Shown piece after piece: positions 1 to 64,000 of a stretch of DNA of 64,000 nucleotides. The notes beneath the pieces are model-generated. The model was not told the DNA's origin and made no database searches. It saw only the letters and a list, made by a program, of their open reading frames with translations. The stretch spans positions 6,256 to 70,255 of the forward strand of contig MGYJ01000006.1 of assembly GCA_001801685.1 (NCBI GenBank), in the 5' to 3' direction. Position numbers and translations under genes: made by a program. This DNA is from Gammaproteobacteria bacterium RIFCSPHIGHO2_12_FULL_63_22. GTDB taxonomy: Bacteria; Pseudomonadota; Gammaproteobacteria; Xanthomonadales; Xanthomonadaceae. Each line of letters opens with the position of its first letter. Position 1 is the stretch's first letter.

Positions 1-264
1 TGTCTGCCGCTAGATTTTGGTCATTAGTTGGCGGTCGTGGCCGGCTTGATTCTGAAGGTCGCGAAAGGACTGGCCTAGGCCGAAACCCGAAGGTGACAGG
101 TCTTCGCCAAAGTCAGCCCAGAGCCCGTCACATTGTCCTACCTGAACCAAATTGAGCGTTTTAGGAAGCGAGTAGCCGCTGATTGGCGCGTGGGGCCCGG
201 CCAAGTTGGCGTCCAATTTGAATCGAAACTGGCCCGGTTTCCGGAGCGTAGTTCAGGAGGATTC
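1..264. other. Non-coding or unassigned left edge
   Basis: I see no supportable gene here. The short open frames on both strands lack a ribosome-binding site and resemble no family. The only functional signal is the AGGAGG Shine-Dalgarno at about 255-260, which belongs to the gene starting at 265. Confidence 0.5.
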
Positions 265-681
265 ATGCTGCATGACATCGTCGCAATCCTACAGGTTGGA
301 TTCGCGGGCTTCGCATTCTTGATGGCGGGATTAAGCTTTCGCCTTATGCAGGCAGAGGCGAAGCGAGACGGGGCGCCACGACTTGCGTTGTTGCGCGCAA
401 TATCGCGCTACACCAATTACACGCTTCTCCTTGCGATAGTTGTCTGCGCGTCGAGATTTGGAGAAAGTTGGTTTGACTCAGCGCTACGCCGTCAAGAGAC
501 TGAGCAGGAACTCGCTTCGCAGGAAGCAAAAACGTGTAGAGATGGGCTGGATAGATTGATAAACGCTAGCGTAAAAGTTTCAACCGACTACCAAAGTCTC
601 TTGTCATCGGTTCAACAAGATGTCGCCGGCTGCCGATCAATTGTCGAGCGCATAGCCGCGCCTCGGCATTCGAAGCCATGA
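265..681 (+). CDS. Small two-helix membrane protein, unknown function
   Basis: A 138-residue protein with two hydrophobic segments (about residues 6-26 and 50-67) and then a polar, probably coiled-coil tail of about 65 residues containing three Cys. The open frame runs upstream to 133, but the ATG at 265 has a near-perfect AGGAGG eight bases upstream, so I chose it. The last four bases (ATGA) overlap the next gene, so the two are probably translationally coupled. I do not recognise the family. Base composition is lower in GC than most of the window, so it may be an acquired accessory gene. Confidence 0.6.
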   Translation: MLHDIVAILQVGFAGFAFLMAGLSFRLMQAEAKRDGAPRLALLRAISRYTNYTLLLAIVVCASRFGESWFDSALRRQETEQELASQEAKTCRDGLDRLINASVKVSTDYQSLLSSVQQDVAGCRSIVERIAAPRHSKP

Positions 682-1532
682 ACTACAAACAAGATGCTAT
701 CCGGTTTAGGGGCTCTGGCTTCGGGCTGTTACTTGTGTGCTTTGCCGCAGCCGCACTTGGATGCGAAAGGAGCTCTCACCAGCCTGACGAGGTCCAAGCA
801 GCGGAGGTGACACCACCATCAGGACTCAAACAACGCCTGCCAATTCCGGAGCCTCGTACTTTGCAATCGTTCTCTGGCGACTTCCCAGACCCATTCGAAC
901 CATTCGGCTGCCCCACGCACGCATGCGCCCCGCCGAGTCGATGGGACGGAAACTTCTTGCGAGAAAAGTTTGCAGTTGAAAAAGCATGTGGGCAGGTTGT
1001 CGGCGAAAAGTTCAGACAAGTCGTAGGCGTGATGCCGTGGAAAGTGGTGGGGCAGGCAGAAGAAAAGCGCGCAATTCAGTTTGCGCTTTCTGAGCGCGGG
1101 TATCTAGAGCTCTTCTATGAGTATGACCAACTCGACTCATCTGTCGACCTGCACGTAGGAGAGGTCATGCCTAAGCATCGCTACGCTAGCGAGAGGAGCG
1201 CCTCCGCAAGCGAACACAAAGACGCTGTTTCCGATGCCGATCTACTTCGGGTTCGCGTGACCGTGCCCGAGCTATTTGCGGCGCTTAGAAGTGCTTCCGA
1301 AAGTTGCACGAGTAGACCAAACAAGGTCTGTATTAAAGGGTGCGGCCTCGGCACTTGCGTTGATGGAAAGTGTGTTCAAGTCGACCAATGTGGAGACGCG
1401 GAAAGTGAAAACAGGCGTGACGCGCCCAACAGTTGCGCGAGAATCGAGGTGCTCGGGTTAGCCCAAGGCGCAGGCCTCGAGTTTCTGCCCAATGCGAAGC
1501 CTCGCCATCGAAGTAATGTCCACAGCTGGTAG
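678..1532 (+). CDS. Predicted lipoprotein with Cys-rich C-terminal segment
   Basis: A 284-residue protein. It begins with a basic n-region, a hydrophobic stretch and a lipobox ending AALGC (Cys about residue 29), which predicts signal peptidase II processing and a lipid anchor. A second Cys-rich segment (about residues 210-255) reads CIKGCGLGTC followed by more spaced cysteines. This looks like a small disulphide-stabilised, EGF-like knot, which fits a periplasmic or surface location. The start ATG overlaps the stop of the preceding membrane protein by four bases, so both are probably one transcript. No family recognised. The rest of the protein has no motif I can name. Confidence 0.6.
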   Translation: MNYKQDAIRFRGSGFGLLLVCFAAAALGCERSSHQPDEVQAAEVTPPSGLKQRLPIPEPRTLQSFSGDFPDPFEPFGCPTHACAPPSRWDGNFLREKFAVEKACGQVVGEKFRQVVGVMPWKVVGQAEEKRAIQFALSERGYLELFYEYDQLDSSVDLHVGEVMPKHRYASERSASASEHKDAVSDADLLRVRVTVPELFAALRSASESCTSRPNKVCIKGCGLGTCVDGKCVQVDQCGDAESENRRDAPNSCARIEVLGLAQGAGLEFLPNAKPRHRSNVHSW

Positions 1533-1822
1533 CCTCCAGCTCATTGTCTAGCCGATGCGTCAATGGGTATCTCCAGACACGCGCATCCCACCTTGCGCCA
1601 ACTCGGGGGAGAGGCGACCGCCGCGGCGGAGCCGCATGATGCAAATTCGCTGCACTCGGTGCATTCAGTCCCAATGGAAATCGGAGGAGCGTGAGCCTAC
1701 GGCGCAAACGGCAACCCCTGAGTACCGCCTCGAGTTTTGAGGCAACATATTGCGTCGTTTGTCGTAGATGCCGCGCAGAAAATCGCCCAACGTGAGGCGT
1801 CGGCGGTCAGGAGAATTTCGGC
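1533..1822. other. Intergenic region, nothing recognised
   Basis: About 290 bases between the lipoprotein gene and the DUF2971 gene. Short open frames exist but have no ribosome-binding site or recognisable product. Just before 1823 there is an AGGAG, which serves the DUF2971 gene. Confidence 0.4.
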
Positions 1823-2686
1823 ATGGCTAATGAGGACCAGCGGGAATTGGGTGACTTGCTCGGCATGAATCCCGAGCACCTCTTAGTCCGACTTAGGCCA
1901 TTCTCCGCGGCGAGACCCACGGAGCCCAGCCAAATCATTTTAGAAGACGAGCTTTGGTTCGCCAGCGTGCGAAGCCAGGATGATATTTTCGAGGGAAAGC
2001 CTCGCTTTACTTGGCGTGATCCGCCGACGTCTGACGCTGACCTCGCGGAGATGATTCGAAGGCAAGGCATTCCAGAGCCCACCGCGTCTGTCTTAAGGCG
2101 CGAGTTTGCGAAACAGATCGCTGATCCCGCCATCCTCGCAAAGATGTGTCGCGATCTTGAGGATAGAAATCATGAGCTCTACGAGCGGTCGAGCATTGCT
2201 TCGTTTTTGTCTGAACCATTCAACCAAGAGTTATGGTCTCGTTACGGAAATCAAGGAAACGGCTATGGCGTAGTTTTTGACGGTTCCAAGCCGTGGCATC
2301 TACAAGTTGCAGAAGGCCATGCCCCAATGGATTTGGTTCCATTTCCAGTAAAGTATGTCGACACGAGGGGGCGTCCAGCGATTGAGCTTGCGTTTGCGCC
2401 CGCAGACCCGAGCAACAGCTTTCCTGAGATTGAGAAGGCGTTGCTTTCCAAATCCGCAAAATGGAAGCACCAAGACGAAAATCGGATGTTCCGAATCGGG
2501 ATACCTGAGGGAAATGTGCGCTTCCCTTCGGAAATATTAAGAGCGGTGTTACTCGGATACAACGTTCGGGAGCCTGACAAGAAGCGGATCATAGAAATGG
2601 TTTCGAAGCGCGCGGAGCCGATCCCCGTTTTTCAACTGGAAGAGCATCCAGAAATCTATCCATTACGACCGATCAAGATTGCCTAG
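1823..2686 (+). CDS. DUF2971 family protein
   Basis: A 287-residue cytoplasmic protein without signal peptide or membrane segment. The order of motifs fits DUF2971: an N-terminal part with LEDELWFAS and IFEGKPRF, then ASFLSEPFNQELWSRYGNQG followed by GYGVVFD, a KYVD strand, a K..WKHQDENRMFR segment and a late VLLGYNV strand. In family members these are the usual FS...LWsHY..G.c..f and W..E.E.R signatures. The biochemical role of the family is not established; some members sit in defence or accessory islands. AGGAG lies about 10 bases upstream of the chosen ATG. It follows the orphan lipoprotein pair in the same lower-GC stretch. Confidence 0.7.
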   Translation: MANEDQRELGDLLGMNPEHLLVRLRPFSAARPTEPSQIILEDELWFASVRSQDDIFEGKPRFTWRDPPTSDADLAEMIRRQGIPEPTASVLRREFAKQIADPAILAKMCRDLEDRNHELYERSSIASFLSEPFNQELWSRYGNQGNGYGVVFDGSKPWHLQVAEGHAPMDLVPFPVKYVDTRGRPAIELAFAPADPSNSFPEIEKALLSKSAKWKHQDENRMFRIGIPEGNVRFPSEILRAVLLGYNVREPDKKRIIEMVSKRAEPIPVFQLEEHPEIYPLRPIKIA

Positions 2687-2750
2687 CGTCGAGAGATTTT
2701 CCCTTCGCATCGTCGCCGGGTGGCTCCTATCGTGAGTTACTCTTGAAAAA

Positions 2751-4004
2751 CTACCTGAGCAGGTCACGTAGCGCGGGAAGGTATTTTTCCGCGGAGCCGG
2801 TGTTGACCGCAGCAACGCGCTCGCCGCCTTTCACCATTCCGGTCTCCTGCAACTGCGGCAACGCCGCCAGACACGCCGCACCCTCCGGACTAATCCACCC
2901 ATTCGTCCGCCGCCACTCGCGCCCAAACTCCGCCGCGATCTCCGCTTCCGACACCGCCACGCACGCGCCACCACTAGCCCGCACAATCTCCAACACCCGA
3001 AAGTGCCCAACCCCCGCCGGCACGTTCAATCCGAACGCAATAGTGCCGGGTCCGGGCTGCGCCACCGTATCGAGCGCGCCGCTGTCGAAGGCGCGCACCA
3101 GCGGCGCCATCGCTTCGCTCTGCACGCACAGCATGCGCGGGCGATGCGCGCCGATCAGGCCCAGCGCTTCGAGTTCGTCCCAGGCCTTCCACATGCCGAG
3201 CACGCCGGTGCCACCGCCGGTGGGGTAGATCACCGCGTCGGGCAGCGACCAGCGCGTGTCGCCGGGCGCGGGTTCGGCCAGTTCCAGGCCGAGCGACTTC
3301 TTGCCTTCGATGCGCCAGCCCGGTTCCTGGAAAGTGGCCACGGAGAAATAGCCTTGCGGCAGATAGTGCTCGCGCAGGTACGCGGCGGCTTCGCGGATGG
3401 TTGGGCCGACGAGTTCCAGCTTCACGCGATCCGGAAAGCGGTGCGCCGCTGCAGCGACATTTCCAAGAATTGGCGCGGGCGTGTCATCGGGCATTGCCAC
3501 CACCACCGACAGCCCCGCGGCCAGTGCGTAGTGCACCAGCGAATCGCCGGCGTTGCCTTGCGTGGGCACCGCCAGGCGCGTCAGGCCGAGGCGGCGCGCC
3601 TGCGCCACCACCATCGCCATGCCGCGGTCCTTGAAGCTTTGCGTGGGGTTGGCGCCGAATCCGGGGTGTGCGATGCCCTCGTCCTTCAGCCCGAGCTTCA
3701 GCCCTGCGTTGCGCGCTACAGGATGCTCACTGTAGTCGAGCACCGGCGTGCTGCCCTCGCCGAGCGCGACGATGTGCGCGGCATCGCGCGGGTCGCGGAT
3801 GTCGAGCGCCATCAGCGCGCCGAAGCGCCACATGTCGCGCCGCGACGGGTCGTACCAGGCCGCATTGGGCTGCTCGGCTGCGAGCCGCTCGAGGTCGAGC
3901 ACCATCTCGACCGGACGGCCGTCAGCCGGATCGAGGTTCATCGGCACGTCGGCCGAATACTCGATGCCGGAAACCAGGCCGCGGAGGCAGCGGATGTAGG
4001 ACAT
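2751..4004 (-). CDS. Threonine synthase-like PLP-dependent enzyme
   Basis: A 417-residue fold-type II PLP enzyme. The PLP lysine is in NPTQSFKDRGM (K125 from the chosen start), the substrate/PLP-binding TQGNAGDS follows, and the glycine-rich phosphate loop is YPTGGGTGVLGMWKAW. This arrangement is characteristic of threonine synthase (O-phosphohomoserine to threonine) of the shorter class. The N-terminal zinc-ribbon cysteines found in some relatives are mostly missing (a single Cys at residue 6). ATG at 4004 was preferred because a longer frame to 4037 adds 11 unremarkable residues. The gene stands alone rather than in a thrABC operon. It could therefore be a dedicated secondary threonine synthase-like enzyme rather than the housekeeping ThrC. 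Confidence 0.8.
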   Translation of the reverse strand: MSYIRCLRGLVSGIEYSADVPMNLDPADGRPVEMVLDLERLAAEQPNAAWYDPSRRDMWRFGALMALDIRDPRDAAHIVALGEGSTPVLDYSEHPVARNAGLKLGLKDEGIAHPGFGANPTQSFKDRGMAMVVAQARRLGLTRLAVPTQGNAGDSLVHYALAAGLSVVVAMPDDTPAPILGNVAAAAHRFPDRVKLELVGPTIREAAAYLREHYLPQGYFSVATFQEPGWRIEGKKSLGLELAEPAPGDTRWSLPDAVIYPTGGGTGVLGMWKAWDELEALGLIGAHRPRMLCVQSEAMAPLVRAFDSGALDTVAQPGPGTIAFGLNVPAGVGHFRVLEIVRASGGACVAVSEAEIAAEFGREWRRTNGWISPEGAACLAALPQLQETGMVKGGERVAAVNTGSAEKYLPALRDLLR

Positions 4005-4171
4005 GGGGCGACGATACCACTGGGCGGCTGGGACCACTGAAACGCGGGTGGCTGATTCGCGGCCCTACTTCCGATCCGCGTTCCAAAGAAATTGCAGGAA
4101 TTCCCTACTGCTACTTCCCGATGCCAGAGGCAAACTGCATCCAGCGCGTGTTCATTGATTGCGTTGGCTGG

Positions 4172-4200
4172 TTGCAATATAGAACACCTAGTGTTATATC
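4172..4200 (+). promoter_or_regulatory. Promoter and operator of the toxin-antitoxin operon
   Basis: TTGCAA (4172-4177), a 17-base spacer and TATATC (4195-4200) make a sigma-70-like promoter. The spacer contains the inverted repeat AACAC-CTA-GTGTT (4183-4195), with weaker symmetry continuing outward. An operator between -35 and -10 fits autoregulation by the HTH antitoxin encoded downstream. Confidence 0.6.
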
Positions 4201-4221
4201 TATTTCATCGGAGATTGCGGC

Positions 4222-4626
4222 TTGGGCGCCTTCAAGGTCAAGAGCTTCGATCGCTTCGCACAAAAGCATGGAATCTCAGACGCAGATCTCTTGAAGGCTG
4301 CAAAACGCGTCATTGCCGGCAATTTTGATGCGGATCTCGGCGGCGGCGTCTATAAGCAGCGCCTTGCCCGAGTCGGACAGGGAAAGTCTTCTGGCTTTCG
4401 GACGTTGGTGGCCCATCGGACGAGCGAGCATGTTTTCTTTGTTTTCGGGTTCTCAAAAAGCGAAAGAGACAATGTCACACTCAAGGAACTGGAGGCGCTA
4501 AAGGTTCAGGCGAAAATCCTGGGTGCGCTTTCAACGAATCAGATGGTCAGGGCGATTCAGTGCGGTGCACTCATCGAGGTGGAACATGGCGGTTACCAAG
4601 ATCAAAAGCAGGAACGCAACCGCTAG
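4222..4626 (+). CDS. HigB/RelE-type toxin of a type II toxin-antitoxin system
   Basis: A 134-residue protein of the RelE-like family (COG4737/PF06296 type). Supporting features are the N-terminal FKVKSFDRFAQK segment, a helix DADLLKAAKRV, the GGVYKQRLARVGQGKSSGFRTLV strand-rich core with K/R residues expected for an mRNA interferase, and the VFFVFGFSKSER strand. Members inhibit translation by ribosome-dependent mRNA cleavage. The start is TTG at 4222 with GGAG about nine bases upstream; there is no better in-frame ATG. The toxin comes first and overlaps the antitoxin by 41 bases, the usual order for HigBA-like pairs. Confidence 0.75.
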   Translation: MGAFKVKSFDRFAQKHGISDADLLKAAKRVIAGNFDADLGGGVYKQRLARVGQGKSSGFRTLVAHRTSEHVFFVFGFSKSERDNVTLKELEALKVQAKILGALSTNQMVRAIQCGALIEVEHGGYQDQKQERNR

Positions 4627-4987
4627 CGCGAAGCCGAGACAAAAGTCCGTCCGAAAGGCGCCACGCCCAATCGTTCGCGTCGGCAAGCGCGGCATCCTCG
4701 CCGCAGTCCATGAATCCATCCGCGACCTGCATGAAGCTGGTGTCGTCGGAGTCGAGACGATGCGAGAGTTCGATGAACTGTGCATTGAGCCGGTGGAACC
4801 CCTCGGGCCTCGGCAGATTTCCGCGCTTAGGCGTCGAGAAATGGTTTCGCAGCCGGTATTTGCACGCTATCTCAACGTGAGCAAAAGCAGCGTCAGCCAA
4901 TGGGAAACCGGCGCAAAAAGGCCGGATGGCGCTGCGCTGAAATTGTTGAGCCTGGTATTAAGAAAGGGACTTAAGGCGATAGCATGA
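4586..4987 (+). CDS. HigA-type antitoxin, XRE family HTH
   Basis: A 133-residue protein. The first 35 residues are very basic and probably disordered. The C-terminal half contains a Cro/C1-type helix-turn-helix (ISALRRREMVSQPVFARYL then NVSKSSVSQWETGAKRP), of the YiaG/HigA2 type. It should bind and neutralise the overlapping RelE-like toxin and repress the operon at the inverted repeat at 4183-4195. I chose ATG 4586, which has GAGGTGG just upstream; a longer frame starts at 4523. The 41-base overlap with the toxin gene implies coupled expression. Confidence 0.75.
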   Translation: MAVTKIKSRNATASAKPRQKSVRKAPRPIVRVGKRGILAAVHESIRDLHEAGVVGVETMREFDELCIEPVEPLGPRQISALRRREMVSQPVFARYLNVSKSSVSQWETGAKRPDGAALKLLSLVLRKGLKAIA

Positions 4988-5042
4988 TCGCGCCCACCCG
5001 ACTCTCCAGTCGGAATCCGCGTCATCGGCGAGCGCGCAGACA

Positions 5043-5285
5043 ATGATTAAGATCGTCGCCGCTGACTATGTGAACGACCACGAGATCCGCTTGCGCTTCT
5101 CGGATGACAGCAGCGGAACCGTGGATTTTCGACCGTTCCTGGATGCCGGCACGCCCATGACCGAGCCTTTGCGTGACCCGGCTTTTTTCCGAAGCTTTTA
5201 TCTTGAGCTCGGCGCGCTTGCCTGGCCGAACGGATTTGACTTGAGCGCTGAATCACTGCAGCGACGATTGGATGTGGCTGCATAG
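5043..5285 (+). CDS. DUF2442 domain protein
   Basis: An 80-residue protein with the complete DUF2442 pattern: VNDHEIRLRFSDDSSGTVDF, PLRDPAFFRSF and a terminal WPNGFDL. DUF2442 proteins are small and often sit beside DUF4160 partners in predicted toxin-antitoxin pairs. No DUF4160 gene is visible here; the 55 bases upstream are non-coding and the neighbour is the HigA-type antitoxin. It may be a third gene of the toxin-antitoxin operon or a leftover of a separate module. Confidence 0.75.
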   Translation: MIKIVAADYVNDHEIRLRFSDDSSGTVDFRPFLDAGTPMTEPLRDPAFFRSFYLELGALAWPNGFDLSAESLQRRLDVAA

Positions 5286-5299
5286 ATTAGGGGCAGGCA

Positions 5300-5653
5300 C
5301 TACGCCTTGGTCGGAATCGGCAGGCACTCCATCACTTCGACGGCATCGCCGGGGAAGATGCTGAAGTGCGGGTGGTTCTCGAACATCTTGGCCGCATCTT
5401 GCTGCGACTCGGCCTGCACTTTCACGTAGCCGGCGATGTTGTTGGAAGTCTCCTCGATGCCGGACTTTGAAGTCCGCTTGGTCTTGCCGAGCGGTCCGCC
5501 GGTGTCGACGATATCCGCGGCATGGTCCTGCATCCACTTGCCCCAGGCTGCCATGCCTTGTTGCTCGCGCTGCTTGCGCGTGTCTGCATCAAGCTTGTCC
5601 CAGTCGGTGCGGCCAGCGGCCGTGCCGGTGAATACGGCAAGGTAATTCTTCAT
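5300..5653 (-). CDS. YCII-related small protein
   Basis: A 117-residue protein starting MKNYLAVFTG with a DGPF/YCII-like ferredoxin fold pattern: an N-terminal strand, a WGKWMQDHAADIVDTGGPLG segment, and a C-terminal KMFENHPHFSIFPGDAVEVM segment. Members of this superfamily are small dimeric alpha-beta proteins with unclear enzymatic roles. ATG 5653 is preceded by GAGGAACA. It overlaps the stop of the DUF5990 gene by ATGA (5650-5653), so the two are co-translated. Confidence 0.6.
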   Translation of the reverse strand: MKNYLAVFTGTAAGRTDWDKLDADTRKQREQQGMAAWGKWMQDHAADIVDTGGPLGKTKRTSKSGIEETSNNIAGYVKVQAESQQDAAKMFENHPHFSIFPGDAVEVMECLPIPTKA

Positions 5654-6120
5654 GGCTTGTTCCTCAACTTCGACGGGGGTGCCCAGGGCGTCAACAGCGG
5701 CACCGTCGCACACGCCGGCGTGCCGTCACGACCTGTACCGCGAATGCGGGTCTCAAGCAGGGTACCCGCCTTGGCGAGCGCGCCTGCGACCAGTGCGGGA
5801 GTCATCGAGTACAGCGGCACCTTGATCCGGCGCGTCCACGGACTGCCGAGCTGCCCGGCGCTGGTGCCAACGTTGATGTAGACGAAGCGTCCGGTGACAG
5901 GGCCCTGGGTGAACTCGCCAAGCAGGCGCGGCGGTGTGCAGCTGGCATCGGCCACGCTGACCGGGAACTCGAACACCAAAGCATCTGCACGTGTCTCGAT
6001 GGCGTCGGCAAGATCGAATCGCCCGCGCTGCATTGCGAGGCGCACGCCCGCCGGCGGCTCGACGACCGTGATGCGCAATCGAAGCTCCGGATGCTGTGCG
6101 CGGGGTGTGGCTGGTTTCAT
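5650..6120 (-). CDS. DUF5990 family protein
   Basis: A 156-residue soluble protein with the DUF5990 signature: an early VEPPAGVRLAMQRG strand, VFEFPVSV, then FTQGPVTGRFVYINVGT followed by SAGQLGSPWTRRIKVPL. The function of this family is unknown. The gene begins a two-gene minus-strand operon with the YCII-like gene. The stop and start overlap in ATGA. Confidence 0.7.
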   Translation of the reverse strand: MKPATPRAQHPELRLRITVVEPPAGVRLAMQRGRFDLADAIETRADALVFEFPVSVADASCTPPRLLGEFTQGPVTGRFVYINVGTSAGQLGSPWTRRIKVPLYSMTPALVAGALAKAGTLLETRIRGTGRDGTPACATVPLLTPWAPPSKLRNKP

Positions 6121-6191
6121 GGTGAGACGTTACCCGAATTCTGCAGCCCGGGCGCGTGACAGTGAGCTGCAAGCTGGGTAATGATGCACCC

Positions 6192-7010
6192 ATGAAGCAG
6201 ACCAGTGGCTATGCGTGGGAACTCGCGTTAATCGGCACCACGGCCGCCGTGGCTGTCGCGGGCTTCTGGAACCTCTACGCCGGCGGCTCGGCCGCGCCGG
6301 ACTCGTACCACCACCTTCATGTGACCACGAATTTCGCGTGGCTCACCTTGTTGTTCTACCAGGCGACCCAGCTTCGAAACGGAAACTTCCAGGACCATCG
6401 GCGCATGGGCCTGCTCGTCCTGGTGTTGGGACCCTTGCTGGTCGCCTCCACCGCGCTGCTTTCGGTGCACTCGGCGAGAAAGGGGATAGAGTCGGGCCAG
6501 GGCGATTTCCTCATCATCCAAAACGTGGGCGTAACCTTGGAGCTGGCGCTGCTGATCGTCGCGGCTTTCGTCGTGCGAAAGCGCAGGAAGCTGCACGGCT
6601 CCTTCCTGATGGGAAGTGTGTTGCTGTTCTTCGGCATCGCGCTGTTCTTCACGTTGATCAGCTTCGCACCTCCCTTCAAGATCGAAGGCCCGGAAACCTT
6701 CTATCGTTTTGCGACAGCGGGCATGGCGGGCAACATCGTTTGCTTTCTGATTGGACTCGCCTTCTTTTTCCGGGATTGGCGAAACGGATGGCCCATGTTG
6801 ATCGCCGGTGTGTTGTTTCCCCTCAATGATTTCGTGGGGGGGTTGCTCGACAGCCAGGACCTGATCGGGCCGTTGACGATGGCGGTGGCGTCGCTCAACC
6901 AACCACTGACCTACGCCGGCACTTTCCTGGTGCTGCTGGCTGCCCTCCTGGCGACCGGCGTGTTGCGCGGCCGGACCAGGCCGGAACGGATTCCGGTTCA
7001 GGGAGCCTGA
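6192..7010 (+). CDS. Polytopic membrane protein, unknown function
   Basis: A 272-residue protein with about seven hydrophobic helices separated by short loops and a charged C-terminus (GRTRPERIPVQGA). Polar residues inside the first half, YHHLHVTTNFAW and an HRRMG loop, suggest a buried His-containing site such as occurs in haem- or metal-linked membrane proteins, but this is inference. ATG 6192 is chosen over an upstream GTG at 6156, since the extra residues are polar and unlike a membrane protein start. Family not recognised with confidence. Confidence 0.6.
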   Translation: MKQTSGYAWELALIGTTAAVAVAGFWNLYAGGSAAPDSYHHLHVTTNFAWLTLLFYQATQLRNGNFQDHRRMGLLVLVLGPLLVASTALLSVHSARKGIESGQGDFLIIQNVGVTLELALLIVAAFVVRKRRKLHGSFLMGSVLLFFGIALFFTLISFAPPFKIEGPETFYRFATAGMAGNIVCFLIGLAFFFRDWRNGWPMLIAGVLFPLNDFVGGLLDSQDLIGPLTMAVASLNQPLTYAGTFLVLLAALLATGVLRGRTRPERIPVQGA

Positions 7011-7028
7011 CGCAGGATCGAAGGGCTA

Positions 7029-7071
7029 TTGCATATCGGTAAACGATACGTTTATTATCGACCAACGATAA
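7029..7071 (+). promoter_or_regulatory. Promoter with two operators for the DUF2975/HTH module
   Basis: Two inverted repeats share the same half-site: TATCG-N5-CGATA at 7034-7048 and TTATCG-N5-CGATAA at 7055-7071. Their centres are 22 bases apart, two helical turns. They overlay a plausible promoter, TTGCAT (7029-7034) and TATTAT (7053-7058) with an 18-base spacer. The obvious ligand is the small HTH protein encoded at 7603. Confidence 0.65.
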
Positions 7072-7085
7072 CAAACGGACCGCCC

Positions 7086-7601
7086 ATGACCCGTATCCCA
7101 ACCCATGCCTTGACCCTTGCCCGTCCCGCCATCCAGGTGCTGACGGTGCTGAACCTGCTCTACGGCTGCGCCATTCTGGCCTTTTTCATCGCCAGCTGGG
7201 TGGTCCCCGACTGGCCGGCGAAGCCGCTCGGTTACGACCCCGCGACCATGCACGACTACGTGCCGATGGGCCTGCGCACGCTGCAGTTGATGGGGTTGGT
7301 GCTGGTGGGCCTGGTGCACCTGATCCTGCGGCGCCTGCTCGCGATCGTGGATTCGGTGCGCGACGGCGACCCCTTCGTCGTGGCCAACGCCCGCCGTCTG
7401 CAGACGATCGCGTGGTGCCTGCTGGGCATCGAACTGCTGCGCCTGGCCGTGACCGGAATCGGCGCTGCGGTCTCCATCAAGTCGCTTGGCAGCAACGGAT
7501 TCTCGCTCGGGCCATGGCTCGCGATCTTGTTGCTGTTCGTCCTGGCCGGTGTGTTCATGCGCGGTGCGCGCATGCGCGCCGACCTCGAAGGCACCGTCTG
7601 A
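7086..7601 (+). CDS. DUF2975 family membrane protein
   Basis: A 171-residue protein with four predicted membrane helices. The loop after helix 2 reads LRRLLAIVDSVRDGDPFVVANARRLQTIAW, which is the diagnostic DUF2975 pattern (a short dimer-like loop ending in PF...N..RL...). Family members are almost always followed by a small YozG-like HTH gene, as here (7603). The start is ATG 7086 just after the twin operator promoter; a longer TTG start at 7029 would run through the promoter. The pair probably works as a membrane-linked regulator, but the signal is unknown. Confidence 0.8.
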   Translation: MTRIPTHALTLARPAIQVLTVLNLLYGCAILAFFIASWVVPDWPAKPLGYDPATMHDYVPMGLRTLQLMGLVLVGLVHLILRRLLAIVDSVRDGDPFVVANARRLQTIAWCLLGIELLRLAVTGIGAAVSIKSLGSNGFSLGPWLAILLLFVLAGVFMRGARMRADLEGTV

Positions 7602-7602
7602 C

Positions 7603-7827
7603 ATGGGCATCCTTGTACGCCTTGACGAGCAGTTGCACGCGCGTCGCATGACGCTGACCGAGCTGGCCGCGCGGATCAACATCACCGTTGCGAACTTGTC
7701 GATCCTGAAGACCGGCAAGGCAAAGGCGATCCGCTTCTCCACCCTCGATGCCATCTGCAGGGTGCTCGAATGCCAGCCCGGCGATTTGCTGGCATTCGAT
7801 GCGACGTTGCCGTCCTCCGAAGACTGA
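7603..7827 (+). CDS. YozG-like small XRE transcriptional regulator
   Basis: A 74-residue protein that is almost entirely a Cro/C1-type helix-turn-helix: MTLTELAARINITVANLSIL then KTGKAKAIRFSTLDAICRVL and ECQPGDLLAF. This is the typical form of the regulator coupled to DUF2975 membrane proteins. The start lies one base after the stop of the DUF2975 gene, so they are co-translated. It likely represses its own operon at the paired TATCG/CGATA operators upstream (7034-7071). The membrane partner may release or sequester it; that part is inference. Confidence 0.8.
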   Translation: MGILVRLDEQLHARRMTLTELAARINITVANLSILKTGKAKAIRFSTLDAICRVLECQPGDLLAFDATLPSSED

Positions 7828-7847
7828 TCACCCACAAGGAAAATCCA

Positions 7848-8852
7848 ATGAACATGCGCACCCTGCGCAGGGCTTGCTGCGTCCTGCTTTTCGCACTGAC
7901 CACCCACGCCACCGCGGCCACGCCGGCGCCCGCGTCCTCGCCTTTCCTCGACGCCACTCCCTGTTTCAGCCTCGGCTACGACGACTGGATGGCCAAGCTC
8001 GCGGGCAAGAGCGGTGTCGACGGCGCCAAGATGGCGATGATCCAGGCCAAGTTCCCGCGCAGCAAATACGAAGACGCGCAACAACGCTTCGACTGCAACG
8101 CGATCCGCTATGAAAGCGACGGGCTCACCATCCTGGGCTGGATGGCAGCGCCGAAGCGCGCACCGGGCGGGAAGTTGCCGGTCGTCATTTTCAATCGCGG
8201 CGGCAATGGCAGTTTCGGCGCATTGAAGTTCGCGGACCTGTTCACCCACGTGTTTCCGCTCGCCGACCAGGGCTTCCTGGTGCTCGCCAGCCAGTACCGC
8301 GGCGTGACCGAAACGGAACCTGCAAAATTTGGCGTTGATGAATTCGGCGGCGCCGACGTAAATGATGTTCGCAAGCTGATCGCTGTGGCCGGGCAGATCC
8401 CCAACGCCGATCCGGACAACATCTTCCTCCTTGGTTTCAGCCGCGGCGTGATGCAAGGCTATCTGGCGGCGCGCAACAGCAATCAGATCCGCGCCATGGC
8501 GATGGTCAACGGCGTGGTCGACCTGCAGGCCGACCTCGAATTCCGGCCGGAGATGGAACAGGTGTATCGCGAGCGCATGCCCGACTATGGCGACAAAAAG
8601 GCGCAACTGCTGCGCGAGCGATCGGCGCTGGCCTGGGCCGAGGAGCTGCCGAAGGCAGCGCCGATCCTGCTCATGCATGGCAGCGACGACGAGCGCGTCG
8701 CGCCCGGCAACGGCCTGAAGATGAAACAGCGACTCGATGCGCTGCAGCGACCCAACCGCCTGATCATGTTCGAGGGCGCGGACCACTTCCTCGACCCGGC
8801 GAAGGTGATCGCCGAAGCGGTGGCGTGGTTCCGGGCAAACCTGAGCCGCTGA
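7848..8852 (+). CDS. Secreted alpha/beta hydrolase, S9 peptidase-like
   Basis: A 334-residue exported protein. The signal peptide ends about ATAA. The hydrolase core has VVIFNRGGNG (oxyanion loop), the nucleophile elbow GFSRG, the acid loop LLMHGSDDERV and the catalytic His in GADHFLD, in the order used by prolyl oligopeptidase-type and dienelactone hydrolase-type enzymes. It lacks the N-terminal beta-propeller of full-length S9 peptidases. AAGGA lies about eight bases before ATG 7848. It follows the DUF2975/HTH genes by 20 bases, so it may share their promoter and be controlled by the small HTH regulator. Confidence 0.75.
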   Translation: MNMRTLRRACCVLLFALTTHATAATPAPASSPFLDATPCFSLGYDDWMAKLAGKSGVDGAKMAMIQAKFPRSKYEDAQQRFDCNAIRYESDGLTILGWMAAPKRAPGGKLPVVIFNRGGNGSFGALKFADLFTHVFPLADQGFLVLASQYRGVTETEPAKFGVDEFGGADVNDVRKLIAVAGQIPNADPDNIFLLGFSRGVMQGYLAARNSNQIRAMAMVNGVVDLQADLEFRPEMEQVYRERMPDYGDKKAQLLRERSALAWAEELPKAAPILLMHGSDDERVAPGNGLKMKQRLDALQRPNRLIMFEGADHFLDPAKVIAEAVAWFRANLSR

Positions 8853-8952
8853 AGCACTCAACTTGCAGTCGAAATGCAGGCCGCAACTCCGAACTGTCCG
8901 AAATGTGGCGGTTGGATGAAGACGGGCGGCTGCGGATGCAGGCGCGATAGAA

Positions 8953-10605
8953 CTAAGGGCCAGAAGGTTCGGCAGCCAACAGAGTGGTGGAGCGAACGGA
9001 ATTCCTGCCTGACAGTCGCGGAACAAACATGTCGAGTGAGATCTTGCTATTCCAAACACTTTTGCCAGAGGCATCCGCAATTGCGACATCCAGATCGTAT
9101 TGCGCTGACTTGTCGGATCCGATTCGCACTAGAAAGTGATCGGTTTCACCTGGCTTGATCTGCTGGGAAATGGCTTGCCGCTTTTGATATCCGCTCATTC
9201 CAGACTCAAGAAACAAGTCGTACTGAAAGGTTGGAGGCCCCGGGGCTCCGGTCGGTGGCTGCTCGAGGGATACGAGCGTGGTGAATCTAAACTGTTTGGA
9301 TTGACCCGCCTCGGTATCGTATCTGAGTACCCCTGTTACGCAGGCTGGGGTAGGGTCGCAGACGCGCCTGAATCTGGGTTGTGGAATCCGGCCGCTGGCT
9401 TTGTACTGTCTAATGTCCGAAACAAAGGTGGTTAGCTGCTCGTCTCCCAATCGGACTGCTTCGGAGCTCTCCAGCATTTCCAATCCGGGATTGTCCTCGC
9501 CCAGGTACTCGTTTCCGATTTCCACGAACTGTCGCCTCAATCCAGCCACTACGTTGCTTGGCGGGGGCTTGCTTGGGTGATTGCAGTAAGCGCTTTGTCT
9601 GTCCACATCCAGGCAAGTGATGCCATCAGTCTCGGGGTCGGCGCAGACATCGCCGCCATCGAGGCAGAGCGGCTCCAATCGGGAGCCGCAGTTGACAAGA
9701 TCCGCCTTTAAGGACGCTGGTACAAAACGTCTTATGTCAAATTCCGCTGACGTCTCGATGGTTTCCATTCCCAGGGTGTATGGGAGCACTGTGGGAATCG
9801 CTTCCCCGCATCGATCAGGAAGTTCGAGCGCAAATTGCAGCTGGGGGCGAATCGCTTTTCCCCAGCCCTCGTTGAAGATGTCGGCAATACCAGAGTAACC
9901 GGGCGACCTGACCACAAGGACCGGGTCAGTGTTTATCTTGCTAGCCTTGACATCAAGAACGATCTCGCTCAGCAACACCACCTGGTCGGAGTTGTTCTGC
10001 ACCTTGATTGACAGGATCGGGAAGTCCCACTCGAACGCCGAATAAATGAAATTTATGCCACTAACGTACTCGCCCCTTCCAAGTTTTGTCAGATATGCAG
10101 CCGATGGCTCGATGCGCATGGCCGAGCCGTCTCTCAAATACTGATACTGCACGTAGAGTTGGTTTCCCACGGTGGCATCGAATTTCGTTGGGGAAAGGGC
10201 CGCATCGATCGAGGACTCGCGATCATCCGAAATCAAGGACTTGCCTGAGTAGACGTTGGCACTGACATCCAGCGTGCCTGTGGCATTGAGCAGGACGAGC
10301 GCGATGATCGCCACAACTGCGATGCAAGTAACAATGAAGGCCTGGAAGTAGTATCGATGCGTCCGGGCCTTGATCCAGTTCGCGGCGCTGATGTTCTTGG
10401 GAACAACCGTGTCCATTTCCATCTGAAGGACCCGGAGCCGATCGGCCTCGGGCACCTTTTCAAGATTCGCGAGCAGGTTCTTGTTTCTCGCAACCCTCCA
10501 ACCGAGCACCACATAGGCCGCCAAAGTGAGAACGTAGGCAGTCAGGGCGTAGCCGCTGGTGGCTACGATCGGGAGTGATTCAAGGGCCGTACGGAGAAGC
10601 GACAT
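8953..10605 (-). CDS. Large membrane-anchored protein, unknown function
   Basis: A 550-residue protein with two N-terminal membrane helices (about residues 18-38 and 86-108) joined by a charged loop. A large region follows, probably extracytoplasmic: beta-rich, with several Cys in one cluster (LEPLCLDGGDVCADPETDG, then CLDVD and YCNHP). This resembles a small disulphide-bonded insert. I recognise no family. ATG 10605 was chosen over a TTG at 10611; both follow AAGGAA. It stands alone between a hydrolase gene and a phosphodiesterase gene, with about 100 empty bases on each side. Confidence 0.6.
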   Translation of the reverse strand: MSLLRTALESLPIVATSGYALTAYVLTLAAYVVLGWRVARNKNLLANLEKVPEADRLRVLQMEMDTVVPKNISAANWIKARTHRYYFQAFIVTCIAVVAIIALVLLNATGTLDVSANVYSGKSLISDDRESSIDAALSPTKFDATVGNQLYVQYQYLRDGSAMRIEPSAAYLTKLGRGEYVSGINFIYSAFEWDFPILSIKVQNNSDQVVLLSEIVLDVKASKINTDPVLVVRSPGYSGIADIFNEGWGKAIRPQLQFALELPDRCGEAIPTVLPYTLGMETIETSAEFDIRRFVPASLKADLVNCGSRLEPLCLDGGDVCADPETDGITCLDVDRQSAYCNHPSKPPPSNVVAGLRRQFVEIGNEYLGEDNPGLEMLESSEAVRLGDEQLTTFVSDIRQYKASGRIPQPRFRRVCDPTPACVTGVLRYDTEAGQSKQFRFTTLVSLEQPPTGAPGPPTFQYDLFLESGMSGYQKRQAISQQIKPGETDHFLVRIGSDKSAQYDLDVAIADASGKSVWNSKISLDMFVPRLSGRNSVRSTTLLAAEPSGP

Positions 10606-10740
10606 AGTCAATTCCTTAAGTCAGGGTTGAGCTTCCTTATTCGCGACGGCGAGCGTGGCATGGTGCTGGCGCAGGAACTGCCGAAGCACTGGTAGGCTGG
10701 TTACCTTTCGATACCAGCCCACCAGTGTGGCATTTGAAAA

Positions 10741-12966
10741 TCAATCAGCTACCGGCTCATTGCGATAGCGATCCAACCGGAACTGGAACTCGTAGCGGCC
10801 CTCGCTGAAGTTCCATTTGATCTTGCCGTCGTAACCACTGCGCTTCGGCGGTACATCATCCACGAAGAAGCGGTTCGACGTGTCGTTGGCCGAGGTGTCG
10901 TCGGCCTCCACCAGTTGTACTCCCAGCCGGTCGACGTAGCGCAGCTCCTTCTCGCCGAGTATCTGGGACCAGTCTTCGGTGTCGGACGAATTGTTGCAGT
11001 CGAACGACTTGTCGCCCGCCGCCGGTGCCCGGCGCACTTCGTCGTCGATGGTGAAACGCGTAAACATGTCGTCCGAGCCCAATTCGGGGTTGGTCTCGTC
11101 GCGACAGACCAGCGATCCCACGGTAAGGAAACGCAGGTTGCTGGCGTAGGCAACGCGGATCGTCCGCTCCTGGCTGGGGTCGGGGGTTTCCTGACGGATG
11201 CGAAGATAGCCCTTCGATCCGCTGCCGGCCAGGATGCTGATGGAGCCGTCCGGATTCGTCTTCGGCGTGCCGCTGTCGTTCGACAGGTCGAGGTCCATCA
11301 ACTTGGCCTTCACCTGCGCTCCCAGCCCGGTCGTGGTGAACGCCACGGTCTGGCTTTTGCCGGACGTCGCGTCCCCGACCACGTTGAAGCGGAACCATGC
11401 TTCGTTCTGCCGGCTTGGTGCAGGCGTCTCGGCGGAGGAGAGCTTCGCAGAAGACCGCACGCCGGGAACGAGCAGGCAGGCGTCTTCCCGCGTGGCGCAA
11501 GTATGGCGCCGAACATGCAATGAGTAGTTCGCCTGTGTCGTTCGCAGCATGCCGCGCACCCGCACATAGAAGCGCGCCGGCAGCACAAACTTGTCGTAGC
11601 CGTAGCAGCGACGGGCGCAGGCGGGAACCGTGGCGAGCGTCTTGTTGTACCGGCTTACCGGCGTGGTCAGGTCCTCCGGCAGGTAGACCTCGGCGCGCAC
11701 GTCGTTGCTGTCGCGCCCGATCGAAAACGTTCCGGCTTCGCCAGCATCAACCAAAAACCATTGCAGGGCGTCGGGCGCATGGATGCGAGTGACGTCGGTG
11801 GTGCCTTCGCGATCGACTACTACGCCACTGGGGTTGGCCTCCAGGTCAATGCGCCGCGCGATGCTCGGCGAGCAATGGTGGAAGCCACTCTGGATCGAGG
11901 CATGCACCATGAAATGGTCGCTTTCCAGATTCCGGAAATCTACCGGGTAGGTTACGTGCTGGACGCAGGTGTGCTTGCTTCCGGGCACCCAGGGCGTGGG
12001 GGCGGCAAGGATGTAGTCGAGACGTTCTTCGTCCACCTCGTTGGTGGCCTGCTTGTCCCGATTCGAACTGGTGAAGTGTGCTGTCTCATACATCGAGTTG
12101 GCGAAATAGCCCTCGGTAAAGCGCCGGTCCCATTCCGTCCGGTCTTCCAGGTAAGGCACGTTGAGGTCGCCCAGGAAGAACAGTGTTTCCTGCCCGGACG
12201 GGAGTCGTCCAGGAAGCTGCGGATGAGTCTGCTCGATCAGTTTGCGAACGGCCTTGAACTGTGCAAGCCGCGTGCTGGCGTAGAATTCGCCGTCGTCGGG
12301 ATAGTCGGCCTGCATGTGGGTCAGGACGATGTTGTGTATCTGTTCGCTGTTTCGGTGGCGCAGGCGGACCATCGCGACGCCTTTGGCTGACAGGCAGTCG
12401 TCGTCAGCGCAGGGCTCGTACAGCATGAACGCCACGTGCGGTGTGGTGGCATCCAGTTCGCTGGCCGAGTCCGGCGGCCAACGGTGCCGCGTTTCCGGCA
12501 GCGCCACGAACTCGAAGTCACCCTTCGCGAACAGCATCAAGCCGCTGTCCTCGCCCTTGGGGATAGCTTCGACCTCGGCATTGGCGCCGCCTTCGAAGGC
12601 GCTGGCCCGAATCGTCAACAACGGCGCATCGATGTTGCGCACTTGGTTCGGATAAACGGACGCAAGCCTCTGCGCGAGTATTTTCTTGGCATCTTCGTCC
12701 CAGACTTCGTTAAGGACGATGACGTCGAGATCTTCTTTGTGGTTGAGGATTTCGGTAGCAAGCGTCTTGGCCCACTGTTCCGTTTCCCCGGTTACTTCGC
12801 CCAGGCACTCGACGGCCAGGCCCTCGAAAGGCGGACACTTGAACATCGGCGACAACAGGTAGCTGTTGTACGTCGCAATCCTCAAGCTTCCAGGAGGGAC
12901 GCCCTCTGCATGGGCCGATACGCACGGCAGTAGGCAAGCGAGCGCGAGCGTGGCGAGTGCTTTCAT
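10741..12966 (-). CDS. Secreted endonuclease/exonuclease/phosphatase-fold phosphodiesterase, sphingomyelinase C-like
   Basis: A 741-residue exported protein. After a signal peptide ending about SAHAE, the DNase I-like fold runs to about residue 370. It shows RIATYNSYLLSP, the metal-binding LNEVWDE, FFLGDLNVPY, RLDYILA and the terminal SDHFMVH motif. This pattern and the Cys-rich loops fit the secreted sphingomyelinase C/phospholipase C branch more than DNA nucleases. The C-terminal half (about 370-741) is beta-rich, with paired cysteines, and looks like two or three pre-peptidase C-terminal-type domains (sequences such as FYVRVRG). The family is usually 300-400 residues, so the tail is an extension. 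AAGGA precedes the ATG. Confidence 0.7.
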   Translation of the reverse strand: MKALATLALACLLPCVSAHAEGVPPGSLRIATYNSYLLSPMFKCPPFEGLAVECLGEVTGETEQWAKTLATEILNHKEDLDVIVLNEVWDEDAKKILAQRLASVYPNQVRNIDAPLLTIRASAFEGGANAEVEAIPKGEDSGLMLFAKGDFEFVALPETRHRWPPDSASELDATTPHVAFMLYEPCADDDCLSAKGVAMVRLRHRNSEQIHNIVLTHMQADYPDDGEFYASTRLAQFKAVRKLIEQTHPQLPGRLPSGQETLFFLGDLNVPYLEDRTEWDRRFTEGYFANSMYETAHFTSSNRDKQATNEVDEERLDYILAAPTPWVPGSKHTCVQHVTYPVDFRNLESDHFMVHASIQSGFHHCSPSIARRIDLEANPSGVVVDREGTTDVTRIHAPDALQWFLVDAGEAGTFSIGRDSNDVRAEVYLPEDLTTPVSRYNKTLATVPACARRCYGYDKFVLPARFYVRVRGMLRTTQANYSLHVRRHTCATREDACLLVPGVRSSAKLSSAETPAPSRQNEAWFRFNVVGDATSGKSQTVAFTTTGLGAQVKAKLMDLDLSNDSGTPKTNPDGSISILAGSGSKGYLRIRQETPDPSQERTIRVAYASNLRFLTVGSLVCRDETNPELGSDDMFTRFTIDDEVRRAPAAGDKSFDCNNSSDTEDWSQILGEKELRYVDRLGVQLVEADDTSANDTSNRFFVDDVPPKRSGYDGKIKWNFSEGRYEFQFRLDRYRNEPVAD

Positions 12967-13191
12967 GGCAACGTCCTTTCACAGGAGTTAGCGCCAGTTG
13001 CTGCGACACCGGGGTCAAAAACGCAGGCGCAAGCGTCCCCGATCCAGCCATCTCGTGGCTGAGCATTTCGATTCAGGGTTAGTGCGCAACAACGAATCCG
13101 CTGCCCGACAAATCCCTCTAGGCATTTGTACGTGAGAAGGCTCGCACACAGGCCAGATGGCAAGCCGCTTTGACGGCCGCCGCCAGGCTCT
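12967..13191. other. Intergenic region, nothing recognised
   Basis: About 225 bases between the start of the phosphodiesterase gene and the end of the next minus-strand gene. It should contain the phosphodiesterase promoter. I could not place convincing -35/-10 boxes, and no hairpin with a T-run was seen. Confidence 0.3.
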
Positions 13192-14529
13192 TTATCTCAA
13201 AGGCCACGTAAACGTGTCTTCGCCAGGCTGGCTCCACAGCGGAATCGAAACACTCCGCCCATCCGCAGAAATGCTCGGCTCCCTTCGCAACCCCAGCGAA
13301 GCGGGTCGTTGCTTCAGCACCGCAGGCCAACGCGTCGTATCCGCTTCGCGCTGCCGCAACCAGACAACTGTGCGCGCCAATGCAAGAATCGCTGCCTGGT
13401 CCGTGCGGCGGTCTACGTAGGGTGCGTAGCCGGTGGAGTGAGAAATCGAGGTCAGCATGCAGCTGTAGGGACTGACGATGCTCGCGAAAGTTCCGCATTG
13501 GCCTTGGGCCTTATCCGGCCACGTGCGGGTCGGTTGGTCTTCGCGCATCCGGGCGACGACCTGTTCGCCGCAGAATGCCGACAGGTTTATCGCGGTGCGT
13601 CCTTCGTGGTCCCGCTGATGCATGAAAACCCGGCTTATTGCGCGCTGCCACGTGTTCATGTGGGCATCCCACTTGCCATCCATCTGCGAGCGTGCGAACG
13701 CGAATTCGCTCTTCATCGCGGGACACATGTCGAACTCGGCATCGGTCGAGTCTGCCAGCGCCTTCGTGCACTCTGCCGGTAGCGACTCCTCGGCCGGAAG
13801 CTCGGCGAGCATCTCGCCAAGCAGGAAGACATCACGCCGCACCGTGCCCACCGCAATCATGCTGCCGATCACCGAGTCGTTGTCCGCGCCGAGCCTGCGC
13901 CAGGCGGCGATGTCGTCGCACAGGCCGGAAAGTGCTTCGGTTTTCTGGCCCGTGGCGAACAGTGCGGCAAAGTGGGTGTTGACCAGCCGACGATGCGCAC
14001 TGAATGGCTGTATTGGACTCGTTAGTTCGGCCGAGTCGAGTCCGTAGCGCATGCCATCGAAATTGTGCAGCGCCAACGCATTGGCCAGTCCGCGTTGGCG
14101 CGTCGCGAGCGTGTCCTGCACGTGGGCCAGGTTACCGCGTACAAAAGCCAGGCAGCCCGGCTTCAGCTGCTCGCACAGGCCTGGTCCGTCGTATGGCGTG
14201 TCTTGCAGCAGTGGGTAGCTGGCCAGTGGATGACCGGGCCCGATGGGCGCCTGGCCGCGGGCTGGATCGGCCCGGTAATAGTCTAGCAGCGCCTTGCCAA
14301 CACGTTCCTGCAGTGCAACCGGTACATCATGCTTTTGCAGCCACAACGCGTGGGTCGCATTCCGCCCGCGCACGGGTGCAATCGGCTCCTTGAGCAGCGC
14401 CACGGCCTCGCGCTGGTCGGCTGGCGCCGGCAGCAGGCGGACGACAGTCACCAGCAATAGATAGGCGCCCACCACCGCGGTCGTGATAAGGAACAGCCGG
14501 GTAATCGTCTTGCGAATCAAGGGCGTCAC
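13192..14529 (-). CDS. Membrane-anchored protein, unknown function
   Basis: A 445-residue protein with one N-terminal membrane segment (about residues 10-30) followed by an extracytoplasmic domain that is mainly helical, with several Cys (LCEQLKPGCLAF, LCDD, CPAMKSE, CGTF). There is no catalytic motif I can name. The start codon is GTG. The downstream gene order (36 bases from the MAPEG gene on the same strand) suggests that the two could share a transcript. The C-terminus ends in a beta-strand pair (SISADGRSVSIPLW). Confidence 0.55.
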   Translation of the reverse strand: MTPLIRKTITRLFLITTAVVGAYLLLVTVVRLLPAPADQREAVALLKEPIAPVRGRNATHALWLQKHDVPVALQERVGKALLDYYRADPARGQAPIGPGHPLASYPLLQDTPYDGPGLCEQLKPGCLAFVRGNLAHVQDTLATRQRGLANALALHNFDGMRYGLDSAELTSPIQPFSAHRRLVNTHFAALFATGQKTEALSGLCDDIAAWRRLGADNDSVIGSMIAVGTVRRDVFLLGEMLAELPAEESLPAECTKALADSTDAEFDMCPAMKSEFAFARSQMDGKWDAHMNTWQRAISRVFMHQRDHEGRTAINLSAFCGEQVVARMREDQPTRTWPDKAQGQCGTFASIVSPYSCMLTSISHSTGYAPYVDRRTDQAAILALARTVVWLRQREADTTRWPAVLKQRPASLGLRREPSISADGRSVSIPLWSQPGEDTFTWPLR

Positions 14530-14564
14530 CTCGTGAAGTGTCTGTTGATGCGCAGCGCCTGCGC

Positions 14565-15038
14565 CTATGGGCCTGGCGTCAGCGCCGCCACCAAGGTCCA
14601 GCCCGTCATGAAGATAAGTATCAATGAGCCCACCGTCCAGAACGTCGCCCGCGTCTCGTGGTTGCGCGCGCTCAGGTAGGCAACGAAATGCAGTAGGCGC
14701 GACAGCACATAGCCATACAGCAGCACGCGCGCCAGCATCAATGAAGGTTCGGTCAGCACGAACAGGAAACCGGCGACCAGGAAGTAGGGCAGGTTTTCCA
14801 GGTCGTTCAACTGGATGCGGCGGATGCGATCGACGCGATCGTCAGGCGCGAGTTGCGCCGGGTTCGGTTCGGGATTGAGCGCCGTCTTGCGCAGGTCCTC
14901 GGGCGCGCGGTAGCCGCCTTTCACTTGCATCATCCGCACCACGGTCAGCCAGGACATGGCGACGCCTTTCAATATCATCAGGCAGGCCGCAATCGCGTAC
15001 GTGGCGAACAAGGGGTTTTGCAGACTCAGGATGTCCAT
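14565..15038 (-). CDS. MAPEG family membrane protein (microsomal GST-like)
   Basis: A 157-residue protein with four membrane helices. The signature R-x-x-R-I-x-L-N-D-L-E-N-x-P-Y in the loop before helix 2 (here RIRRIQLNDLENLPYF) is the glutathione-binding motif of MGST1-type MAPEG proteins. It should be an inner-membrane glutathione-dependent transferase or peroxidase. AGGAGAA precedes the ATG. Two soluble GST-like genes are also in the window (15979 and 57647). Confidence 0.85.
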   Translation of the reverse strand: MDILSLQNPLFATYAIAACLMILKGVAMSWLTVVRMMQVKGGYRAPEDLRKTALNPEPNPAQLAPDDRVDRIRRIQLNDLENLPYFLVAGFLFVLTEPSLMLARVLLYGYVLSRLLHFVAYLSARNHETRATFWTVGSLILIFMTGWTLVAALTPGP

Positions 15039-15250
15039 GCCGATTCTCCTGGGCTTGGGTTTCGAAGGCCTAGCTGCCGGCTAGCCTACAGTGCTGGCAG
15101 ATGATTGGCACGGTAGACTCCGCCCATGGCCTCCCTCGACCTCCAGGCCTGGGTCGATCGCGAGCCCGGTTGCGGCCGCCGTCGCGCCGCTGCATGATTC
15201 AGGTCCGCATCACCTCGAACAGACCTTCAACCCCAAAGGAAGCCGGCACC

Positions 15251-15586
15251 ATGAAGAACCTTGCCCTCGTTGCCGTGCTGCTCGGTGTCGTTTCGATGCC
15301 TGCCTCTGCGCAGAACAAATACATCCTGAAGGCGAACACCGCCGTTTCCGAGACGACTGCCCAGGCGCAGGCCGAGAAAGACAAGCAAGCCGCTGCGGAA
15401 AAAACTGCCGACGGCGCCGAAGCCGCGACCGGCGCCACGGGCGCATCAGCAACCGACGCGCCCGCCACGGGTGACGCGGCCACCGCCACCGATGCCGCCA
15501 CTGGCGAAATAGCAATAGACGCCGCGACGGGCGAGCCGGCTACCGATGCCGCTGCGGCACAGGACAAGACTCAAGCCGAGCAGTAA
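15251..15586 (+). CDS. Exported low-complexity Ala/Thr/Asp repeat protein
   Basis: A 111-residue protein. A signal peptide of about 20 residues (cleavage near ASA-Q) is followed by a polar region and then about 60 residues built almost only from A, T, D, G and E. Irregular units such as ATGDAAT, ATDAATG and IDAATGEPATDAA recur. It has no globular core and is probably disordered in the periplasm or at the surface. AAGGAAG is about 10 bases before the ATG. The reverse strand is also open because of the alanine-rich codons. Family unknown. Confidence 0.6.
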   Translation: MKNLALVAVLLGVVSMPASAQNKYILKANTAVSETTAQAQAEKDKQAAAEKTADGAEAATGATGASATDAPATGDAATATDAATGEIAIDAATGEPATDAAAAQDKTQAEQ

Positions 15587-15624
15587 GCCGCTCGGTTTTC
15601 GGATCGGGACAGTCGCGTCGCGGC

Positions 15625-15897
15625 TTACGCCTCGGCGCTTTCATCCTTCGGTGTCAGTTCCGCGACCAGCTCTTCCAACGCGGTGATGTCCGCTTCCAGC
15701 GAGTCATGCAACTCGCCCTGGCGCGTCATCAGCGCTTCGATGCGCTCGGTCTGCTTGAGGTCCTTCAACTCGCCGTCGAACAACATCCACTGCGCGGTGA
15801 GGCGCTCGACGTTGTTCTTGGCGTAGTGGCGCATTTCCTTCAACTGGCTGACCGTGTCGCTAAGGTGGTCGAGCGGGGTCTTGGTATCGGCAGTCAT
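15625..15897 (-). CDS. Small coiled-coil protein
   Basis: A 90-residue, highly charged, alpha-helical protein with clear heptad spacing from about residue 10 to 80 (LSDTVSQLKEMRHYAKN then ERLTAQWMLFDGELKDLKQ and so on). It has no signal peptide and no known catalytic motif. The gene is convergent with the repeat-protein gene. Its function is unknown. It could be a scaffold or an inhibitor-like small protein. Confidence 0.5.
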   Translation of the reverse strand: MTADTKTPLDHLSDTVSQLKEMRHYAKNNVERLTAQWMLFDGELKDLKQTERIEALMTRQGELHDSLEADITALEELVAELTPKDESAEA

Positions 15898-15978
15898 GGC
15901 AGTTCCTTCCGTGGGATAAGTCCACTTCAGGCTACTCGCGTGAAGCTGGCTGCCAACGAAACGGGCTGAATGCGCTAT

Positions 15979-16608
15979 TCAGGGTGACGGAAAATCAAAC
16001 TTGAATTCCGTCGCCCGCGCGGAACTCTTCCGCGCAAACCGCTGCCCGAATGCGCGCAATGCCGGATAGGCATCGAGCGACAGCACTTCGCGAAACTCGA
16101 GGTGCTCGATAAGACAGAACAATGAAACTTCCAGGAAGCTCAAGTCCCGCTCGGGCGGCAGCGTGTCGATCGCCCTGAGGTGATTCATCTCCAGCCAATC
16201 CATCGCGCCCAGCAAACTGGCGCGCAGCTTTACCTGCTGCGCATTGTCAGCCGCCACGCCGGACGCCTTGCCCATGATCAATCCGACTTCGGTGGACATG
16301 GCCGTCAGCACCAGCTCTTGCGCATTGGCGGCCACGGGGCGTTGCAGGTCTTCCGGCCAGACGATGTCCAGGCTCAAGTCGGAACACAGCGCCAGCTCGC
16401 GGCAGATGGGCAGCGAGCCGAACCAGATGCCCGCATCGGTGTGCAGCGTCGGCATCTTCAGGGCTGGGTGGCCGCCGTAATCCAGCGGGTCGGTGGACAA
16501 CAGATCCGCAATGACGTGGAGCTCGAGGTCAATCTCCAGCTCCGCCGCGAAGATCCGCGGGATGCGGGTGAAATGCGAGCTGGAACGGCCTTGCAGGTGC
16601 ATGGGCAT
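15979..16608 (-). CDS. Glutathione S-transferase-like protein
   Basis: A 209-residue protein with a thioredoxin-like N-terminal half (SSHFTRIPRIFAAELEIDLELH, then GHPALKMPTLHTDAGIWFGSLPI, which holds the cis-Pro LKMPTL and the ES/GS-type glutathione loop) and an all-helical C-terminal half. The usual catalytic Ser/Tyr/Cys position carries SSS near residue 9-11. It is divergent, so substrate cannot be inferred. The start is the first of two near-adjacent ATGs. Confidence 0.65.
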   Translation of the reverse strand: MPMHLQGRSSSHFTRIPRIFAAELEIDLELHVIADLLSTDPLDYGGHPALKMPTLHTDAGIWFGSLPICRELALCSDLSLDIVWPEDLQRPVAANAQELVLTAMSTEVGLIMGKASGVAADNAQQVKLRASLLGAMDWLEMNHLRAIDTLPPERDLSFLEVSLFCLIEHLEFREVLSLDAYPALRAFGQRFARKSSARATEFKFDFPSP

Positions 16609-16822
16609 AGGCTAGCAGAACGGCCCGATACCGCTTGCATGCCAAATAGTGCAGTGAGATAGTTTTGGGCGGTCCTCTGCTTTCCGAAGAGCGAGCGGTC
16701 TGGTCCAACAGGCGCGCTGCAGCCCGGGGCTTCGGGAGGTGTTCGGATATTGACTCGGGTCAAGGTGCCATCCGCGCCCACGCGCAGGATGGAAGCGTCC
16801 CTCCCTGCCCGGAGTAAATACG

Positions 16823-18148
16823 ATGCACTACCTCATGTTTTCCCGTCGCGCTGCCTGCCTGTGCCTGCCTCTCGTTCTGCTCTTCGCCAGCTCCGCACCG
16901 GCGCAGACGACCGATGCCTATCACTCGATCCAGATGTTCCCGGTGGTGGTGGACACGGCGTCCTTCACCCAGCGCTTTAGCTTCCGCAATCCCAATGCCT
17001 TCCCGATTTCGATCCAGCCGACTTATTTCCCGGCCGTGGGCACCAGCCAGGCGACGCCTCTGATCTGCGCGCCCGTGATGGTTGCCGCCGGCAAGACGGC
17101 GACCATCACCAGCCTTCGCGCCATGTGCCCGGCCCTGGCAGCCGGCAGCCAGTTCGGGTTCCTGCACACCACGTTGTCGGGCGGCGGCTATTTCACCTAT
17201 GCCGCGTTTTCGCGCGTGGCCAATCCGCAGGGCAATGGCTTCTCCGTCGAGGCCTTCACGGCCAAGCAGTTCACCTCGGCCGACCTGGTGGTGAATGGCA
17301 TCCGTCGCATGGCGGCGACCCCCAGTTCGCCCGCGTTCCAGAGCAACTGCTTCCTGGGCATCATCAACAACTTCGACCCCTCGTCCAACAGCAGCAACAC
17401 CAACATCCACTACACCATCTACGACAGCTCCGTCACCCAGATCGGGCAAGGTGACGTCGAATTGATTCCCGGCAAGATCGTGCGCCTGCTGGATGTCTTT
17501 GCGGCGGGCGGCGTGGTCGGGGACGTGGACAACGCCATGATCAAGTTCGAGGAACAGGGTCCGGACGAACCGGGCGTGATGGCTTTCTGCACGGTGCAGG
17601 ACAACACCAGCTTCGGCGCAGATTTCCGCATCGCCAAGCAGGAGGTCGGCGATGCCGGCAACGCCAAGCCGGGCACGCGTATTGTCGGGCCGCAGGACAA
17701 CACCAGTGCGCGAGAAATCCTGATCGACCAGGACGTGCTGGGCCGACCGTTCCAGCTAGCCGCGGGCAACAGCTCCAATACGCACATCATCTACCTGCAC
17801 CACCCGGACTTCGCCAATTGCGAACTGATCAACCCGGCGACCGGTCTGCGCGCCTTGCCGAACTACGGCCTGGAAATCCGGGTGATCAGCACCGAGAGCT
17901 TCACCACGGAGGCCGGCGGTGACAATTCCGTCGTCATTCCCGACCCGGACAAGGGCCAGGGCACGATCGCCTACCTGGGCGACAAGTCCGACAATGGCGA
18001 TGGCATCGATGGCCGTACCATCATCGAGGTCGAGTCCAACGAGCAAAACACCGGATCCATCCGGCCCTACAAGCTGCATTGCTTCACCGGCAGCGGCACT
18101 ACGCTGATGGACCTGGTTCGTTACCAGGAGGTGGTGGACCGGTTCTAG
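16823..18148 (+). CDS. Secreted protein, unknown function
   Basis: A 441-residue protein. The signal peptide has a basic start and a leucine-rich core ending at SAPAQ. The mature part is predicted to be nearly all beta, with frequent NxT/S and Asp/Gly loops, and has several paired cysteines (residues about 75, 100, 175, 250, 335, 425). It has no catalytic motif that I recognise. It may be an adhesin-like or structural surface protein, but no repeat is visible. GGAG precedes the ATG by about nine bases. It stands alone on the plus strand. Confidence 0.55.
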   Translation: MHYLMFSRRAACLCLPLVLLFASSAPAQTTDAYHSIQMFPVVVDTASFTQRFSFRNPNAFPISIQPTYFPAVGTSQATPLICAPVMVAAGKTATITSLRAMCPALAAGSQFGFLHTTLSGGGYFTYAAFSRVANPQGNGFSVEAFTAKQFTSADLVVNGIRRMAATPSSPAFQSNCFLGIINNFDPSSNSSNTNIHYTIYDSSVTQIGQGDVELIPGKIVRLLDVFAAGGVVGDVDNAMIKFEEQGPDEPGVMAFCTVQDNTSFGADFRIAKQEVGDAGNAKPGTRIVGPQDNTSAREILIDQDVLGRPFQLAAGNSSNTHIIYLHHPDFANCELINPATGLRALPNYGLEIRVISTESFTTEAGGDNSVVIPDPDKGQGTIAYLGDKSDNGDGIDGRTIIEVESNEQNTGSIRPYKLHCFTGSGTTLMDLVRYQEVVDRF

Positions 18149-18250
18149 TCGCAAGCGCGAACGCCTCGTCTGCGTCTGTCACAGGCCCTCTGGCGCCAAA
18201 TTCACTTACCATGTTGCCAGGGGAGCCATCGGGCTCAGTAACAACAGGGG

Positions 18251-19141
18251 ATGAAAGTGCTGCAGACAATGGGTTCGAACTTGAAGAATCGCTTCCAGAT
18301 GGCCGGGGCGGTAGCAGTGGTCGTGGTGCTGCTGGTGATGACGCTGTTCTTCGGCTCCTGGTACACCATCGACCAGGGCGAGCGTGGCGTGCACCTGCGC
18401 AATGGCGCGGTGGTCGGTAGTGCGGAGCCTGGCCTGGGCTTCAAGTTGCCGGTGTTCGACACCATCAAGCGCATCTCGGTGCAGAACCTGACCGTGCAGT
18501 ACGACAAGGTGTCGGCCTACAGCAAGGACCAGCAGACCGCCGAGATTCGCGTGTCGGTCAGCTTCCACGTGCCGCCGGGTGAAGTGATCGCGCTGTATTC
18601 CGAATACGGCAGCGTGGAAGGCCTGACCAGCCGCCTGGTGGACCGCCAGGTGCCGACCCAGGTCGAGAACGTGTTCGGCCAGTACACGGCGATATCGGCG
18701 GTGCAAAATCGCGTGACCTTCGTGAAGGACGTGACCAAGGCCATCCGCGATGCAGTGAAGGGACCGCTTGTGATTGACGGTGTGCAGATCGAGAACATCG
18801 ATTTTTCCGATGCGTATGAAAAATCGATCGAGCTGCGCATGCAGGCCGAGGTGCTGGTGCAGACCGAGAAGCAGAATCTCGAGAAGGAAAAAGTGCAGGC
18901 GCAGATTGCGGTGACCCAGGCCAATGGTGCGGCCGACTCGAGCCTCGCGCGCGCCCGCGCCGATGCCGAAGCGACCCGCATCAAGGGCGAGGCCGAAGCA
19001 ACGGCCATCAAGGCGCGTGCCCAGGCGCTGGCGCAGAACCAGGACCTGGTCGAACTGACCAAGGCCGAGCGCTGGAACGGCGTGCTGCCGACGACAATGA
19101 TTCCGAATACGGCGATTCCCTTCCTCAACGCGAACAAGTAA
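18251..19141 (+). CDS. Prohibitin-type SPFH/Band 7 protein
   Basis: A 296-residue protein with one N-terminal membrane helix (about residues 18-36), the SPFH domain (YTIDQGERGVHLRNGAV, GLGFKLPVFDTIKRISVQ, TAEIRVSVSFHVPPGEV) and a long C-terminal coiled coil rich in Glu/Ala/Arg (about 195-270). This is the arrangement of prohibitin-like scaffolds of membrane microdomains. Start choice is uncertain: AGGGG abuts ATG 18251 with no spacing, and a second ATG lies at 18269. The gene is followed by a strong terminator at 19160-19195. Confidence 0.8.
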   Translation: MKVLQTMGSNLKNRFQMAGAVAVVVVLLVMTLFFGSWYTIDQGERGVHLRNGAVVGSAEPGLGFKLPVFDTIKRISVQNLTVQYDKVSAYSKDQQTAEIRVSVSFHVPPGEVIALYSEYGSVEGLTSRLVDRQVPTQVENVFGQYTAISAVQNRVTFVKDVTKAIRDAVKGPLVIDGVQIENIDFSDAYEKSIELRMQAEVLVQTEKQNLEKEKVQAQIAVTQANGAADSSLARARADAEATRIKGEAEATAIKARAQALAQNQDLVELTKAERWNGVLPTTMIPNTAIPFLNANK

Positions 19142-19159
19142 TCGCTTTTCCGAAAACTG

Positions 19160-19195
19160 AAAGGGCCGCGTCCAATGGCGCGGCCCCTTTTATTT
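19160..19195 (+). terminator. Rho-independent terminator
   Basis: Eight-base stem GGGCCGCG / CGCGGCCC (19163-19170, 19179-19186) with an eight-base loop and a following CTTTTATTT. It terminates the SPFH gene. Confidence 0.85.
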
Positions 19196-19229
19196 GTTGT
19201 CAGTTAAGCGATGAGTGCCGTCGTTCGAT

Positions 19230-19682
19230 TTAGTGGCGCGACGATGCCCCCTTGCCATCACGAGGCTTGCCTTCGCGTGCCTTGGTATCCAGGCGTCCCG
19301 AAATATCGTCTTCGAGGTAAGTCGGCGACCCCAGGTCCAGCACGGGCGAGAAGCCGCCGTAGATCAGGCGCATGCCGTCGAACGGCATCGGGTTTTTCTT
19401 CGGATCCATGCGCGGGTCTTTTGTCATCCGTTCCATGCCGGCGTCGCGTGTCGCCTTGTCGGGCCATTCGACGAACGAGAACACCACCGTCTCGTCGCTC
19501 TTCGCCTGCACGGCCCGATGGAAGTCGGTCTGTTTGCCCGTGGGCACGTCATCGCCCCAGTTCTCAAGCACGCGAGTCGCGCCGAACTCCAGGAACAGCG
19601 GGTCCAGTTGATTACAGTGGTCAATGAATTTTTGCTTGTTGGCCTTGGGTACCGCCAAAACGAAGCCATCGATGTAAGCCAT
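19230..19682 (-). CDS. DUF1428 family protein (YbaA-like)
   Basis: A 150-residue soluble protein with the DUF1428 sequence pattern: MAYIDGFVLAVPKANKQKF, FGATRVLENWGDDVP, VVFSFVEWPDKATRDAGMER then KMTKDPRM-like and MPFDGMRLIYGGF. The fold is a ferredoxin-like dimer (ABM-related). Its enzymatic role is not established. The last 20 residues are a charged tail beyond the usual family length of about 120. GGAAGGAGAA precedes the ATG. Confidence 0.8.
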   Translation of the reverse strand: MAYIDGFVLAVPKANKQKFIDHCNQLDPLFLEFGATRVLENWGDDVPTGKQTDFHRAVQAKSDETVVFSFVEWPDKATRDAGMERMTKDPRMDPKKNPMPFDGMRLIYGGFSPVLDLGSPTYLEDDISGRLDTKAREGKPRDGKGASSRH

Positions 19683-19836
19683 CTTGTTCTCCTTCCGTCG
19701 CCCTGGGGGTAGGGCGAGGAAGGACCACCATGCAAGCGGCAGGGTTAACTTCGCATTACGTCAAAGTTAGTTGGGGGTTAGCCCGGTCGCGTTCAGCATG
19801 CTAGGTTTAGCCACGCATCCAATCAGGACTGGAACC

Positions 19837-20481
19837 ATGGCCGCAGCCACGCAGGAACTGGAACGTTTCGTCCACGAGGCCCTGGCCAAGGGCATGTCAC
19901 GGCAGGCCATCGAAGATGCGTTGTCTGGCGCAGGCTGGCCGGCAGAGCAGTCGCGCAGCGCGTTGAACGCTTACGCCGATGTCGAATTTCCCGTCCCGGT
20001 GCCCAAGCCGCGGCCGTACCTGTCGGCGCGCGAAGCTTTCCTCTATCTCGTGCTATTCGCGACGCTGTACGTGGCGGCCTGGAATCTCGGCAGCCTGCTG
20101 TTCGACCTCATCAACCGCGCCTTCCCGGATCCTGCCGACAACTCTTACCGGATCAGCCACCTCGCGGAGTCGATCCGATGGTCCACGTCGTCGGTCATCA
20201 TCGCCTTCCCGGTATTTCTCTTCGTCGCCCACTATCTTGGCAAGGAGTTGGCGCGCAGCCCGATCAAGCGCCTGTCGGCCGTGCGCCGCTGGTTGACCTA
20301 CCTGACGCTTTTCATCGCGGCGGGCGTGTTGATCGGCGACATGATCACACTGGTCAACAACGTGTTGGGCGGTGAGCTGTCGGTCCGCTTCATCCTGAAA
20401 GTGATTGTTGCGGCAGTGATCGCCGGCACGATCTTTGGCTACTACCTGTTCGACCTGCGCCGCGAGGAGAAGGAAGAGTGA
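19837..20481 (+). CDS. DUF5671-type membrane protein
   Basis: A 214-residue protein. It has a short soluble N-terminal helical segment (ELERFVHEALAKGMSRQAIEDALSGAGWP), then four or five membrane helices beginning at SAREAFLYLVLFATLYVAAWNLGSLLFDLIN. That order is typical of DUF5671 proteins. ATG 19837 was selected because it has a weak AGGACTGG upstream and gives the family-standard start; two upstream in-frame starts would add residues unlike the family. It overlaps the next gene by four bases (GTGA). Confidence 0.7.
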   Translation: MAAATQELERFVHEALAKGMSRQAIEDALSGAGWPAEQSRSALNAYADVEFPVPVPKPRPYLSAREAFLYLVLFATLYVAAWNLGSLLFDLINRAFPDPADNSYRISHLAESIRWSTSSVIIAFPVFLFVAHYLGKELARSPIKRLSAVRRWLTYLTLFIAAGVLIGDMITLVNNVLGGELSVRFILKVIVAAVIAGTIFGYYLFDLRREEKEE

Positions 20482-20924
20482 CCACGCCCGCGCCGGGCGG
20501 CGCGCTCGGTCGACGGCTGGCAATCGCCGCCAGCGTGGTCGTACTCGCGACGATCGTGGCGTCCGTAGTCGTGACGGGAACGCCGGCGGTGCAACGCGAG
20601 GCCAAGCTCGATGCACGGCGCGTCCGTGACCTGGGCCTTGTCGAAGCGGCGATTGATCGTCACTTCAAGCTCGAAGGCGCGCTGCCGGCCAGCCTCGCCA
20701 TGCTGGCCGACAAGCCCGGCGTGCGCCTTGCCATCGTCGACCCGGTCACGGGCAAGCCTTACGACTTCGAGCCAATCGGCGCGCGTACGTATCGTTTGTG
20801 CGCCACGTTCACTACCGATACGGCAGTAACTCCACCAGCTGCGGGCTACTGGTCAGAGAATGAGAAGTGGGCGCACGGCACGGGGCGGCTTTGCTTCAAC
20901 CGCGTCGCGGACGCAAAAGAGTAG
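20478..20924 (+). CDS. Membrane-anchored small protein, pseudopilin-like context
   Basis: A 148-residue protein with an N-terminal membrane helix (about residues 12-33) and a small extracytoplasmic domain of a single helix plus strand (RDLGLVEAAIDRHFKLEGALPASLAML, then DPVTGKPYDFEPIGARTYRLCATF). The last part looks like the C-terminal region of minor pseudopilins. It lacks the prepilin GFxxxE motif, so it is not a true pilin. The GTG start overlaps the stop of the DUF5671 gene, which implies coupling. Confidence 0.6.
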   Translation: MTTPAPGGALGRRLAIAASVVVLATIVASVVVTGTPAVQREAKLDARRVRDLGLVEAAIDRHFKLEGALPASLAMLADKPGVRLAIVDPVTGKPYDFEPIGARTYRLCATFTTDTAVTPPAAGYWSENEKWAHGTGRLCFNRVADAKE

Positions 20925-20928
20925 CCAG

Positions 20929-23361
20929 TCACCAAGGCCAGGTACGCATCGCCAGCCACGCTGGAACACCGATGTAGAACAGCAGGCGGCCGATGCGCTC
21001 CAGCCATTGCCGGGCATCGCCCGCGCGCGCTGGGTGCAGCCCGATCAACAACAACGTGCCTGCCTCGGTGATGATCCGCAGGACGCCGGCGAACAACACC
21101 ATTCCGATCGCCCAGCTTGCCCACCAGATCGCGAATGCAATGAGGTAGGCCTTCAGGCCGAACGTGTAGTACTCGCCAAACGTTCCGCCGTAGGCGATGT
21201 GCTGGTGCAGCCGGAACGCGGGCAGTGCCGGCAGCAGCGGAAAGACCACGAACTTCAGCAACGGATGGTCGAACCAGCGAAGCGGGACAGCCAGGCGCGC
21301 CTGCGCATAGGCCGCGGCGCGGCTGGCCATCGCGTGTGCCAGCTCGGGCTTTCCGCCGGCGCGAACCAACGCACGTACGAGTGCAGCGGGATCGGCCAGC
21401 GCGATGCCTTGCGACCAGCGTCGGCCCGATGCCAGCCGCAACCACACGCCCGTGCCGGGGATCGGAAGCGACCAGGGTTCCACTGCGGAAACGTCACTGG
21501 CGCGGATCTCGATGCGCCGCCCGGACTGTTCAATGACCAACATCCCGCCTTCGATTCGAATCGTTGCGGCGAAAGCACGACGGAGCGACCACGCGGCGGC
21601 CTCGGGCGCCAGCACCAGGCCGGCGAACATCCACATCTGGGTCAGCGTATTGCCTGGCTCGGCGTTACCGAACAGGGTGATGTAGCCAATCCACGCGAGC
21701 CCGGCGACAGCAACTATCCGAAGCAGTGCTGACGCCATCCGCCAGGCAGGGGAGAGCACCACGCACCTGGCGCTGAAATCCTTGTCGAGCGCACTGGCCG
21801 CAGCCGTCGCGCCCCGCGCCGTGCGCTTCTTGATTGCGCCCGCGACAGACAATCCAGCCAGCACCACCAGGAATACCATCCCGGCTCGGCCAATCCAGTT
21901 ACCCCAGGCCATCATCAGCGTATGGCCCGCATCGGACGCATGCACTTCGCCAACCAGCAATTCCTGCTTGCCCATCGATGTGGCGGCGATGACGGCGCCG
22001 CTCACATCGATCACCGCGCTGATGCCGTTGGCGGTGACTCGCATCTGCGGCAGGCGCGTTTCGATGCTCCGAAATGCGGCCACGTTCAAATGCAGGTTGG
22101 CGCCTGACGGGTAGTCGGTGAACCACGAATCGTTCGACATCGTCAGGATCATTCGCGCGCCCAGTCGCGCACCATCGATGCCCAGGCTCGGGTTCACGTC
22201 ATCCAGGCAGATCATCGGCAGCACGGGGATTTCGCGGCCGTCCGCCAGGCGCAAGGGAAATACTCGTGCGCCGTCGCCGCGCTTCCAGGTGCCGGCCCAG
22301 GGCAGCAGTCGTCGCAAGGTCGGGCCATCCAGCCACGCCGGTACATGTTCGGTGAACAGGAACAGATCGGTCTTGCGATAGAAGCCAAGCTTTCCTGTCT
22401 TGGGTTCGACGAACGCGGCGGCGTTGAACTCGCCGTTGGCATCGACGTCGTAGGTGCCGAATACCAGCGGAACGCCGGCCGCAGTAACGAAGTCCAGCAC
22501 TTCCCGATCGAGGGCGGCGCCATCCTCGCTCTTGGGGCTGCCGAAGGTGGTGGGGTACACCGTCTCCGACCACAGCAGCGCATCCACATGGTGTTGCTCG
22601 ATGGCCTGGCGGGACATCGCGTAATGCGTGTCCAGCACGTGGCGGACCACTTCGTACGCGCCGATCTCCCGACGCATGCGTTCGTAGTCGTAGATATTGG
22701 ACTGCACCATGCCGATGCGGATCGGGGCCTGGTCACTCCGGCCGATAGCCGACAGCGACTGCAGCCGAAGCATTCCGTAGCCACCCATCATCAGCGGCAC
22801 GAACAGTGAAATCGCGAGCGGCATGGCAAGCGCCCGCACGCCTTGCCGTCGCCGACCGATGGCGAAGGCCACGCCCTCGTTCACCAGTACCAGAAGGAAG
22901 GTAATACCCGCCGCACCGCCCAGGTCGGCGACCTGGCGCAATTCCGGCGACGGATACAGGCCGTGGCCGATCGTGTCGCCCAGCAGTTTGGGCATCAGCC
23001 ATTCCATCGCCACCCACGCCGATGCGCCGGCCAGCGCGCGCAGCAGCGGGCCGTGGCGTCGACCGACGACGTGGCGAACCAGCGCGAAGGCGAGGAGCTG
23101 CGGTTGCAGCAGAGGCGCAGCAACCAGCAAGACAAGCAGTCCGGTGGCCGAGCCCATGCCGGTGAAGGCGCCGATGGCGATGCCGAACCAGGCGAACACG
23201 CACGCGACGAAGGCGATGCTCATCAACCAGCCGCTGAGCAACGCGCGTGGTGCGGTTTCAGTGGCATTCAACACCAGCAGCCACGGCACCAGCGCGACGA
23301 AGCCGAGCAGATAGGCGACCCCGCCCCGCGCATACAGGCCGAACAGGACCGCAGTGGCCAC
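20929..23361 (-). CDS. Apolipoprotein N-acyltransferase-like protein with C-terminal extension
   Basis: An 810-residue protein. The first half is Lnt-like: five or six membrane helices, then a nitrilase-fold domain with the catalytic triad Glu266 (LLWSETVYP), Lys330 (FYRKTDLFLF) and Cys385 (MICLDD). Such enzymes transfer an acyl chain to the N-terminus of lipoproteins. Usual length is about 510; here another 300 residues follow with about four more helices and a soluble beta segment (RIEIRASDVSAVEPW). The standard start is GTG 23361, but it truncates the first helix. A CTG at 23412, overlapping the upstream stop and preceded by GGAG nine bases earlier, would restore 17 residues including HPGW. 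The N-terminus is therefore uncertain. Confidence 0.7.
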   Translation of the reverse strand: MATAVLFGLYARGGVAYLLGFVALVPWLLVLNATETAPRALLSGWLMSIAFVACVFAWFGIAIGAFTGMGSATGLLVLLVAAPLLQPQLLAFALVRHVVGRRHGPLLRALAGASAWVAMEWLMPKLLGDTIGHGLYPSPELRQVADLGGAAGITFLLVLVNEGVAFAIGRRRQGVRALAMPLAISLFVPLMMGGYGMLRLQSLSAIGRSDQAPIRIGMVQSNIYDYERMRREIGAYEVVRHVLDTHYAMSRQAIEQHHVDALLWSETVYPTTFGSPKSEDGAALDREVLDFVTAAGVPLVFGTYDVDANGEFNAAAFVEPKTGKLGFYRKTDLFLFTEHVPAWLDGPTLRRLLPWAGTWKRGDGARVFPLRLADGREIPVLPMICLDDVNPSLGIDGARLGARMILTMSNDSWFTDYPSGANLHLNVAAFRSIETRLPQMRVTANGISAVIDVSGAVIAATSMGKQELLVGEVHASDAGHTLMMAWGNWIGRAGMVFLVVLAGLSVAGAIKKRTARGATAAASALDKDFSARCVVLSPAWRMASALLRIVAVAGLAWIGYITLFGNAEPGNTLTQMWMFAGLVLAPEAAAWSLRRAFAATIRIEGGMLVIEQSGRRIEIRASDVSAVEPWSLPIPGTGVWLRLASGRRWSQGIALADPAALVRALVRAGGKPELAHAMASRAAAYAQARLAVPLRWFDHPLLKFVVFPLLPALPAFRLHQHIAYGGTFGEYYTFGLKAYLIAFAIWWASWAIGMVLFAGVLRIITEAGTLLLIGLHPARAGDARQWLERIGRLLFYIGVPAWLAMRTWPW

Positions 23362-23408
23362 GAGGCCGGCAAACGCGCGCCAGCCGGGGTGGGAGAAGCG
23401 TGCGGTAT

Positions 23409-24119
23409 TCAGCCGGGCGTACTCCGCGGATCGACCGGGGGCGGAATCTCGATCGGGCGCAGCGGAAGGCCGGGTGGCGCCATCTCCGGCGGCACCACGC
23501 GATCGGGTGGAATTTCGATCCGTCGTCCGGCGCTGTCGAAGAATTCAAAATCGGGCGAGTACATCAATATCGGTTCGATTCGCTGGCCGTCGTCGGTTGC
23601 CTGGTAGTGGCGGACGTAACCGGGCGGCAACGCGTAATCGTCAGGTACGGCCAGGCCGATCAGCGGCGGGCTGGTGCCTGGCGGCGGAAACGCGCCGATG
23701 CCGGTGTGGATGCCGGCCTTGTTCAATTCCTCGATGACTTCCTTCGCGGTTGGCACGGGTTGGCCGGGCACATAGTAGTTGGCGAGGTCGTTGGGGTCGT
23801 TTGAACTTCCCTTCACCTGCATCGGCCGGCCGGTCAGCTGGCGGTCGCCGGTCGTGATGGCTGCCGTTGCCGCGCCATCGCTGCCATCTGCGGCACGCAT
23901 CCCGGGCGTGCCGGCAGCGGAACCCGTGCTGTCGCTTCCCGATGCGGCGCGGTCGGACGCCAACGTGATCAGGTAGCCGAGGAAGCAGCCGACAAGCACC
24001 AGCGCGAGCGCCTTGTATAGCCAGCCGGTATGCGAGCTGCCGGATTCATGTTCGGTGATGCGAACGCCATCGCCGCCCGGTGGGGGCGGCGATGGATTTC
24101 TTTTTTCAGTTCCAGCCAT
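23409..24119 (-). CDS. Anchored proline-rich protein, unknown function
   Basis: A 236-residue protein with a polar N-terminus, one membrane helix (about residues 35-52), a low-complexity Ser/Gly/Ala stretch, a small folded part (NDPNDLANYYVPGQPVPTAK, then EVIEELNKAGIHTGIGAFPPPG) and a proline-rich tail (PPEMAPPGLPLRPIEIPPP). It is followed directly by the Lnt-like gene: its stop overlaps the possible CTG start of that gene, so the two may be translationally coupled. No family recognised. Confidence 0.55.
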   Translation of the reverse strand: MAGTEKRNPSPPPPGGDGVRITEHESGSSHTGWLYKALALVLVGCFLGYLITLASDRAASGSDSTGSAAGTPGMRAADGSDGAATAAITTGDRQLTGRPMQVKGSSNDPNDLANYYVPGQPVPTAKEVIEELNKAGIHTGIGAFPPPGTSPPLIGLAVPDDYALPPGYVRHYQATDDGQRIEPILMYSPDFEFFDSAGRRIEIPPDRVVPPEMAPPGLPLRPIEIPPPVDPRSTPG

Positions 24120-24145
24120 CGACGCACTCTAGCGCGTCGTGGCGA

Positions 24146-25234
24146 TTACGGCGTGGCCGGGCCGTGGGTGGACAGCGACCAGCCCATGCGCTCGTGCCCG
24201 TACGCATTCCAGATCGGGCTCTTGCCGTTGATGAAGGAGGTGTAGCGCGGTGCGCCCGATCCCGTGGAGCCGCCAAACAAGCCGGCCGTTACCGTGCCGC
24301 CCGTGTAGGTCGGGTGCGTGTTGTCGGACTGGATGTAGTCGTAGCTGCTCGAGGCCGACACGAAGTGCGTATTGGCGTCGCGAATGGTCGGCCGCAGCGT
24401 AGTGGTGATGCGGTTGACGTAGCTTGCTTCGCTCTCGCCCAGGACGTACTTCAGCGCCTCGGAATCAACTGCGCCGTCGCCATTGCTGTCGTAGTCCGCG
24501 CCCATGTATTGGGCGAAGTTGTCCGCGCACTTGAAGCCCTTCTGCGAGGCATAGGCGCACATCCAGTAGTTCATCTTTGCCAGGGCCGGCAGGAAGGTGG
24601 TGCGCATGTTCACCTTGGCGCCGGTGCTGGAGTCAGTGCACGAGCTGAGCACGTTGTCCGCGTCGTAGCCGGGGTAGTGCAGGTTGCCGACGATCTTCAG
24701 CTTGGTGCCGGCATAGGCGTTGGCGTTGATGAAGTCCATCGCCGCGGCGACATAGGTCTTGCAGTTGTTCAGCGCGGTGGTCAGCCCGCTGTAGTTGCAG
24801 GTGCCGGTCTGGCTCTTGAAGGCGCTGCGCGCCTGCAGGCCGTCGTTGCCGCACATCTCGAAGGTCACCACGCGGGTCGAGCTGGCCTGCATGTACGACT
24901 TTTCCTTGACGATCTTGTTGCTGTACACATCCGACGCCACGGCGCCCGACTTGGCGCGGCGGATGCTTTCGATATCCGCATTCCACGGCGCCGACAGGTA
25001 TTCGGATTCAACCGTGGGTGCCGAATATCGGGCGGCGCTGACGGTGGAGCCGTTGTAACCGGCATAGATGGAGTCGCCGTAGGCAACGACGCGGTATTTG
25101 GTGGTGGTGTTGGCCCGGTTGACGGTCCAGGACACGTTCTGGTTGAGCGTGTTGGCCAACGCCGTCGAGCCGGTGACCAGCAGGGCGAGGGTGGGGAAAA
25201 GCATGCGAGCGGACTTGCCGAAACGGGTGGTCAT
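24146..25234 (-). CDS. Secreted SGNH/GDSL hydrolase
   Basis: A 362-residue exported protein. The signal peptide ends about ALAN. SGNH blocks are visible: VAYGDSIYAGYN (block I, nucleophile Ser), CGND within VTFEMCGNDG (block III) and DNTHPTYTGG (block V, Asp and His). It should be an esterase or lipase of the extracellular SGNH class. An internal DYDSNGDGAVDSEALKY segment looks like an EF-hand calcium loop. ATG 25234 follows AGGG; the upstream in-frame ATG at 25399 adds residues that disrupt the signal peptide. Confidence 0.8.
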   Translation of the reverse strand: MTTRFGKSARMLFPTLALLVTGSTALANTLNQNVSWTVNRANTTTKYRVVAYGDSIYAGYNGSTVSAARYSAPTVESEYLSAPWNADIESIRRAKSGAVASDVYSNKIVKEKSYMQASSTRVVTFEMCGNDGLQARSAFKSQTGTCNYSGLTTALNNCKTYVAAAMDFINANAYAGTKLKIVGNLHYPGYDADNVLSSCTDSSTGAKVNMRTTFLPALAKMNYWMCAYASQKGFKCADNFAQYMGADYDSNGDGAVDSEALKYVLGESEASYVNRITTTLRPTIRDANTHFVSASSSYDYIQSDNTHPTYTGGTVTAGLFGGSTGSGAPRYTSFINGKSPIWNAYGHERMGWSLSTHGPATP

Positions 25235-25491
25235 GACTGCATCCCTGTTGGAGGTGTGTTCCCGCAGGAGTCGGGGGACTCCTGACATTGATAACGACAA
25301 CCTGATCGGCAACCGGCCCCTTGCAGGCCTCCCCGAGCCGCTCCGTACCCTAGCGTTTGTTGTGATGGCCGTCAACATTCCGCCCGCCGCTTCGGGCAAG
25401 GGGCCAAAAGGTTTAAATGACTTATGCCACGCGCTGTAACCGTTGCCACCGGTCAGGATGCCGCCACCTCCCCGAGTACGGCCGTCCTTCC
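25235..25491. promoter_or_regulatory. Divergent intergenic region
   Basis: About 257 bases between the divergent SGNH hydrolase and DUF5916 genes, so promoters for both should be here. I cannot place -35/-10 boxes with confidence, and no symmetric operator stands out. Confidence 0.3.
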
Positions 25492-27708
25492 ATGCGCTTG
25501 CCCCTGCTGATGGTGTTGTTGTCGTTTTCCGGCGCCCTCTGCGCCCAGGCTCCGGAGGCCATCACGCCGCACCAGATCCCGAAGGTGCCCGAAGGCATCG
25601 TGATAGACGGCCAGCTCGACGATGCCGCCTGGGCCAGCGCTGGCGAGTTCGAGCTTCCGTTCGAAATCTCCCCCGGCGACAACATCGCCGCGCCGGCGAC
25701 CACCAAGGCGCGCATCGGCTATACCGAAAATGCGCTGTACGTTTCCTTCCGCGCCAACGACCCGAAGCCGTCCGACATCCGCGCCCGCCTGCGCGACCGC
25801 GATGCCGCCTATCGCGATGACTTCATCGGCATCATCGTGGATACCTTCGACGACCAGCGCCGCGCCTACGAATTCTTCGTCAATCCCTTCGGCGTGCAGA
25901 TGGACCTGATCAACGACCAGGTGACGCGAAACGAGGACGATTCCTGGGACGGCCTGTGGACCAGCGCCGGCCGCATCACCGATGCCGGCTATGAAGTTGA
26001 GATGCGCATTCCGTTCGCCACCATGCGATTCCGCGAGGGCGACCAGGTCAAGCGTTGGGCGATGAGCCTGTTCCGCAGCTACCCGCGCAGCTCGCGCCAC
26101 CAGCTGACCAACCAGAAGGTCAGCCGCGATTCCAAGTGCTTCCTGTGCACCTTCGAGAAGTTCGAAGGCATGGCCGGCGTGCGCCCGGGCCGCAACCTGG
26201 ACGTGGTGCCGACCATCACCATCGCCCGCCCCGAGTATCGCGAAGAAGCCGGCGGCCCCTGGTTGAACGACGGCGTCAACATCGAGCCGGGTGTGGACGT
26301 ATCTTGGGCGCCGTCGCCAAACCTGACCTTGAACGGTACGATCAATCCGGATTTTTCGCAGGTCGAAACCGACCAGGCGCAGTTGAACCTCAACGACAGC
26401 TTTGCCTTGTTCTTCCCGGAAAAGCGCCCGTTCTTCCTGGAAGGCGCCGATTATTTCAGCACGCAGTTCAATGTGCTTTACACGCGGCAGGTTTCCGATC
26501 CTTCCTGGGGCGTGCGCGTGACCGGGCGCAATGGCGATGGCACCTATGGCGCCTTCGTTGCGCAGGACACCACCACCTTGCTGCTGGTGCCGGGCGTACT
26601 GGGTTCCGGATTTCGCGTGCTCGACCAATCTGCCGATGTCGCGGTGGCGCGCTACCGCTACAACGTCGATGAAAACACCACGCTGGGCGTCATCGGCACC
26701 TTCCGCCATGGCGACGACTATGCCAACGACGTGATTGGCGTGGACGGCCGCTACCAAAAGGGCGCGCATACGGTGACGGCGCAATTGCTGCGCAGCGATT
26801 CCGAGTATCCGCTGTCGCTGAATTTCGCCGATGCGTCGCCGTCCGGCAACGCGATGCGCGCTTTCTACGAATTCGGCAATCGCGAGTGGAACTTCACAGT
26901 GGGGCACACCAAGGTGGATCCGGGTTTCCGCGCGGACCTGGGCTTCATCGGGCAGGTCGGATTCGACCGGTCGCTGGTGGGCGGCAGCCATGTCTGGTAC
27001 GGCGAGGAGGGTGAAAAAATTACCCGCATGAGTCTTTACGCCGATTACGACGTCACCCATCGTTTCGACGGCCAGCTGCTGGAGCGCGAGCTCGAGAGCA
27101 GCTTCAACATCCAGGGCCCGATGCAGAGCAACGTGACTTTCATGGCGCTCGCGCGTGAGCGCTTCTGGAACGAGCAGATGTTCGATGAAACCAATCTGGC
27201 GGTGAACATCAATGTCACGCCGTGGTCGGGCATCAAGCTGGGCACCTACATCGGCGCCGGCCAGCGCGTGGACTTGCGCGCGTCGCGCGAGGGTCGCCTG
27301 ACGTCATGGGATGTGTGGGGCGAGATCGACCTGGGTCGCGGAATCAGCATTGTTCCCAATGCCAGTTGGTCACGCATGAAGCGCGACGGCGGCACCGCCT
27401 TCACTGCGCTGGTGTTCGACACGCGTGTCAGCTGGCAGCTCGACCCGCGCCAGCGCCTGCGCCTGACCATGCAGGGCAGCCACATCGAACGCGACCTCAC
27501 GATGTATGACCCGGGTGCGGTGGGCAAGGGCGGCCGCGATTGGGGCGGCCAGCTTCTGTATTCGTACAAGGTGAACCCGCGCACGGCCTTCTACGGCGGC
27601 GTGTCCTATGGCGCCGTGCGCGATGACGACGACCTGGCCCCGGACATGTTCGGCAACAACCGCGGCGTATTCCTGAAATACAGCTACGGCTGGCAGCCCG
27701 GCGGCTGA
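25492..27708 (+). CDS. CBM9-like / DUF5916 outer-membrane protein
   Basis: A 738-residue exported protein. After the signal peptide (ending about ALCAQ) comes a family 9 carbohydrate-binding-like domain (IVIDGQLDDAAWASAGEF, TTKARIGYTENALYVSFRAND, DDFIGIIVDTFDD). A DUF5916 region follows from about residue 235 to the end: INPDFSQVETDQAQLNLN, FFPEKRPFFLEGADYF, then alternating short beta strands ending in Tyr/Trp, typical of an outer-membrane beta-barrel. The ending YSYGWQPGG fits a barrel that closes near the C-terminus. It may be a surface glycan-binding protein or a channel; ligand unknown. Confidence 0.75.
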   Translation: MRLPLLMVLLSFSGALCAQAPEAITPHQIPKVPEGIVIDGQLDDAAWASAGEFELPFEISPGDNIAAPATTKARIGYTENALYVSFRANDPKPSDIRARLRDRDAAYRDDFIGIIVDTFDDQRRAYEFFVNPFGVQMDLINDQVTRNEDDSWDGLWTSAGRITDAGYEVEMRIPFATMRFREGDQVKRWAMSLFRSYPRSSRHQLTNQKVSRDSKCFLCTFEKFEGMAGVRPGRNLDVVPTITIARPEYREEAGGPWLNDGVNIEPGVDVSWAPSPNLTLNGTINPDFSQVETDQAQLNLNDSFALFFPEKRPFFLEGADYFSTQFNVLYTRQVSDPSWGVRVTGRNGDGTYGAFVAQDTTTLLLVPGVLGSGFRVLDQSADVAVARYRYNVDENTTLGVIGTFRHGDDYANDVIGVDGRYQKGAHTVTAQLLRSDSEYPLSLNFADASPSGNAMRAFYEFGNREWNFTVGHTKVDPGFRADLGFIGQVGFDRSLVGGSHVWYGEEGEKITRMSLYADYDVTHRFDGQLLERELESSFNIQGPMQSNVTFMALARERFWNEQMFDETNLAVNINVTPWSGIKLGTYIGAGQRVDLRASREGRLTSWDVWGEIDLGRGISIVPNASWSRMKRDGGTAFTALVFDTRVSWQLDPRQRLRLTMQGSHIERDLTMYDPGAVGKGGRDWGGQLLYSYKVNPRTAFYGGVSYGAVRDDDDLAPDMFGNNRGVFLKYSYGWQPGG

Positions 27709-27739
27709 GCCCGGCGGTGCACGTCATCTCCTGACAACA

Positions 27740-27776
27740 AAACCCCCGCCAGTCTCTCGACTGGCAGGGGAGGGTT
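27740..27776 (-). terminator. Terminator between convergent genes
   Basis: CCCCGCCAGT / ACTGGC-AGGGG stem (27744-27753, 27760-27770) with loop CTCTCG. The A-rich flank on the left reads as a T-run on the minus strand, so it mainly ends the 27800-29263 gene. On the plus strand there is no T-run. Confidence 0.65.
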
Positions 27777-27799
27777 GTCGCTGACGTCGCGAGGTGGGT

Positions 27800-29263
27800 T
27801 TAGCGGGCCTGCTTCATCATCAACAACTGGCCGCCTTCGACGAGGTCGACGGGCAGGGCAACCCCATTCACGCTGCCATGGTGCGCTTCCACGTTCAGCA
27901 GGAAGTAGCGATAGCCATCGGTGTCATAGCCGGGCGTTCCTTCGAACAAACCAGATACTTCGATGATGCCCGACGACTCCTCGTCGGACTGCTTGGCGTC
28001 GGTGCCGTCGATATCCATCGCCGCGCCGCTGATGAAACGGTTGGCATCGTGCTCGGCCAACACGCTGGTGACGCCCGTGGCGGCGTGATACTTCCAGATC
28101 TTGCCCAAGTGGACCTGGTTGCCTACGTCTTCCTGCAACAAGACGTCGCCGGCGCCGTCAACGACCAGGTTGTCGAGCATTTTCTGTCCGGTCAGTTCGC
28201 CATCGATCAGTACTTCAACGGTGCCGCCAGCCAAGGGGTTGCGAATGTCGGCAAACGTCATGCGCCACAGGCGGGTGTTGCCGGCGAAATTGGCCGTCGT
28301 GACGAAGTAAAAGCGGCTCGGATCCTGGGTATCCCACGCGCCATCCTCTACGCGGTTCAGGCCGGTGCCGCCCGTGTCCACCAGCGAGAAATTGCCGACG
28401 TAACCAAGCGGGATCGGGTTGACGCCGGTTTCCGTGGCGTAGCCGTCGATGGATACCTGGAAGCTGGCGCCGTTGTTCAGGCCTGCCAATTCCACCGGGT
28501 TTCCACTGGACTGCTTCTCACCCAGGTAGAAATACAGCTTGCTTGCATTCAATGCGCCGTCGTCCATGCCGGCGACGATGGTCAGGTCCTGCGGGTAGGG
28601 ACTGGCCAGCAGGTTTTCCCAGGCGGCTTTGCCGATGCCGGGCAATTCATAGGTCGTGCCGTGCTGGCGACCTGAAACGATGTGAGCGAAGCCGCGGCCA
28701 CCCGTGGTCTCCTCGCCATTCAAGAAGATTCGACCTTCGTTGAAGCCCTTGCCGCTGGCACTGTTGTAGAAGGCGGAGGTTTCCGCGAGGTCAGCCGAGC
28801 AGAAGCGGTTGAACGCTACGGCCGGGGTCGCGACGTACTTGCCGCCATCCCAGATTTTTACGGTGTTGATCAAATCGTCGCCGTTCAACACCTTCAGGTC
28901 GCTCTTGCGTACCTGCCACTTCGACACGAATGCGCCTTTGGCGCCATGCGTGCGGACGACGCCGAGGCCAGCGCTCAATTCGTGCGCCACCAGCACGGTG
29001 ATGGTGCCGTCGCCGTTGTCGAATGCGCCCATGCCGTCGGGGATGCCGGTCATGCGGTAGCTTTCATTGCCCTTGTTCTTGCGCTTGACCGTGTCGCCAA
29101 CGCTGAGCAGCGAGGTGAATTCGATGCTGCCGTCGATGGGAGTGAGGTAGGGAGTGGCCGAGCTGCTGGGACCGATTTCGGCCATCGCGGTGGCAGGCAG
29201 CAACAGCGCGGCGATGATGCTGGACAGCAGGGTACGAGGGGAAAGAACTTTCGTGGACGTCAT
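27800..29263 (-). CDS. Secreted PhoX-like phosphatase (DUF839)
   Basis: A 487-residue exported protein with signal peptide ending at ATAMAE. It resembles PhoX/DUF839 beta-propeller phosphatases: GTITVLVAHELSAGLGVVR, RIFLNGEETTGGRGFAH, a DALNASKLYFYLGEKQ-like strand and a late DVLLQEDVGNQVHLGKIW. The paired glutamates of NGEE are expected metal ligands in this fold. Phosphatase activity has not been shown, and the similarity is moderate. GGAG precedes ATG 29263. The gene is divergent from the CehA-like gene. Confidence 0.6.
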   Translation of the reverse strand: MTSTKVLSPRTLLSSIIAALLLPATAMAEIGPSSSATPYLTPIDGSIEFTSLLSVGDTVKRKNKGNESYRMTGIPDGMGAFDNGDGTITVLVAHELSAGLGVVRTHGAKGAFVSKWQVRKSDLKVLNGDDLINTVKIWDGGKYVATPAVAFNRFCSADLAETSAFYNSASGKGFNEGRIFLNGEETTGGRGFAHIVSGRQHGTTYELPGIGKAAWENLLASPYPQDLTIVAGMDDGALNASKLYFYLGEKQSSGNPVELAGLNNGASFQVSIDGYATETGVNPIPLGYVGNFSLVDTGGTGLNRVEDGAWDTQDPSRFYFVTTANFAGNTRLWRMTFADIRNPLAGGTVEVLIDGELTGQKMLDNLVVDGAGDVLLQEDVGNQVHLGKIWKYHAATGVTSVLAEHDANRFISGAAMDIDGTDAKQSDEESSGIIEVSGLFEGTPGYDTDGYRYFLLNVEAHHGSVNGVALPVDLVEGGQLLMMKQAR

Positions 29264-29554
29264 CTGGAATCTCCGAGGGGCAGGTAGAGGGACAAGCAGC
29301 GCCACGCTAGGGACTTCCAGTTGCGGTTTGATGAGACGCGGATGACGGTTTTCGGGCGGAGCCCTGCGGTCGCCCGGCGGGCGCCCGAATGGCCGCGCGG
29401 TGACTGGAAATCGCAAATGGAACCGTTTTCGTCAAAACTCTGATGTCAATTTGAAACAATTCCCGATAATAATTGTGACGTGGCGCATGGTCGGGCAGAT
29501 CCCCGGCCATTTTTATTGCGCCGCACAAATTGAATTACTTGCCAGGGGAAAAAC
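29264..29554. promoter_or_regulatory. Divergent intergenic region
   Basis: About 290 bases between the divergent PhoX-like and CehA-like genes. The last 60 bases before 29555 are AT-rich (TTTTTATTG, AATTGAATTAC), a good place for the plus-strand promoter. I did not find a symmetric operator. Confidence 0.35.
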
Positions 29555-32035
29555 ATGTCTGACCATTCACGGCCGCGCCGCCTGACGCTGTCCTTGTGTC
29601 TCGTTGCAGCGGTAACTGCATCGGCTGCCGGAAATCATGAAGCCGGCCTGGTTCGTCTTCCCGACCATTACGAATTCGACGCAAAGCTCAGCACGAGCTT
29701 CCAGGCCAATGCTGCGGGGCAGTTCCCGATCGCCGTCAGCTTCGATTTCCCCGCTGGCGCCTATCCCACGGTCAGTACCTGGCAGTTGGACGTGCTGTCG
29801 CCCAAGGGCAAGGTCGTGCAGCGTTGGTTGGGCGAAACGCCACTGGTTGGCGGCCGCGGAACCCATCGGCTTGCCTGGAACGGACGTGACGGCAAGGGCA
29901 GCACGCTCGAGGCGGGCTTCTACACGCTTCGCCTGCGCGCCGTGCCTTCGGTCATCCTGGAAGATGAAAAGAGCCTGACGCGCCTGGAACGCGCCAAGCG
30001 TTCGTTCGCGCTCGGTCGCGAAGAATTGATTGAACAGAGCTACGACGTCCGCGTTGGCAATGTTCCGTCACCGCGCATGCCCGTGTTTGCCGGATTGCCG
30101 CATGGCGCCAAGGCGCACGGCAAGTTCTCGGTGGGCACGCAGTCGGTCGTCGCCAGCACGCTGCCGTACACGATCTATTACGGAAACCTGCACAGCCAGA
30201 CCAATCACAGCGATGGCGGCGCGCCCGTCTCTTCGTGCGGCGGCTCGGAGATTCCGCAGGGCGGCGTCTATGGCCCGTCCGATGCCTACGCGATGATGGA
30301 TACGCAGGCCGGCGGCGATTTCCTGCTCGCCTCCGAACACAACCACATGTACGACGGATCCACTGGCACCAATACGTCGGCCAGTCCCGCCACTGCCAAC
30401 AACCTGTTCGCGTCCGGCATCAGCGCCGCCAGCACCTACAACGCGGCGCATTCCGACTTCCTTGCGCTGTACGGCAACGAGTGGGGCGTCATCAGCAATG
30501 GCGGCCACCTGAATCTGATCAATCCCGATGCGCTGCCAAGCTGGGAATACAACGCCAGCAGCCAGTTGATCGGCAGCGTAGCCACCATCAAGTCCAACTA
30601 CGCGGACCTGTATTCGGTGATGAAGCAGCGCGGTTGGATCGGGCAGTTCAACCATCCGTCCAGCAGCCAGTTTGCCATTGGCGGCGTGGGCATGGCCTAC
30701 GACGCCAATGGCGCCGACGTGATGGTGCTGACCGAAATCCTCAATTCCTCGGCGTTTTCCACCAACACCACGGAAACCGAAACCGGCCGCAGTTCCTTTG
30801 TTGGTGCCTGGAACATCCTGCTGGAGCGCGGTTACAAGGTGGCGCCGGCGACCAACCAGGACAACCATTGCGCCAATTGGGGCCTGAGCTTCCGTAATCG
30901 CACCGGCGTGCTGCTGGCCAACGGCGTGGCGCTGAACCAGGCCAACTTCGTTGACGCGCTGAAGGCGCGACGCACGTTTGCGTCGGAAGACAAGAATGCG
31001 CAGCTGGTGCTGACCGCCAATGGCCAGGTGATGGGCCAGACCATTTCCAACAGCGGCAGCCTGACCCTGGTGGCGAACTACGCCAGCGCGGTCGGCGGCA
31101 CGGCTGCGCGGGTGCAGTTTTTCGAAGGCGTTCCGGGTCGCAGCGGCACGGTCACGCAGTTGTTCGAAGGCGCAGGCACGACGACGATCACGCCCACGGA
31201 AGGCGCTCATTTCTACTACAGCCTGGTCACCGAAGCCGATGGTGATCGTCTTTGGTCTGCGCCGATCTGGGTGAACCAGGGCACTGCCCCGACCGACACC
31301 ACGGCGCCGACGGTGTCTGCCTCGGAATCCGGTAGCAGCGGCACAATCAGCCTGTCGGCAACCGCCAGCGACAACGTCGGCGTGACGAATGTGGAGTTCT
31401 ATGTCGATGGTGTGTTGAAGGGCTCGGATGCAACGTCGCCCTACGCAATCAGCCTCGATTCGACCACGCTGGGCAACGCCAGCCACAGCCTGACGGCCAA
31501 GGCATTCGATGCGGCCGGCAACAGCGCCACCTCTTCGGCCTTCGCATTCTCGATCAACAACACGACGGTGCCGGCGGTTGAGCTGATCGTCAATGGCGGT
31601 TTCGAATCGGGCAAGACCGGGTGGACGGCCACCAGCGGCGTCATCACCAAGAACCGCACTTACGCTGGTCATGCAGGAACCTGGAAGGCCTGGTTGAACG
31701 GCTTCGGATCGGTCAATACCGAGTATGTCCGCCAGACCATCAGCATTCCTGCCGACGCATCGCTGCCCAAGCTGAACTTCTGGTTGCGCGTCGCCAGCAG
31801 TGAAACCACCACGACCACCGCGTACGACACCTTGAAGGTACAGGTACGAAACAGCAGCGGCGCGGTACTCGCAACGCTGGCCACCTACTCGAATCTCAAC
31901 AAGGGCAGCACCTATCTGTTGAAGACCTTCGACATGAGTGCCTACAAGGGGCAGACGGTGCAGTTGCACTTCGAAGGCACCGAGGGCAGTACGATTGCAA
32001 CCTCGTTCCTGGTGGACGATGTCAGCGTGAAGTAG
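29555..32035 (+). CDS. CehA/McbA-type PHP metallohydrolase with Ig-like and C-terminal domains
   Basis: An 826-residue exported protein. The signal peptide ends about ASAAG. A beta N-terminal domain (about residues 35-180) is followed by the PHP-type core, shown by YYGNLHSQTNHSDGG, LLASEHNHMYDGS, LALYGNEWG, GWIGQFNHPSS and TNQDNHCANWG, whose His/Asp residues bind metals. Then come an Ig-like domain (about 580-670, NVGVTNVEFYVDGVLKGSDA) and a C-terminal jelly-roll type domain (ELIVNGGFESGKTGW to LVDDVSVK). Families with this core hydrolyse phosphoester or phosphonate-type substrates. The substrate here is unknown. AGGGG precedes the ATG. Confidence 0.75.
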   Translation: MSDHSRPRRLTLSLCLVAAVTASAAGNHEAGLVRLPDHYEFDAKLSTSFQANAAGQFPIAVSFDFPAGAYPTVSTWQLDVLSPKGKVVQRWLGETPLVGGRGTHRLAWNGRDGKGSTLEAGFYTLRLRAVPSVILEDEKSLTRLERAKRSFALGREELIEQSYDVRVGNVPSPRMPVFAGLPHGAKAHGKFSVGTQSVVASTLPYTIYYGNLHSQTNHSDGGAPVSSCGGSEIPQGGVYGPSDAYAMMDTQAGGDFLLASEHNHMYDGSTGTNTSASPATANNLFASGISAASTYNAAHSDFLALYGNEWGVISNGGHLNLINPDALPSWEYNASSQLIGSVATIKSNYADLYSVMKQRGWIGQFNHPSSSQFAIGGVGMAYDANGADVMVLTEILNSSAFSTNTTETETGRSSFVGAWNILLERGYKVAPATNQDNHCANWGLSFRNRTGVLLANGVALNQANFVDALKARRTFASEDKNAQLVLTANGQVMGQTISNSGSLTLVANYASAVGGTAARVQFFEGVPGRSGTVTQLFEGAGTTTITPTEGAHFYYSLVTEADGDRLWSAPIWVNQGTAPTDTTAPTVSASESGSSGTISLSATASDNVGVTNVEFYVDGVLKGSDATSPYAISLDSTTLGNASHSLTAKAFDAAGNSATSSAFAFSINNTTVPAVELIVNGGFESGKTGWTATSGVITKNRTYAGHAGTWKAWLNGFGSVNTEYVRQTISIPADASLPKLNFWLRVASSETTTTTAYDTLKVQVRNSSGAVLATLATYSNLNKGSTYLLKTFDMSAYKGQTVQLHFEGTEGSTIATSFLVDDVSVK

Positions 32036-32055
32036 GGTTGCCGACGGATGAAAGG

Positions 32056-32083
32056 AAAAAAGGGAGCCCAGCTCCCTTTTTTT
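32056..32083 (+). terminator. Strong bidirectional terminator
   Basis: GGGAGC / GCTCCC stem (32062-32067, 32071-32076) with a run of A before and seven T after (32077-32083). It ends the CehA-like gene. Confidence 0.9.
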
Positions 32084-32146
32084 GGTTGACTTTTGCCCGG
32101 ACGCGCGCCGAACATGCGGCTTAGCCGACCTGAAGCGAGCGCTGCG

Positions 32147-33553
32147 ATGGAAAGATTGTGCTTCCTTGTTGCTTGCGCCTTGTTGCTGCTTGCGCCCTCG
32201 ACCGTTGCCGCCGGACAAACGGACCCGCTGCCTGCATGGCCACTGTGCGGACGGATCAGCGCCAGTCCGCCGGTCGGCTGGACCGAGAACCAGGGTTGCC
32301 CGGCGGCGCGCTTCGGCAACGCCGCGTACTCCGACCAGCCGCTGTCTTCAACCTACGGCCCGCGGCCCCTGTATTCGGGCGACAACCGGTACGACTTCCA
32401 TCGCGGCGTGGATATCGCCGCGCCGCTGGGCACGCCGGTGTTCGCCATTGCCGATGGCCTGGTGCAGATTGCTGGCGACGACCCGGGCTATACCGATCCG
32501 CTGATCAAGCTGCGCCATTTCCGTCCCGGCCAGGCCAGTTGTGCAAACGTTGGCTGCTACTACAGCCTCTACTTGCACGTCAGTAACTGGGTGGTTCCGG
32601 TTGGCACCACTGTCAGCAAGGGCCAGTTGATCGGACACACCGGCGCCAGCAGCGCCAGCGACTTCGCCCATCTGCATTTCGAAGTCCGCGACGCGCCTGC
32701 ATCGGACACTGCATCGGCATGGTCGCGCGATGCCGTGCATCCCTTGCGCGTGTTGCCGTATTCGGTGGCCAACAACACCAGTGTGATTTTCGGCACGGTC
32801 AACACCAGCAATGCCAATGCGACGTCTGCGCAAGTGACCATTTCAAGTAATCGCTATGACCTGCAGTCGGTGGAAATGCGGGTGTTCGATGCCAACCATG
32901 TCGAAATCGCCCAGCCGGGCAACACGCCCGACGCGCGCGGCTACTACGTGAAGCCGCCTTTCTTCGACATGGAAGCCAGCAATTTCCAGTACAGCCACAA
33001 GGACTCGACGGCATTTCCCTGGGAAAGTTATGGCATAGGTGGCGCGAACGAGTGTCCTTACGCGAGCGAGCACGGCGCTGCCTACGATGGCAATGTGCAC
33101 ATGGATGCGCAGTCGCCCGCCGACTTCCACCAAGGCTTGTTCAATGGCGTGTTGGTGAGTACCCGCAAGTATTGGCCGAGCGATGTGGCCGATTACTGGC
33201 TGCAGCTCGAGTTCCAGGCTTTGAAAGGCCCGGCTGCGTGCATCGAAGCCACTGCGGTTTTCGTTGGGGCAGCAAGCCAGACGGGTAAGTGGGGCGCCTG
33301 CACGCCACCGCCGCCAAGTCCGATCACGATGACCCTGTCTGCAAATAATCGCGGCACGGCGGTGACGGTGCGCTGGAGCGGAGCTACTGGCGCCAAGGTG
33401 GATGTGCGGCGCAATGGCGCGCTGTTGGCCAGCCCGAAGAACACCGGTTCCTACACCGACAAGCTGGTGGTGAAGGGCGCGGCTTACACCTACAAGGTCT
33501 GCCAAGCTGGCTCGATTACCACCTGTTCCAGCGAGTCGACGATCACGCCGTAG
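32147..33553 (+). CDS. Secreted M23 (LytM) peptidase with C-terminal domains
   Basis: A 468-residue exported protein. The signal peptide ends about VAAGQ. The LytM core has FHRGVDIA (His85, Asp89), LYLHVS (His144) and FAHLHFEV (His175, His177), which is the complete zinc site for a peptidoglycan endopeptidase. A helical or beta extension of about 170 residues follows, with Cys-rich pieces. The last 90 residues (ITMTLSANNRGTAVTVRWSG to the end) look like a fibronectin type III-like module. ATG 32147 gives the signal peptide, though a TTG at 32093 opens the same frame. Confidence 0.75.
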   Translation: MERLCFLVACALLLLAPSTVAAGQTDPLPAWPLCGRISASPPVGWTENQGCPAARFGNAAYSDQPLSSTYGPRPLYSGDNRYDFHRGVDIAAPLGTPVFAIADGLVQIAGDDPGYTDPLIKLRHFRPGQASCANVGCYYSLYLHVSNWVVPVGTTVSKGQLIGHTGASSASDFAHLHFEVRDAPASDTASAWSRDAVHPLRVLPYSVANNTSVIFGTVNTSNANATSAQVTISSNRYDLQSVEMRVFDANHVEIAQPGNTPDARGYYVKPPFFDMEASNFQYSHKDSTAFPWESYGIGGANECPYASEHGAAYDGNVHMDAQSPADFHQGLFNGVLVSTRKYWPSDVADYWLQLEFQALKGPAACIEATAVFVGAASQTGKWGACTPPPPSPITMTLSANNRGTAVTVRWSGATGAKVDVRRNGALLASPKNTGSYTDKLVVKGAAYTYKVCQAGSITTCSSESTITP

Positions 33554-33599
33554 CACGGTCGCCAACGTCTCTTCTGCCTGACGGAGGCTATTCGATAGC

Positions 33600-33953
33600 A
33601 TGCAAATGTTTTTTCTCGTGCTGGTTGCGCTGCTGTTCCCCGCGACTGCGGTCGTGACTTTCGCCTATCTGCGCCAAGGTTTCGAACTGCTCGAGCTGGT
33701 GCAGCAGGACGAAACCTTGTGGCGTCGCCTGGGCCGTCCCGAGAAGGTATTGATTCGCCAGTTCGACAGCCGCGTGGCGACCATCCAGCCGATCATGCCC
33801 TGGCTGGGCTGGATATGGGCAGGGGACCGATCCCACTTGAGCCAGGAGCTGGGTGATCGGTTGATCGCGACCCGCAAGTTGCTGGTTGCGGGGCTGCTTC
33901 TGTTTGCCCTCGCCAGTACTGCCATCGTGGTGCTGGTCCTGTTTGCGCCCTGA
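33600..33953 (+). CDS. Two-helix membrane protein, UspB-like topology
   Basis: A 117-residue protein with membrane helices at the two ends (residues 5-25 and 92-114) and a charged central segment. UspB has the same length and layout, and the end (HLSQELGDRLIATRKLLVAGLLL) is similar in form, but sequence similarity is low. It lies 46 bases after the M23 peptidase and 51 before the M20 hydrolase, so it may be transcribed with either. Confidence 0.5.
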   Translation: MQMFFLVLVALLFPATAVVTFAYLRQGFELLELVQQDETLWRRLGRPEKVLIRQFDSRVATIQPIMPWLGWIWAGDRSHLSQELGDRLIATRKLLVAGLLLFALASTAIVVLVLFAP

Positions 33954-34004
33954 GTCCGGCCGCCAATTGCTAGACTCCATGAATCCATTTCCCTGGGGAA
34001 CTCC

Positions 34005-35345
34005 GTGAAAGTACGCTTGATCGTGATAGTCGCGCTTGGCCTGTTTGTTTCGATGGTCTCGCCATTGGCCGCGGCGAGCGCGCCACTGGACGCAGCCACG
34101 CTGAAGCGCATCGAGGCGATCGAGCCGCAGGTCATCGCCTGGCGTCGTGATTTCCACGAACATCCCGAATTGGGCAATCGCGAATTCCGTACTTCGAAGA
34201 TTGTCGCCGAGCATCTGAAGAAGCTGGGCCTGGAGGTGCAGACCGGCGTGGCCCATACCGGCGTGGTGGGGCTGTTGCGTGGGGGTCGCCCGGGGCCGGT
34301 CGTCCTGTTGCGTGCCGACATGGATGGATTGCCCGTCACCGAAGCGGTTGCACTGCCGTTTGCCTCCAAGGCGCGCGCCATCTTCAACGACGATGAGGTC
34401 GGCGTGATGCATGCCTGCGGGCATGACACGCATGTGGCGATATTGATGGGCGTTGCGACAGTGATGGCAGCGATGCGCAAGGACATTTCGGGCACGGTGA
34501 AGTTCGTATTCCAGCCCGCCGAGGAAGGTGCGCCCATCGGCGAGGAAGGCGGCGCCGAGCTGATGGTGAAACAGGGCGTGCTGGAGAATCCGAAAGTGGA
34601 TGCAGCCTTTGGCTTGCACATCAGCGCCGCGCTGCAGGCGGGCAAGATCAACTGGCGGCCCGGTGGCGCCTACGCCAGCGTCGATGACTTCCGCATCCTG
34701 GTGAAGGGCCGCCAGGCCCATGGCGCCTACCCGTGGACCGGCGCCGATCCCGTGGTCGCTTCGGCCTACATCATCACTGCATTGCAGACGGTGGTCAGCC
34801 GCGAAATGAAGCTCACCCACAATGCCTCGGTGGTGACCATCGGCAAGATCACCGGTGGCGTCCGTTCCAACATCATCCCCGCCGAGGTGGAAATGATCGG
34901 CACGCTGCGCGCGCTTACGCCCAAGGATCGCGCCCACCTGCACGACAGCGTGCGACGCATCGCCAACAACGTGGCAGAAAGCCTGGGCACGACGGTCGAG
35001 GTCAAGATTCCGATGAGCCACGGTTACCCGGTGACCTTCAACAACCTGGCGCTGGCCGATGAGATGCGGCCGGTGCTGGACGCCGTGGCGGGCAGCGACA
35101 ATGTGGTCTCGAATCCGCCGGTGACCGGCGCCGAGGATTTTTCATTCTTCGCCGAGAAGGTGCCGGCGCTTTACCTCGGACTGGGCGGACGCTCGCCAGC
35201 CATCACCGAGGACCAAGCCCCGGGGCACCACACGCCCACGTTCCAGATTGATGAGCAGGGCCTGGTGCTGGGCGTGAAGGCGCTGACGGCCGTGACGCTG
35301 AGCTATCTCGGGACGCGTTCGAGCGAGGCTTCGATTACTCCGTAG
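34005..35345 (+). CDS. Exported M20 amidohydrolase (hippurate hydrolase-like)
   Basis: A 446-residue protein with a signal peptide (ending about AAASA). The M20 amidohydrolase motifs are present: WRRDFHEHPELGN, VLLRADMDGLPV, MHACGHDTHVAILMG, FQPAEEGAP, GLHIS, and the late DFSFFAEKVPALYLGLGG. The Cys-Gly-His-Asp and Glu-Glu motifs make the metal site of bacterial hippurate/IAA-amino acid hydrolases. Typical members are cytoplasmic and 390 residues; here the extra N-terminal segment is a signal peptide. The start is GTG with GGGGAA upstream. Confidence 0.85.
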   Translation: MKVRLIVIVALGLFVSMVSPLAAASAPLDAATLKRIEAIEPQVIAWRRDFHEHPELGNREFRTSKIVAEHLKKLGLEVQTGVAHTGVVGLLRGGRPGPVVLLRADMDGLPVTEAVALPFASKARAIFNDDEVGVMHACGHDTHVAILMGVATVMAAMRKDISGTVKFVFQPAEEGAPIGEEGGAELMVKQGVLENPKVDAAFGLHISAALQAGKINWRPGGAYASVDDFRILVKGRQAHGAYPWTGADPVVASAYIITALQTVVSREMKLTHNASVVTIGKITGGVRSNIIPAEVEMIGTLRALTPKDRAHLHDSVRRIANNVAESLGTTVEVKIPMSHGYPVTFNNLALADEMRPVLDAVAGSDNVVSNPPVTGAEDFSFFAEKVPALYLGLGGRSPAITEDQAPGHHTPTFQIDEQGLVLGVKALTAVTLSYLGTRSSEASITP

Positions 35346-35360
35346 TCGAGATCCAGGGGC

Positions 35361-35600
35361 TCAGCCGCCGCAGCCACCACAGCATTCGGAGGGCTGCTGC
35401 TCGACATCGCCCAGAGGCACCGAAAAGCCGGCGTCCGTGAAAAGGCCCTGGAGTCCGGCGCCATCGAGATAGGTCGACACGCGAAGCACGTTGTTCAAGC
35501 CGTCCAGGTCGATCATCGCAGCGGGGTCGGCTGACAGCAGTGCCTGCTCCACGGACGCGAGGTCGAGGGGTCGGCCGTTGGTGCGGATCTTGAATTTCAT
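35361..35600 (-). CDS. Small protein with Cys/Gly-rich tail, unknown function
   Basis: A 79-residue protein beginning MKFKIRTNGRPLDLASVEQALL. An alpha-beta small fold is likely (strand-helix-strand-strand-helix-strand), reminiscent of ferredoxin-like metal-binding HMA domains. It ends in SECCGGCGG. The terminal Cys cluster could bind a metal. GGAAAA precedes ATG 35600; an in-frame ATG at 35684 lacks a ribosome site. It is convergent with the M20 gene and divergent from the DoxX operon. Confidence 0.55.
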   Translation of the reverse strand: MKFKIRTNGRPLDLASVEQALLSADPAAMIDLDGLNNVLRVSTYLDGAGLQGLFTDAGFSVPLGDVEQQPSECCGGCGG

Positions 35601-35802
35601 GGGGTTTTCCTCGAAATCGGCGCTTCCGCCGGTAGTGCCGCCATGATCGATCGCGGCGCCCACCCGCGCCCTGACCCATATCAAGTTCGGACATTATCTC
35701 GATTTGTGCAACGAACTGTTGTAATGCACGGTATTGATGCTGTTTCTGGAACGGGCCATATTACTGGCCACGAGCTTCACCCACCTTTCCAGGAGCAATG
35801 CC

Positions 35803-36207
35803 ATGAACAACATCGCCTCAGTTGCCGGCCGTTTTGGCCTGTCCCTCATCTTTATCCTGTCCGGCTTCGCCAAACTCGGCGCCGGTTATGCCGGCACCCA
35901 GGGCTATATGGAAGCCATGGGCGTGCCCGGCGCGCTGTTGCCGTTGGTCATCCTGGCCGAGATCGGTGGCGGCCTCGCCATCCTGTTCGGCCTGCTTACC
36001 CGTACTGCCGCTGTCAGCCTCGCCGCGTTCTCGCTGGTAAGCGCCTTCCTGTTCCATTTCGACCTGGCCGACCAGGGCCAGTTCATCAATTTCATGAAGA
36101 ACATCGCCATCGCCGGTGGCATGCTGATGCTGGTCGCCAGTGGCGCCGGCAAGTTCAGCGTCGACAATTGGCTGGTGTCGCGTCGCAACGTTGGAGGTGC
36201 ACGATGA
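35803..36207 (+). CDS. DoxX family membrane protein
   Basis: A 134-residue protein with four membrane helices. The DoxX pattern is clear: GRFGLSLIFILSGFAKL, YMEAMGVPGALLPLVILAEIGGGLAILFG and RTAAVSLAAFSLVSAFLFH. AGGAGCA precedes ATG 35803. It begins a three-gene plus-strand operon with pirin (ATGA overlap) and an FMN reductase, an arrangement common in proteobacteria for quinone or electrophile stress. No LysR or TetR regulator lies next to it here. Confidence 0.8.
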   Translation: MNNIASVAGRFGLSLIFILSGFAKLGAGYAGTQGYMEAMGVPGALLPLVILAEIGGGLAILFGLLTRTAAVSLAAFSLVSAFLFHFDLADQGQFINFMKNIAIAGGMLMLVASGAGKFSVDNWLVSRRNVGGAR

Positions 36208-36911
36208 TCAAACTGCGTCCCGCCGCCGAGCGCGGCCATGCACAACATGGCTGGCTCGATTCCTGGCACAGCTTTTCGTTCGCCGATTATCGCGACGACA
36301 AGCATATGCATTGGGGCCCGCTGCGCGTGATCAACGAGGATCGCGTGCAGCCGGGCGAAGGCTTCGGCACCCACAGCCATCGCGACATGGAGATCATCAG
36401 CTACGTGCTGGATGGCTCGCTGGGCCACAAGGACTCGATGGGCAACGCGGCCAACATCGTGCCCGGCGAAGTGCAGCGCATGAGTGCCGGCAGCGGCATC
36501 ACGCATTCGGAGTTCAACCATAACCCGTCGGGCCTGACCCACTTCCTGCAGATCTGGATCATTCCGTCGGCTACCGGCATCAAGCCCAGCTACGAGCAAA
36601 CGGCCTATCCCGAAAGCGAGAAGCGCGGAAAGCTGCGACTGGTCGCCAGCCCCGATGGCAGCGAAGGTTCAGTGACCGTGCACCAGGATGCGAAGTTGTA
36701 CGCCGGTTTGTTCGACGGCACCGAGACCGCCGGGCACACGTTCGCCCCGGGGCGCCTCGGCTACGTGCATGTGGTGAAAGGTTCGGCAGTGGTGAATGGC
36801 CGCAGCGTATCGGCAGGCGATGCCTTGCTCTATGCCGATGAGGCCGGCGTTGCGATCGAAAGCGGTGTGGATGCGGAACTGCTGGTGTTCGACCTGCCGC
36901 GCCTGGATTGA
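36204..36911 (+). CDS. Pirin family protein
   Basis: A 235-residue bicupin. The N-terminal cupin has the pirin motif FGTHSHRDMEIISYVLDGSLGHKDSMG, and metal-binding His/Glu residues are conserved (H, H, E). MSAGSGITHSEFN is the second motif, followed by HFLQIWIIP. Pirins act as quercetin 2,3-dioxygenases or iron-sensing proteins. The ATG overlaps the stop of DoxX (ATGA 36204-36207) and GGAGGT lies upstream. Confidence 0.85.
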   Translation: MIKLRPAAERGHAQHGWLDSWHSFSFADYRDDKHMHWGPLRVINEDRVQPGEGFGTHSHRDMEIISYVLDGSLGHKDSMGNAANIVPGEVQRMSAGSGITHSEFNHNPSGLTHFLQIWIIPSATGIKPSYEQTAYPESEKRGKLRLVASPDGSEGSVTVHQDAKLYAGLFDGTETAGHTFAPGRLGYVHVVKGSAVVNGRSVSAGDALLYADEAGVAIESGVDAELLVFDLPRLD

Positions 36912-36949
36912 CCGACGCGCAGGCGGCCTTTTTCAATCAAGGAGGATGT

Positions 36950-37522
36950 ATGGCTACCTACAAAGTCGGCTACCTGATCGGCAGCCTCGCGAAGGAATCG
37001 ATCAACCGCAAGCTGAGCCAGGCCCTGATCGGCCTGGCTCCGCCCAGCCTGGAATTCCACGAGATCGAGATCGGGAATCTCCCTCTCTACAGCTACGACT
37101 ACGACAAGGACTTCCCGGCGGTGGCGACGGCCTTCAAGCAGTCCATTGCCGACTCCGATGCGGTGTTGTTCGTGACCCCTGAATACAATCGATCGATTCC
37201 GGGCGCGCTGAAGAACGCAATCGATTGGGCCAGTCGTCCCTACGGCACTAATTCGTTCGCGCGCAAGCCGTCGGCCGTCATCGGCACTTCGCCCGGCGCC
37301 ATCGGTACGGCGGTCGCGCAACAGCAACTGCGCAGCATGCTCAGTTTCTGCAACTCGCCTCAGATGAATTCGCCGGAAGCCTATATCCAGTACAAGGCAG
37401 GGCTGATCGACGAGAACTTCAAGGTGACCAATCCGTCCACCGAGGAGTTCCTGGGCAAGTACATGGCGGAGTTCGAGACCTTCATCTGCCGCGTGCTGAC
37501 GGTGCTGCCGCGCACGCCTTGA
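36950..37522 (+). CDS. NADPH-dependent FMN reductase
   Basis: A 190-residue flavodoxin-fold protein. GYLIGSLAKESINRKL is the phosphate-binding loop of the FMN reductase/ChrR family, EIEIGNLPLYSYDYD follows and VTPEYNRSIPGALKNAIDWASRP is the family signature. It reduces flavins or quinones. An AAGGAGGA lies just upstream. With the preceding DoxX and pirin genes it forms one operon, probably for quinone or azo compound reduction. Confidence 0.85.
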   Translation: MATYKVGYLIGSLAKESINRKLSQALIGLAPPSLEFHEIEIGNLPLYSYDYDKDFPAVATAFKQSIADSDAVLFVTPEYNRSIPGALKNAIDWASRPYGTNSFARKPSAVIGTSPGAIGTAVAQQQLRSMLSFCNSPQMNSPEAYIQYKAGLIDENFKVTNPSTEEFLGKYMAEFETFICRVLTVLPRTP

Positions 37523-37607
37523 AGCGCTGCACTCCCTGAAGCCCCACCGTCCCGGAGTCGGCGCCCCGGCCTATACTCGGCCGGGGACAACACTTGCTGG
37601 GGATGGC

Positions 37608-38381
37608 ATGAGCCTGATGAAGCTGAGCGCGCGCCTGCGCGCGCACGACTGGACCGCGGCGCTGATCGAACTGCTGATCGTGATCGCCGGCATCCTGATC
37701 GCCTTGCAGGTCAGCAACTGGAACCAGGGCCGGCTGGACCGGGCCCGCGCGGATTCCTACTACGTGCGCCTGCAGGCCGAGCTGGCCGCCGACCTGCGCT
37801 CGATGGACGTGGCGCGGGGCTTCTGGGCCCAGGTGGCGGGCTTCGGACGCGCGGCGATCGCGCACAGCGAAACCGGGCAACGCGTGGACGACTCCAACTG
37901 GAAGACGGTGCTGGCCTACTACCACGGCACCCAGATCATGCCGATCGAACTGGAGGACACCACCTTCAGCGAGATGCGCGATGGCGGTGACCTGGAACTG
38001 ATCGCGAATGAAGACTTGCGCAAGCACCTGGCCGACTACTACCGCCTTACCGGCACGGGCATGCGGGCGCACATCCTGCGCCACGACCCGGTGTATCGCA
38101 TCCAGGTGCGTGGCCTGACTCCGACAGCGGTGCAGGAGTACATCTGGAAGAATTGCTTCCGCCAGCTGGAAGGCACCAACCAGCAATTGATCGACTGCCC
38201 GTCGCCCATCAGTGAAGACGAGGCGGGCAACATCCTGACGACCTATCGCGCGTCGCCGTCCCTGCTCGAGAATCTGCGTTATTGGAACTCGACGCTGGCC
38301 GTCAGCGACATCGTGATCGATGGCGCGCACAAGCAAGCCACCGGCCTGGCCGCGGATGTCGAGAAGGCACGCGCTCGCTAG
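37608..38381 (+). CDS. DUF6090 family membrane-anchored protein
   Basis: A 257-residue protein. The N-terminal membrane helix is IELLIVIAGILIALQVSNWNQGRLD, which is the hallmark of DUF6090. After it comes a largely helical extracytoplasmic domain with one pair of Cys. Function unknown. GGGGATG is close to the ATG. The last four bases overlap the end of the convergent DUF4199 gene. Confidence 0.7.
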   Translation: MSLMKLSARLRAHDWTAALIELLIVIAGILIALQVSNWNQGRLDRARADSYYVRLQAELAADLRSMDVARGFWAQVAGFGRAAIAHSETGQRVDDSNWKTVLAYYHGTQIMPIELEDTTFSEMRDGGDLELIANEDLRKHLADYYRLTGTGMRAHILRHDPVYRIQVRGLTPTAVQEYIWKNCFRQLEGTNQQLIDCPSPISEDEAGNILTTYRASPSLLENLRYWNSTLAVSDIVIDGAHKQATGLAADVEKARAR

Positions 38382-38902
38382 GTGCGCGACCGACGCGTGC
38401 GCAACCAGCCTGCCGACACCAGCGACACCAGTACGCCCACCGGGAAGATTTCGACGAAAGTCATTGGCATCCGGAACAAGGGATCGGAATACTGGACCCG
38501 GAACTTTTCCATCTCGGCTGCGAATGCCGCCAGGGCCTCGCCACTGACGCCCTCGGCCTGCTTCTTCTCGATCAGGAATTTGGCGTACACCGCGCCGAAG
38601 TCCACGCCGGTGACGGCCAGCGCCGCTTCCCAGGCCAGTACGTAGATGATGCCGGCAATGACGGTGATGCCCAGGCCCATGCCGAAGGCCGGCCAGAAGC
38701 GGATGACGCCGCCCAGGTCCTGGTCGCGATGGCGCTTGATGGCGATGAAGATGGCGCTGAGCGCGAGCAGCATGCTCAGGTAGCCCACGACCATGCCGTA
38801 TTCCAGCGGCGGCTCGCCGGCCGTGGCGACGGTGATGCCGAACAGGATCGAGCCGACGACCAGGCCCGCGATGACGCCGTAGTAGATGATCTTGCGCAAC
38901 AT
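38378..38902 (-). CDS. DUF4199 family membrane protein
   Basis: A 174-residue protein with four membrane helices (YGVIAGLVVGSILFGITV, GYLSMLLALSAIFIAIKRHRD, FGMGLGITVIAGIIYVLAWE, VEIFPVGVLVSLVSAG). This matches DUF4199 in size and layout. It lies 108 bases downstream of the membrane LuxR regulator on the same strand, so they may act together. ATG 38902 follows AAAGG. Confidence 0.7.
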   Translation of the reverse strand: MLRKIIYYGVIAGLVVGSILFGITVATAGEPPLEYGMVVGYLSMLLALSAIFIAIKRHRDQDLGGVIRFWPAFGMGLGITVIAGIIYVLAWEAALAVTGVDFGAVYAKFLIEKKQAEGVSGEALAAFAAEMEKFRVQYSDPLFRMPMTFVEIFPVGVLVSLVSAGWLRTRRSRT

Positions 38903-39010
38903 GCCTTTCACTCCCAGCAGGTGGATGTGACGCCATTGACGCGGTTTTGTGGGCCGGGGGCAATCGCCCAAAAAGGTGATTTGACGCTTTTCACCCCGAA
39001 TATTTCTGGG

Positions 39011-39424
39011 TCAGGGCACGATTCCCAGGTCGCGGGACTTGCGGATGGCCTCGGTGCGCCGGTTGGCGTCCAGTTTTTCGAACAGGCGCGCCACGTGCGT
39101 CTTGACCGTGTTCGGCGAGACGTCGAGCAAGGCGGCGATCTCCTTGTTGGACCGGCCGGCGGCGAGTTCGTGCAATACGGCCAACTCGCGAGGGCTCAGG
39201 CCCAGGGATTGCTGCGCCTTGGGATTTCCGTCGAAGGGCTTCGGTGGCGCGCCGCGAAAGGCGCGGACACCGACGAAGATGCCCAGCGCCAGGAAAGCCA
39301 TGGCAACCAGCAGGATATAGATCTCGTTGGAGTGGGCGCGCGCCAGCCGCTGGTAGTCGAGCCACTGGAGGGCCAGCGTGCCCGCGGCCAGGAAGAGCCC
39401 GTAGTAGATCGCCCGTTTCCACAT
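39011..39424 (-). CDS. Membrane-tethered LuxR-type HTH regulator
   Basis: A 137-residue protein. Two membrane helices (about 5-22 and 34-53) come first, then a LuxR/FixJ helix-turn-helix (LSPRELAVLHELAAGRSNKE followed by IAALLDVSPNTVKTHVARLFEKL). No receiver domain is present. The HTH directly follows the membrane domain, so it is likely an inner-membrane-tethered transcription factor. ATG 39424 was preferred over a GTG 15 bases upstream. It is divergent from the TetR gene. Confidence 0.8.
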   Translation of the reverse strand: MWKRAIYYGLFLAAGTLALQWLDYQRLARAHSNEIYILLVAMAFLALGIFVGVRAFRGAPPKPFDGNPKAQQSLGLSPRELAVLHELAAGRSNKEIAALLDVSPNTVKTHVARLFEKLDANRRTEAIRKSRDLGIVP

Positions 39425-39487
39425 CTGCGCAGGATACACAGAAGGCTACCTTCTTCCTCCAGCGTGGGAGTTGTCCCGAGCGGACGC

Positions 39488-39532
39488 TTGCAAACTGGAA
39501 ATCCCGTGTATATGATTGAGTACGCACTCAAT
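39488..39532 (+). promoter_or_regulatory. TetR promoter and operator
   Basis: Promoter TTGCAA (39488-39493), 17-base spacer, TATGAT (39511-39516). A perfect inverted repeat ATTGAGT-ACGC-ACTCAAT (39515-39532) overlaps the end of the -10 box and the likely start site. The spacing and symmetry suit a TetR dimer, so autorepression is likely. Confidence 0.7.
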
Positions 39533-39549
39533 TAAAGCATCCCCAGTCC

Positions 39550-40188
39550 ATGGCCCGACCGAAGAGCGACGACAAGCGAAATGCCATCCTGGCGGCTGCC
39601 GTCCAGGTCTTTGCCGAGGAAGGCCTTGCGGCGCCGACGGCCCGGATCGCCAAGGTGGCTGGCGTTGCCGAGGGTACCTTGTTCACCTATTTCAGCACCA
39701 AGGACGAGCTGTTCAACCGCTTGTACGTTTTGCTGAAGGGCGAACTGCGCGACGTCGTCACCCACTCGAATCCCAAGGACGACCTGCTCAAGAACCACTT
39801 GCGACATGCCTGGAACGGCTACATCCATTGGGGCCTGAAGCACCCGCAGAAGCGAAGGGTCATTGCGCAGCTGGGCGTTTCGGATCGGATCACCGAGCAA
39901 AGCCGGGCAGAGCTCGCGAATGCCTTCGCCGACTTCAACCAGATGCTGAAAGGCGGCATCGCCGACGGCGTGCTGCGTGACCACCCGCCTTCATTCGCGC
40001 CAGCGATCATGGCATCGCTTGCCGAAACGACAATGGATTTCATGGCGCGCAACAAGAAGCAGGCAGGGACTTACCTCGATGCGGGCTTCGAGGCCTACTG
40101 GAATGCCATCGCCTGCCCGGATCGCGCCGCGATCGTCGCACCGAATCCCCCGGCCCCCGCCAAGCGAACACGAGGAGTCAAGAAATGA
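39550..40188 (+). CDS. TetR family transcriptional regulator
   Basis: A 212-residue protein. The N-terminal helix-turn-helix has KRNAILAAAVQVFAEEGLAA then PTARIAKVAGVAEGTLFTYF followed by STKDELFNRLY, which is a complete TetR DNA-binding domain. The remaining residues form the ligand-binding helical domain. The last 25 residues are basic and proline-rich. Its operator is probably the inverted repeat at 39515-39532. The 3' end overlaps the next gene (ATGA, 40185-40188), so the two are cotranscribed. Confidence 0.85.
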   Translation: MARPKSDDKRNAILAAAVQVFAEEGLAAPTARIAKVAGVAEGTLFTYFSTKDELFNRLYVLLKGELRDVVTHSNPKDDLLKNHLRHAWNGYIHWGLKHPQKRRVIAQLGVSDRITEQSRAELANAFADFNQMLKGGIADGVLRDHPPSFAPAIMASLAETTMDFMARNKKQAGTYLDAGFEAYWNAIACPDRAAIVAPNPPAPAKRTRGVKK

Positions 40189-40475
40189 GCATCCAACTCG
40201 ACCACGTGACTGCCGGGGTCAGCAAGCCGGACAGCCACCTTGAAGTCCTGTTGGGAAACCTGGCGACAGGCGATTCCCGATTGGTGCAGGCCTTGTTGCG
40301 CGTTGACCTGGGTGCCAGGATCAATGTCGACTCGTCGGCGGGCAGCATCGACATTGAAGGCCGCTTCCGCAGGGAAGACGTGATCCTTGCCATCGAGGCC
40401 CTCGGCTATTTCATCGTTTCCATCGAAGCGAAGCCGCGGTCGCCAATGCGATCGTCGGCCTACCTCATCGCCTGA
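40185..40475 (+). CDS. Small HMA-fold-like protein
   Basis: A 96-residue protein with a likely ferredoxin-like beta-alpha-beta-beta-alpha-beta fold. VQALLRVDLGARINVDSSAG, then IDIEGRFRREDVILAIEALGYFIVSIE, follows the heavy-metal-associated (HMA) domain pattern with its late helix and GY motif, but the metal-binding CxxC is absent. It may bind a ligand other than metal or regulate the TetR. It is translationally coupled to the TetR gene. This assignment is inference. Confidence 0.5.
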   Translation: MSIQLDHVTAGVSKPDSHLEVLLGNLATGDSRLVQALLRVDLGARINVDSSAGSIDIEGRFRREDVILAIEALGYFIVSIEAKPRSPMRSSAYLIA

Positions 40476-40493
40476 GTCCCTTTCCGAAAGGGA

Positions 40494-40745
40494 TCAGCGG
40501 ACCCGCACGGTCACCAGTTGTTCCAGCCCCGGCATGGATTCGACGGCGTAGCGCCGGCGCATGTCGGTGAGGCAGTTGTCCACGATGTACCGGGGCTGGT
40601 CTTCCTGGCGATTGAAGCGATCGGCCAGGAATTTCCGGCCGCGTTCGGCCCGGGTATAGAAATCGAGCGGATCGGCGGCGATGATTTCTGCGGAGCGCGC
40701 GTAGTACTGTGCACGCCGGTCGATGCTCATGGTTGAGTAATTCAT
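40494..40745 (-). CDS. Small protein, unknown function
   Basis: An 83-residue, strongly charged protein (MNYSTMSIDRRAQYYARSAE at the start) without signal peptide or membrane segment. Several helices with Arg and Tyr are likely. GGGAGAAG is well placed before ATG 40745. It is convergent with the HMA-like gene. I do not recognise the family. Confidence 0.5.
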   Translation of the reverse strand: MNYSTMSIDRRAQYYARSAEIIAADPLDFYTRAERGRKFLADRFNRQEDQPRYIVDNCLTDMRRRYAVESMPGLEQLVTVRVR

Positions 40746-40896
40746 GGCTACTTCTCCCTGAGAAAGTTTTTCCGCTTCGCCCCGGATCACTGTTGCGCCT
40801 GCATTGGCGTAATCCGACCTTACTCACCTCTTATTAACGTGATCCTTAATGGAATGCGGCCGCGGAATTCCGTTCAGCCAGGTGACAGGCAAGAAG

Positions 40897-40922
40897 GAAG
40901 GGCCGACGATTGCCGGCCCTTC
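40897..40922 (-). terminator. Hairpin downstream of the truncated RcnB gene
   Basis: Nine-base perfect stem GAAGGGCCG / CGGCCCTTC (40897-40905, 40914-40922) with an eight-base loop. The minus strand continues CTTGCCTG, with only a weak T-tract. It probably ends transcription from the RcnB-like copy and the four-hydrolase operon. Confidence 0.5.
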
Positions 40923-40952
40923 AGGTGCGCACTTACTGGACGACGCCAGGCA

Positions 40953-41399
40953 TCAATAGAACAAGCTGTAGATGACGTCCCGTACCAGTCCATTGGTGAC
41001 CGCTACCAGATAGGCATCGGAACCAACGCGGTTCCAGCGGTAACCCGGGGGCGGCGCATACAGGCCGTACGGTCGATAGTCAATGTAGTACCTGCCGCCG
41101 TAATAGCTGCGCGGCAGCCGCGAGCCGACGCTGTAACGCATGTAGGTGTAGTTGCGTGGGGCGTAATAACGTCCGGCGTTGTAACGATGGCGCGCGAAAT
41201 AGCGGCGGTCGTCGAATCGGTCATAGCGGTTCGGAACGCCGTCGCGGTCCCGGTCGCGATAGGTGGTGCGACCATCGATCTCATAGCGGTCATTCACGCC
41301 ATCGCCGTCGCGGTCCCAGATGATGTCGCGACGATTGTCATAACGGTCGTAGCGGTCATCCAGGCCGTCCCGGTCGTATGATGACGAATCCCGATTAAT
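40953..41399 (-). pseudogene. 5'-truncated RcnB-family gene copy
   Basis: The open frame 41399-40953 encodes acidic/basic Asp-Gly repeats (DRDGLDDRYDRYDN, WDRDGDGVNDRYEIDG, YRDRDRDGVPNRYDRF) and a complete C-terminal RcnB-like segment (RPYGLYAPPPGYRWNRVGSD to YSLFY). It has no ATG and no signal peptide; the frame is closed by a TGA at 41400-41402. The only standard start is an internal GTG at 41297 without ribosome site. Its intact relative lies at 48525-49196. I read it as a decayed or truncated duplicate; expression from the GTG is possible but would give a protein that cannot be exported. Confidence 0.65.
41011..41042. repeat. Direct repeat copy 1 (32 bp)
   Basis: A 32-base segment that is identical to 48583-48614. 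Both copies lie in the conserved end of RcnB-family genes on the same strand, with the four-hydrolase operon between them. Confidence 0.8.
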
Positions 41400-41486
41400 T
41401 CAAACTTAGCGTGGCACTCCCAGCTTGCTGATGCGTGAATTAACAGTTCTTGACCCGGCAGCCGCGTTCATCGACGAGCCGACCTG

Positions 41487-44400
41487 CTAATTCATGCCGG
41501 TGCGCGGCGGCAACCAGATCTCCAGAACGCCCGGGCTGCCCTTGACCGACGGTGGCAAGTTTCGCAGCGTGGTCTCCGGCGACACGATCGACCGCACCGC
41601 ATCGACGCAGCTCTCCGATGCGCCCGGATGCGCGACAACCGCCGGCGACGACCAGACATACGGTGGTTGACGTCGATTGCGCTTCGCGGTTTCCACCACG
41701 TTCTGGATGGGCGTCTTGCCGAAGCCGAGTTCCTTGACCAATCGTGCCGCGATCTGCTCGGCTGCCGCGCGACTGCCTTCGTCGTAGATGTGCAGGAAGA
41801 TTCGCGCGTCCGATGCCAGGCACGTCGACCGCGCCTGGGCTGTTGGAACGGATGCGGCAGCCAATTCGACGTCTCGCACCGCTTCCGCGTCGAGGACCAC
41901 CGCGCTTTCAGGTTCGGGAGATGGTGGCGGTGCCGGCGGTGGCGGCGGAATCGCGACGACGGGTTCGGCGCCTGCTGTGTCGGCGCTTGCTTCGACTACT
42001 GCCGCTGCTTCCGCCTCCGCCGCCGCAACTTCTGAGACTGCATCTTCGGCGACTGCCTCGTCAGCCATCGCAACAGTCGCCGTGTCCGCCGTCTGCTCCG
42101 GGATATCGGCTATCGCGTAGCGCGGCAGCTTGTCCGCGAACCAGTAGTCGTAGAAGGGCTTGGGCTCGGCGGTAAGGTCGGTATACAGGCTCTCGCAGGC
42201 CCTCTTGTCCTTGTCCACCGTCAGCGACTCGCAACGCGAATTCAGGGAATTGCGCAGATAGTCGAATCGACCATCGCCGCGCTGTTCGGATTGTTCGGCG
42301 AAGCTGCTGAATTGGGCTGCGAGCATGGTGTCCAGGTTGCCTTCGCGAATTTCCTTGCTGTGCGCCACGAACAAACTGTCGTAGTCACGGTTCTCCACGC
42401 GCCGCGATTCGCGGTACTGCTCGACCCCTTGCCAGGTCGCCAACAGCACGCTTAGCGAAATGCCGGCGCCGAGTGTTGCGCGCGCGGTAAGACCCGCGCG
42501 ATCGCGCCTACCGACCTTGGGTTCCTGTGCCCGCGTCTGTTCTTCGGCCTTCACCAGGCTCGATGGCGCGTGGGTCATGTCCGTCACGGCGGCCCGTGCC
42601 TGCTCGATCAGCGTGCTCGTCATCCTTTCGCCCAACAGCAAGCCCAACTGGTGGTAGGCCTCCCATTGCGCCTCGTCGAAGAACTGGTCGCCGGTGGACT
42701 GCTGCGGGAAATCAGGGTTGCGGTCGGCATAGGCCACGATCTCGAACGGCATCTTGTCGAGGCGGCGTGGTTTGACAACCAGCAACGCGCCTTCTGTCTT
42801 GTCGCGGTACTGGATGCGGCCCAGCACCAGCCAGTTCGGTGCGGCTTCGGGGCTGATGTTTTCCGGTGTGCCCAAGGCCGCGGCAAGTTCGCCCGGCAGT
42901 TTCTCGCCAAGCTTGGCCGGGTCCACGAACTCAATGGTCGCACCGAAATCGATCTTCGCCTTGCGCACCAGCGACTCAAGATCCGAGAACAAGTACTTCG
43001 GGTCGGCGCCGCAATCGGCAGCGACGATCACCTTCGGCCGCCGCTTCAACAGCGCGTAGATACCCGTGTTGTCGAAGTGGCCGCCATCGGACACGTACCA
43101 GATCGAACTGAACAATCCGGGAAAACGCGCCATGGATTCGGCGACGATGGCGAGCGGCTTCGGCGCAAAATCCAGCAGCGCGGACCGGAAGCGCTTGGGC
43201 AGGCTTTCCGGCCGCTGGCTGGAATCGAGCAGGGTCTTGGTCCAGAAGCCCAGGCGCAGGCCCGACAGGAAGAGCAGGCTGGCAAAACCGGGCGAAGTGC
43301 GTGAGCCCATGCCGGTGCTCGCCGCGGCGCCGGAGATCGCGATCCAGCGCGACAATCTGCCGGGCGGATTCACGAACTCAGTGGATTGGGCGAAGCTCGT
43401 TCCCGATTCCGCGCCCAGCGAGCCAATTGTCAGGGACACGCCCTTGCGATCGGCGTTGTAGTTGCCGGTCCGGTCGTCCACGGATTGGTTGATGCAGCAG
43501 TTGATCAGGTGGATGGGCCCGCCATGCCGATGCGGCGCGTAGTCGGTCAGCTCGACATCGTCACCTTCGATGGCTTCGGTCAGCGGGGCGACGCGCCAGG
43601 TGTTCTCGGACGACACGTCGTTCAAGGATGAGCTGGGGAATCGTGCATCCGGCCCGTCGCAATTTCCCGAGGACACGTAGGCGCGCTCGATCCGTGCGCG
43701 ATAGAAGTTGTGCAGCGAGGCCAGGTTGAGCAGGTCGAAGCTTCGGCGTGTCGCCGCCACGTAGACCAGGCACAGGCCCACCACCACTGCCCAGGTAATC
43801 ACTTGTGGCGCATCGCTCCATGCGGCGCCCATCGGCAACACGCGGGTGCTGTTCCAGATCGGGAACAGCGCGATGCTAAGCAGGGTCGTCCAAAAGACCG
43901 CGACCAGCAGGGCCAGCAAGATGCCGAGCAGGTTCAGGACTTTTTCGATGTTGATGTTGGGTTGTTTCGACGACGCCAGGCGCCTCTGGATTTCAGGCAG
44001 CGCGAGCCGGCCTGCCGCCAGCACGACGGCCACCAGGGCGGTCAGTCGGTAAGGCGCCGAAATATTTTCCGGGTCCCAGAAAAGCGCAGTCAGCCGCCAG
44101 GTGACGAGGTCGAGTACGCCCAGCGCGAACATGACGGCCAGGGCCCACAGGCTGTAGGCCAGTCGTTTGGTGCGCTTCAAGCGAATGCCGACCACCGGCT
44201 TCTTTCGCAGCAGGTCGACCATGGTCGCCAGCCAGGCGGTGACGGGCGCCAGGCTGAGGAAGGAAAGCAGGTACAGCGCGACGATGGATGCGGCGGGCAC
44301 CGTCGTATTGCCCAGGTGAAGCTGGAAGCGGTGGTCTGCCGCCTGGTTCAACCAAAGGCCGAGTGCGACGCCACTTGCGGCGGCAGCCAGTATCAACAGC

Positions 44401-45071
44401 CAGCTGGTCCAGCTCTGCGAGTCGCGTGTGTACCAGTAGCCAAACAATTGGTGCATCACCGCGAAGATCGGCAAGGGCAACAGCCACCACCACACCGAAT
44501 CGACCAGGCTGACGAAGGGCAGGCTCCTGAGCGATCCGGCCTCCAGCGGCGGCAGCAGCGACACCAGCATGTGTGGGGCCAGCACCAGCGCGGCCAGCAT
44601 CAGCACCAGTATTCCGATTTCCAGGTGGGTGGAGACGATGCCGCGAAGGATGGATGCCGTTGCAAAGCCGAGGTCCTTGGCGCCGGCGGGCGTCAGGTAG
44701 CGGCCGTTGTTGCGCAACCACCACAACCACATCGAATTGTCCTTGGCGATGCCCGCTTCGACGTCCTTGGCCGGCACGCCAGCGCGGAAGAGTCGGCCTA
44801 TGCTCGCGCCGATGTAGCCGCCGCCGGAAACCGTGGAAAGGTAGTCGAATTGGCGGAGTAATCCATTTCGCGCCAAGCCGCGAATGACGCCGAGGCAGAG
44901 CGTTGCACTGCGCACGCCGCCGCCCGACAGTGCGATGCCCCAGCTACCCTTCGGATCCCCGGGTACGCCCGCCACCTTGCGCCGCGCCTGCACGTGCTGG
45001 TCGAACTCGGCCTTCGCCGCCTTGGCGCCGCCGTCGACTTCGACTTGCGGATCGGTGATCACGTCTTCCAT
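41487..45071 (-). CDS. Multi-pass patatin-like phospholipase
   Basis: An 1194-residue protein. The N-terminal patatin half has the oxyanion loop SGGGVRSA (about 49-56) and the nucleophile in STVSGGG (Ser82). About eight membrane helices then intervene (about 150-440). The second half of the patatin fold resumes, with the catalytic Asp in VSDGGHFDNTG (Asp662), so both catalytic halves must lie on the same membrane side, probably cytoplasmic. A further membrane helix near residue 840 leads to an Ala/Glu-rich stretch, a proline run and a SPOR/LytR_C-like C-terminal domain (IFLHIYDEGSRAAAEQIAARL, LVKELGF), probably periplasmic. Last gene of a four-gene operon, 26 bases after the protease gene. 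Ordinary patatins have 300-400 residues. Confidence 0.75.
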   Translation of the reverse strand: MEDVITDPQVEVDGGAKAAKAEFDQHVQARRKVAGVPGDPKGSWGIALSGGGVRSATLCLGVIRGLARNGLLRQFDYLSTVSGGGYIGASIGRLFRAGVPAKDVEAGIAKDNSMWLWWLRNNGRYLTPAGAKDLGFATASILRGIVSTHLEIGILVLMLAALVLAPHMLVSLLPPLEAGSLRSLPFVSLVDSVWWWLLPLPIFAVMHQLFGYWYTRDSQSWTSWLLILAAAASGVALGLWLNQAADHRFQLHLGNTTVPAASIVALYLLSFLSLAPVTAWLATMVDLLRKKPVVGIRLKRTKRLAYSLWALAVMFALGVLDLVTWRLTALFWDPENISAPYRLTALVAVVLAAGRLALPEIQRRLASSKQPNINIEKVLNLLGILLALLVAVFWTTLLSIALFPIWNSTRVLPMGAAWSDAPQVITWAVVVGLCLVYVAATRRSFDLLNLASLHNFYRARIERAYVSSGNCDGPDARFPSSSLNDVSSENTWRVAPLTEAIEGDDVELTDYAPHRHGGPIHLINCCINQSVDDRTGNYNADRKGVSLTIGSLGAESGTSFAQSTEFVNPPGRLSRWIAISGAAASTGMGSRTSPGFASLLFLSGLRLGFWTKTLLDSSQRPESLPKRFRSALLDFAPKPLAIVAESMARFPGLFSSIWYVSDGGHFDNTGIYALLKRRPKVIVAADCGADPKYLFSDLESLVRKAKIDFGATIEFVDPAKLGEKLPGELAAALGTPENISPEAAPNWLVLGRIQYRDKTEGALLVVKPRRLDKMPFEIVAYADRNPDFPQQSTGDQFFDEAQWEAYHQLGLLLGERMTSTLIEQARAAVTDMTHAPSSLVKAEEQTRAQEPKVGRRDRAGLTARATLGAGISLSVLLATWQGVEQYRESRRVENRDYDSLFVAHSKEIREGNLDTMLAAQFSSFAEQSEQRGDGRFDYLRNSLNSRCESLTVDKDKRACESLYTDLTAEPKPFYDYWFADKLPRYAIADIPEQTADTATVAMADEAVAEDAVSEVAAAEAEAAAVVEASADTAGAEPVVAIPPPPPAPPPSPEPESAVVLDAEAVRDVELAAASVPTAQARSTCLASDARIFLHIYDEGSRAAAEQIAARLVKELGFGKTPIQNVVETAKRNRRQPPYVWSSPAVVAHPGASESCVDAVRSIVSPETTLRNLPPSVKGSPGVLEIWLPPRTGMN

Positions 45072-45097
45072 TGCGTTAGATTCCCTGGTGATGGCCG

Positions 45098-46153
45098 TCA
45101 GTCGAGTTCGACTTCCAGTGTGTCAAGTACGTCCGTGATGGGATTGGCGTAGGCATAGCTGCCGTTGTCGGGGCAGGCTAACAGCAGGCCTACGGCTGCG
45201 TTCGATGATTTCCCGACGATCAGCGCGCCGCTGTCGCCACCCTGCGCGAAACGTGACGAGCCAGTGCGAGGGCGGATCCGCAACTGGTGGGTGAAGCGCG
45301 CGACGCGGGTTGGGTCGGTGCGTGAAAGCGGCACCAGCACATCGCAATCCACGTCGTCGATGACGCCGCTGGAATAGCCGGTGGTGCGGGCGTGCTTGTG
45401 CACTGCCATGTCCACGCTGGGAAGCGCCACGCCGTTGACGACGCCCACCGTGCAGATGGACGAGGACAGCGCGACGCTGCCATCCACGGATGCGACAGCC
45501 GCGTCCACGCGGTTGTCCGCCTGCGCACCCATGGCAATCGGCGCGAAGCGCAGCAAGCGGCCGACCACGTCGCCGGGCTCGCCGCCGTCGCCGATGGCGG
45601 GTTGGCAGATTTCCGATCCAATCGGCGCGACCCCGAAGTCCGCGAGCACGTGGTTGTTGCTGAGCATCAGTCGCAGGCCGTGTTCACCGGCTTTTCGCGA
45701 CCTGACGCGCGCGCCGAGCGTGCCGCCGATGACGTTGACGTTGCCGAGCGAGGCGCCGGGCTGCACCGGACGCTGGCGGGTCAGCCGCTTCATCGTGCAC
45801 GGCGCCAGCGGCATGGCGAAGTAGGCGGGCGGCGCTTCGATCACGTCGGTTTCTATGCCGGCAATCCGTGATGGAAGCATTGCCGCCAGCCCGACCAGCC
45901 GCCTTGGCAATTTGCGCGCGACATACAGGCGTACCGACAGCATGTCGGTGAGTTTGCCGCCCACGCGCTTGCGGCCGATGCCCACGGCATGCAAGAGTTC
46001 AGTGGCGCGGCCCTGCAGGTCGGCGATGCGCTGGTGCATTTCAAGGGCTTCGAAGAGCGGATGCCCGGACCGGAAGCAACGTGCGCTCAACTCGCGCTTG
46101 GCCATTCGCAGGTCTTCGAAGACGGACGGATCGATGTCGCGGCGCCGGGGCAC
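45098..46153 (-). CDS. Trypsin-fold serine protease, unknown target
   Basis: A 351-residue protein without a signal peptide. The catalytic triad is readable: His168 (LSNNHVLAD), Asp217 (NRVDAAVASVD) and Ser308 (FAQGGDSGALIV). The first 100 residues form a separate helical, basic N-terminal region. The overall layout matches chymotrypsin-like proteases that are found as parts of multi-gene accessory systems. The start is GTG 46153, two bases after the stop of the MBL gene; an internal ATG is at residue 17. It is operonic with the patatin gene. Confidence 0.75.
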   Translation of the reverse strand: MPRRRDIDPSVFEDLRMAKRELSARCFRSGHPLFEALEMHQRIADLQGRATELLHAVGIGRKRVGGKLTDMLSVRLYVARKLPRRLVGLAAMLPSRIAGIETDVIEAPPAYFAMPLAPCTMKRLTRQRPVQPGASLGNVNVIGGTLGARVRSRKAGEHGLRLMLSNNHVLADFGVAPIGSEICQPAIGDGGEPGDVVGRLLRFAPIAMGAQADNRVDAAVASVDGSVALSSSICTVGVVNGVALPSVDMAVHKHARTTGYSSGVIDDVDCDVLVPLSRTDPTRVARFTHQLRIRPRTGSSRFAQGGDSGALIVGKSSNAAVGLLLACPDNGSYAYANPITDVLDTLEVELD

Positions 46154-46155
46154 GG

Positions 46156-47484
46156 TCAGTATTCCGTTTCGACGGTCAGCACGCCGTCGGACGTGGCCTT
46201 GATGGCGATGTTGCCGTCCCAGCCGTTGGCGTAGATGGCCTTGTCCATCGTCCAGTAGGTAAAGTCGGGCGGCGTGCCGTTGGTGGGATGACGACCCTTG
46301 GTGCCTACGCGAACCTGCTTGGGTTGGTCGCGCGCCAACGTGATGCCATTTTCCGGGTCGAGCAGGTTGGTCAGTGCGGTCGCATTCGGATGGCCGAAGG
46401 CATAAGCGCTGAAGCGCTCGTCATCCGGCCACGAATCGCCGGACTGGATGACGGCAATCTTCGGCGTGACGGCGGCGACCAGGGCGGCGGTGGTCGCGTT
46501 GTGCGAGCCGTGGTGTGCCACCTTCAGCACGTCGGCATTGAAGGCGCGCTGGTCCGCTGAATAAGACTCGAGCATTGCCGCGATGCCCTCGGCCTGGATG
46601 TCGCCGGTAAAGAGGAATACCGATTTTCCGAAGGCGACGCGCAACACCACGCTGTCATTGTTGGCATTGTTGGCCCAGGCCACGTCCAGGTCGGCGCGAC
46701 CCCATAGCGCGGCGATCTTCGGGTCAACGCCCACGCCGCCGCGACGGCAGTTGATGGGATCGATCACTTTGCTGGTAGCGCCGGACACGGTCCTGATGTC
46801 GGATTCGGCGATGCCCAGGTAGCCGACGCCCTCGGTATCGTTGGCATAGGCTTCCAGGTCGCGCTGGCCCTTGCCCCCCGAGGCATGCGAACTTGGCGGG
46901 CCGCCGTCGAGCACGTTCATTATGACGATCGCAGGTTCCGCTTCGAGCAACACCGACACGCCGCCGGTGTGGTCGGCATGTGGATGTGACAGCACCACCG
47001 ATTGCAGCGTGCGCGCGAGATCGCTGCGGCGTTCGAAGAATTCCTCCAGGTAGGTCTGCAGGCGATCCTTGCCGGACACGCGGGCCGTGTCCTCGCCACC
47101 GGTATCAATCAGCATCGCGGCGCAGGAAAATTCGAGCAGGATCGCGTCCCCCTGGCCGACGTCGATGAAGTGGGCCACCATCGTGTTCGCGTCGGCAGTG
47201 GCTTCCGGCAAGCCGGCGGGCAAGGCGAACTCTGCTGTCGCCACGTCGTGGATCTCGCCGCGCGCAGGCGCGTTGGCATCCACCGGCTCACCGACGGCAT
47301 CGCCGGGGCTTGAAGATTGCGGTGGTCCATCGCCAGCTTCAGGCCCCATCGAGGCGATGGGCGCAGACCCCGCAGGGCTGCTTGTTTCCGATCGCATCGG
47401 CGCCGACTGGCAGCCGGCGAGCAAGATCGAAATGCCCAGGGCCAGCAGGCCGGGCACCCGTAGGGCGTTGGCGGACACGCGCAT
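46156..47484 (-). CDS. Metallo-beta-lactamase-fold lipoprotein, ComEC-like
   Basis: A 442-residue protein with a lipoprotein signal (lipobox LLAGC, Cys25), a low-complexity linker, and a metallo-beta-lactamase domain with AHFIDVGQGDAILLEF, MLIDTGGED, the metal-binding HPHADHTGG (167-175) and VLKVAHHGSHNAT. This is the ComEC/Rec2 hydrolase-domain pattern without membrane channels. The domain should be on the periplasmic side. ComEC-type domains act on DNA; nuclease or phosphodiesterase activity is inference. It is the second gene of the four-gene operon. Confidence 0.8.
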   Translation of the reverse strand: MRVSANALRVPGLLALGISILLAGCQSAPMRSETSSPAGSAPIASMGPEAGDGPPQSSSPGDAVGEPVDANAPARGEIHDVATAEFALPAGLPEATADANTMVAHFIDVGQGDAILLEFSCAAMLIDTGGEDTARVSGKDRLQTYLEEFFERRSDLARTLQSVVLSHPHADHTGGVSVLLEAEPAIVIMNVLDGGPPSSHASGGKGQRDLEAYANDTEGVGYLGIAESDIRTVSGATSKVIDPINCRRGGVGVDPKIAALWGRADLDVAWANNANNDSVVLRVAFGKSVFLFTGDIQAEGIAAMLESYSADQRAFNADVLKVAHHGSHNATTAALVAAVTPKIAVIQSGDSWPDDERFSAYAFGHPNATALTNLLDPENGITLARDQPKQVRVGTKGRHPTNGTPPDFTYWTMDKAIYANGWDGNIAIKATSDGVLTVETEY

Positions 47485-47520
47485 GATTCCTACTCCCGGA
47501 CTGGATTCGATGGCTTGCGC

Positions 47521-48408
47521 CTAGCGCAAGCGGAACAGGTTCCTGATTTCCTGCGCAAATGGTTCAGACAGTTTCTGGTACATCGCGCCGGTCGGATGCA
47601 TTTCGTCGAACCAGTCTTCCTCCTTCGGCACCCGCGTGCGAAGGTCAATGAAACGGAAGTTGTTGCGGAACCGCGCATCGCTGGCGAGCGGCTGCAATAC
47701 GCGTTCGACGAAACCATCGATCATCAGTTTCGCGAAGCGGCGCTGGTCGTCGATGTCGGGCAGGGCCACGCCGACATTGGGTCCGATCCAGGGACCGGCG
47801 TTCTTCTTCAGCAGCGCAATCAGGCCGATGTTGGCGACGGTAAGGTTGGCGGGCACGCCCAGCTTCAGGGGATAGCTATAGCTGTGGCCGATGATGGGCG
47901 TAGTCGGGCGCAGCTTCACCATGCTGGTGAGCGCCCGTTCGTAGGCCCGGTAGACCTCATCGAAGCGATTCGTCGCCACGACTGTCTGGAACGCCTGGGC
48001 AACGGTCATCGGTCCTTTTCCGGCGAACGCCTTCTTCAGGAACTTGCTGACCAGGTCGTTGCCGCCCGCGCTGAGCAAGGCGATGTCGAAATCGACCGAC
48101 CCGTACCAGCCCATGATGTCCTTCAGGCGCTTGGGCGCGAACATGTCGGTGGCCAGGTCGCCGCTGTCTTCGGCTCGGAAGAACAATCCGCCCTGGCCGA
48201 CAATGGGTACGCCGCGCTCTTCCTGCTCCGGTGTCGGAAACACCAGCCAGTCCAGGATATTCATGCTCGCTGGCGTCGAGAACCAGGAGTCGCCCTCGCA
48301 GAAGACCACCGGCGTGCGCGAGCGCAGGTCCGGGTGTCGCTTCAGCGTGCGATAGATTTCCCTGAACTCGCCGCGGCGAGTGCTGTAAACCGATTGGCTG
48401 CCGGCCAT
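47521..48408 (-). CDS. SGNH hydrolase, cytoplasmic
   Basis: A 295-residue protein. SGNH blocks are VVFCEGDSWFSTP (Ser41), LLSAGGNDLVS (Gly-Gly-Asn-Asp, about 115-118) and DWFDEMHPTGAMY (Asp268, His271). No signal peptide, so it is cytoplasmic, unlike the SGNH protein at 24146. It begins the four-gene operon, with AGGGGGAGCC upstream of ATG 48408; the frame is open further upstream to 48513 but that would cross the RcnB terminator. With the patatin, the operon contains two lipid/ester hydrolases. Confidence 0.75.
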   Translation of the reverse strand: MAGSQSVYSTRRGEFREIYRTLKRHPDLRSRTPVVFCEGDSWFSTPASMNILDWLVFPTPEQEERGVPIVGQGGLFFRAEDSGDLATDMFAPKRLKDIMGWYGSVDFDIALLSAGGNDLVSKFLKKAFAGKGPMTVAQAFQTVVATNRFDEVYRAYERALTSMVKLRPTTPIIGHSYSYPLKLGVPANLTVANIGLIALLKKNAGPWIGPNVGVALPDIDDQRRFAKLMIDGFVERVLQPLASDARFRNNFRFIDLRTRVPKEEDWFDEMHPTGAMYQKLSEPFAQEIRNLFRLR

Positions 48409-48469
48409 GATGGCTCCCCCTTCATGGACAATTGACGAAGATTGGGCGAGCAAGCGGCCACGCGCCAGG

Positions 48470-48499
48470 CAAACAAAAAGGGCCGGATTTCTCCGGCCC
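48470..48499 (-). terminator. Terminator of the intact RcnB gene
   Basis: Eight-base perfect stem GGGCCGGA / TCCGGCCC (48480-48487, 48492-48499) with a four-base loop; on the minus strand it is followed by TTTTTGTTT. It separates the RcnB gene from the four-hydrolase operon, which must have its own promoter between 48408 and about 48470. No clear boxes can be placed there. Confidence 0.85.
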
Positions 48500-48524
48500 T
48501 TCCGTTTTTGCAAACTGCCTGGAC

Positions 48525-49196
48525 TTAGTAGAACAGGCTGTACATCACCTGGCGCACGACGCCATTGGTGACCGACACGAGGTAGGCATCGGAACCAACG
48601 CGGTTCCAGCGGTAGCCACGCGGCGGAGCCGACAGGCCGTACGGACGGTAGTCAACATAGTGGTTGCTGCCGTAGTAGCCCTGGGGCAGGCGCGAGCCTA
48701 CGTCGTAACGCGTGTAGCGGTAGCCGCGCGGTGCATTGTAGCGACCGGCCTGGAAACGACGGTGGGCCATGCCGCGGCGGTTGTCACCACGGTCGTAACG
48801 ATTGTCGCCGCGCTGGTAGCGGTTGTCGTTGTAGCGGTTGTCATAGCGACCGTCACGGCTGTCGTAGCGACCATCGCGGTCGTAGTTGCCGGCCTGGTAA
48901 CGATCGTTCCTGCCGTCACGGTTACGGTCCCAGCTGATGTTGTTGCGGTTGTCATACGTGTCGTACTGGTCGGAAACGCCGTCACGATCCATGTCTTCCC
49001 GCGAGTCGCCATAGCGCGAGTCCGCATAGCGAGAGTCGGAATAACGATCGTCATAGCGATCGTCGTCGCGGTCGTCGTACGCGTCGGACGAGTAACGATC
49101 ATCGCGGTCGTAGTAACCACTCTGGGCCGAAGCCGTGGAGCTCATCGCGCCGGTCAGGATCAGGGCCGATGTGATAGCGAGCAAGGTCTTCTTCAT
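48525..49196 (-). CDS. RcnB-family exported protein with Asp/Gly repeats
   Basis: A 223-residue protein. Signal peptide ends at STASAQ. A long low-complexity stretch (about residues 25-150) of Asp, Arg, Tyr and Ser follows, with repeats such as DSRYADSRYGDSRED and calcium-loop-like DMDRDGVSDQYD and DRNRDGRNDRYQ. The C-terminal RcnB segment (YRPYGLSAPPRGYRWNRVGS to YSLFY) is complete. RcnB of E. coli is a periplasmic factor for nickel/cobalt homeostasis; whether the role is kept here is unknown. GGAAAC precedes the ATG. A truncated relative lies at 40953. Confidence 0.75.
   Translation of the reverse strand: MKKTLLAITSALILTGAMSSTASAQSGYYDRDDRYSSDAYDDRDDDRYDDRYSDSRYADSRYGDSREDMDRDGVSDQYDTYDNRNNISWDRNRDGRNDRYQAGNYDRDGRYDSRDGRYDNRYNDNRYQRGDNRYDRGDNRRGMAHRRFQAGRYNAPRGYRYTRYDVGSRLPQGYYGSNHYVDYRPYGLSAPPRGYRWNRVGSDAYLVSVTNGVVRQVMYSLFY
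48583..48614. repeat. Direct repeat copy 2 (32 bp)
   Basis: Identical over 32 bases to 41011-41042, same orientation, 7.57 kb away. The copies lie inside the two RcnB-family genes that flank the four-hydrolase operon. Confidence 0.8.
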
Positions 49197-49299
49197 GGGG
49201 GTTTCCTGGATGCGGAAGGTTCCGCGACGCCATGATGCCCGGCGCCGATTAATAGCGAGTAAGTGGAAGGGGCGGAAACCGACCGCCGGGTGAATGGTC

Positions 49300-50871
49300 T
49301 CAGCGCGCCTGCAGCCAGCCGGGAAGCAGGCCGTGCGGATCGATCCGTGCATCCTGGTCGTAGCTGACGCCATGCGCGGCCAACATCGCCTGCAGCCGAC
49401 CGCTCTTGAAGGCATCCATGGTGTCGGTGCAGCCACCGACGTGTTCACCGCCGATGAACACCTGTGGAATGGTCGGACTGCCGATGCGCTTGAGAAGCAC
49501 GGCACGGATCTGTCCGCCGCGGTCGTCGGCCTGGTAGGCCGTGGAGTCGAGGTCTATGGATCGATAGGGGATCGAAGCCTGCGCGAACAACTTGCGCAGC
49601 GACCAGCAGAACTCGCACCACTCGAGCGCGAAAAGTACGAGTGGCTGCGTGGGATCAGCAAGGACATGTGCGACGAAGTCTTCGACGTCTGCCGAAACCG
49701 GCGTGGCCGAGGATGCTGGTTCCGACTTCGTCGGCATGGCGCAGACAGCTGGCGAGGAGGGCGTCGCATTGTCGGACGTGGTCGCGGGCACGGGCGCCGG
49801 CGCAGGTGCAGGTGCAGGTGCAGGCGCATCAAACCGGGCACCGGGTGTCGAACGGGAAATCTCCAATTCCTCGTCCGACATGTCGGCGCCAATGCCGTCG
49901 AACAGGGGCGTGCTGAGATACCGCTCGCCGGTATCGGGCAGCATGCACAGGAAGGTCGTGCCTTCGGGCGCGGATGCGGCCACCTGCAGCGTGCCGGCAA
50001 GCGTCGCACCGCCGGACGTGCCGACGAAGATTCCCTCGCGTGTCGCCAGTTCCCGCGCCAGCCGCGTGGCATCCGCGCCATTCACCGGAACGATCCGGTC
50101 GATCAGTTTCATCGCCACAGCGGCTTCGGTCAGCTTCGGGATGAAGTCCGGCGACCAGCCCTGCATCAGGTGCGGCCGCGCGCTGGGATGGCTCTCCCTG
50201 ATGCGCCCGTCCGGAAACCGGGATTGCGGAATGCCGCTGCCCAGTACCGGCGAGTTGTCGGGTTCGCAAACCAACACCTGGATGTCGGGGCGCTGCGCCT
50301 TCAACACGCGGCTGACGCCCTTCAGCGTGCCGCCGGTGCCGTAGCCGGTTACCCAATAGTCGAGTCGCTGGCCGTCGAAGGCTTCCAGTATTTCCGGCGC
50401 CGTCGTGCGCGAATGCATATCGGCGTTGGCTTCATTGTCGAACTGCCGACAGAGGAACCAGCCATGCGCCTCGGCCAGTTCCGTCGCCTTCGCCAGCATG
50501 CCCGTGCCGCGTAGCGCGGCCGGCGTCAGCACCACTTTCGCACCGAGGAAGCGCATCAGCTTGCGCCGCTCGACGCTGAAGTTTTCCGCCATCACCACGA
50601 CCAGCGGATAGCCCTTCACCGCACACACCATGGCCAGGCCGATGCCCGTGTTTCCGCTGGTCGCTTCGATGACGGTTTGGCCGGGCTTCAAGCTGCCGCG
50701 CTTTTCCGCATCCTCGATGATGCCCAGCGCAAGCCGGTCCTTCACCGAGCCCATCGGGTTGAATGCCTCGACCTTGACGAAGACATTCACGTGCGCGGGC
50801 GCCAATTTGTTCAGGCGCACTATCGGCGTGCGGCCCACGGTTTCAAGGATGCTGTCGAACTTGCCTGGCAT
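49300..50871 (-). CDS. Cysteine synthase fused to glutaredoxin
   Basis: A 523-residue protein. Residues 1-310 are a cysteine synthase-family PLP enzyme: LETVGRTPIVRLNKL, PLP lysine in NPMGSVKDR (Lys44), TSGNTGIGLA, GYGTGGTLKG and the late TSGGATLAGTL. A proline/alanine linker follows (PAPAPAPAPAPVP). Residues about 410-510 are a glutaredoxin with ALEWCEFCWSLRKLF (CxxC), PTIPQVFIGGEHVGGC and DTMDAFKSGRLQAML. The synthase makes cysteine from O-acetylserine or O-phosphoserine. Fusion to glutaredoxin could channel a thiol or persulphide step. ATG 50871 was chosen; in-frame starts lie 30 and 57 bases upstream. Confidence 0.8.
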   Translation of the reverse strand: MPGKFDSILETVGRTPIVRLNKLAPAHVNVFVKVEAFNPMGSVKDRLALGIIEDAEKRGSLKPGQTVIEATSGNTGIGLAMVCAVKGYPLVVVMAENFSVERRKLMRFLGAKVVLTPAALRGTGMLAKATELAEAHGWFLCRQFDNEANADMHSRTTAPEILEAFDGQRLDYWVTGYGTGGTLKGVSRVLKAQRPDIQVLVCEPDNSPVLGSGIPQSRFPDGRIRESHPSARPHLMQGWSPDFIPKLTEAAVAMKLIDRIVPVNGADATRLARELATREGIFVGTSGGATLAGTLQVAASAPEGTTFLCMLPDTGERYLSTPLFDGIGADMSDEELEISRSTPGARFDAPAPAPAPAPAPVPATTSDNATPSSPAVCAMPTKSEPASSATPVSADVEDFVAHVLADPTQPLVLFALEWCEFCWSLRKLFAQASIPYRSIDLDSTAYQADDRGGQIRAVLLKRIGSPTIPQVFIGGEHVGGCTDTMDAFKSGRLQAMLAAHGVSYDQDARIDPHGLLPGWLQAR

Positions 50872-50931
50872 TGCAGCGCGAGCCTCTCGTTGCCCCGTCA
50901 TGGCACCACGATACGCGGGCCGGACCACAAT

Positions 50932-51441
50932 TCAAGACGCTTGCTTCGAAAACAGATCATCCGCCGCCGCCGCACCCTCGAGCTGCAGCAGGAACTGCTT
51001 GGTCGGCAGACCGCCACCGAATCCGGTCAAGCTGCCATTGGCGCCGATCACCCGATGGCAGGGGAGCACGATCGGTAGTGGATTCCTGCCGTTGGCTGCG
51101 CCGACGGCGCGGGTGGCAGTGGGGTTTCCGATTCGCGTGGCGAGTTGCAGGTAGCTGATGGTTTCGCCGTAGCCTATCCCGGCGAGCGCCGACCAGACCC
51201 TGCGTTGGAAGTCGGTGCCGCGTGGCGCGAGGGGCAGTTCGAACTGCCGCCGCCGGCCGGCGAAATATTCGTCCAGCTGCGTGCGCGTGCGCTGCAACAC
51301 CTCGTCATCCGCTTCTCGCCAGTCGGGTTCGCGTTTGAAGGGGTGGCGGGGATTCTGGAATTCGATCAGGCGCAGGCCGGCGCCATCGGCTGCGACAAGC
51401 AGCGGACCCACTGGACTTGGGATGATCCGGTAGTTTGTCAT
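50932..51441 (-). CDS. ogt: Methylated-DNA-[protein]-cysteine S-methyltransferase (Ogt-like)
   Basis: A 169-residue protein. The acceptor Cys is in [12 protein letters not shown] (Cys128), with the preceding [17 protein letters not shown] and [10 protein letters not shown] helix motifs of the Ogt/MGMT fold. It repairs O6-methylguanine by suicide transfer. ATG 51441 overlaps the stop of the Ada-AlkA gene (ATGA), so the two form an alkylation-repair operon. Length is normal for Ogt. Confidence 0.9.
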
Positions 51442-52943
51442 TTGACTGCGTCGACGCGCATCGAGTCGCGCCACAGATGGATGACCGCGTAAGCCCGCCA
51501 GGGGCGCCAGCCATCACTTCGCGCGGCCAGAGCCTTGCTGCCGAGTACGCTTCCGTCGTCACTCGCGGCGCGCCGCAACACGAGGTCGTCGGTGGGAAAC
51601 GCATCGGGATGGCCCAGGCCGCGCATCGCGATGTATTGCGCCGTCCACGGGCCGATGCCGGGCAAGGCGACCCAGCGTGCGACGAAATCGTCCAGAGTGT
51701 GCTCGCTGCGAAAATCCACTCGGCCGTCCAGCAATGCGCGGGCCACCGTGCGCACTGTGTCTGCCCGGGCGCGCGTCAGTCCGATGCTTGCCAGATCGGC
51801 GTCTGCCAACTGCGCGGCGGTGGGAAACGAGTATTCAAACCCGGACGCGGCAAGCGCCTCGGGCAGCCGCTGTCCGAATCGCGCCGCCAGCCGCGCGGCA
51901 AGCGTGCGCGCTGCGGCGACGCTGACTTGCTGGCCCAGCACCGCCCGCACCGCGATCTCGAATCCATCCCAGCCGCTGGGCAGGCGCAGGCCCGGGTGGC
52001 GCTTCAGCAAAGGACGCAGGCGCTTCGAGGCGCCAAGCGCAGATGCGATCGCCTGCGGGTCTGCATCCAGGTCGAACATCCGTCGCAAACGGCCAACTAC
52101 CTCGAGTAAGCGCGTCGAGCTGACGCCATGCAGTTCGAGTTTCAATGCATGTTCGTCGCCGGGCCAGGCACTGACTCGCAGCCAGCCGGGAGCCGCTGAG
52201 GGATTCATCGTGTCCGGACCGATGACGCGCGAGTAAGACGATGCGTCGACCGCTTCGACACCGGGCAAGGCGCGCGTCGCGAGGAACGAAAGCATCGACG
52301 CAAAATCATAAGGCGGTCGATAGACCAGGCGCAGCGTGGTCAGGTCATCAGTCGGCGCTATCGGCCGCTTTCGCAAGTCCCGCGGCGGCATCCGGTAGGC
52401 ATCGAGGAAGCTTGCATTGAATCGGCGCAGGCTTCCGAAGCCCGCCGCCAACGCTACGTCGGTAATCGGCAAGCTGGTCTCGGTCAGGAGTTGCTTTGCA
52501 AACAGGAGCCGGCGTGTGCAATGCACGCCGAGTGGCGCCACGCCCAGACGGTCCACGAACAAGCGCCGGAGTTGGCGTTCACCGATGCCGATGCGTCCGG
52601 CCAATGCCGAAAGCGGTTGGTCCGCCAGGGCGCCTTCGTCGATCAACTTCAGCGCGCGTGACACGGCCGCATCACCACGATGCAAGGCGCCGTCGGCCGG
52701 CGACAGTTCGGGCCGGCAGCGCAGGCAAGGACGGAAGCCTGCGGCTTCGGCCGACGCGGCGTTGGCGTAGTAGCGGATGTTTTCGCGCCTGGGCGTGGGT
52801 GCCGGACAGACCGGCCGGCAGTAGATGCCGGTACTGGTAACTGCGGTGAAGAACAGGCCGTCGAAACGGGCATCGCGGCTAAGCCTTGCCTGTTCGCAAA
52901 CGCGCGGGTCGAGGGTGGCGGCGGGAACGGAGGGCGGGGACAT
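51438..52943 (-). CDS. Ada-AlkA fusion: alkylation-responsive regulator and 3-methyladenine glycosylase
   Basis: A 501-residue protein. The Ada zinc domain has Cys42, Cys46 ([11 protein letters not shown]), Cys73 and Cys76 (RPCLRC); in Ada one Cys accepts methyl from phosphotriesters. An AraC-type HTH follows (about 95-190). From about residue 200 the AlkA glycosylase begins, with the helix-hairpin-helix [16 protein letters not shown] and the catalytic Asp pair in FPTDD (452-453). This fusion lets one protein sense methylation damage, control the operon and excise alkylated bases. Ogt is encoded immediately downstream. Confidence 0.9.
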
Positions 52944-53067
52944 GCGATCAGGCTAGCACCGTCGCGGCGCTCGGACTCGCCGGATTCGGACATCAATACC
53001 CGGTGATTGGATTACAGTAGGCGCTGCCAAAGGTCCCGGTCAGGGACGCACCCATCGGAGTGTTGAA

Positions 53068-54480
53068 ATGCATCCCCATCTCGCATCGCTGGCGTTCGTG
53101 GTTGCTGCCATCCTGCCCGGCGCGCTGAACGCCGCGCCCGCCACCTTGCGCGTGGATATTCAGCACGGTGGTGACATCAAGACCGAGCACTATTCGCTCG
53201 AGCGAGTAATGGTCGAAGCCTTGCCGTGGGCCGGTAACCTGGCGCGACCGCTGGACGACAGCAATCGCGGCGCGAATTTTTTCGAGGTGATCGACAGCGC
53301 GTCCGGCAAAGTCCTGTACTCGCGCGGTTACAGCACGATCTTCGCCGAATGGCGCACCACGGACGATGCCAAGGAAACCCAGCGCAGCTTCCAGGAATCC
53401 CTGCGCTTCCCGATGCCGGAAAAGCCCGTGCAGGTGCGCATCTCCACTCGCGACGCTGGAAACAAATTCGTGCCCGTGTGGTCGGTGTCCGTCGACCCCA
53501 GGGCGCTCGACGTCGAGCGCGTGCAATGGCCTGCGCCGGCCAAGCCCATCGCCATCCACAACAGCGGCGATCCGGCAAACAAGGTGGACCTGCTGATCCT
53601 GGGTGATGGCTATGCCGCCGAAGACCTCGCCAAGTTCGAGGCCGATGCGCGCAAGCTAAGCACCTATCTTTTCTCGGTGTCGCCGTTCAAGGAGCGCAAG
53701 GGCGACTTCAACGTCTGGGCCCTGACTGTGCCGGTGCCGGTCTCGGGCGCCAACCGGCCTTCCCTCGACATCCACCGCGCCAGCGCGACCGGCTTGCGTT
53801 ATGACATCTTCGGCAGCGAGCGTTATGCGCTGACGCTGGACAATCGCGCCTTCCGCGACCTCGCGCAGTACGCGCCCTACGACGTGGTGGAGATTGTCTT
53901 CAATGGCAAGACCTATGGCGGTGGTGGAATCTTCGGGCAATTCAGCACCGCAGCGGCCGACAGTGACTGGACCAATTACTTGTTCGTGCACGAATTCGGC
54001 CACCACTTTGCCGCGCTGGCCGATGAGTACTACACCTCGCCCGCGGTCTATGCCCCATCCGACTCGAAGCGCATTGAGCCTTGGGAGCCGAATGTAACCG
54101 CATTGCTCGATCCTTCCGCGCTGAAGTGGAAGGGGCTGATGAGCCCGGCGACGCCGCTTCCCACGCCGTGGCCGAAGGCCGAGTTCGAGGCCTATCAGCG
54201 CGACAACCAGGCGCGGCGGGTGAAATTGCGCAAGGACCGTCGTCCGGAATCGGAAATGAGTGCCTTGTTCACGGCCGAGCAGGCGTACTCGGATGGATTG
54301 TTCGCCAAGCATCCGCAACATTCGGCGATTGGCGCCTTCGAAGGAGCAATGTACGAGTCCACCGGTTATTACCGATCGCAGATGCAGTGCCTGATGTTCA
54401 CCCGCAGCGATGAGTTCTGTCGCGTCTGCCACGACGCCATCGAGGACATCATTGACCTGTACAGCAAATCAAGCCCTTGA
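53068..54480 (+). CDS. Secreted M64 (IgA peptidase-like) metallopeptidase
   Basis: A 470-residue exported protein with a signal peptide ending about LNAAP. A beta N-terminal domain leads to the M64 catalytic domain: VDLLILGDGYAAED, VFNGKTYGGGGI, and LFVHEFGHHFAALADEYY (His308, Glu309, His312 zinc ligands and base). The C-terminus contains paired Cys (CRVCHD), consistent with a disulphide. GGAG is eight bases before the ATG. Substrates of M64 relatives include immunoglobulin hinge regions; its target here is unknown. The 3' end overlaps the convergent AraC gene by 12 bases. Confidence 0.8.
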   Translation: MHPHLASLAFVVAAILPGALNAAPATLRVDIQHGGDIKTEHYSLERVMVEALPWAGNLARPLDDSNRGANFFEVIDSASGKVLYSRGYSTIFAEWRTTDDAKETQRSFQESLRFPMPEKPVQVRISTRDAGNKFVPVWSVSVDPRALDVERVQWPAPAKPIAIHNSGDPANKVDLLILGDGYAAEDLAKFEADARKLSTYLFSVSPFKERKGDFNVWALTVPVPVSGANRPSLDIHRASATGLRYDIFGSERYALTLDNRAFRDLAQYAPYDVVEIVFNGKTYGGGGIFGQFSTAAADSDWTNYLFVHEFGHHFAALADEYYTSPAVYAPSDSKRIEPWEPNVTALLDPSALKWKGLMSPATPLPTPWPKAEFEAYQRDNQARRVKLRKDRRPESEMSALFTAEQAYSDGLFAKHPQHSAIGAFEGAMYESTGYYRSQMQCLMFTRSDEFCRVCHDAIEDIIDLYSKSSP

Positions 54481-55290
54481 CGTCGATTGCTTCCAGTCTC
54501 GCGGTGACTGCCCGCATACGCCACTGAAGGCGCGCGACAGGGCGGCTGCGCTCGAGTAGCCAACCTGTTGCGCGATCCGGTCGAGTCCGGTGCCCTGCAG
54601 CAAGGCGTCCTTGGCGAGCGTGATGCGGAAATTGGCGAGGTAACTTGCGGGTGGAACGCCCACCACCTGCGCGAACACTTCCGCGAAGCGGCTGCGCGAC
54701 ATTCCGGCGACCTCGCAAAGTGATTCCAGCGTCCATTGTTTTGCAGGCGAATCGTGGATCGCGGTTAGCGCCTTGGCCAATTGCGGATGCCCGAGACCCG
54801 CCAGCGGACCGTGCTCGAGTCGCCCGCTGTCCAGCAGGTGCCGCAACACCAGGATCAGCACGACCTCGAACAGGCGATCCACGACGCCCTGGCGTCCGCA
54901 GCGCTGGGTGAATGCCTCGTCGAACAACAATTCCAGCGCCGGTTCGGCGCCCTGCAGTTGGTCGAGTGGCAGCAGCACGAAGCTGGGCAGGGCGAGGGCG
55001 ATCGGGTTGCCGTCGTTTGCGCCGAAGGACAGGTTTGCACAAGCCATGTCGGCGCCGATGTCCGCGTCGGTAATGAATCGGTGCGCCAACGGACGCGGAT
55101 AGAACAGCAAACTCGGTTGCGTCACCTGCACCACTTCGCCGGCATGCCGGACTTCCATCGGGCCGCGCCGGACCAGGTGCAACTGGCCGTGTCCGTTGGG
55201 GGCGAAATCGGTCAGCCCGCACAGCGGCCCGGAATGGAAAAGGCTGGCGCTGACGGAAAAGCGTTGCAGCAGGCTTTGCAGGCGGTCCAT
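54469..55290 (-). CDS. AraC family regulator (cupin_6 sensor)
   Basis: A 273-residue protein. The N-terminal cupin-type sensor includes HSGPLCGLTDFAPNGHGQLH and LLFYPRPLAHRF, typical of the cupin_6 AraC subgroup. The C-terminal HTH pair is complete: WTLESLCEVAGMSRSRFAEVF and LDRIAQQVGYSSAAALSRAF. It is divergent from the carboxymuconolactone decarboxylase gene, separated by 111 bases, and likely controls it. Confidence 0.85.
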   Translation of the reverse strand: MDRLQSLLQRFSVSASLFHSGPLCGLTDFAPNGHGQLHLVRRGPMEVRHAGEVVQVTQPSLLFYPRPLAHRFITDADIGADMACANLSFGANDGNPIALALPSFVLLPLDQLQGAEPALELLFDEAFTQRCGRQGVVDRLFEVVLILVLRHLLDSGRLEHGPLAGLGHPQLAKALTAIHDSPAKQWTLESLCEVAGMSRSRFAEVFAQVVGVPPASYLANFRITLAKDALLQGTGLDRIAQQVGYSSAAALSRAFSGVCGQSPRDWKQSTSRA

Positions 55291-55401
55291 GGCAGATTCG
55301 GACGATTAGGTAATTAAAACGGACTATACGTGACAAAACAGCCGACACAAAGCCCCAAAGTGGCCGTGCGCAATCAGCGCCCACCTTTCAGGAGTTTCGC
55401 C

Positions 55402-55947
55402 ATGTCCCGTCTCGAACTGCACACCGCCACGTCCGCCCCGGCCGCCAGCCAGCCCATCCTGGCCCAGGTCCAGGCCGCATTCGGGGGCACCCCGAACATG
55501 TTCCGCGCTGTTTCGAATTCGCCGGCCGCACTGGCTTCGATGTGGGGCAGTTTCGGCGCCCTGGGCGGCGGTGCACTGCCGGCCAAGCTCGGCGAGCAGA
55601 TCGCTGTGGCCGTGGCCGATCGCAACCAATGCCACTACTGTCTCGCCGCGCACACCGCGTTGGGCCGCAAGGCTGGCGCCAGCGCCGAGGAAATGTCCGA
55701 AGCCCAGGCCGGCCGCAGCAACGACAGCCAGACCGCGACCGTGCTCGCCTTCGCGGTGAAGCTGGTGGAGGAACGCGGGAACGTCGGTGCCGCCGACATC
55801 GCATCGCTTCGCAACGTCGGCCTCAGCGATGAAGCCATTGTTGAAATCGTCGCGCACGTCGCGCTGAACCTGTTCACCAACTACGTCAACATCGCCTTCG
55901 ATACGCCGGTTGATTTTCCGTCGGTGAAGTTCCGCAAGGCTGCCTGA
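55402..55947 (+). CDS. Carboxymuconolactone decarboxylase family protein (AhpD-like)
   Basis: A 181-residue all-helical protein. The active-site CxxC with histidine is in QCHYCLAAHTALG, preceded by LGEQIAVAVADRN, which is the typical peroxidase/decarboxylase-like motif. VAHVALNLFTNYVNIAFDT closes the fold. Likely a peroxidase or alkylhydroperoxidase-like reductase. CAGGAG precedes ATG 55402. Regulation by the divergent AraC gene is probable. Confidence 0.85.
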   Translation: MSRLELHTATSAPAASQPILAQVQAAFGGTPNMFRAVSNSPAALASMWGSFGALGGGALPAKLGEQIAVAVADRNQCHYCLAAHTALGRKAGASAEEMSEAQAGRSNDSQTATVLAFAVKLVEERGNVGAADIASLRNVGLSDEAIVEIVAHVALNLFTNYVNIAFDTPVDFPSVKFRKAA

Positions 55948-55995
55948 CGCTTTTGCCGGCGCCCGTCTGCTCACATGCAGGCGGGCGACCGATGC

Positions 55996-56448
55996 CTAGC
56001 GCGCCTTCCACGGCTGCAGCACCAGCAGCACGCCACCGATGATCAGCAACGCGCCCAGGATCCGCAGCATGTCTACCGGTTTGGGCGCTTGCAGCACGCC
56101 GAAATGATCGAGCGCCAGTGACGCAGCCATCTGGCCCAACACCACCAGTGCCACCAGCGACGAGGCGCCGATGCGCGGAATGGCCAGCGTGGCAACGACG
56201 ACGAAAGCCGCGCCGAACAAACCACCGAGCCAGATCCAGGCCGGCAAGCGCGCCACGGTATCGAGGCTGGGCAGGGCCTGTCGCGTCACCAGCAGCACCA
56301 TCGCCAGCGCAATCGTGCCGACCAGGAACGAGCAGGCCGAAGCGAACAAGCCGCCTGTCGTGCCATGGGCGAGCCGGGCATTGATCAGCGCCTGCAGCGG
56401 CAACAGGGCACCCGCCAACAGGGCGAGCGCGGCGTATATCCAGTTCAT
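55996..56448 (-). CDS. YdcZ/DUF606-type membrane transporter homologue
   Basis: A 150-residue protein with five membrane helices. The pattern MNWIYAALALLAGALLPLQALINARLA, GGLFASACSFLVGTIAL and GASSLVALVVLGQMAASLALDHFG matches the DUF606 half of the drug/metabolite transporter superfamily. Such half-size proteins work as dimers. Substrate unknown. Confidence 0.8.
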   Translation of the reverse strand: MNWIYAALALLAGALLPLQALINARLAHGTTGGLFASACSFLVGTIALAMVLLVTRQALPSLDTVARLPAWIWLGGLFGAAFVVVATLAIPRIGASSLVALVVLGQMAASLALDHFGVLQAPKPVDMLRILGALLIIGGVLLVLQPWKAR

Positions 56449-56550
56449 TCCAGTCCTTTCATCCGGGTACCGGCAAAGCTTAAGTTAAAATGCGCGACGT
56501 GAATTGTTGATTCTCGCCCGATACACTGAGGTTCTCGAACGGGAGCTCGC

Positions 56551-57639
56551 ATGGCCGCTGACGAATCCAATCCCGGCTGGTTCCTGCACAGCCAGGGCCG
56601 ACGCTTCGGCCCGCTGTCCGACGACGAGATGCGCGGCTACTTCCGCGCCGGCATGGTGCGCATGGGTGACATGATCACCGTGCCCGGCCAGGCCGTGATG
56701 CAAGCCGCGGCCGATGTCGCGCAACAATTGAACGAAGCGCCACCGAAACCGGCGCCGGTCAACGCAGTGCCGATCGCGCCTACGATCATCATCACCAGTG
56801 GCGCGCCGCCGGAAATTGCGCCTGCCAACCCCGGCGCCGGCACGCCAGGCATGCCGACCTTCCCGATGTTCGATTTTCCACCGTCTGCGCCGCCACCGCG
56901 CAACAACTGGCTGGTGCCGGTGGTCGGCCTGGTCGTGTTGGTGGCAATGATGTTCTTCGGGCTGATGTACCTGCGGAAGTTCCAGGGGACGCGTCCGGTG
57001 TCTTCGCAAGTTGCTTCGGAAGCGGCCGTTGATCCGGGCGCGCCGGTTTTCGTGCCTGGCACGTCGACCTCGGGCGCGGACGAGGGCCTGCCACCCGATG
57101 CCTATGCTCCTGCGCAACCAGCCGGCGATGCGACAAGCCGCGAGTGGTTCGAAAAAGCCGACAAGCTGTCACGTGAGTGGGATTGGCCTGGGCTGGCAAC
57201 CCTTGCCCAGCAGTGGTCAGTCGCAGAGCCGCAACGCAACGAACCCTGGTTGTTCCTCGGCTCGGCAAACGCGAGGCTGGGCAAGAACGCCGAGGCGATT
57301 GCCGCGCTCGATCCCGTGCTCAAGCGCGATCCGACGCATGTGGTGGCGCGCACCTTGCTTGCCGACGTCTACCTGCAAGATGGGCAACACCAGAACGCGG
57401 TGACGATACTTCGCGACCTGCTGCGCGCCGACCCCAATAACTCGGTGATGTGGAACAACCTCGGCAATGCATTGATCGCAATGAACCAGTACGACGAGTC
57501 CGTGACGGCGCTCGAAACTGCCGTGCGCATCGACCCAAAAAACCGGCAGGCCTGGGCCAACCTCGGCACCGTCTACCAGAAGGGCGGATATCCTGATCGC
57601 GCTGCAGCCGCTTTCGCCAATGCCGGGACGTCACCCTGA
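56551..57639 (+). CDS. Membrane protein with GYF-like and TPR domains
   Basis: A 362-residue protein. N-terminal residues 8-55 resemble a GYF_2 domain (GWFLHSQGRRFGPLSDDEMR, GYFRAGMVRMGDMI). A proline-rich linker, one membrane helix (about 130-150), a Pro/Ser-rich linker and four TPR-like helix pairs follow (from about 195: WLFLGSANARLGKNAEAIAA, ARTLLADVYLQDGQHQNAVT, MWNNLGNALIAMNQYDESVT, AWANLGTVYQKGGYPDRAA). The TPR side should be outside the cytoplasm, so it probably links a cytoplasmic partner to an envelope complex. GGGAG precedes the ATG. Confidence 0.7.
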   Translation: MAADESNPGWFLHSQGRRFGPLSDDEMRGYFRAGMVRMGDMITVPGQAVMQAAADVAQQLNEAPPKPAPVNAVPIAPTIIITSGAPPEIAPANPGAGTPGMPTFPMFDFPPSAPPPRNNWLVPVVGLVVLVAMMFFGLMYLRKFQGTRPVSSQVASEAAVDPGAPVFVPGTSTSGADEGLPPDAYAPAQPAGDATSREWFEKADKLSREWDWPGLATLAQQWSVAEPQRNEPWLFLGSANARLGKNAEAIAALDPVLKRDPTHVVARTLLADVYLQDGQHQNAVTILRDLLRADPNNSVMWNNLGNALIAMNQYDESVTALETAVRIDPKNRQAWANLGTVYQKGGYPDRAAAAFANAGTSP

Positions 57640-57646
57640 ATTCGCC

Positions 57647-58288
57647 CTACGGCAACTCTCGAGTTGAATGCGGATCGATCGAGTAAGGATGCACCCCGGC
57701 GTTGAATCCTTCCTGTGCTTCCACGCGCGCGATCCACGCCCTGACCTTGGGAAACGCTTCGAGCGACAGTCCGGCTTCTTCGGCGCGACTGCAGTAGCCA
57801 AAAATGGACATGTCCGCAATCGTGTAGTCGTCGCCGGCGATGAATGGCCTCGATGACAGTTCGCTCTCCAGGATCGCAAGACTGCGTAGTCCGGCAGCGC
57901 GCTTGGCCGCGACAAGATCGGGGCTGCGCCGCGACAGCTTGCCGGTAAGAGTCCAGTGGCGCAGCGCGCCAATAACGGACTCGATGTTTTCCTGCTCGAA
58001 GTGCAGCCACTGATGCACCCTGGCGCGGTCGAAGCGGTCCGTTGGCAGGTATCGGGATCCGTCGGCCAGGAAGGCGAGGATGGCATTTGATTCGGCCAGG
58101 GTCCGGCCGTCGTCCAGCTCGATCGCGGGTACCTTGCCGGTCGGATTGATGCGTCTGAACGCCTCCGACTGACCCTCGCCCTCGAAGATGCTCACCTGCA
58201 CCGTACGGTGGGGCAAGCCAAGATGGTTCAGCAAAAGCCGTATTTTCCAGGCGTTTTGCGAGGGTAGGTAGTCGTAAAGTGTAAGCAT
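57647..58288 (-). CDS. Glutathione S-transferase
   Basis: A 213-residue protein. The thioredoxin-like N-terminal domain (LYDYLPSQNAWKIRLLLNHL, then FRRINPTGKVPAIELDDGRT and the ESNAIL glutathione motif) and the helical C-terminal half are clear. The catalytic residue near the N-terminus is probably Ser10 or Tyr5. It matches soluble bacterial GSTs in size. It lies alone, antisense to the end of the GYF/TPR gene. Confidence 0.85.
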   Translation of the reverse strand: MLTLYDYLPSQNAWKIRLLLNHLGLPHRTVQVSIFEGEGQSEAFRRINPTGKVPAIELDDGRTLAESNAILAFLADGSRYLPTDRFDRARVHQWLHFEQENIESVIGALRHWTLTGKLSRRSPDLVAAKRAAGLRSLAILESELSSRPFIAGDDYTIADMSIFGYCSRAEEAGLSLEAFPKVRAWIARVEAQEGFNAGVHPYSIDPHSTRELP

Positions 58289-58421
58289 CGTCGGGTTCCG
58301 GCATGAACGAGCCCAGTTTCATGAACCCCAGCTGTGACCGCTATCCGCTTCTTGCGAAATACTCTTTTTCTGTAACGGCGCTCTAACTGACAAGACCTGG
58401 GGCCGGGGCTAGATTGCCTCC
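58289..58421 (+). promoter_or_regulatory. Leader region with promoter for a short transcript
   Basis: The 315 bases between the GST gene and the histidine kinase gene hold no protein gene. They contain CTGACA (58387-58392), a 17-base spacer and TAGATT (58410-58415), which is a good sigma-70 promoter pointing right, with a start at about A58422. Confidence 0.55.
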
Positions 58422-58498
58422 ATCCCAGCCGAGTTGTCAGGGCGAAGCTGGGTTGACATGGTTGCCAGCCTCCGGAATCCGGGGGCTGGCTTTTTTTT
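58422..58498 (+). ncRNA. Candidate ~77-nt small RNA or attenuated leader
   Basis: From the predicted start near 58422 the transcript can form one hairpin CCCAGC / GCTGGG (58424-58429, 58447-58452) with a 17-base loop. A strong terminator follows: a 12-base stem 58464-58475 / 58479-58490 with loop AAT and one T-G pair, then eight T (58491-58498). No plus-strand gene precedes it, so the terminator needs its own transcript. It could be an independent small RNA, or a leader whose terminator controls the kinase gene at 58604. Confidence 0.5.
58464..58498 (+). terminator. Strong rho-independent terminator without upstream gene
   Basis: Stem GCCAGCCTCCGG / CCGGGGGCTGGC (58464-58475, 58479-58490) and T8. 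Nearest upstream plus-strand CDS ends at 57639, 0.8 kb away with the minus-strand GST gene in between. Confidence 0.9.
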
Positions 58499-58603
58499 GG
58501 GCCGATGCCGGGCATCCCGGGAGCCGGCTGGACCATAATCAGGTTTCCGCCAAGCGCTGGCGGCCGGGCCGACCAGGGTCCATTCCGGGAGATTGCCCCG
58601 CGC

Positions 58604-60616
58604 ATGACCACGCGACTTCGTTTGTCCCAATTGCTGCTGGCCAGTCACATGGGCCTGGTGCTGCTCTTCGTCGTGCTGCTGCTTGCCACGGGCATCGGCA
58701 CCATCCGATCGGCCGTGGTCGCCCAGGCGCGCGCTGAATCCGAGCGCGCCGTGTCCGAAGCGCGCCGCCGCCTTCAGGAATGGCACCGCGAACTGATCGT
58801 CGGCGCCGACCTGCTGGCCGAGCAACCGACCCTGCGCTTCTACCTGCAGCGCGGCCAGCTGACCAAGGCGCGCACGCTGGTCAAGGACTTCCACGGCACC
58901 AGCGACATCGAATACATCCGCGTGCAGGCCGGCGGCCGAACCATCGCCGAATACGGTTCGCCGCCGCCCCACTTCTCCGCCGGACTCGGTTTTGACAACA
59001 AGCAAATGGCCTGGCGGGTGGTGCAACGGGAAATCCGTTCGATGCCCGGCTCGTCGGTGGTGGTTGCCGAACGCCTGGGCACGCGGCTCGATACCCTGCC
59101 CGAAACGGAAACCGACCTGATCGCCCTCGACCTTCAGCCCCTGGTACCCGTGGTGGTCGGCACGCCCGACCCCTGGAAGAACGCGCTGCGCCAGGTAACG
59201 CTGACCGGCGAACCGGAAACCTTCGAACGCATCGGTGGCAGCGCTGTGACGCGCATTGCCAACATCCGCGGTGACCTGGGCCGGCCCGGCGCCTTGCTGA
59301 GTGCGCGCGTCGCGCCCAACTGGGTCAACAAGCGAATCCTCGAGTGGTTTGGCTCATTCGGACTGACCAGCCTCGCCGCCAGCTTGCTCGCACTGGGCCT
59401 GGCGGTGCTGGTAGCAGGCCGCATCGCCAAGCCTTTCGACGAGCTGGCGCGCAATGCCGAGCGACTCGGCAGGGGCGACCTGCAGACACCCGTACCCGCG
59501 CCCGTCACGTTCCTGGCCGAACCCATTGCGCTGGCCTCCAGCCTTGAACAGATGCGCCAGCGCGTCGCCACGCTCACCGCCACCGAGCGCACGCAGCGCC
59601 AGGAACTCGACGCCGTGCTCGATGGCGTGGACGAGGGCATCGTCGGCGTGGATGCCGGGCACGACATCCATTACGCGAACCGGCAATTCCTGGCCCTGGT
59701 CGGGCGCAGCCGCGAGGACGTGATCGGGCAGCGGCCCGAGGACTTGCTGGTCCCGGTGCTGCCTGCGAGCGAGGATTCGATTCCACCGGCCGTCGGCGTG
59801 CCGACGCTGGAGCGTTGCGTCGCCGCCGATTCCCGGCGCCCGCTGACCGTGCGCCGGCTTGCAGCCAGCGACGACCGCCAGGTACTGGTGGTGCGCGAGG
59901 AGAACGCCATCGAGGCCGCGCGCGCGATGCGCGACCACATCCTGGCCAACCTGTCGCACGAATTCCAGACGCCGTTGTCGGCGCAGATCGCATCGATCGA
60001 ACTATTGCGCGACCACCTGGGCAATAGTGGCGATTCGATCGCGATCGGGCTGGCCGACGCCCAGTACCGCGGCTCGATGCGGCTTTCGCAACTGGTGGAC
60101 AACCTGCTCGACAGCGTGCGTATCGAAAGCGGAGAGATGCGGCTGCGCAGGCAACCGGTGGATCTGGCGGAAGTGGTGGCGGAGGCGATCGAACTGATGA
60201 AACCTTTGACCGATCAACGCGACCAGCGCGTGGTTGCTGAACTGTCTGAAGGGACGATGTTGGTCGGCGATTCGCCGCGATTGTTCTCGGTGATGGTCAA
60301 CCTGCTGGCCAACGCCAACAAGTTTGCGCCCGACCAGACCAGCATCTGGGTGCAAATGGAATGGTCGCCGGACACCGTCACCGTGTGGGTGGAAGACGAA
60401 GGCCCTGGCCTGTCGTCGCTGGGCGGCACGGACGACTTGTTCGCGCCATTCCGGCGCTCGCCGCACGAAGAACCCAGCCAGCGTGGCTCTGGCCTCGGGC
60501 TGGCGATCGTGCACGCCATCGTTACCGCGCATGGCGGTGAAGTGAAAGTGGCGCGACCGGTGCATCGCGAGGGTGCGCGTATCGGAATCGTATTGCCCGT
60601 CGAAGGAAGCGCATGA
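58604..60616 (+). CDS. Sensor histidine kinase
   Basis: A 670-residue protein. It has an N-terminal membrane helix, a periplasmic sensor (about residues 40-245), a second helix (about 255-275), a HAMP domain (GRIAKPFDELARNAERLGRG), a PAS-like domain (about 340-400), HisKA with the phosphate-accepting His452 (NLSHEFQTPLS) and a HATPase domain with LLANANKFAP, EDEGPGL and GSGLGLAIVHAIV. The HisKA motif has Q where R/K is usual. The 4-base ATGA overlap with the OmpR-type regulator shows a conventional two-gene operon. The signal is unknown. Confidence 0.9.
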   Translation: MTTRLRLSQLLLASHMGLVLLFVVLLLATGIGTIRSAVVAQARAESERAVSEARRRLQEWHRELIVGADLLAEQPTLRFYLQRGQLTKARTLVKDFHGTSDIEYIRVQAGGRTIAEYGSPPPHFSAGLGFDNKQMAWRVVQREIRSMPGSSVVVAERLGTRLDTLPETETDLIALDLQPLVPVVVGTPDPWKNALRQVTLTGEPETFERIGGSAVTRIANIRGDLGRPGALLSARVAPNWVNKRILEWFGSFGLTSLAASLLALGLAVLVAGRIAKPFDELARNAERLGRGDLQTPVPAPVTFLAEPIALASSLEQMRQRVATLTATERTQRQELDAVLDGVDEGIVGVDAGHDIHYANRQFLALVGRSREDVIGQRPEDLLVPVLPASEDSIPPAVGVPTLERCVAADSRRPLTVRRLAASDDRQVLVVREENAIEAARAMRDHILANLSHEFQTPLSAQIASIELLRDHLGNSGDSIAIGLADAQYRGSMRLSQLVDNLLDSVRIESGEMRLRRQPVDLAEVVAEAIELMKPLTDQRDQRVVAELSEGTMLVGDSPRLFSVMVNLLANANKFAPDQTSIWVQMEWSPDTVTVWVEDEGPGLSSLGGTDDLFAPFRRSPHEEPSQRGSGLGLAIVHAIVTAHGGEVKVARPVHREGARIGIVLPVEGSA

Positions 60617-61299
60617 GAATCCTGATCGTTGACGACGATGTCGAGCTGGTCGGCCTCTTGCGCTTTGCGCTGACCAGTGGCGGCTACACCGTGGTGACCG
60701 CTTTCGATGGTCAGCAAGCGCTGCGACGCTTGCATGACGACATGCCCGACCTGGTGATCCTGGACGTCAACCTGCCGCTGCTCGATGGCTTCCAGGTACT
60801 CGACCAGTTGCGCAAGATCAGCCAGGTGCCGGTGATGATGTTGACGGTTCGCGATGCGGAAGAGGATGAAGTGCGCGGCCTGGATCTCGGCGCCGACGAC
60901 TACCTGACCAAACCCTTCAGCCCGCGCGCCTTGCTGGCACGCGTGCGTTCCCTGCTGCGTCGTGGCACCGAAACCGTGGAAGACCCGGTGCTGGCCTGGG
61001 GTCCCCTGTCGATTGACGTGGAGCGCAGCGAAGCCCAAGTGGCCGGCAATGACCCATTCCGGCTTTCGCTGCTGGAATTGCGCCTGCTGCGGCTTCTGCT
61101 GAGCCATCGCGGCCGACCGGTGGAAGCCGACGCCCTGATCCAGTTCGTTTGGGCCGACCGCGAGGCGGCCGATCGGGAATCGTTGAAGCAGGTCGTGCAC
61201 CGCCTTCGCCGCAAGCTGGCAAGCGCGGGCGGCGCGCCTGGCTGGATCGAGTACGTTCCGAACGCAGGTTATGCCTTCGCGGCGCCACAACCTGGCTGA
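60613..61299 (+). CDS. OmpR-family response regulator
   Basis: A 228-residue protein. The receiver domain has ILIVDDDVELVGLL, the phosphate acceptor Asp51 in VILDVNLPLLDGF, and KPF in LTKPFSPRALLARV. The winged helix (about residues 130-225) contains LLELRLLRLLLSHRGRPVEAD, a helix with DRESLKQVVHRLRRKL and a terminal YVPNAGYAF. It is coupled to the histidine kinase. The last 31 bases overlap the 3' end of the convergent glutamate-cysteine ligase-like gene. Confidence 0.92.
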   Translation: MRILIVDDDVELVGLLRFALTSGGYTVVTAFDGQQALRRLHDDMPDLVILDVNLPLLDGFQVLDQLRKISQVPVMMLTVRDAEEDEVRGLDLGADDYLTKPFSPRALLARVRSLLRRGTETVEDPVLAWGPLSIDVERSEAQVAGNDPFRLSLLELRLLRLLLSHRGRPVEADALIQFVWADREAADRESLKQVVHRLRRKLASAGGAPGWIEYVPNAGYAFAAPQPG

Positions 61300-62462
61300 A
61301 TGATTCGGGGCGTCGGGACCCGCGATGCGGGCGCACCGACGGCCGCTGTCGTATCTACCAGCCAGTCCACCACGCCTTCAAGCGCCGCATCCGACGACAA
61401 ACCTGCTTCGCATAGCCGCTGGTGCAGGTCCAGCTGGTGGTGCGCGCTGGTACCCCGCGACGAAATGGCGCTGGCATGCGCGAGTTCACTCTCGCAATGC
61501 AGGGCGTCCGCGTCGGGAGCCACCAACTTCATCATCGATTCGAGCGCCTGGTCGAAACCCACCAGGCTTCGGCTTCGCTCGTGGATGAAGCTCGCCTGCG
61601 TACCGTAGCGCTTGGCTCGCCAGCGGTTCTCGTCCACGACGCGGCGGGTCAGTGCGGTCCGGTCGAGCCCCAGCGTTGGTCGCCGGATATGGGCGCGCAC
61701 CAGGCAGCGAAAGAGGGCGGCAATGGCAAGTGCATCATCCAGGCGAGTGCAGGAGTCGGCGATCCGTAGCTCAAGCGTGGGAAACCTCGACGACGGGCGA
61801 ATGGCCCACCACAGGAAACTCCCGTCACGCAACGCGCCGCACGTCGCCAGCAGGTCGATGAACGACGCATACTGCTGCTCATCGTCGAATGCGTCCGGAA
61901 CGCCTGATCGCGGCCACTCGTCATACGCTGCCTGGCGGTAGCTCAACAGGCCGGTGTCCCGCCGATTCCAGAATGGCGATGATGTCGAAAGCGCAAGAAA
62001 GATGGGAAGCCATGGCATCAGCCGGTTCATCAGCATGACGCGATCGATATGGCTGGGTACGGACACGTGCACATGCAATGCAGAAAGCAGGTTGCGACGA
62101 CCCACCATCTGGTAGTCGTCGATCAGTTGGTCGTAACGGGCCTCGGACGTGTGGCTTTGTTCATCCCACGCGGCCAAGGGATGGGTGCCCGCCGCCATCA
62201 GCGACATGTCCATCGAGGTGGCGACCGCGCCGACTCCAGCGCGAAGTTCCGACAATTCACGACGCGCCATCGCCGAATCGTGCAGGATTGGCGTTGAGAC
62301 CTCTACCTGCGGAAGTTGCATCTCGTGCTGGACATTGTCGCCGAAGCGATATCGGCAGGCAGCCATGAACGGGGTTGGAACCGAAGCAACGAGGCCGCGG
62401 GTTTCAGGGTCGACGAGAAAGTATTCTTCCTCGATCCCGTAGGTGATCGGGGCAATTTTCAT
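61269..62462 (-). CDS. Carboxylate-amine ligase / glutamate-cysteine ligase type 2 homologue (YbdK family)
   Basis: A 397-residue protein. The GCS2 signatures are YGIEEEYFLVDPETR near the N-terminus, VSTPILHD, SALHVHVSVPS, the SSPFWNRRDTGLLSYR motif and PTLELRIADSC late. Members couple glutamate with an amine, using ATP. The E. coli relative has 372 residues. ATG 62462 is chosen; an ATG 18 bases upstream is equally possible. It is divergent from the PuuD-like gene by 112 bases and convergent with the response regulator. Confidence 0.85.
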   Translation of the reverse strand: MKIAPITYGIEEEYFLVDPETRGLVASVPTPFMAACRYRFGDNVQHEMQLPQVEVSTPILHDSAMARRELSELRAGVGAVATSMDMSLMAAGTHPLAAWDEQSHTSEARYDQLIDDYQMVGRRNLLSALHVHVSVPSHIDRVMLMNRLMPWLPIFLALSTSSPFWNRRDTGLLSYRQAAYDEWPRSGVPDAFDDEQQYASFIDLLATCGALRDGSFLWWAIRPSSRFPTLELRIADSCTRLDDALAIAALFRCLVRAHIRRPTLGLDRTALTRRVVDENRWRAKRYGTQASFIHERSRSLVGFDQALESMMKLVAPDADALHCESELAHASAISSRGTSAHHQLDLHQRLCEAGLSSDAALEGVVDWLVDTTAAVGAPASRVPTPRIIQPGCGAAKA

Positions 62463-62574
62463 GTCCAGATGATGACCCATGCGGCAGTTAGACTGCAGTT
62501 GCCGCGCGGTTACGAAGTGGTTGCCATGTGGCCGGCGGTCATTTTGACGTAGCGTTAAGTGGAGGTGAAACAGC

Positions 62575-63378
62575 ATGACGGAAAATGCATTGCGCCCGAT
62601 GATAGGGCTTTCGCCGCGACTGCTGCGGCAAGTCCCCGCAGAGCTCGGCTTTCGTGGAAAGACGCTGCAATACCTCGAACAATCCGTAGCTTCATGGGTG
62701 ATGTCGGGCGATGCCATCGCCGTGATGATCCCATCGGTCATCCGCGACACCACGCCAACCGACACGACGGGTTCGGCGCGGGAATTCGCAGCGCGCCTGG
62801 ACGGGCTCGTGCTGCAGGGCGGCGCGGACATCCATCCCAGTTGTTATGGTGGGCAACCCATGCACGCCGAGTCCGTCACCGATGTGGTGCGCGACCTGTT
62901 CGAACTCGAACTGCTGCGGGAGTTCATCGCCGCCGGAAAGCCCGTGCTTGGCATTTGCCGCGGCATGCAATTGATCAACGTACTGTTTGGCGGCAGCTTG
63001 CACCAGGACCTGCTGGAGGCTGGCGCTGCGCGCGACGCGCACGTAATCGCGGGCGCGGAAGAAACCTATCGGCATGGATTGTCCATCGTGCCCGGGGGCT
63101 GGCTGAGCACCCTGTATGGCGGCGTCGTTGCGGCGCAGGTCAATTCAATCCACCACCAAGGCATCGACAAGGTGGGCGACGGGCTGGAGATCGAAGCCCG
63201 ATCGCACGATGGGGTCATCGAGGCGGTCAGGCGGCCGGGCGCCGGCTTCGTGGTGGGAGTGCAGTGGCATCCCGAGTTTCACGATCACCGCTTTCCCGAC
63301 CTCCTGCCCTCGTCGCCGCTGATGGATGCCTTCCTGGGGCAGGCCCGCCAGTCAACCAATCGCCCGGCGGGGCGTTAA
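62575..63378 (+). CDS. Class I glutamine amidotransferase-like gamma-glutamyl hydrolase (PuuD-type)
   Basis: A 267-residue protein. GLVLQGGADIHPSCYG, the nucleophile in GKPVLGICRGMQLINVLFGGSLHQD and QWHPEF near the end are the Cys, His and Glu of the triad, in the peptidase C26 layout. PuuD relatives hydrolyse gamma-glutamyl amides, for example gamma-glutamyl-GABA. GGAGGTG precedes the ATG. It is divergent from the glutamate ligase gene, so the two may make and break gamma-glutamyl bonds in the same pathway. Confidence 0.85.
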   Translation: MTENALRPMIGLSPRLLRQVPAELGFRGKTLQYLEQSVASWVMSGDAIAVMIPSVIRDTTPTDTTGSAREFAARLDGLVLQGGADIHPSCYGGQPMHAESVTDVVRDLFELELLREFIAAGKPVLGICRGMQLINVLFGGSLHQDLLEAGAARDAHVIAGAEETYRHGLSIVPGGWLSTLYGGVVAAQVNSIHHQGIDKVGDGLEIEARSHDGVIEAVRRPGAGFVVGVQWHPEFHDHRFPDLLPSSPLMDAFLGQARQSTNRPAGR

Positions 63379-63412
63379 CTTCATCCAAGCCCACCGCTGC
63401 AAAGGATTCCAG

Positions 63413-63904
63413 ATGAAGAAGATGATTGCCCTGACCGTCGGCCTGCTGGCCGCCTCCATCGCCGTCGCCCAGCAGGCAGGCCCGCGCAAGGGCGAGGGCC
63501 GTGACCCCGAAGCCCGCGCCGCCGCCTTCGCTGCCAGCGATACCAATCGCGATGGCAAGTTGAGCCTGGCCGAGTTCGAGGCCGCCCGCACGCAAAAGCT
63601 TGCCGAACAGTTTGCGAAGATGGACGAGAACAAGGACGGCGGACTCACCCAGGACGAGATGCGCGAAGCCGTGCGCGAACACCGGCACATGCGCTCGGCG
63701 CGCAAGCACCAGGCGATGGCGATGCGCGAGCATGCCCGTGCGTTGGACACGAATGGAGACAAGTCGCTAAGCCGTTCGGAAATCGGTGACAAGATGCCGA
63801 AGCTCAGCGAAAACTTCGACGCCATCGATCTCGACAAAGACGGCAAGTTGAGCGGCGACGAAATGCGTGCCGGCCGCCAGGCCCTACGCAAGCCCGCGAA
63901 CTGA
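63413..63904 (+). CDS. Secreted EF-hand protein
   Basis: A 163-residue exported protein. The signal peptide ends at IAVAQ. There are four EF-hand-like loops: DTNRDGKLSLAEFE, DENKDGGLTQDEMR, DTNGDKSLSRSEIG and DLDKDGKLSGDEMR. The loops lie in two pairs separated by a basic His-rich helix (EHRHMRSARKHQ). It should bind calcium in the periplasm or outside. AAAGGA precedes ATG 63413. No enzyme domain is present. Confidence 0.85.
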   Translation: MKKMIALTVGLLAASIAVAQQAGPRKGEGRDPEARAAAFAASDTNRDGKLSLAEFEAARTQKLAEQFAKMDENKDGGLTQDEMREAVREHRHMRSARKHQAMAMREHARALDTNGDKSLSRSEIGDKMPKLSENFDAIDLDKDGKLSGDEMRAGRQALRKPAN

Positions 63905-64000
63905 GGCCACGGCCAGGGCCCGCGACGTGCCGCCCTGCAGATAGGCGCGCACGTCCAGAGCATCCGCACCCACGGCCGCGAGCGCGTCTTCCAGGCGTGT
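63884..64000 (-). CDS. Partial gene, C-terminal end only
   Basis: An open frame of 38 residues (start TRLEDALAAVGADALDVRAY) runs from the right edge to a TAG at 63884-63886. It overlaps the end of the EF-hand gene by 21 bases. Codon use is compatible with coding. Identity cannot be decided from this piece. Confidence 0.3.
   Translation of the reverse strand, partial: TRLEDALAAVGADALDVRAYLQGGTSRALAVASVRGLA

Follow-up and report, generated by a model that had tools for sequence, protein, structure and literature searches.

A minus-strand operon of four hydrolase genes composed of two separately conserved pairs

Nucleases of the metallo-beta-lactamase (MBL) fold can be encoded beside trypsin-like proteases. 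According to Tuck et al. 2025 (PMC12799240), such pairs occur in four antiphage systems (AVAST, Hachiman, Lamassu and DRT), and in AVAST and Hachiman the MBL nuclease is a pro-nuclease with the protease as its activator. Here we describe an operon in which an MBL gene and a trypsin-fold protease gene sit side by side between two further hydrolase genes.

The operon lies in the window, by which we mean the whole 64,000-nucleotide stretch of DNA that was analysed. Four open reading frames (ORFs) run in tandem on the minus strand, separated by 36, 2 and 26 bases (Table 1), just as a preliminary description of this DNA had read them, and by eye each of the four starts is preceded by a purine-rich stretch resembling a ribosome site. 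The catalytic residues given in that description are conserved in our alignments of 10 protease, 6 SGNH, 4 MBL and 13 patatin sequences, Asp268 of the SGNH protein being kept in 5 of 6. We also arrive at the same predicted compartments: periplasm for the MBL lipoprotein, on its signal peptide and Cys25; cytosol for the SGNH protein and the protease, since neither has a detectable N-terminal hydrophobic stretch; and inner membrane for the patatin, on its helices. The operon is a composite of two separately conserved hydrolase pairs, SGNH with patatin and MBL with protease.

Table 1. Features of the four-gene operon and its flanks (window positions)
Feature	Position	Strand	Details
RcnB-like remnant, downstream of the four-gene set	40953..41381	-	5' end and signal peptide missing; RcnB 1.1e-15 (Pfam)
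Patatin-like phospholipase, membrane	41487..45071	-	1194 aa
Trypsin-fold serine protease, NARROW LEAF 1-like family	45098..46153	-	351 aa; GTG start; no signal peptide or detected fused domain
ComEC-like MBL-fold lipoprotein	46156..47484	-	442 aa; predicted periplasm-facing
SGNH/GDSL-type hydrolase, first gene of the set	47521..48408	-	295 aa; no signal peptide
Hairpin between RcnB and SGNH gene	48478..48501	.	10 pairs; hairpin scan
RcnB-like gene, full-length copy, upstream of the four-gene set	48525..49196	-	gene call
Segment absent at the matching site of same-genus genome G669	40746..49304	.	locus comparison

The MBL protein (Pfam Lactamase_B, 1.4e-17) resembles the MBL domain of ComEC. 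His167, His169, Asp171 and His172 are invariant in the four aligned sequences, as is the lipoprotein-signal Cys25. ComEC models score higher against it than defence MBL models do, with 86 bits for TIGR00361, far under the ComEC cut-off of 190 bits, and 54 bits for the Avs1a model against a cut-off of 420. Avs1a examples for comparison were found in none of 185 class genomes and 14 control genomes, which is not proof of absence. The protein carries about 25 residues more than the ComEC MBL between the two metal-motif blocks; near 195-210 the four-sequence alignment shows, by eye, a variable loop rich in Gly and Ser.

Its neighbour is a trypsin-fold (S1-like) protease of the NARROW LEAF 1 branch. 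The triad His168/Asp217/Ser308 is invariant in ten sequences. Pfam returns NAL1_N alone (0.018), and the single sequence finds NARROW LEAF 1 structures at an E of just 0.04, whereas the family profile reaches 2e-13; no extra domain was detected with Pfam or PADLOC models. The family is patchily distributed. In samples drawn from the family (297 genomes) and the class (369), relatives at E 0.001 occur in 7 of the 297, the window's own genome included, and in 0 of 16 other genomes of the same genus; the protease family is also present on viral contigs at 25-37% identity.

The protease has a constant partner. An MBL lipoprotein gene lies directly upstream of it in all five members of its close clade (the window and four relatives) and adjoins it in 0 of 32 more distant loci. 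Neither SGNH nor the window patatin family occurs in any of the 36 other protease loci, a set that draws on 20 of the 27 further class genomes in which the protease occurs and on 7 of the 10 plasmid records, with 59 viral loci outside the count. The conserved partner is therefore the MBL gene and not the patatin. The stretches examined in G091, G680, Root630 and Caenimonas hold the MBL-protease pair without SGNH or a window-type patatin, and other hydrolases often stand beside it: an alpha/beta-hydrolase lipoprotein in G091 and G680, and RNase T2 in Caenimonas. G091 further has a caspase and a trypsin close by, both with signal peptides by eye. As the two proteins are predicted to reside in different compartments, direct cleavage of one by the other would need export or a breach of the membrane.

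The patatin is an unusual member of its family, matching PF01734 at 3.2e-6 (27.9 bits, cut-off 27.7). Its Ser82-Asp662 dyad is invariant in 13 aligned proteins, and seven membrane helices are predicted by scan between the two residues, an eighth being read by eye. CBASS-type patatins are soluble, unlike this one. Nine of the 13 proteins have a further helix after the catalytic aspartate (in the window protein it falls below the scan threshold), so that the C-terminal part may be periplasmic. Solved structures match the patatin profile weakly (VIPD, 0.026), and the C-terminal part finds only designed repeat proteins, also weakly. A phage origin was considered and set aside, there being no match in phage records.

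The first gene encodes an SGNH/GDSL hydrolase, as judged by its Ser, Gly, Asn and His blocks: Ser41, Gly83, Gly116, Asn117 and His271 are invariant in six aligned sequences. Lipase_GDSL_2 matches at 2.2e-4, below the Pfam family cut-off, and the profile finds solved structures weakly (a tagged nuclease, 0.013). Five plasmid relatives were inspected; in three of them SGNH is joined to an amidase-M15, caspase or trypsin domain, and the surrounding clusters include PLD, patatin or peptidoglycan hydrolases. An origin in phages or viruses was rejected here too, for want of a match among the phage records and viral contigs searched.

Of the 22 same-family genomes with both genes, 12 have SGNH and patatin no more than 3 kb apart (five direct same-strand neighbours, six divergent pairs and the window) and the other 10 do not. 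The 22 include G067, whose patatin match is only 7e-4 and on another contig (12 of 21 without it); many of the genomes are drafts, so that a location on separate contigs does not prove two genes to be unlinked; and the patatin search, in same-family genomes scored at two candidates per genome, gives a lower bound. A chance figure of about 5e-28 for this pairing ignores the kinship of the genomes, each being counted as an independent case, and is to be disregarded. The trees of the two families are incongruent. The window SGNH clusters with unlinked same-family genes (identity up to 68%), the window patatin likewise with unlinked relatives, and the SGNH of the G137 pair comes from a different subfamily, in a tree with long-branch warnings that include the G137 row. 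This pattern suggests that the pair was assembled separately at least three times, though it is not strictly excluded that the two genes were paired long ago and that losses and replacements came afterwards. Damaged copies occur: G240 has a patatin with an internal stop, and in G287 the patatin next to the SGNH gene, omitted from the patatin tree, is itself in broken pieces.

As a foursome, the set was found in the window alone among all loci examined. Just as the 36 other protease loci lack the first pair, none of the 55 further loci with SGNH or patatin contains the protease or a window-type MBL; both counts used six-frame ORFs because the gene caller missed genes such as the Caenimonas protease. 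A conserved four-gene system is thereby rejected: the outcome by which the preliminary description would count as refuted, homologues usually not adjacent, applies to the foursome but not to the two pairs. Since each half recurs as a neighbour pair, the gene neighbourhood is more than chance.

The 3' part of the upstream RcnB-like gene and window positions 40945-41231, in the remnant region, share 74% DNA identity. In G669 the homologues of genes 49300-50871 and 40494-40745 are separated by about 135 bases, an empty site in a draft genome that is 81% complete, on a contig of 3.9 kb. Three same-genus genomes were compared for synteny around a cysteine-synthase-like flanking gene, and G669 is the informative one; G663 shares that gene alone with the window flank, and G076 that gene and one other. 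Atypical codon use, a sign of recent foreign origin, was not seen, all four genes being typical of the window, and no mobility gene was recognised by eye among the neighbours. The hairpin upstream of the SGNH gene is followed on the minus strand by a T run (by eye) and is thus a possible terminator of RcnB, in a region where the scan found 7 such sites against 6.6 in shuffles. Because no sigma-70-like promoter was found by scanning 40400-49700, a common promoter for the four genes is an assumption.

No defence island was seen around the operon. The 24 neighbour genes between 32 and 62 kb of the window yielded only two PADLOC matches, both generic (7e-7 and 7e-6), and no clear defence system. 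No STAND-type match was found among them at E 1e-5, which together with the Avs1a score sets the locus apart from AVAST type 1. PADLOC gave no match at E 0.1 for the protease, SGNH or patatin, and PMC10907252, in the passages searched, gave no hit for metallo-beta-lactamase. A defence role is plausible, neither shown nor excluded by these results.

We tentatively propose that the composite operon is an emergency hydrolase set that would break down membrane and nucleic acid after the envelope is breached. The catalytic halves of the patatin would face the cytosol around the multi-helix membrane domain and deacylate inner-membrane phospholipids; the cytosolic SGNH enzyme would remove the second acyl chain or process the products, in a phospholipase A/lysophospholipase relay; and the C-terminal part of the patatin, perhaps periplasmic, might sense the envelope. 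In the other module, a ComEC-like nuclease facing the periplasm would need the protease encoded beside it in order to mature or to be active, much as in the MBL nuclease-trypsin pairs of PMC12799240. Co-expressed, the modules could attack membrane and nucleic acid following a breach by phage, competitor or lysis, and so lead to arrest or death of the cell. An elaboration that we consider improbable makes the operon a two-compartment suicide switch, in which an inner-membrane breach (by phage, competitor or the patatin) would join cytosolic protease and periplasmic pro-nuclease, and DNA would be destroyed only upon envelope failure. The switch would be, equally improbably, an exported MBL nuclease-trypsin pair wired to a membrane patatin and its SGNH partner.

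A serious rival to self-digestion or defence, only slightly less probable than our tentative proposal, is that the genes serve nutrient and lipid turnover, recycling phospholipid and degrading environmental nucleic acid with an exported MBL nuclease for phosphate and carbon, with no role in conflict. In relatives, patatin and SGNH genes recur singly at the same positions of the chromosome. Unlinked patatins keep a constant place in four genomes of genus g16 (L056, L057, L058 and L060) and so resemble an ordinary chromosomal gene, which counts against the emergency set. The RNase T2 beside the Caenimonas MBL fits nucleic-acid scavenging, and the ComEC-like MBL relatives on 74 plasmid records, largely Bacillota, and the neighbours devoid of clear defence genes agree with turnover as well. 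It accounts less readily for the fixed place of the protease beside the MBL gene, seen in all 5 cases, and for the patchy presence of protease relatives, and no Pho-box-like site was seen by eye 5' of the SGNH gene. Less probable again, and rather unlikely, is that two unrelated modules share one transcript and act independently. The foursome confined to the window, the four relatives that have the MBL-protease pair without SGNH or a window-type patatin in the stretches examined, and the empty count in the 55 SGNH or patatin loci all favour such independence, but the tight gaps and the nesting of the second pair inside the first suggest selection for co-expression.

The preliminary description had instead suggested that the protease might activate the membrane phospholipase. 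We regard this wiring, with the patatin as an abortive-infection effector switched on by the cytosolic protease, as very improbable. Only 26 bases separate the end of the protease gene from the patatin gene, both active sites are predicted to be cytosolic, and a Streptomyces canus plasmid carries a patatin some 1.5 kb away from a protease-nuclease fusion whose protease is of the same family, with an IS between; that patatin, however, belongs to another family, with no significant match to the window patatin, and the window family is missing from all 36 other protease loci, while MBL adjoins the protease throughout its close clade. What survives of the operon first proposed is thus its anatomy and the notion of a protease-controlled hydrolase set, for which PMC12799240 offers a precedent in its MBL nuclease-trypsin pairs; the wiring from protease to patatin is not favoured.

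The operon joins two recurrent gene pairs, neither of which we found described in the open-licence literature searched. Through the MBL-protease pair, the recently described nucleases that a protease activates would also be found at the cell envelope, the site of DNA uptake and phage genome entry. From the repeated coupling of SGNH with a membrane-split patatin one would expect a machine that degrades phospholipids in two steps.

The protease, the MBL protein and the patatin each depart from their nearest known relatives. The protease family profile aligns to the N-terminal segment and to the His- and Ser-bearing blocks of plant NARROW LEAF 1, but the window protein is bacterial and shorter. 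The best profile matches of the MBL protein are TIGR00361, PDB 9ic4 and ComEC structures; unlike ComEC/Rec2, it is a free-standing lipoprotein without the competence membrane domain. The patatin shares with PF01734 phospholipases the Gly-rich motif, the GxSxG serine and the DGG aspartate, yet its dyad residues are 580 residues apart, with 7-8 membrane helices between, and a long C-terminal part follows. The caspase-nuclease (canu) loci of PMC12799240 recall G091, where the hydrolase-MBL-protease genes are immediately preceded by a caspase gene and genes of unknown kind, although the gene order differs, the G091 caspase has a signal peptide (by eye), and neither the window set nor the close relative G680 has a caspase. 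The gated MBL-trypsin pairs of that article have proteases fused to a defence enzyme or sensor (HamA, Avs1 or LmuA), and nucleases with two insertions that block the active site and bear conserved cleavage residues. The window protease is unfused, NARROW LEAF 1-like and without a PADLOC match, no sensor gene was recognised, and the MBL is an exported lipoprotein, whose extra residues and Gly/Ser-rich loop are at most candidate counterparts of those insertions. The gated pairs and the window nonetheless have in common a ComEC-related MBL gene directly upstream of a trypsin-fold protease gene, intact active sites in both proteins and partner genes that vary.

The four-gene set was very probably assembled from two modules, one comprising the SGNH hydrolase and the patatin, the other the ComEC-like MBL lipoprotein and the trypsin-fold protease. 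The genes (listed below) are real, and the preliminary description of four adjacent minus-strand genes with spacers of 36, 2 and 26 bases (in order from SGNH to patatin) is borne out, coordinates included. The interval between the SGNH gene and the RcnB-like gene upstream of it contains a hairpin, and a promoter scan of the region found no sigma-70-like promoter for the set. The four genes have synonymous-codon distances of 0.08–0.13; the mean over 39 other genes of the window is 0.13.

Coordinates (window positions) of the four genes and of one further gene
Feature	Position	Strand	Remark
SGNH hydrolase	47521-48408	minus	
MBL lipoprotein	46156-47484	minus	
Trypsin-fold protease	45098-46153	minus	GTG start
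Patatin	41487-45071	minus	
Cysteine-synthase-like enzyme	49300-50871		

The set is flanked by a full-length RcnB-like gene and by an RcnB-like remnant without its 5' end. In G669, a genome of the same genus, the counterparts of the genes that border this segment on either side are separated by about 135 bases; G669 thus lacks some 8.5 kb comprising the RcnB gene, the four genes and the remnant. Within our draw of 297 genomes from the host's family, which is that of Pseudoxanthomonas, neither protease nor SGNH was found in any of the 16 other same-genus genomes; the patatin search gave a short or weak hit in two of these (G196 and G257). The gene at 49300-50871 encodes, by eye, a cysteine-synthase-like enzyme with a glutaredoxin-like part at its C-terminus; its matches in G663, G669 and G076 are near full length, and most other same-genus matches cover the first part only.

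The patatin scores just above the cut-off for PF01734, which is matched by 12 of 13 aligned patatin proteins; Ser82 and Asp662 are invariant in all 13. A hydropathy scan places seven helices between these two residues, and a weak eighth (about 192–212) is visible by eye. The resulting even number predicts that both catalytic halves would lie on the positively charged, cytosolic side. The same stretch holds five to nine scanned helices in the twelve other patatins. Nine of the 13 have an extra helix after the aspartate, which would make the C-terminal part periplasmic; the corresponding stretch of the window protein is below the scan threshold.

The SGNH protein has the expected SGNH blocks in alignment. 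The protease family profile matches NARROW LEAF 1 structures at E 2e-13 (the window sequence alone reaches only 0.04), and its catalytic triad is invariant in 10 sequences. The best match of the MBL protein is ComEC (TIGR00361, 86 bits for a cut-off of 190); ComEC structures are also matched, as are PADLOC models for LmuA-, DRT- and Avs1a-type MBL proteins. Its lipoprotein Cys25 is invariant in four sequences.

Phage PHROGs of unknown function (3.3e-27) and of a tail protein (1.8e-19) match the MBL domain, and a phage 'protease' PHROG matches the protease (1.6e-45). Protease relatives occur on 59 IMG/VR viral contigs (L209–L267), and one in an Aeropyrum virus record is annotated 'putative serine protease'. 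A gene of 65–110 amino acids often adjoins distant bacterial proteases of the family (L160, L165, L168, L170, L172 and L175–L179, ten loci in one similarity cluster); by eye its product resembles the protease N-terminal segment, and it is perhaps an inhibitor or chaperone.

In the family draw, 42/297 genomes have a patatin match (E 0.001), 63/297 an SGNH match (E 1e-8) and 22 both. The two genes are at most 3 kb apart in 12 of these 22 and not within 3 kb in the other 10; G067, with a weak patatin match, is counted in the 22 and was left out of the distance computation. Five genomes have direct neighbours on the same strand (G014, G022, G126, G137 and G287, whose patatin is broken), six have divergent neighbours (G028, G097, G123, G162, G208 and G255); the window, where two genes intervene, is the twelfth case. 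In the SGNH tree the window gene falls among unlinked copies (support 100/97) and is 68% identical to that of G240; in the patatin tree it likewise groups with unlinked copies (G158 at 100/100, 56% identity). The G137 SGNH belongs to another subfamily, at 100/100 with an unlinked SGNH, a placement that carries a long-branch warning. Counting the main group of pairs, these trees suggest that the pair was assembled separately at least three times, and this speaks for functional coupling; a single ancient pairing with later losses and replacements is a less likely reading. SGNH is rare in the class draw (5/369 genomes, the window's own counted); in one of these, G333, a gene for a T6SS Tle1-like phospholipase is located about 1.7 kb away.

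Protease relatives with 48% identity or more were found in the window, G294/Root630 (a Pseudoxanthomonas), G091, G680 and Caenimonas, and in 5/5 the MBL lipoprotein gene is directly upstream. Scanning 36 other protease loci, we found the MBL lipoprotein in the four close relatives; 31 of the remaining 32 lack a match to the window-type MBL, and the other carries a full ComEC at a distance of several genes. The close protease is present in 3/38 Pseudoxanthomonas genomes and a distant one in a fourth, so its presence is patchy. The surroundings of the pair vary. In G091 and G680 an alpha/beta-hydrolase lipoprotein gene overlaps the start of the MBL gene, and downstream each of the two also encodes a secreted protein, that of G680 with a weak Ig-like match (0.016); Caenimonas has an RNase T2 gene beside the pair, and Root630 no same-strand neighbour immediately upstream. 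Just upstream of the hydrolase–MBL–protease genes, G091 (L017:5375-9286) encodes a caspase (Peptidase_C14 4.6e-25, weak SH3), a trypsin (3.5e-70) and an unknown protein, all three absent from its relative G680; caspase and trypsin have signal peptides by eye.

On plasmids, three of five SGNH relatives examined are fusions: to an amidase-M15 (Rhizobium etli), a caspase (R. ruizarguesonis) and a trypsin (Geminocystis). Nearby genes encode patatin, trypsin-PLD, trypsin-endonuclease, GH19, L,D-transpeptidase and a RoxA-like cytochrome. Such mixing of lytic domains is typical of conflict systems. In the mixed clusters L073, L075, L077 and L072, trypsin is fused to PLD or to an Exo_endo_phos domain, and patatin to a gene annotated GMC oxidoreductase. 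The RoxA-like cytochrome c protein (identified by Pfam in L066, by similarity in L068 and L071) is directly beside shorter patatins, one clade in the patatin tree, at these three loci, and two genes away in L073.

We propose that the patatin and SGNH would form a phospholipid-degrading pair, that the MBL would be an envelope-side nuclease working with its protease, and that both modules, expressed together, would constitute an emergency hydrolase set. A lipid relay by patatin and SGNH is an even prospect; nuclease–protease coupling in module 2 we put forward tentatively; an emergency or defence role for the whole set is rather doubtful. Against the proposal as a whole stand the predicted compartment mismatch of MBL and protease, the fact that some unlinked patatins keep a constant position in the chromosome, and a PADLOC scan of 24 neighbouring genes that gave two generic matches (7e-7 and 7e-6) and no clear defence genes. 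The earlier suggestion that the protease activates the patatin is disfavoured, because these two families occur together in the window alone among the loci examined.

According to the main text of Tuck et al. (2025, PMC12799240), where periplasm, lipoprotein, patatin and SGNH do not occur, the MBL pro-nuclease of Hachiman and AVAST is activated through cleavage by a trypsin-like protease; similar MBL nucleases are also paired with caspases. Module 2 has the same gene order and enzyme types as the pairs described there. However, its MBL is exported, its protease is unfused and from another branch, and no sensor gene was recognised, and we therefore do not class it as a member. Module 2 may nevertheless work like these nuclease–protease pairs.
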